A DNA stretch of 13,574 nt from Pseudomonadota bacterium (lineage in GTDB: Bacteria > Pseudomonadota > Gammaproteobacteria > Acidithiobacillales > Acidithiobacillaceae): positions 1 to 13,574 of the forward strand of contig JAKCBU010000009.1 of the NCBI GenBank assembly GCA_021839095.1. Direction: 5' to 3'. Numbering within the stretch: the first letter of the stretch is position 1; the number at the start of each line of letters is the position of its first letter. The notes under the pieces were generated by a model. That model saw only the letters and a program-made list of their open reading frames with translations. It had not been told where the DNA came from and did not search any database. Made by a program: the position numbers and the translations under genes. Shown piece after piece: positions 1 through 13,574 of the stretch.

Positions 1-285
1 TTGCGCGCCGTGGAAATCAACGCCGAGGTGGTGCTCAAGGGAACCAAGGTGGACGGTGTCTATACGGATGACCCGGTTACGCATCCCGAGGCCATGCGCT
101 ATCGGGAACTCTCCTACAATCAGGTGCTGGAGCAGGGTCTACAGGTGATGGACGCAACGGCCATCACGCTCTGCCGGGACAATGACATGCCCATCATCGT
201 TTTTTCCATGAACAAATCCGGCGCCCTGATGCGGGTGATGTTGGGCGAAGAAGAGGGCACTTCGGTGCGCAGAGAGATCGCATGA
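1..285 (+). CDS. pyrH: UMP kinase, C-terminal part (5' end outside window)
   Basis: These are the last 94 codons of UMP kinase, the cytoplasmic amino-acid-kinase-fold enzyme that phosphorylates UMP to UDP in pyrimidine nucleotide synthesis. The visible part carries the hallmark segment [15 protein letters not shown] near its start, then [19 protein letters not shown] and the C-terminal block [15 protein letters not shown] followed by GEEEGT. All of these line up with E. coli PyrH as I recall it. The TTG at base 1 is an internal leucine codon, not a start: the equivalent residues in the family lie about 150 residues into the protein, and the nucleotide-binding N-terminal half is missing only because the window begins here. 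The stop codon overlaps the frr start in an ATGA at 282-285. pyrH next to frr is a very common bacterial pair. The identification is secure. Confidence 0.96.
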
Positions 286-842
286 GTATTCAAGAGATTA
301 AAAAAGATTCCGAAACCCGGATGAAGAAAAGTATTGAGTCCCTCAAGGGTGAGCTCACCCGGCTGCGGACGGGTCGGGCGAGCGCGGGGCTGCTCGACCA
401 CGTGCAATTGGACTACTATGGCGCGCCGACCCCGCTGGCGCAGGTGGCCTCGGTTTCGGTGGCGGACGCGCGCTCCCTCCTGGTGACTCCTTGGGAGAAA
501 AATCTAATCCCGAAAATCGATAAGGCTATTCGCGACGCCGATCTGGGGCTCAATCCGGTGGCGGGCTCGGATAATGTGCGCGTGCCTTTGCCCCCTCTGT
601 CGGAAGAGCGGCGCAAGGAAATGGTCAAGGTGGTGCGCCAGGAAGGAGAGGGCGCGCGCGTGGCTATTCGTAACATTCGGCGCGATAGCCTTTCTCAGGT
701 GAAAGAGCTCCGCAAGCAGAAGACGATTTCCGAAGATGAAGAGCGGCGCGCCGAGGAGGAATTCCAGAAGTTGACCGACCGTTTCATTGATGAAGTGGAT
801 GCGGTGGTGGAGGCCAAGGAAGCTGACCTCATGGAGGTCTGA
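282..842 (+). CDS. frr: Ribosome recycling factor
   Basis: This gene encodes a 186-residue ribosome recycling factor, almost the same length as the 185-residue E. coli protein. With EF-G it splits the post-termination ribosome so that subunits, mRNA and tRNA are released. Visible family motifs are LRTGRAS (about residues 28-34), the domain-II region around YYGAPTPL, and the C-terminal helical block [13 protein letters not shown] followed by VAIRNIRRD. It is rich in Arg, Lys and Glu, as expected for the long three-helix bundle. The ATG at 282 overlaps the pyrH stop (ATGA), and a purine-rich AGAGAG at 271-276 could serve as ribosome binding site. The next gene starts 4 nt after its stop. Nothing is abnormal in it. 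Confidence 0.98.
833..838 (+). promoter_or_regulatory. Ribosome binding site of uppS
   Basis: GGAGGT lies inside the last codons of frr, 8 nt before the ATG at 847. It is one of the strongest Shine-Dalgarno matches in the window. It decides the uppS start in favour of 847 over an in-frame upstream ATG at 787, which would lie deep in frr. Confidence 0.75.
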
Positions 843-846
843 TCCC

Positions 847-1608
847 ATGTCTTCTGGGCATGAAAACCGGCCTGCCATACCGCGCCATATTGCCGTCATC
901 ATGGATGGCAATGGTCGCTGGGCCTACCGCCAGCATCTCCCGCGAGTGGCGGGTCATCGCCGCGGGGCCGAAGTGGTGCGGGAAATGGTGCAATCCTGTG
1001 TGGACTTGGGTATCCCCTTCCTGACACTGTTTGCTTTCAGCACGGAAAACTGGCGCCGCCCGGCCCTGGAAGTGCGGTTGCTGATGAATCTCTTTCGTCT
1101 CTTGTTGCGGCGGGAAGTGCGTAAACTGCAGGAAAACGGCGTCCGCTTATGCATCATCGGTGATCGCGGTGCGCTGGACCGTGACATTCGTCAGCTCATC
1201 GAAGAGGCGGAAACCCTGACCCGTGCCAATAATCGTCTCCAACTCAATCTGGCGGTGAATTACGGCGGGCGCTGGGACATCACCCAGGCGGCCCGCGCGG
1301 CCATGGCGGCGGTTCAGGCGGGTGAGTTCGCGCCGGAGGATTTGTCTGAAGCGCACATTGCCCGTCATCTCGCCTTGGCGGACATTCCCGAGCCCGATCT
1401 GCTGATTCGTACGGGTGGAGAGGAAAGGATCAGTAACTTTCTGATCTGGCAACTGGCTTACACGGAGTTTTATTTTACCGACACATTATGGCCGGATGTG
1501 GATCGGGCGGTTTTGGAACACGCCCTGCATTCCTTCGCGCATCGGCAGCGGCGCTTTGGGCGAACCGGTGATCAGGTGCTGGAGGCCGATTGCTCCGTCA
1601 GCGACTGA
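847..1608 (+). CDS. uppS: Undecaprenyl diphosphate synthase (cis-prenyltransferase)
   Basis: The product is 253 residues, the same length as E. coli UppS. The family condenses eight isopentenyl diphosphates onto farnesyl diphosphate in cis to give C55 undecaprenyl diphosphate, the lipid carrier for peptidoglycan and O-antigen, at the inner face of the cytoplasmic membrane. Visible motifs are HIAVIMDGNGRWA (residues 14-26, with the Mg/diphosphate-binding Asp at 20), GHRRGAEVV, LTLFAFSTENWRRP, LNLAVNYGGRWDI, and the C-terminal signature DLLIRTGGEERISNFLIWQ followed by YTEFYFTDTLWPD. The ATG at 847 was chosen from the GGAGGT at 833-838 and from family length. The 3' end overlaps cdsA by 19 nt. 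Functionally it depends on isoprenoid precursors made through Dxr, encoded two genes on. Confidence 0.97.
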   Translation: MSSGHENRPAIPRHIAVIMDGNGRWAYRQHLPRVAGHRRGAEVVREMVQSCVDLGIPFLTLFAFSTENWRRPALEVRLLMNLFRLLLRREVRKLQENGVRLCIIGDRGALDRDIRQLIEEAETLTRANNRLQLNLAVNYGGRWDITQAARAAMAAVQAGEFAPEDLSEAHIARHLALADIPEPDLLIRTGGEERISNFLIWQLAYTEFYFTDTLWPDVDRAVLEHALHSFAHRQRRFGRTGDQVLEADCSVSD

Positions 1609-2402
1609 TTACCGCCACGCTGCTGTTTCTGCTGGTTCTTGGTTTGATTTTCTGGGCCTCCTTCTGGATTTTTCTGGTTTTTCTCCTGTTGCTGGCTCTG
1701 CTGGCGGGACGGGAGTGGGGCCAGCTCAGCCTGATGGCCCGACCCGGCTGGCTGGCGGTGGCGCTGGCCGTGCTGGTGCCCGTTGCCGCCCTTTCCGGTC
1801 TGGTATCGTGGCCAACTCTCGCCGCGGGCAGCGTAATCTGGTGGCTATCGCTGATGATATTGCTGGCCACTCTGTCACCGACGCCTTTGCGCGAGGCCTC
1901 CGCCTGGCAGCACGTGGTGAGCGCGCTGTGCGTTTTCCCCACGCTGCTGCCCGCCCTGCTGTTGAGCCTGCATCTGCAGCAGCGCGCGCCATGGCTCCTG
2001 CTTTGGGTGATTCTGGTGGTCAGTGCTGGTGATGTGGGGGCGATGACTTTTGGAAAGATCTGGGGGCGCCGCCGCCTGGTCCCGCGCATCAGCCCTGGAA
2101 AGACCTGGGAAGGCCTGCTGGGTGGCTTGCTTGCCAGCGCCATTATGGGCACACTGGGCGGGTGGGTATGGATGGGCGCAACGGTCTCCATACTTTGTCT
2201 CGGTGCCGTTCTGGGATTGATCACCGGGGCTTTTGCGGTCTCAGGGGATCTTTCCGAGAGTTTTCTGAAGCGCCGCGCGGATTGCAAGGAGAGTGGCCAG
2301 TTGCTGCCGGGACATGGTGGTTTGCTGGATCGCTTGGACAGCATGAGTGCCGGCATCCCGGTCTTTGTGGCCGGGCTCTATTATCTGGGTTGGTGGAAAT
2401 GA
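1590..2402 (+). CDS. cdsA: Phosphatidate cytidylyltransferase (CDP-diglyceride synthase)
   Basis: This 270-residue integral membrane enzyme makes CDP-diacylglycerol from CTP and phosphatidic acid, the branch-point step of phospholipid synthesis. The N-terminal two thirds is mostly hydrophobic, with several long Leu/Val/Ala-rich segments beginning at residue 7. Family motifs follow: [15 protein letters not shown], then [10 protein letters not shown], then the C-terminal signature from S-x-x-L-K-R through [12 protein letters not shown]. In that signature the usual Lys-Asp-Ser-Gly is Lys-Glu-Ser-Gly (Glu at residue 234, bases 2289-2291), a conservative change at a normally invariant acidic position. 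The start is TTG at 1590, 19 nt inside uppS. GGAGG at 1581-1585 precedes it at a short 4-nt spacing, and MLRQRLITA is a typical CdsA N-terminus. The stop overlaps dxr by 4 nt. Confidence 0.94.
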
Positions 2403-3583
2403 CACGAGGGATTTGCATACTCGGGGCGACGGGCTCCATCGGCAGGAGCACCTTGGATGTGGTGGCACTGCATCCGGATCGTTTCCGGATCGTTGCTCTG
2501 ACGGGAAATCATCGCGTCGCGGAAATGCAGGAGATTTGTCGTCTCCATCATCCCCAACTGGTAGTCATGGCGGCTCCGGAGGCCGCGCAGCGATTGCGGA
2601 TGGCCCTGCGCGATGAGGGTCTGAAAGACATCCAGGTGGAGAGTGGCCCGGAGGCCCTGGCGGAAGCCGCGCGTATGCCTGGAGTGGACGAAGTCATGGC
2701 CGCTATTGTCGGAGCGGCCGGTCTGTTGCCGACCCTGGCTGCGGTGGAGTCGGGCAAAAGGGTCTACTTGGCCAACAAGGAATGCCTGGTCATGGCCGGG
2801 AACCTGTTCATGGAGCGGGTGCATCAGCGTCAGATAACACTACTCCCCATAGACAGTGAACATAACGCGGTGTTTCAGTGCCTTGCGGAAGGCAAGGGGG
2901 TGCGCCGTATTATGCTGACCGCCTCCGGCGGACCCTTCCGCACCTGGCCGGTGGAGCGCCTGGCGGCGGTCACGCCCGACCAGGCTTGTGCTCATCCCAA
3001 TTGGGTCATGGGACGCAAGATTTCCGTGGATTCAGCGACCATGATGAACAAAGGTCTGGAAGTCATCGAGGCGCATTGGCTCTTCGATCTGCCGGCCGCG
3101 CAGATCGATGTGCTCATTCATCCGCAAAGCATCATCCACTCCATGGTGGAGTATGTGGATGGCTCCGTGCTGGCGCAATTGGGCAACCCCGACATGCGTA
3201 CCCCCATTGCCCATGCATTGGCCTATCCGGGACGGATGGAGAGCGGTGTCTCTTCGCTGGATTTGGCGCGGGGTCCGGATCTCCGATTCGAGGAACCGGA
3301 TTTGCAGCGTTTTCCGTGTCTGGCGTTGGCTTTCAATGCCTTGCGTGCCGGTGGCGCCGCGGCGACCGTGCTGAATGCGGCGAATGAGGTCGCGGTGCAG
3401 GCCTTCCTGGACGGAGCCCTGCCCTTCTCCCGGATTGCGGCGGTTGTGGAGGAGACGCTCACGGATTTACAGCCGGCTGCCCCGGATCATCTGGACGGCG
3501 TGCTGGAAATCGACCGCTTGGCCCGGGCAAACGCGGTTCGCCACCTGTCCGGACAGGAGTCGAGCAGGCGGCGGTCTTCCTGA
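2399..3583 (+). CDS. dxr: 1-deoxy-D-xylulose 5-phosphate reductoisomerase
   Basis: The 394-residue product (E. coli about 398) converts 1-deoxyxylulose 5-phosphate to 2-C-methyl-D-erythritol 4-phosphate with NADPH, the first committed step of the MEP isoprenoid pathway in the cytoplasm. Visible features are the NADPH-binding GATGSIG (residues 9-15), [11 protein letters not shown], and [12 protein letters not shown] with the metal-binding Asp152 and Glu154. Also present are [27 protein letters not shown] followed by Glu221 (the third metal ligand by alignment), [12 protein letters not shown] and [12 protein letters not shown]. Compared with E. coli, the loop between DSEHNA and SGGPFR is about 12 residues shorter. 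The ATG at 2399 forms an ATGA overlap with the cdsA stop and places GATGSIG at the normal distance. A longer in-frame reading from 2162 lies inside cdsA and is not needed. It supplies precursors for UppS. Confidence 0.97.
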
Positions 3584-3589
3584 GGGCGA

Positions 3590-4948
3590 ATGCAGACGCT
3601 TGAGACCATAGGGGCCTTCATTCTGGCCATAGGCATTCTCGTACTGGTGCACGAATCGGGACATTTCGCCGTCGCCAAGTCCATGGGTGTCAAGGTACTT
3701 AAATTCAGCATTGGTTTTGGTCCAGCCCTGATCAGCCGCCGCTGGGGGCGCGATCAGACGGAGTACGTTATCGCGGCGCTGCCCCTGGGTGGCTACGTCA
3801 AAATGCTGGGCGAACAGGGCGATGAACCCATCTCCGCGGACGACAGCAAACGGGCCTTTGACGCGCTGGCGCCGGGTAAGCGTTTCCTTATCGCGCTGGC
3901 GGGGCCGGTGGCGAACCTCTTGCTGGCCGTTTTCGCCTACGCCGGGGTGGCCTGGCTGGGCATTCCCGGATTGGCGCCCATCGTTGGCTTGGTGCAGGAT
4001 CATTCGCTGGCGGCCAAGGCGCAACTGCAACCGGGTGAACGGATCACGAGGCTGAATGGGCGGCCGGTGTACACCTGGGAGGATATGCGTCTGGGACTGC
4101 TGTCGGCGGCCATCGCGCGCACGCCGGTGACGTTGCAGACCACGCGCAGTGACGGTGTGCGGGCGAATCGCGTGTTGCCCTTGCAAACGCTTCCTGCGGA
4201 CAGCGTGGGGCCGGGCTTCATCCGTAAATGGGTCGGTATGGAGCCCTATCTGCCGGCCGTCATCGGTGCGGTGGAACCCCATAGTCCCGCACAGCGGGCC
4301 GGATTGCAGCCCGGAGACCGCATTGTTGCGGTGAATGGTCAACGCATTTTCAGTTGGCAGAACCTGGCACGACAGGTGGTGTCGCATCCGGATACAGTCA
4401 TCCACCTGCGCTACGTGACCGCGCAGGGGGTGACCAACGCCGTCAGTCTGACCCCGCAATTGTTTTTGGATAAAAGCGGAAAATCGGTAGGACGTATCGG
4501 CGTCGTCATGGCGCCGCTGCCCAAAAGTCTGGTGGTGCTGCGTGAACGCGGGCCACTGGAAGGGCTGATCTACGGTGCGCGAACCACTTGGCGGATGTCG
4601 TTCATGACGGTGGAAATGATCGTACGGATGGTGCAAGGCTTCGTCTCCCCGGACAACCTCAGCGGAGTGATCACCATAGCGCAATTCGCCGGTCAATCGG
4701 CGCAAGCCGGTTTGGCGCCATTTTTATCCTTCCTCGGGCTGGTGAGCATCAGTCTCGGGGTGCTCAATCTCCTGCCTATCCCCATTCTGGACGGCGGGCA
4801 TCTGGTGTTTTACGCCATAGAGATGGTACGTGGCAAGCCACTCTCCGCGGTGGTGGTGCAAAAAGCGCAGCAGATCGGTATAGTGCTGCTTCTGATGCTC
4901 ATGTCCTTCGCCTTCTACAATGATATTATGAGACTGCTGAACCCGTGA
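3590..4948 (+). CDS. rseP: Site-2 intramembrane metalloprotease RseP with two PDZ domains
   Basis: The 452-residue inner-membrane zinc protease corresponds to E. coli RseP (450 residues). In the family it makes the second, intramembrane cut in anti-sigma factor RseA after periplasmic cleavage, releasing sigma-E, and it also clears signal-peptide remnants. The first transmembrane segment carries HESGHF (zinc ligands His21 and His25, catalytic Glu22; many homologues have HEFGHF). The second active-site motif is LLPIPILDGGHL, with the third zinc ligand Asp401. LPLGGYVKM and LAGPVANLL are typical. Two periplasmic PDZ domains lie between, roughly residues 125-210 and 220-300, the second containing SPAQRAGLQPGDRIVAVNG. 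The ATG at 3590 follows the dxr stop by 6 nt, with TGAGGG at 3581-3586 only 3 nt upstream. Its stop overlaps the bamA GTG. RseA and RpoE themselves are not in the window. Confidence 0.96.
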   Translation: MQTLETIGAFILAIGILVLVHESGHFAVAKSMGVKVLKFSIGFGPALISRRWGRDQTEYVIAALPLGGYVKMLGEQGDEPISADDSKRAFDALAPGKRFLIALAGPVANLLLAVFAYAGVAWLGIPGLAPIVGLVQDHSLAAKAQLQPGERITRLNGRPVYTWEDMRLGLLSAAIARTPVTLQTTRSDGVRANRVLPLQTLPADSVGPGFIRKWVGMEPYLPAVIGAVEPHSPAQRAGLQPGDRIVAVNGQRIFSWQNLARQVVSHPDTVIHLRYVTAQGVTNAVSLTPQLFLDKSGKSVGRIGVVMAPLPKSLVVLRERGPLEGLIYGARTTWRMSFMTVEMIVRMVQGFVSPDNLSGVITIAQFAGQSAQAGLAPFLSFLGLVSISLGVLNLLPIPILDGGHLVFYAIEMVRGKPLSAVVVQKAQQIGIVLLLMLMSFAFYNDIMRLLNP

Positions 4949-7290
4949 AAAAATACAGCCTCAGCTTGGCCTCCCCCGTAATTCTCGCCGCCGGTGTGGC
5001 TTGCGTCACCGCCGCCTGGGCGGTACCCGCCTGGGCATTTACGCCCTTTACGGTCAAAAATATAGAAATTCGCGGCCTGGAGCATATCGCTCCTGGCACG
5101 GTCTATAATTACCTGCCCATCCATATTGGCGATCAAGTGGATGACCAGCAGGCGCAGCAGGCCATCAAGGCGCTGTATTCCACAGGTTTCTTCAAGGATG
5201 TGACCATCGCCCGTTCCGGTGGCACCCTGCTGGTGATCGTGCAGGAACGGCCCATCATCGCCAGTATCCATTTGAAGGGCATAAAGGCCTTTTCTAAAAG
5301 TGAGGTCAATGGCACTCTCAAAGGACTCGGACTGGTGGATCGGCGAATCTTTAATCGTTCGGTGCTCGATCAGGTGGTGCGTGGCCTGCAAGAACAATAC
5401 GAAGGCATGGGCTACTACAATGCCAAAATTCATGCGCGGGTCGAAAAACTCCCGCGTAACCGGGTGGCGATCCATATCGATGCGCAAGAGGGCGAGCAGG
5501 CTACTATCAAGCAGGTGACCATTGTTGGCAATCACGCCTTCAGTGAAAGTCGGTTACGCGGATTGTTCAGTGTCGGTGCGCCGAATGCCTTCTCCTTTTT
5601 CACTAAAAATGATCGTTACTCCCGGGAAAAGCTCATGCGAGGCCTCGAAAAGCTGCATAACTTCTATCTGGATCGTGGCTATCTGAATTTCGATGTGGAA
5701 TCGAGCCAAGTACAGGTGTCGCCGGATCGGCGCTTTGTTTATATCACCATCAATGTGCATGAGGGTGATGTCTATCATGTCCAGTCCGTGAATTTGAGCG
5801 GTAACTTGATAGTGCCCAAACCGGAACTGGAAAAACTGGTTGAAATCAAGCCAGGGGATTTGTTCTCGCGCGCCAAGATCAACGACACCAACAGTGCCAT
5901 CGCAGACAAGTTGGGTGATTTGGGTTACGCATTCGCCAACACCACGCCGGTGCCCAAGGTGAACCCAAAAACCCATGAAGTGGCCCTGGACTTTCAGGTC
6001 GATCCGGGTCGCAAGGTCTACATACGTCGTATTGAGATTACTGGCAACGACAAGAGCCGGGACTATGTGGTGCGGCGTCAATTCCGCCAGATGGAAGGCG
6101 CGCTCTATAACGGCGCGCTGATCAAACGTTCCAAGATGCGCCTGCAGCAGACAGGTTTTTACGACAAGATAAACACCAAGACGGTGCCGGTTCCCGGACA
6201 TCCGGATGAGTTGGATCTCGATGTGCATGTGAGTGAGAGGCCGACGGGTAGTTTTAGTATCGGCGTGGGCTATTCCAATGCGCAAGGGGTCCTGTTCAAC
6301 GGATCCGTCAGCCAGAACAACTTCATGGGGACCGGCAACGCCTTGTCGCTCTCGGCGAATGTGGGCGGCTTGGGGACGGCGTATAATCTTTCTTTCACAG
6401 ACCCGTATTTTACGCCGGATGGCGTCAGTCTGGGCTTTAATCTGTATATGAACAACACCAATCTGTCCATCCTGTCCGTCGCCCCTTATCAGGAGATCGA
6501 TTATGGTGGCGCCGTGACACTGGGTATTCCGGTGATGCAGTATGTGTATGACTATATGTCGCTGGGATTCAGTAATACGACGATTAATCTGTTTTCTAAC
6601 TCTCCCTACATCTACCAAAATTATGTCAATACGTTTGGCCGTACCGCCACCGCGTTGACCGTGGGTAATAACCTGACGTATGACAGCCGGAATTCACCCA
6701 TTTTCCCCACCAAGGGATTCTATGGAAGCTTGTCGCTCAAGGCGGCGGTCCCCCCCGCGAAGCTGCGTTGGTACAAGGCGGAGATCAAAGCCAACTACTA
6801 CCATCCGATTAACTCCTGGCTGACGGCCGGTGTGGGCGGACGTTACGGATTTATTAACGGCTACGGGGGTAAACAGGTTCCATTTTTCAATAATTATTAT
6901 CTGGGCGGTCCGACCACCTTGCCGGGTTATCAAACGTATTCGTTGGGACCACAGGTGGGCGGCTATCCGGTGGGTGGTACCCGTGAACTGCTGTTCAATG
7001 CCAGTCTGTATTTCCCGCTACCGGGTCTTGCAAGCGATAGCAATTTCCGGATGTCATTGTTTTTGGCCAGCGGGTGGGTTTATGGTGTGGAGGCAAATAC
7101 CAGTGGCTCGGTCTACAACTACAGCAATAACTACTTCCCAGGTTTGGGCCAAATGCGAACGACGGCCGGTGTCGGTTTTCTGTGGATCAGCCCGATGGGT
7201 CCCTTGCGCCTGTCGCTCGCTGTGCCGCTCGACAAACGGCCGGGTGATTTGACTCAGCCCCTGCAGTTCACCGTCGGCAACAATTTTTGA
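4945..7290 (+). CDS. bamA: Outer-membrane protein assembly factor BamA (Omp85), with atypical L6 motif
   Basis: The 781-residue precursor is the central subunit of the BAM complex, which folds and inserts beta-barrel proteins into the outer membrane. A signal peptide (KK near the start, hydrophobic core, AWA before about residue 32) is followed by five POTRA domains, roughly residues 32-430. The surface-antigen barrel runs from about residue 434 to the C-terminal Phe, which closes a normal beta-signal. The start is GTG at 4945, overlapping the rseP stop (GTGA). Length and position are canonical, but the loop-6 motif that is normally V-R-G-F/Y reads L-P-G-Y (residues 659-662). Two acidic residues reported to pair with its Arg (E. 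coli Glu717 and Asp740, by my recall) align with Tyr689 and Ala708. The rest of the barrel is intact, so this looks like a functional variant, not decay. A second bamA copy elsewhere cannot be excluded. Confidence 0.96.
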   Translation: MKKYSLSLASPVILAAGVACVTAAWAVPAWAFTPFTVKNIEIRGLEHIAPGTVYNYLPIHIGDQVDDQQAQQAIKALYSTGFFKDVTIARSGGTLLVIVQERPIIASIHLKGIKAFSKSEVNGTLKGLGLVDRRIFNRSVLDQVVRGLQEQYEGMGYYNAKIHARVEKLPRNRVAIHIDAQEGEQATIKQVTIVGNHAFSESRLRGLFSVGAPNAFSFFTKNDRYSREKLMRGLEKLHNFYLDRGYLNFDVESSQVQVSPDRRFVYITINVHEGDVYHVQSVNLSGNLIVPKPELEKLVEIKPGDLFSRAKINDTNSAIADKLGDLGYAFANTTPVPKVNPKTHEVALDFQVDPGRKVYIRRIEITGNDKSRDYVVRRQFRQMEGALYNGALIKRSKMRLQQTGFYDKINTKTVPVPGHPDELDLDVHVSERPTGSFSIGVGYSNAQGVLFNGSVSQNNFMGTGNALSLSANVGGLGTAYNLSFTDPYFTPDGVSLGFNLYMNNTNLSILSVAPYQEIDYGGAVTLGIPVMQYVYDYMSLGFSNTTINLFSNSPYIYQNYVNTFGRTATALTVGNNLTYDSRNSPIFPTKGFYGSLSLKAAVPPAKLRWYKAEIKANYYHPINSWLTAGVGGRYGFINGYGGKQVPFFNNYYLGGPTTLPGYQTYSLGPQVGGYPVGGTRELLFNASLYFPLPGLASDSNFRMSLFLASGWVYGVEANTSGSVYNYSNNYFPGLGQMRTTAGVGFLWISPMGPLRLSLAVPLDKRPGDLTQPLQFTVGNNF

Positions 7291-7307
7291 CGGGGTGGTG
7301 TTAAGGA

Positions 7308-7844
7308 ATGGGCTGGTCATTGCGGACAGGGGTTATCCTGCTGATATTGCTGGCTTCGGGAACGGCATGGGCCGCCCCCTTGAAGATTGGTTTTGTGGAT
7401 CTCGATCGCGCGCTGCGCGAATTGCCGGAGGCGCGGGCGGGCGCGATTAACCTTAACAAGCAGGTGGCGGCGAAACAAAGAGAAATCGAGGCCAAGCGGC
7501 AACAGATCGGTGATGCGCAAAAAGCCTTGGAGAAAGATTTTCCCCATCTCACCAATGCGCAACGGCAGGAACGGGAGGCGCGATTGCAGAGCATGATTCT
7601 CAATTTGCAACAGTTCCAACGGCAGGCTCAGGACAGCCTGAGTTATCAGCGCAACCAGATTCTTAAAAGGATTCAGGATCAACTGGTCAAGGTGGTGAGC
7701 CGGATTGGGCGCGCCGGACACTATACTGTCATTTTGAATGATAAATCGGTGCTTTACGTGAGTGGAGCCATTGATCTCACTTCGCAGGTGGTCGCTGCGA
7801 TGGCGAATAAACCGATGCCTGGCAAGGCCGGTGGTGGTAAGTAG
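7308..7844 (+). CDS. skp: Periplasmic chaperone Skp/OmpH
   Basis: The 178-residue product is an OmpH/Skp-family protein. Skp trimers hold unfolded outer-membrane proteins in the periplasm and deliver them to BAM. A signal peptide ends at about TAWA (residue 22) before [14 protein letters not shown], the usual first beta-strand of mature Skp. A long charged helical stretch with regular Gln, Lys, Glu and Arg spacing (about residues 45-130) fits the coiled-coil tentacles. [22 protein letters not shown] is the typical C-terminal body strand. The start is uncertain: AAGGA at 7303-7307 directly abuts the ATG at 7308, whereas a TTG four codons on (7320) would have normal spacing and still leave a good signal peptide. 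It lies 17 nt after bamA and 1 nt before lpxD, as in many Proteobacteria. Confidence 0.92.
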
Positions 7845-7845
7845 C

Positions 7846-8907
7846 GTGACCGGTAAAGAATACTTGCTGGGAGAGCTTGCGGTGGTGGCCGGTGCGGAGT
7901 TGCGTGGTGATCCCGCGTATCGAATCCGTGCGCTGGCCCCCCTGGAGACGGCGGGGAGCGGGGATCTGACATTTTATCAGGATGCCCGCCTGCGTGGCCG
8001 ATTGATGGCGAATCAGGCCGGAGCGGTGATTCTCACTCCCGCCGCGGCGCAAACGTTTCCTGGACAGTGTTTGTTGACGGCCAACCCCTATGCGGCATTC
8101 GCGCGAGTCATGCAATATCTGTATCCACCGCTGGTGCCCCGGCCTGGGCTGCACCACACGGCACAACTGGCGCGGGACGCGCAGATAGATCCCAGCGCGC
8201 GCGTGGATGCCTACGTGCAAGTAGGGGCCGGGGCGGTGATCGCGGCGGAGGTCTGGTTGGAGGCGGGCACCTTTATTGGCGCGGCGGTGGAAGTGGGACG
8301 CGGGTCACACCTCTATCCTGGGGTCAAGGTCTATGCGGGTTGCAAACTGGGCGCGCACTGCATCCTCCATGCCGGTGCGGTGATCGGTGCCGATGGTTTC
8401 GGTTTTGCCGAGGCGGATGGCCAGTTTCTGAAAATACCGCAGGTGGGTCGTGTGCGCATTGGGGATAACGTGGAGATCGGTGCCAATACGTGTATCGACC
8501 GTGGTGTCCTGGACGATACGTGTATCGAGGATGGCGTGAAAATGGATAATCTGGTGCAGATCGGGCACAACGTCCGGATCGGTGCGCATTCGGTGATCGC
8601 CGGGCAGACCGGTATTGCGGGGAGTACGCGCATAGGCCGTCATTGCCGCATCGGTGGTCAGGTGGGGATCACCGGACATATCGAAATCGCCGATGGGTGT
8701 GTAATCGCCGGGCAGAGTGCAATCACGCACTCGTTGCGTCGCGCGGGTATTTATTCGGGGGTCATTCCGGCCCAAGAGGTGAGTCGTTGGCGGCGCATCG
8801 CGGCGCGTTTCGATGGATTGGATCTGTTATTTCGGCGCGTGCGGCGTTTGGAGCGCGGCGCGGGCGAGAATTTATCCACAAACGGAGAGTCGTCTGATCG
8901 TGAATGA
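7846..8907 (+). CDS. lpxD: UDP-3-O/N-acylglucosamine N-acyltransferase LpxD
   Basis: The product is 353 residues from the GTG at 7846 (E. coli LpxD 341). LpxD transfers a 3-hydroxyacyl chain from ACP to the 2-amino group of the UDP-monoacyl sugar, the third step of lipid A synthesis. An N-terminal uridine-binding domain ([16 protein letters not shown] near the start, DLTFYQD) precedes a left-handed beta-helix of many hexapeptide repeats with I/V-G spacing. The catalytic His by alignment is His241 in QIGHNVRIG, matching E. coli His239. [20 protein letters not shown] and [12 protein letters not shown] are family blocks. The reading frame stays open upstream to 7762, but that extension runs through skp and has no family counterpart. 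GTG codons at 7831 and 7834 are alternative starts. The end overlaps fabZ by 8 nt. Because gnnA and gnnB are present, its natural substrate probably carries an amide at position 3. Confidence 0.94.
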
Positions 8908-9346
8908 GCTGAATATTCAGGATATTCTTAAACGTTTGCCGCATCGTTATCCATTGCTGCTAGTGGATAGGGTGGTGGAAATAGAGGTGGGGAAACGTCT
9001 GCGAGCGTTGAAGAATGTGACCATGAATGAACCACATTTCGAGGGGCACTTCCCGAATTTCCCCGTCATGCCAGGTGTGCTCATCATCGAAGCCCTTGCG
9101 CAGGCCGCCGCTCTTCTCGCCTTTGTTTCAGAAGATAAATATGGTGAGAACGCGACGGTCTACTTCGCGGGTATCGATAAGGCGCGTTTTCGTAGACCGG
9201 TGACTCCCGGCGATCAACTGGAACTGGTGGCCAATGTGAGTCGGCGGCGTGCCGGCATGTGGCAAATGGAAACGGCGGCGCTGGTGGATGGTGTGGAGGT
9301 CGCTTCCGCGTTGTTGATGGCGACACTGCGCGAGTATGCTCAATGA
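8900..9346 (+). CDS. fabZ: 3-hydroxyacyl-ACP dehydratase FabZ
   Basis: The 148-residue product is the hot-dog-fold dehydratase that turns (3R)-hydroxyacyl-ACP into trans-2-enoyl-ACP during fatty-acid elongation. It competes with LpxA and LpxD for the same hydroxyacyl-ACP, so it sets the balance between phospholipid and lipid A. Motifs are [13 protein letters not shown] near the start, and [18 protein letters not shown] with catalytic His50, followed by Glu64 in the helix [26 protein letters not shown] is also typical. The start is GTG at 8900, with GGAGAG at 8884-8889 at 10-nt spacing, inside the end of lpxD. An in-frame upstream ATG at 8813 would lie well inside lpxD and adds no family sequence. 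The stop overlaps lpxA as ATGA. Confidence 0.96.
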
Positions 9347-10125
9347 CGGCGCGGATTCATCCCCAGGCCGTGATCGATGCCTCGGCGCGGATTGGGGACG
9401 GCTGCGTGATCGGGCCTTTCGCGGTGATTGGCGCAGGAGTGGAAATCGGCGATCATTCCCGCATCGGGGCCCATGCCGTGATCGAGGGTCCCACCCGTTT
9501 GGGTGTCCACAATCATGTCTTTCAGTTTGCTTCCATCGGCACCGCTCCGCAGGACCTCGGTTATCGGGGGGAACCCACGGAGCTCCATGTGGGGTCGCAT
9601 AATACCATCCGGGAATTCGTGACCATCAACCGGGGTACCGTAAAAGGGGGGGGCATCACGCGGATCGGCAACCATAATCTCCTGATGGCTTATTGTCATG
9701 TGGCACATGACTGCTGTATCGGTGATCAGGTGGTAATGGCCAATGCGGCAACATTGGCAGGGCACGTGAGTGTGGAGGATCACGCCATTCTCGGTGGATT
9801 GTCGGCGGTGCATCAGTACGCACGGGTGGGCGCACACGCTATTCTGGGAGGTGGCACGATGGCGCCCCTGGACATTCCTCCCTACATGATGGCGGCCGGG
9901 AATCATGCCAGTCTGCACGGGATCAATGTGCGCGGCTTGGCGCGGCGCGGTATTTCGCGGGAAACCATCGTGCAGATTAAACGTGCTTATCGCCTGTTGT
10001 TTCGCTCCGGACAACGTCTGGAAGATGCCATGGATGAAGTGCGGAGACGCGGTTTGAGCGCTCCGGAGATCGCTTATCTGTTGGAGTTCATTCGCAGCAG
10101 CAAGCGGGGAATCACCCGGCCATGA
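9343..10125 (+). CDS. lpxA: UDP-GlcNAc (or UDP-GlcNAc3N) acyltransferase LpxA
   Basis: The 260-residue product catalyses the first acylation of lipid A synthesis, moving a 3-hydroxyacyl chain from ACP to position 3 of the UDP-sugar. It consists of hexapeptide repeats (left-handed beta-helix) and a C-terminal helical part from about residue 190. Catalytic and binding residues align with E. coli: His122 in CHVAHDC (E. coli His125), His119, His141 and His157 in AVHQY. The hydrocarbon-ruler position, E. coli Gly173, is Gly170 here, which suggests a long, about C14, hydroxyacyl chain. Next to gnnA and gnnB the acceptor is likely the 3-amino sugar, giving an amide; I recall that the A. ferrooxidans enzyme accepts that analogue. 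A run of eight G residues (9646-9653) codes for part of Lys-Gly-Gly-Gly. The ATG overlaps the fabZ stop, and the TGA overlaps the gnnA start. Confidence 0.96.
   Translation: MTARIHPQAVIDASARIGDGCVIGPFAVIGAGVEIGDHSRIGAHAVIEGPTRLGVHNHVFQFASIGTAPQDLGYRGEPTELHVGSHNTIREFVTINRGTVKGGGITRIGNHNLLMAYCHVAHDCCIGDQVVMANAATLAGHVSVEDHAILGGLSAVHQYARVGAHAILGGGTMAPLDIPPYMMAAGNHASLHGINVRGLARRGISRETIVQIKRAYRLLFRSGQRLEDAMDEVRRRGLSAPEIAYLLEFIRSSKRGITRP
9646..9653 (+). repeat. Homopolymer tract of eight G residues in lpxA
   Basis: Eight consecutive G residues follow AAAA within codons 102-104 of lpxA. The glycines are conserved in the family, but the two GGG codons make the longest mononucleotide run I noticed in the window. 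Such tracts can slip during replication or transcription; whether this one does cannot be seen here. Confidence 0.7.
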
Positions 10126-11063
10126 AAAGTCTGCGCAGCGGTGTTATCGGTGTGGGTCATCTGGGCCGTTTCCACGCCCAAAAGTACGCGGTGCTTTCGC
10201 AACTGGCGGGGGTTTTCGACCAGCATGCCGAGCGGGCCGCGGAGGTGGCTGCGGAGTTGGGCTGCCGCGCTTTTCCCAGTGTCCATGCCCTGTTGGCCGA
10301 AGTGGATGTGGTGTCCGTTGTGACCCCCACCTCCACGCATTTTGCGGTGGCGGAAGCCGCGCTCCAGGCGGGGGTGCATTGTCTGGTGGAGAAGCCCTTC
10401 ACGCTGGATACGGAGGAGGCGGACCGCTTGATGGCGATGGCCCTGCAGCGCCAATTGGTGCTGGCTGTCGGACATATCGAGCGGGTGCATCCGGCGGTTC
10501 GGTATTTGCTCCAGGCGGGCTTTGGCGCGCCCCGTTACCTGGAAGCGGAACGATTGGCGCCTTTCAAGCCCCGTTCGCTGGATATCGATGTCATCATGGA
10601 TCTGATGATCCACGATCTGGATCTGGCCCTGCTCCTGACGGGCGCGGAACCGGCGGAGGTCCGTGCCGTCGGCGTCGCAGCCGTGACGGACAAGGCGGAT
10701 ATGGCCCATGCCTGGATGACGTTGAGTGATGGCACGGTGGCGAATCTGGCGGCCTCGCGGGTAGTCCGGGAGCCGGCGCGGCGCATGCGTATCTTCTGGC
10801 AGGACCGTTACGCTTCCGTGGATTTTTCCAATAACACCCTGCACATCTATCATCGCGGAGCAGGGGCGGTGCCGGGGATTCCCGGGGTGCGGGATGAAAC
10901 CGTGGACTTACCCAAGCGGGATGCCCTGGCGGCGGAAATCGAGGATTTCTTGAGCGCGGTTCTGTCTCGCCACCCCGTGTTTTGCGACGGCGCGGCGGGT
11001 CGGCGGGTATTGGCGGCTGCCCTCCAGGTGCGGGCCGCGGTCGACGCTTTTTTGCAGCACTAG
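10122..11063 (+). CDS. gnnA: UDP-GlcNAc 3-dehydrogenase, Gfo/Idh/MocA family (GnnA)
   Basis: The 313-residue product is a Gfo/Idh/MocA-type NAD(P)-dependent sugar oxidoreductase. A Rossmann fold opens with GVIGVGHLG (Gly10-x-Gly12-x-x-Gly15). It is followed by the family's Glu-Lys-Pro (residues 90-92, Lys91 in the active site), GHIERVHPAVR from residue 117, and MIHDLDL with His164. From its place between lpxA and lpxB I assign it as GnnA. That enzyme, described in A. ferrooxidans, oxidises the 3-hydroxyl of UDP-GlcNAc to a ketone with NAD, the substrate for the next gene's aminotransferase. The ATG overlaps the lpxA stop (ATGA), so it is likely translated with lpxA. Related enzymes such as WbpB/WlbA act on UDP-GlcNAc uronate for O-antigen sugars. 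That alternative is less likely here because no UDP-GlcNAc dehydrogenase or O-antigen gene is nearby. Confidence 0.87.
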   Translation: MKSLRSGVIGVGHLGRFHAQKYAVLSQLAGVFDQHAERAAEVAAELGCRAFPSVHALLAEVDVVSVVTPTSTHFAVAEAALQAGVHCLVEKPFTLDTEEADRLMAMALQRQLVLAVGHIERVHPAVRYLLQAGFGAPRYLEAERLAPFKPRSLDIDVIMDLMIHDLDLALLLTGAEPAEVRAVGVAAVTDKADMAHAWMTLSDGTVANLAASRVVREPARRMRIFWQDRYASVDFSNNTLHIYHRGAGAVPGIPGVRDETVDLPKRDALAAEIEDFLSAVLSRHPVFCDGAAGRRVLAAALQVRAAVDAFLQH

Positions 11064-11107
11064 CCGCGTGGCGATGCGCGCGTGATTCTTTGTCTGGACG
11101 GTGATGC
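11064..11107 (+). other. 44-nt gnnA-gnnB spacer with two short chained reading frames
   Basis: This is the longest gap between genes in the window. It holds a 5-codon frame (GTG 11068 to TGA 11085), whose stop overlaps as GTGA with a 9-codon frame starting at GTG 11082. That frame ends in TGA at 11109-11111, overlapping the gnnB ATG. No terminator or strong hairpin is visible, and the Shine-Dalgarno for gnnB is weak. The short frames may be chance. Confidence 0.35.
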
Positions 11108-12217
11108 ATGACTCAACATACAGCAATCCCCATGGTCGATTTGCGGGCGCACTTCGCGCCGCTGCGAGAAGAGATTCTGGCGGGGATGGGAAAAATTCTG
11201 GATCAGGCCGGTTTCATTCTGGGGGATCAGGGCCGTGCCCTGGAAGCGGAGGTGGCGGATCTCTCGGGTGTGGCCTATGGGGTGGGTTGCGCGTCCGGCA
11301 CGGATGCCCTGATGCTGGCGTTGCGCGCTCTGGACATCGGCCCTGGCGATGAGGTGATCGTGCCGACTTTCACGTTCATCGCTACTGCGGAAGCCGTGCT
11401 TCATGTGGGGGCCACACCGGTTTTCGTGGATGTGGATGCACGTTTCTACACCATGGAGGTGACCGCTATCGAGGCGGCCATCACCTCCAGGACCAAGGCG
11501 ATTATTCCGGTGCATCTCTACGGCTTGCCTGCGGATATGCCGGCCATCATGGCGCTGGCGCACCAACATGGATTACGGGTCGTGGAGGATTGCGCCCAGG
11601 CCATTGGTGCCGAGATCGGCGGGCAGCGGGTAGGTGGTTTTGGCGATCTCGGCTGCTTTTCCTTCTTTCCCAGCAAAAATCTCGGAGGTGCGGGGGACGG
11701 TGGAATGGTGGTCACCGCAGACGCGACGTTGGCGCACAAGCTGCGCGGATTGCGCAACCATGGTTCCTGGCAGACGTATCACCATGATGTGCTGGGTTAT
11801 AACAGCCGTCTGGATGAGGTGCAGGCCATGATTCTGCGAACCGAGTTCCCGCACCTCGCGACATATAACGCGGGGCGGCGGCAAGCGGCGGCCTGGTATG
11901 CGCAGCACCTGGGCGACTTGGATCTGCAACTGCCTGAATCGCCGCCGGGTTATCATCATGTCTTTCACCAGTTCACCCTGCGCTTGCACGCACGGGACGT
12001 CGTGAAGGCCGCCCTCCATGCGGAGGGCATCGCCAGCGCCATTTACTATCCGATTCCGGGTCACCGGCAAAAAATGTTTGCACCCCAATCCCCAGCCTGT
12101 TGCCCGGTGGCGGAGGGCTTGGCGGAGCGCGTGCTCTCGCTGCCCATGTTTCCGGAACTGCGTGAGGAGCAGATTGCCCGGATCGCTGCCGTGATCCGTC
12201 GTACCCTGCACGGTTAA
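11108..12217 (+). CDS. gnnB: PLP-dependent UDP-sugar 3-aminotransferase, DegT/DnrJ/EryC1 family (GnnB)
   Basis: The 369-residue product is a type-I-fold DegT/DnrJ/EryC1 sugar aminotransferase. Visible motifs are GCASGTDALMLALRAL (PLP-phosphate region), GDEVIVPTFTFIATAEAV, VVEDCAQAIGA with Asp161 expected to bind the PLP ring nitrogen and Gln164, and FSFFPSKNLGGAGDGG with Lys190 as the Schiff-base lysine. RNHGS and YNSRLDEVQAMIL are also typical. By position next to gnnA and between lpxA and lpxB it is GnnB, which uses glutamate to aminate the 3-keto sugar made by GnnA, giving UDP-GlcNAc3N for LpxA. The family also contains O-antigen and antibiotic-sugar aminotransferases, so the exact substrate rests on context. 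The ATG at 11108 follows a weak GGACGG. The TAA at 12215-12217 is the only TAA stop among the visible genes. lpxB begins 4 nt later. Confidence 0.87.
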   Translation: MTQHTAIPMVDLRAHFAPLREEILAGMGKILDQAGFILGDQGRALEAEVADLSGVAYGVGCASGTDALMLALRALDIGPGDEVIVPTFTFIATAEAVLHVGATPVFVDVDARFYTMEVTAIEAAITSRTKAIIPVHLYGLPADMPAIMALAHQHGLRVVEDCAQAIGAEIGGQRVGGFGDLGCFSFFPSKNLGGAGDGGMVVTADATLAHKLRGLRNHGSWQTYHHDVLGYNSRLDEVQAMILRTEFPHLATYNAGRRQAAAWYAQHLGDLDLQLPESPPGYHHVFHQFTLRLHARDVVKAALHAEGIASAIYYPIPGHRQKMFAPQSPACCPVAEGLAERVLSLPMFPELREEQIARIAAVIRRTLHG

Positions 12218-12221
12218 GGTC

Positions 12222-13352
12222 TTGGGCAAGGCCTTCATCCTCGCGGTAGAGCGTTCCGGCGAGAATCTGGGGCTGGAAATCCTGGCGAATGCCGTGCAAG
12301 CGGGGTTGAATGTGGACTGGTCCGGGGTGGTCGGGCCGCGCCTGCGGAAGGCGGGTGTGAAAAGTATTGCCGATGGTGAAGTGCTGGCCGTGATCGGTCT
12401 GGTGGAAGTGTTACGGCACTATGGCCGTTTGCGCCGCCTTTACGCGCGGATTTTGCGCCATCTGCGGACGGAGCGACCGGACTGCGTGGTGCTGATCGAC
12501 CATCCGGCTTTCAACCTGCGGGTGGCGAAGGCCGCGAAACGGCTGGGTATCCGGGTGCTTTACGTGGTGGGCCCGCAGATTTGGGCTTGGCGCCCGCAGC
12601 GTATTCATCGGATCAAGCAAGTGGTGGATCACATGCTGGTCCTGTTCCCCTTCGAAGTGCCCCTCTATGAGCGGGCGGGGGTGCCGGTGCATGTACTGGC
12701 GCATCCCCTGCTGGCAGAGACCGCGGTGGCACCGGATCGCGGTACCGCAAGATCGACGCTGGGTATGGCCGGCGATACCGGTCCGGTGCTTGCCCTGTTG
12801 CCGGGTAGCCGATACGGCGAGTTGGAGAGACTGGCCCCGCGTTACGCCGAGACGGCACGTCTGCTTCGCCAGCGGATGCCTGACCTGCGCATATTGGTCG
12901 CTCTGGCCCGGGAAGAACTGCGCCCTCTCTGGGAGCGGGCCTGGGCGCAGGGCGCGGGTCCCGGCGATGCGTGGATCGTGCCGATGCAAACGCAGACGGT
13001 GCTGGCGGCGGCGGATGTGGTGCTGGTGGCGTCGGGAACGGCGACATTGGAGACGGCCCTTATGGGCCGTCCGGCGGTGGTCGTCTATGTTTTGAACGCG
13101 CTCACCTTTGCCTTTGCCCGGCGATTGGTCAAGACACCGTGCGTGGCCATGCCGAATATCCTGCTGAAGGATCTCGTGTATCCCGAGTTTCTGCAGGATG
13201 CTTTTGTGCCGGCTCAGGTGGCGGATGCCCTGGCAATGCTTTTTGGTCCGGCGGGCCTCGTGCAGGTGGCGAAACTGCAGAAACTGCGCGATTTGCTGGA
13301 AGGAAGCCCTCCGGAGCAGTTGCGGCAAGTGCTTTGCGAGATGCTGGCATGA
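12222..13352 (+). CDS. lpxB: Lipid A disaccharide synthase LpxB
   Basis: The 376-residue product (E. coli 382) is the GT19 glycosyltransferase that joins UDP-diacyl-glucosamine to lipid X with release of UDP, on the cytoplasmic membrane face. Family blocks are [77 protein letters not shown] and [17 protein letters not shown]. The N-terminal motif, usually A-G-E-x-S-G-D, reads A-V-E-R-S-G-E (residues 8-14), with Gly to Val and Asp to Glu. The start must be TTG at 12222: upstream in frame there is a stop at 12192 and no ATG or GTG before it. TAAGG at 12215-12219 sits only 2 nt away, so initiation probably relies on coupling to gnnB. Its substrates here are expected to carry amide rather than ester chains at position 3. 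Confidence 0.94.
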
Positions 13353-13369
13353 AGCCGGTGATCGTATGA
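13349..13369 (+). other. Six-codon reading frame bridging lpxB and rnhB
   Basis: An ATG overlaps the lpxB stop (ATGA, 13349-13352), runs six codons (MKPVIV) and ends in a TGA at 13367-13369. That stop overlaps the rnhB ATG at 13366 as a second ATGA. It could pass ribosomes from lpxB to rnhB, or it may be chance. No product function is proposed. Confidence 0.4.
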
Positions 13370-13574
13370 AAAAGGTACCGGAGCTGGCACACTGGGGTCC
13401 CCAGTGTGCCGGAGTGGATGAGGCGGGGCGGGGACCGTTGGCGGGGCCGGTGGTGGCTGCTGCCGTCATCCTGCGCGCGCCCCTGCAGGGTCTGGATGAT
13501 TCCAAGAAAATGACGGCGATGGCACGGACGCATTGGGCCGCCCGTATTCGTGCGGAGGCGTTGGCCTGGTCGGT
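13366..13574 (+). CDS. rnhB: Ribonuclease HII, N-terminal part (3' end outside window)
   Basis: The first 69 codons of RNase HII are present. The enzyme nicks RNA in RNA-DNA hybrids and at single ribonucleotides in DNA, acting in the cytoplasm in ribonucleotide excision repair. The hallmark [21 protein letters not shown] begins at residue 16, and Asp18 and Glu19 are the first two metal-binding catalytic residues. LDDSKKM is also typical. The ATG at 13366 gives a 15-residue lead before GVDE, as in E. coli RnhB. The only obvious later start, a GTG at 13415, would begin at the catalytic motif itself. lpxB followed by rnhB is the usual gamma-proteobacterial order, commonly continuing to dnaE. Codons 7-15 lie in a perfect palindrome described separately. 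The remaining catalytic residues lie beyond the window. Confidence 0.95.
13386..13410 (+). repeat. Perfect 12-bp inverted repeat with 1-nt centre at the start of rnhB
   Basis: GGCACACTGGGG (13386-13397) and its exact reverse complement (13399-13410) flank a single T. As RNA it would form an 11-bp stem with a 3-nt loop, extendable by a G-U and a C-G pair at the base. It begins 20 nt after the rnhB ATG and encodes Ala8-His9-Trp10-Gly11-Pro12-Gln13-Cys14-Ala15 with flanking bases. No T-tract follows, so it is not a typical Rho-independent terminator. Confidence 0.85.

Follow-up and report, generated by a model that had tools for sequence, protein, structure and literature searches.

The window, that is, the whole stretch of 13,574 nucleotides that was analysed, carries on its plus strand a string of genes in the order bamA, skp, lpxD, fabZ, lpxA, gnnA, gnnB, lpxB and rnhB, the last of which is represented by its start only; the names bamA, skp and rnhB are our presumptive assignments, made from the reading frames and not from a family search. 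The lpxD (N-acyltransferase, 7846..8907) and fabZ (8900..9346, with a likely GTG start) genes were identified by their reading frames and family matches. They are followed by lpxA (9343..10125), encoding a UDP-GlcNAc acyltransferase of 260 amino acids that matches the NCBIfam model TIGR01852 with 344 bits (cut-off 231). Further downstream, lpxB (12222..13352), with a TTG start located 4 bases past the gnnB stop, encodes a lipid A disaccharide synthase of 376 amino acids (TIGR00215, 260 bits; cut-off 190). Between these two genes lie gnnA (10122..11063, ATG start), which encodes a predicted NAD-type UDP-GlcNAc 3-dehydrogenase of 313 amino acids, and gnnB (11108..12217, ATG start), which encodes a DegT-family PLP aminotransferase of 369 amino acids. 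The sequence-only reading had proposed that gnnA and gnnB split lpxA from lpxB across positions 10122-12217 and that gnnA overlaps lpxA by ATGA; the reading frames, all on one strand, agree with the former claim, and the letters of the junction, CCATGAAAAG, confirm the latter. The fabZ/lpxA junction is an ATGA overlap as well, and gnnA and gnnB are separated by 44 bases.

Within positions 7200-13574, we found 2 promoter-like sites compared to 2.1 in shuffled sequences, one of them located inside gnnA on the plus strand, and 10 terminator-like sites compared to 5.4 (sd 2.7) in the shuffles, three of the 10 representing a single hairpin in the gnnA-gnnB gap. To judge from the sequence, the lpx-gnn string is likely to be a single transcript. 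Recent acquisition of gnnA and gnnB was considered and rejected because their GC content (64.1 and 61.5, respectively) resembles that of the neighbouring genes (53.2-63.9) and there is no sign of foreign DNA.

GnnA contains the Gfo/Idh/MocA domain (PF01408, 101 bits). The best NCBIfam match of this protein is UDP-GlcNAc 3-dehydrogenase, with a score of 155 bits that is far below the cut-off of 450, and neither GnnA nor GnnB exceeds the cut-off of any NCBIfam model. The most similar PDB chain is 7bvj (585.7 bits; next chain, 64.3 bits), with 266 of 309 residues identical (86%). This chain bears the PDB name 'Oxidoreductase, NAD-binding' and is, we assume, A. ferrooxidans GnnA; its matched part is identical (310/310) to the GnnA of genome G015, where the gene order is lpxA-gnnA-gnnB-lpxB. 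Given this identity and the assumed source of the chain, G015 is presumably A. ferrooxidans. A text search of the open-access literature found no mention of 7BVJ. The window GnnA is 99% identical to those of A. ferrianus MG (L021) and genome G001, which places the source of the window in Acidithiobacillus, near A. ferrianus. Its motifs, all of them the same in 7bvj, include the Rossmann GVGHLG from G10, which we take to bind NAD, and K91 of EKP and D160-x3-H164, which presumably are the EKP and D-x3-H residues of the Gfo/Idh/MocA proteins. In the GnnA tree, the window protein and the Acidithiobacillales rows used form one 9-row set (99/96); the placement of three far rows with very long branches is unsure.

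GnnB belongs to the DegT/DnrJ family (PF01041, 390 bits) and is identical to its partner in G015 at 313 of 369 positions (85%). It has no close solved relative, the PDB search returning 7b0d with 358 bits and WbpE with 285 bits. The K190 residue in FFPSKN, presumably the PLP lysine, aligns with the corresponding residue of WbpE, the lysine in FFPSKP.

The order lpxA-gnnA-gnnB is retained in all 23 Acidithiobacillales genomes in which the DNA was read at the level of gene order (L001-L020, L101, L102 and L118), and because of this recurrence, it is not due to chance. In 21 of the 23, lpxB is next, and in the other two (L004 and L017), the DNA ends inside gnnB. A strong GnnA match is present in 30 of the 31 Acidithiobacillales genomes searched, the exception being a genome that is 71% complete (G021). 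Among the loci L001-L041, which represent two overlapping collections rather than 41 separate genomes and include three that are named only as Proteobacteria and were counted on account of their GnnA identity of 67-85%, lpxA precedes gnnA in 41/41, gnnB follows in 40/41 (L040 is cut inside gnnA) and lpxB comes after these in 36/41, the remaining five being cut. The MAG locus L039 gives two separate matches for gnnB.

The search for GnnA in 57 genomes yielded some match, with E values up to 0.001, in 49. The class is represented by 26 further genomes from outside the order, and 12 of them contain a match above 180 bits; gnnB adjoins gnnA in seven of these 12, lpxB adjoins the set in seven, and both are found in three, but lpxA is directly 5' of gnnA in none of the 12. 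Outside the class, the comparison covered the 59 loci with the best GnnA matches (L042-L100), most of them from Elusimicrobiota. In several of these the four genes are all present, with gnnB preceding gnnA (L050, L057 and L080 are examples), and others (L042 and L045) have the arrangement lpxA-gnnA-lpxB without gnnB. Thus, within the samples covered, the exact order lpxA-gnnA-gnnB-lpxB is found only in Acidithiobacillales. Those database copies that have a name are labelled by superfamily or generically only.

Both inserted genes are under strong constraint. In comparisons with A. ferruginosus and A. ferriphilus, respectively, dN/dS is 0.072 and 0.075 for gnnA, 0.075 and 0.080 for gnnB, 0.054 and 0.037 for lpxA, and 0.136 and 0.112 for lpxB; these values are rough, with dS above 1, and those of gnnA and gnnB are within the range of lpxA, fabZ, lpxD and lpxB (0.037-0.136). 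These more distant species were chosen because dS relative to A. ferrianus is only 0.05-0.09, where dN/dS is 0.047 for gnnA, 0.140 for gnnB and 0.220 for lpxB.

We are highly confident that this gene pair corresponds to the gnnA and gnnB already known from lipid A synthesis, which would provide the characterised pathway from UDP-GlcNAc to UDP-GlcNAc3N. The system is already known and not new, as the sequence-only reading had held, the characterised GnnA and GnnB being the best explanation of the locus. From the observed gene order, orthology, conserved residues and constraint, together with the LpxC, LpxH and LpxL-type genes of near relatives, we infer the reactions in the source organism and its lipid A product. 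GnnA is predicted to oxidise the 3-OH of UDP-GlcNAc with NAD+, and GnnB to convert the resulting 3-ketone to UDP-GlcNAc3N by transamination, with glutamate as the presumed amino donor. LpxA would then transfer a 3-hydroxyacyl chain onto the 3-amino group of UDP-GlcNAc3N, forming an amide bond, and LpxC, LpxD, LpxH, LpxB and later enzymes would complete a lipid A in which position-3 amide chains replace some or all of the esters. LpxC, an LpxH match (over the cut-off in four) and an LpxL-type acyltransferase are each found in 6/6 near relatives.

Compared to the A. ferrooxidans pair, the window shows the same gene order, family signatures and the above 86% (GnnA) and 85% (GnnB) identity, the only differences seen being sequence changes at the level of species. 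The A. ferrooxidans system invoked in the sequence-only reading proves to be the right one, with the 7bvj match, the order in G015 and the literature pointing in the same direction: passages in two papers attribute GlcN3N synthesis to GnnA and GnnB of A. ferrooxidans (PMC3342949, PMC8036547), as does the title of a 2004 paper cited by PMC5644692. Mesorhizobium, Phyllobacterium and Bradyrhizobium are described in part of the latter as having gnnA and gnnB for the same two steps and GlcN3N lipid A, but there the genes are distant from the lpxD-lpxA-lpxB cluster and, in M. loti, also apart from one another (PMC5644692).

It is extremely improbable that the pair is instead of the WbpB/WbpE type, made for a diacetamido-uronate O-antigen sugar and located in the lpx cluster by chance. 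The Pseudomonas WbpB and WbpE belong to the same superfamilies and catalyse a similar 3-oxidation and 3-transamination, the substrate of WbpE being a uronate; the 285-bit match of GnnB to WbpE also counts in favour of this reading. In the 42-row GnnB tree, the single tree by which WbpE-like and GnnB-like proteins are distinguished here, the set that includes the window GnnB, the WbpE set and L112/L113 together form a 25-row set (88/80), so that WbpE is a near neighbour. Nevertheless, WbpE falls within its own 10-row set (100/100), whereas the window GnnB joins seven other Acidithiobacillales rows (100/100) in a 13-row set (98/88) that comprises these eight, three lpxB-linked rows, one gnnA-linked row and one of unknown linkage. 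The sequence-only reading had named grouping with the uronate enzymes as the result that would count against it; for GnnB, this was checked, and the window protein lies outside the WbpE set. The lpx-linked label itself does not correspond to one clade (five changes across the tree), the Elusimicrobiota copies being apart. For GnnA, whose tree has no labelled WbpB/WlbA row, the 86% identity to 7bvj argues in the same direction, and no WbpB or WlbA name appears among the 60 listed of its 80 PDB matches; two distant dehydrogenases considered as WbpB references (L115 and L117) matched no PDB chain so named. A WbpB/WbpE identity was rejected on the GnnB tree and the PDB ranking, and the lpxA-lpxB setting in the order also speaks against it. 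The chances are only slightly below even that GnnA and GnnB act as described and LpxA accepts both UDP-GlcNAc and UDP-GlcNAc3N, yielding mixed lipid A or a hybrid disaccharide; such a mixture would modify the best explanation rather than contradict it. The LpxA of A. ferrooxidans is reportedly relaxed in sugar choice, and in 8/8 Acidithiobacillales genomes searched there is a single LpxA, four further weak matches (20-32 bits) including three at lpxD. The window LpxA retains H122 (E. coli H125) and G170 (E. coli G173), presumably the catalytic residue and the chain-length position, respectively. We found no evidence against such a relaxed LpxA. The catalytic residues are retained, and a tabulation of residues around the active site revealed none in the primary sequence that is diagnostic of sugar choice. 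The residue preceding the conserved glutamine, at the E. coli N72 position, was discarded as such a mark because it is proline in 93/93 LpxA rows, whether or not gnnB is linked. Hybrid backbones are reported, in portions of two papers, for Capnocytophaga, with two lpxA genes, and for Granulibacter (PMC3342949, PMC8036547).

Adaptation to acid, with the operon gained or retained for the resistance of its amides to hydrolysis, appears unlikely as an explanation of the GnnA/GnnB pathway. In its favour, the operon is found in all 21 Acidithiobacillaceae genomes in which the locus was read (L001-L020 and L118), and amides generally withstand acid hydrolysis better than esters. However, the order lpxA-gnnA-gnnB-lpxB is shared by G030 and G031, the two genomes from the sister family, and the GnnA of G030 is identical (314/314) to that of Thermithiobacillus plumbiphilus (P0036), the species to which G030 is judged to belong. 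The abstract of PMC8886135 describes this genus as neutrophilic. Finding the four genes in the same arrangement there weakens the idea of acid adaptation, and the suggestion in the sequence-only reading that amide stability suits an acidophile is not supported. The term 'lpx' does not occur in PMC8886135. Cultures of T. tepidarius, as described in part of another paper, start at pH 6.8, rise to 7.5-8.0 and finish at 5.2 (PMC5037610), and GlcN3N lipid A is listed, in a section of PMC8036547, for Legionella, Brucella, Bartonella, Mesorhizobium and Caulobacter. The Thermithiobacillus operon speaks against acid as the cause, not against usefulness of the operon in acid. The G030/G031 proteins are sister to those of Acidithiobacillaceae for both GnnA (100/97 versus 100/98) and GnnB (99/92 versus 99/97), and both trees are compatible with vertical descent within Acidithiobacillales, which fits the presence of the operon in the common ancestor. 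As a tentative scenario, to which we give somewhat less than an even chance, GlcN3N lipid A might have been already present in a neutrophilic ancestor of Acidithiobacillales and inherited vertically, as a pre-adaptation that eased later extreme acidophily rather than a response to acid.

For the source acidophile, the locus indicates which lipid A chemistry to expect, and the gene context adds what the superfamily-only or generic names in databases do not give. The gene content does not in itself imply acid adaptation, tempting as that story is, since the operon also occurs in a sister genus that has been called neutrophilic.

Neither the predicted UDP-GlcNAc 3-dehydrogenase GnnA nor the predicted aminotransferase GnnB encoded in the window (10122-12217) scores above the cut-off of any NCBIfam model. 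Among the 120 GnnA relatives listed, the source-named ones are denoted Gfo/Idh/MocA family protein or oxidoreductase, or predicted dehydrogenase, and the name UDP-N-acetyl-D-glucosamine dehydrogenase appears once.

Several of the loci identified through a GnnA match lack an adjacent gnnB. At L106, L107, L109 and L111 (genomes G054, G057, G055 and G035, respectively), gnnA directly adjoins lpxB, with no gnnB in the adjoining position. In all four genomes, the top-scoring GnnB match groups in the tree with WbpE, the O-antigen uronate aminotransferase, and the GnnAs of L107, L109 and L111 are nested among gnnB-linked GnnAs (93/90 and 96/83), so that gnnB was perhaps lost or replaced. An additional, broken GnnB-like copy is present in G057. 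In three other loci without gnnB, those of an Endomicrobiales MAG (L065, G064), an Oligoflexia MAG (L042, G058) and a Zixibacteria MAG (L045, G059), gnnA is flanked by lpxA and lpxB; L065 contains an extra 266-aa frame 3' of lpxA. Of the 20 genomes searched for GnnB with an E-value limit of 0.001, G064 alone gave no match; this MAG may be incomplete. In an Igneacidithiobacillus MAG (L039, 2137-3071), gnnB is represented by two separate matches, perhaps due to a frameshift or an assembly fault.

Among the loci outside Acidithiobacillia, 31 gave a full-length lpxA match, and 21 of these (L054, L056, L057, L058, L060, L062, L066, L067, L068, L070, L071, L073, L074, L077, L079, L081, L082, L093, L095, L098 and L100) contain two tandem lpxA genes upstream of gnnB-gnnA. 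All 21 belong to Elusimicrobiota (Endomicrobium and its kin); other Elusimicrobiota loci, e.g., L078 and L092, carry a single lpxA. The tandem LpxA copies split into two distinct groups (SH-aLRT 99 in a quick tree without bootstrap), and a histidine occupies the position of E. coli H125 in 21 of 21 members of each. Capnocytophaga is described as combining two lpxA genes with a hybrid GlcN3N-GlcN backbone (PMC3342949). By analogy, our testable guess is that Elusimicrobiota with tandem lpxA might produce a hybrid lipid A using two specialised LpxAs.
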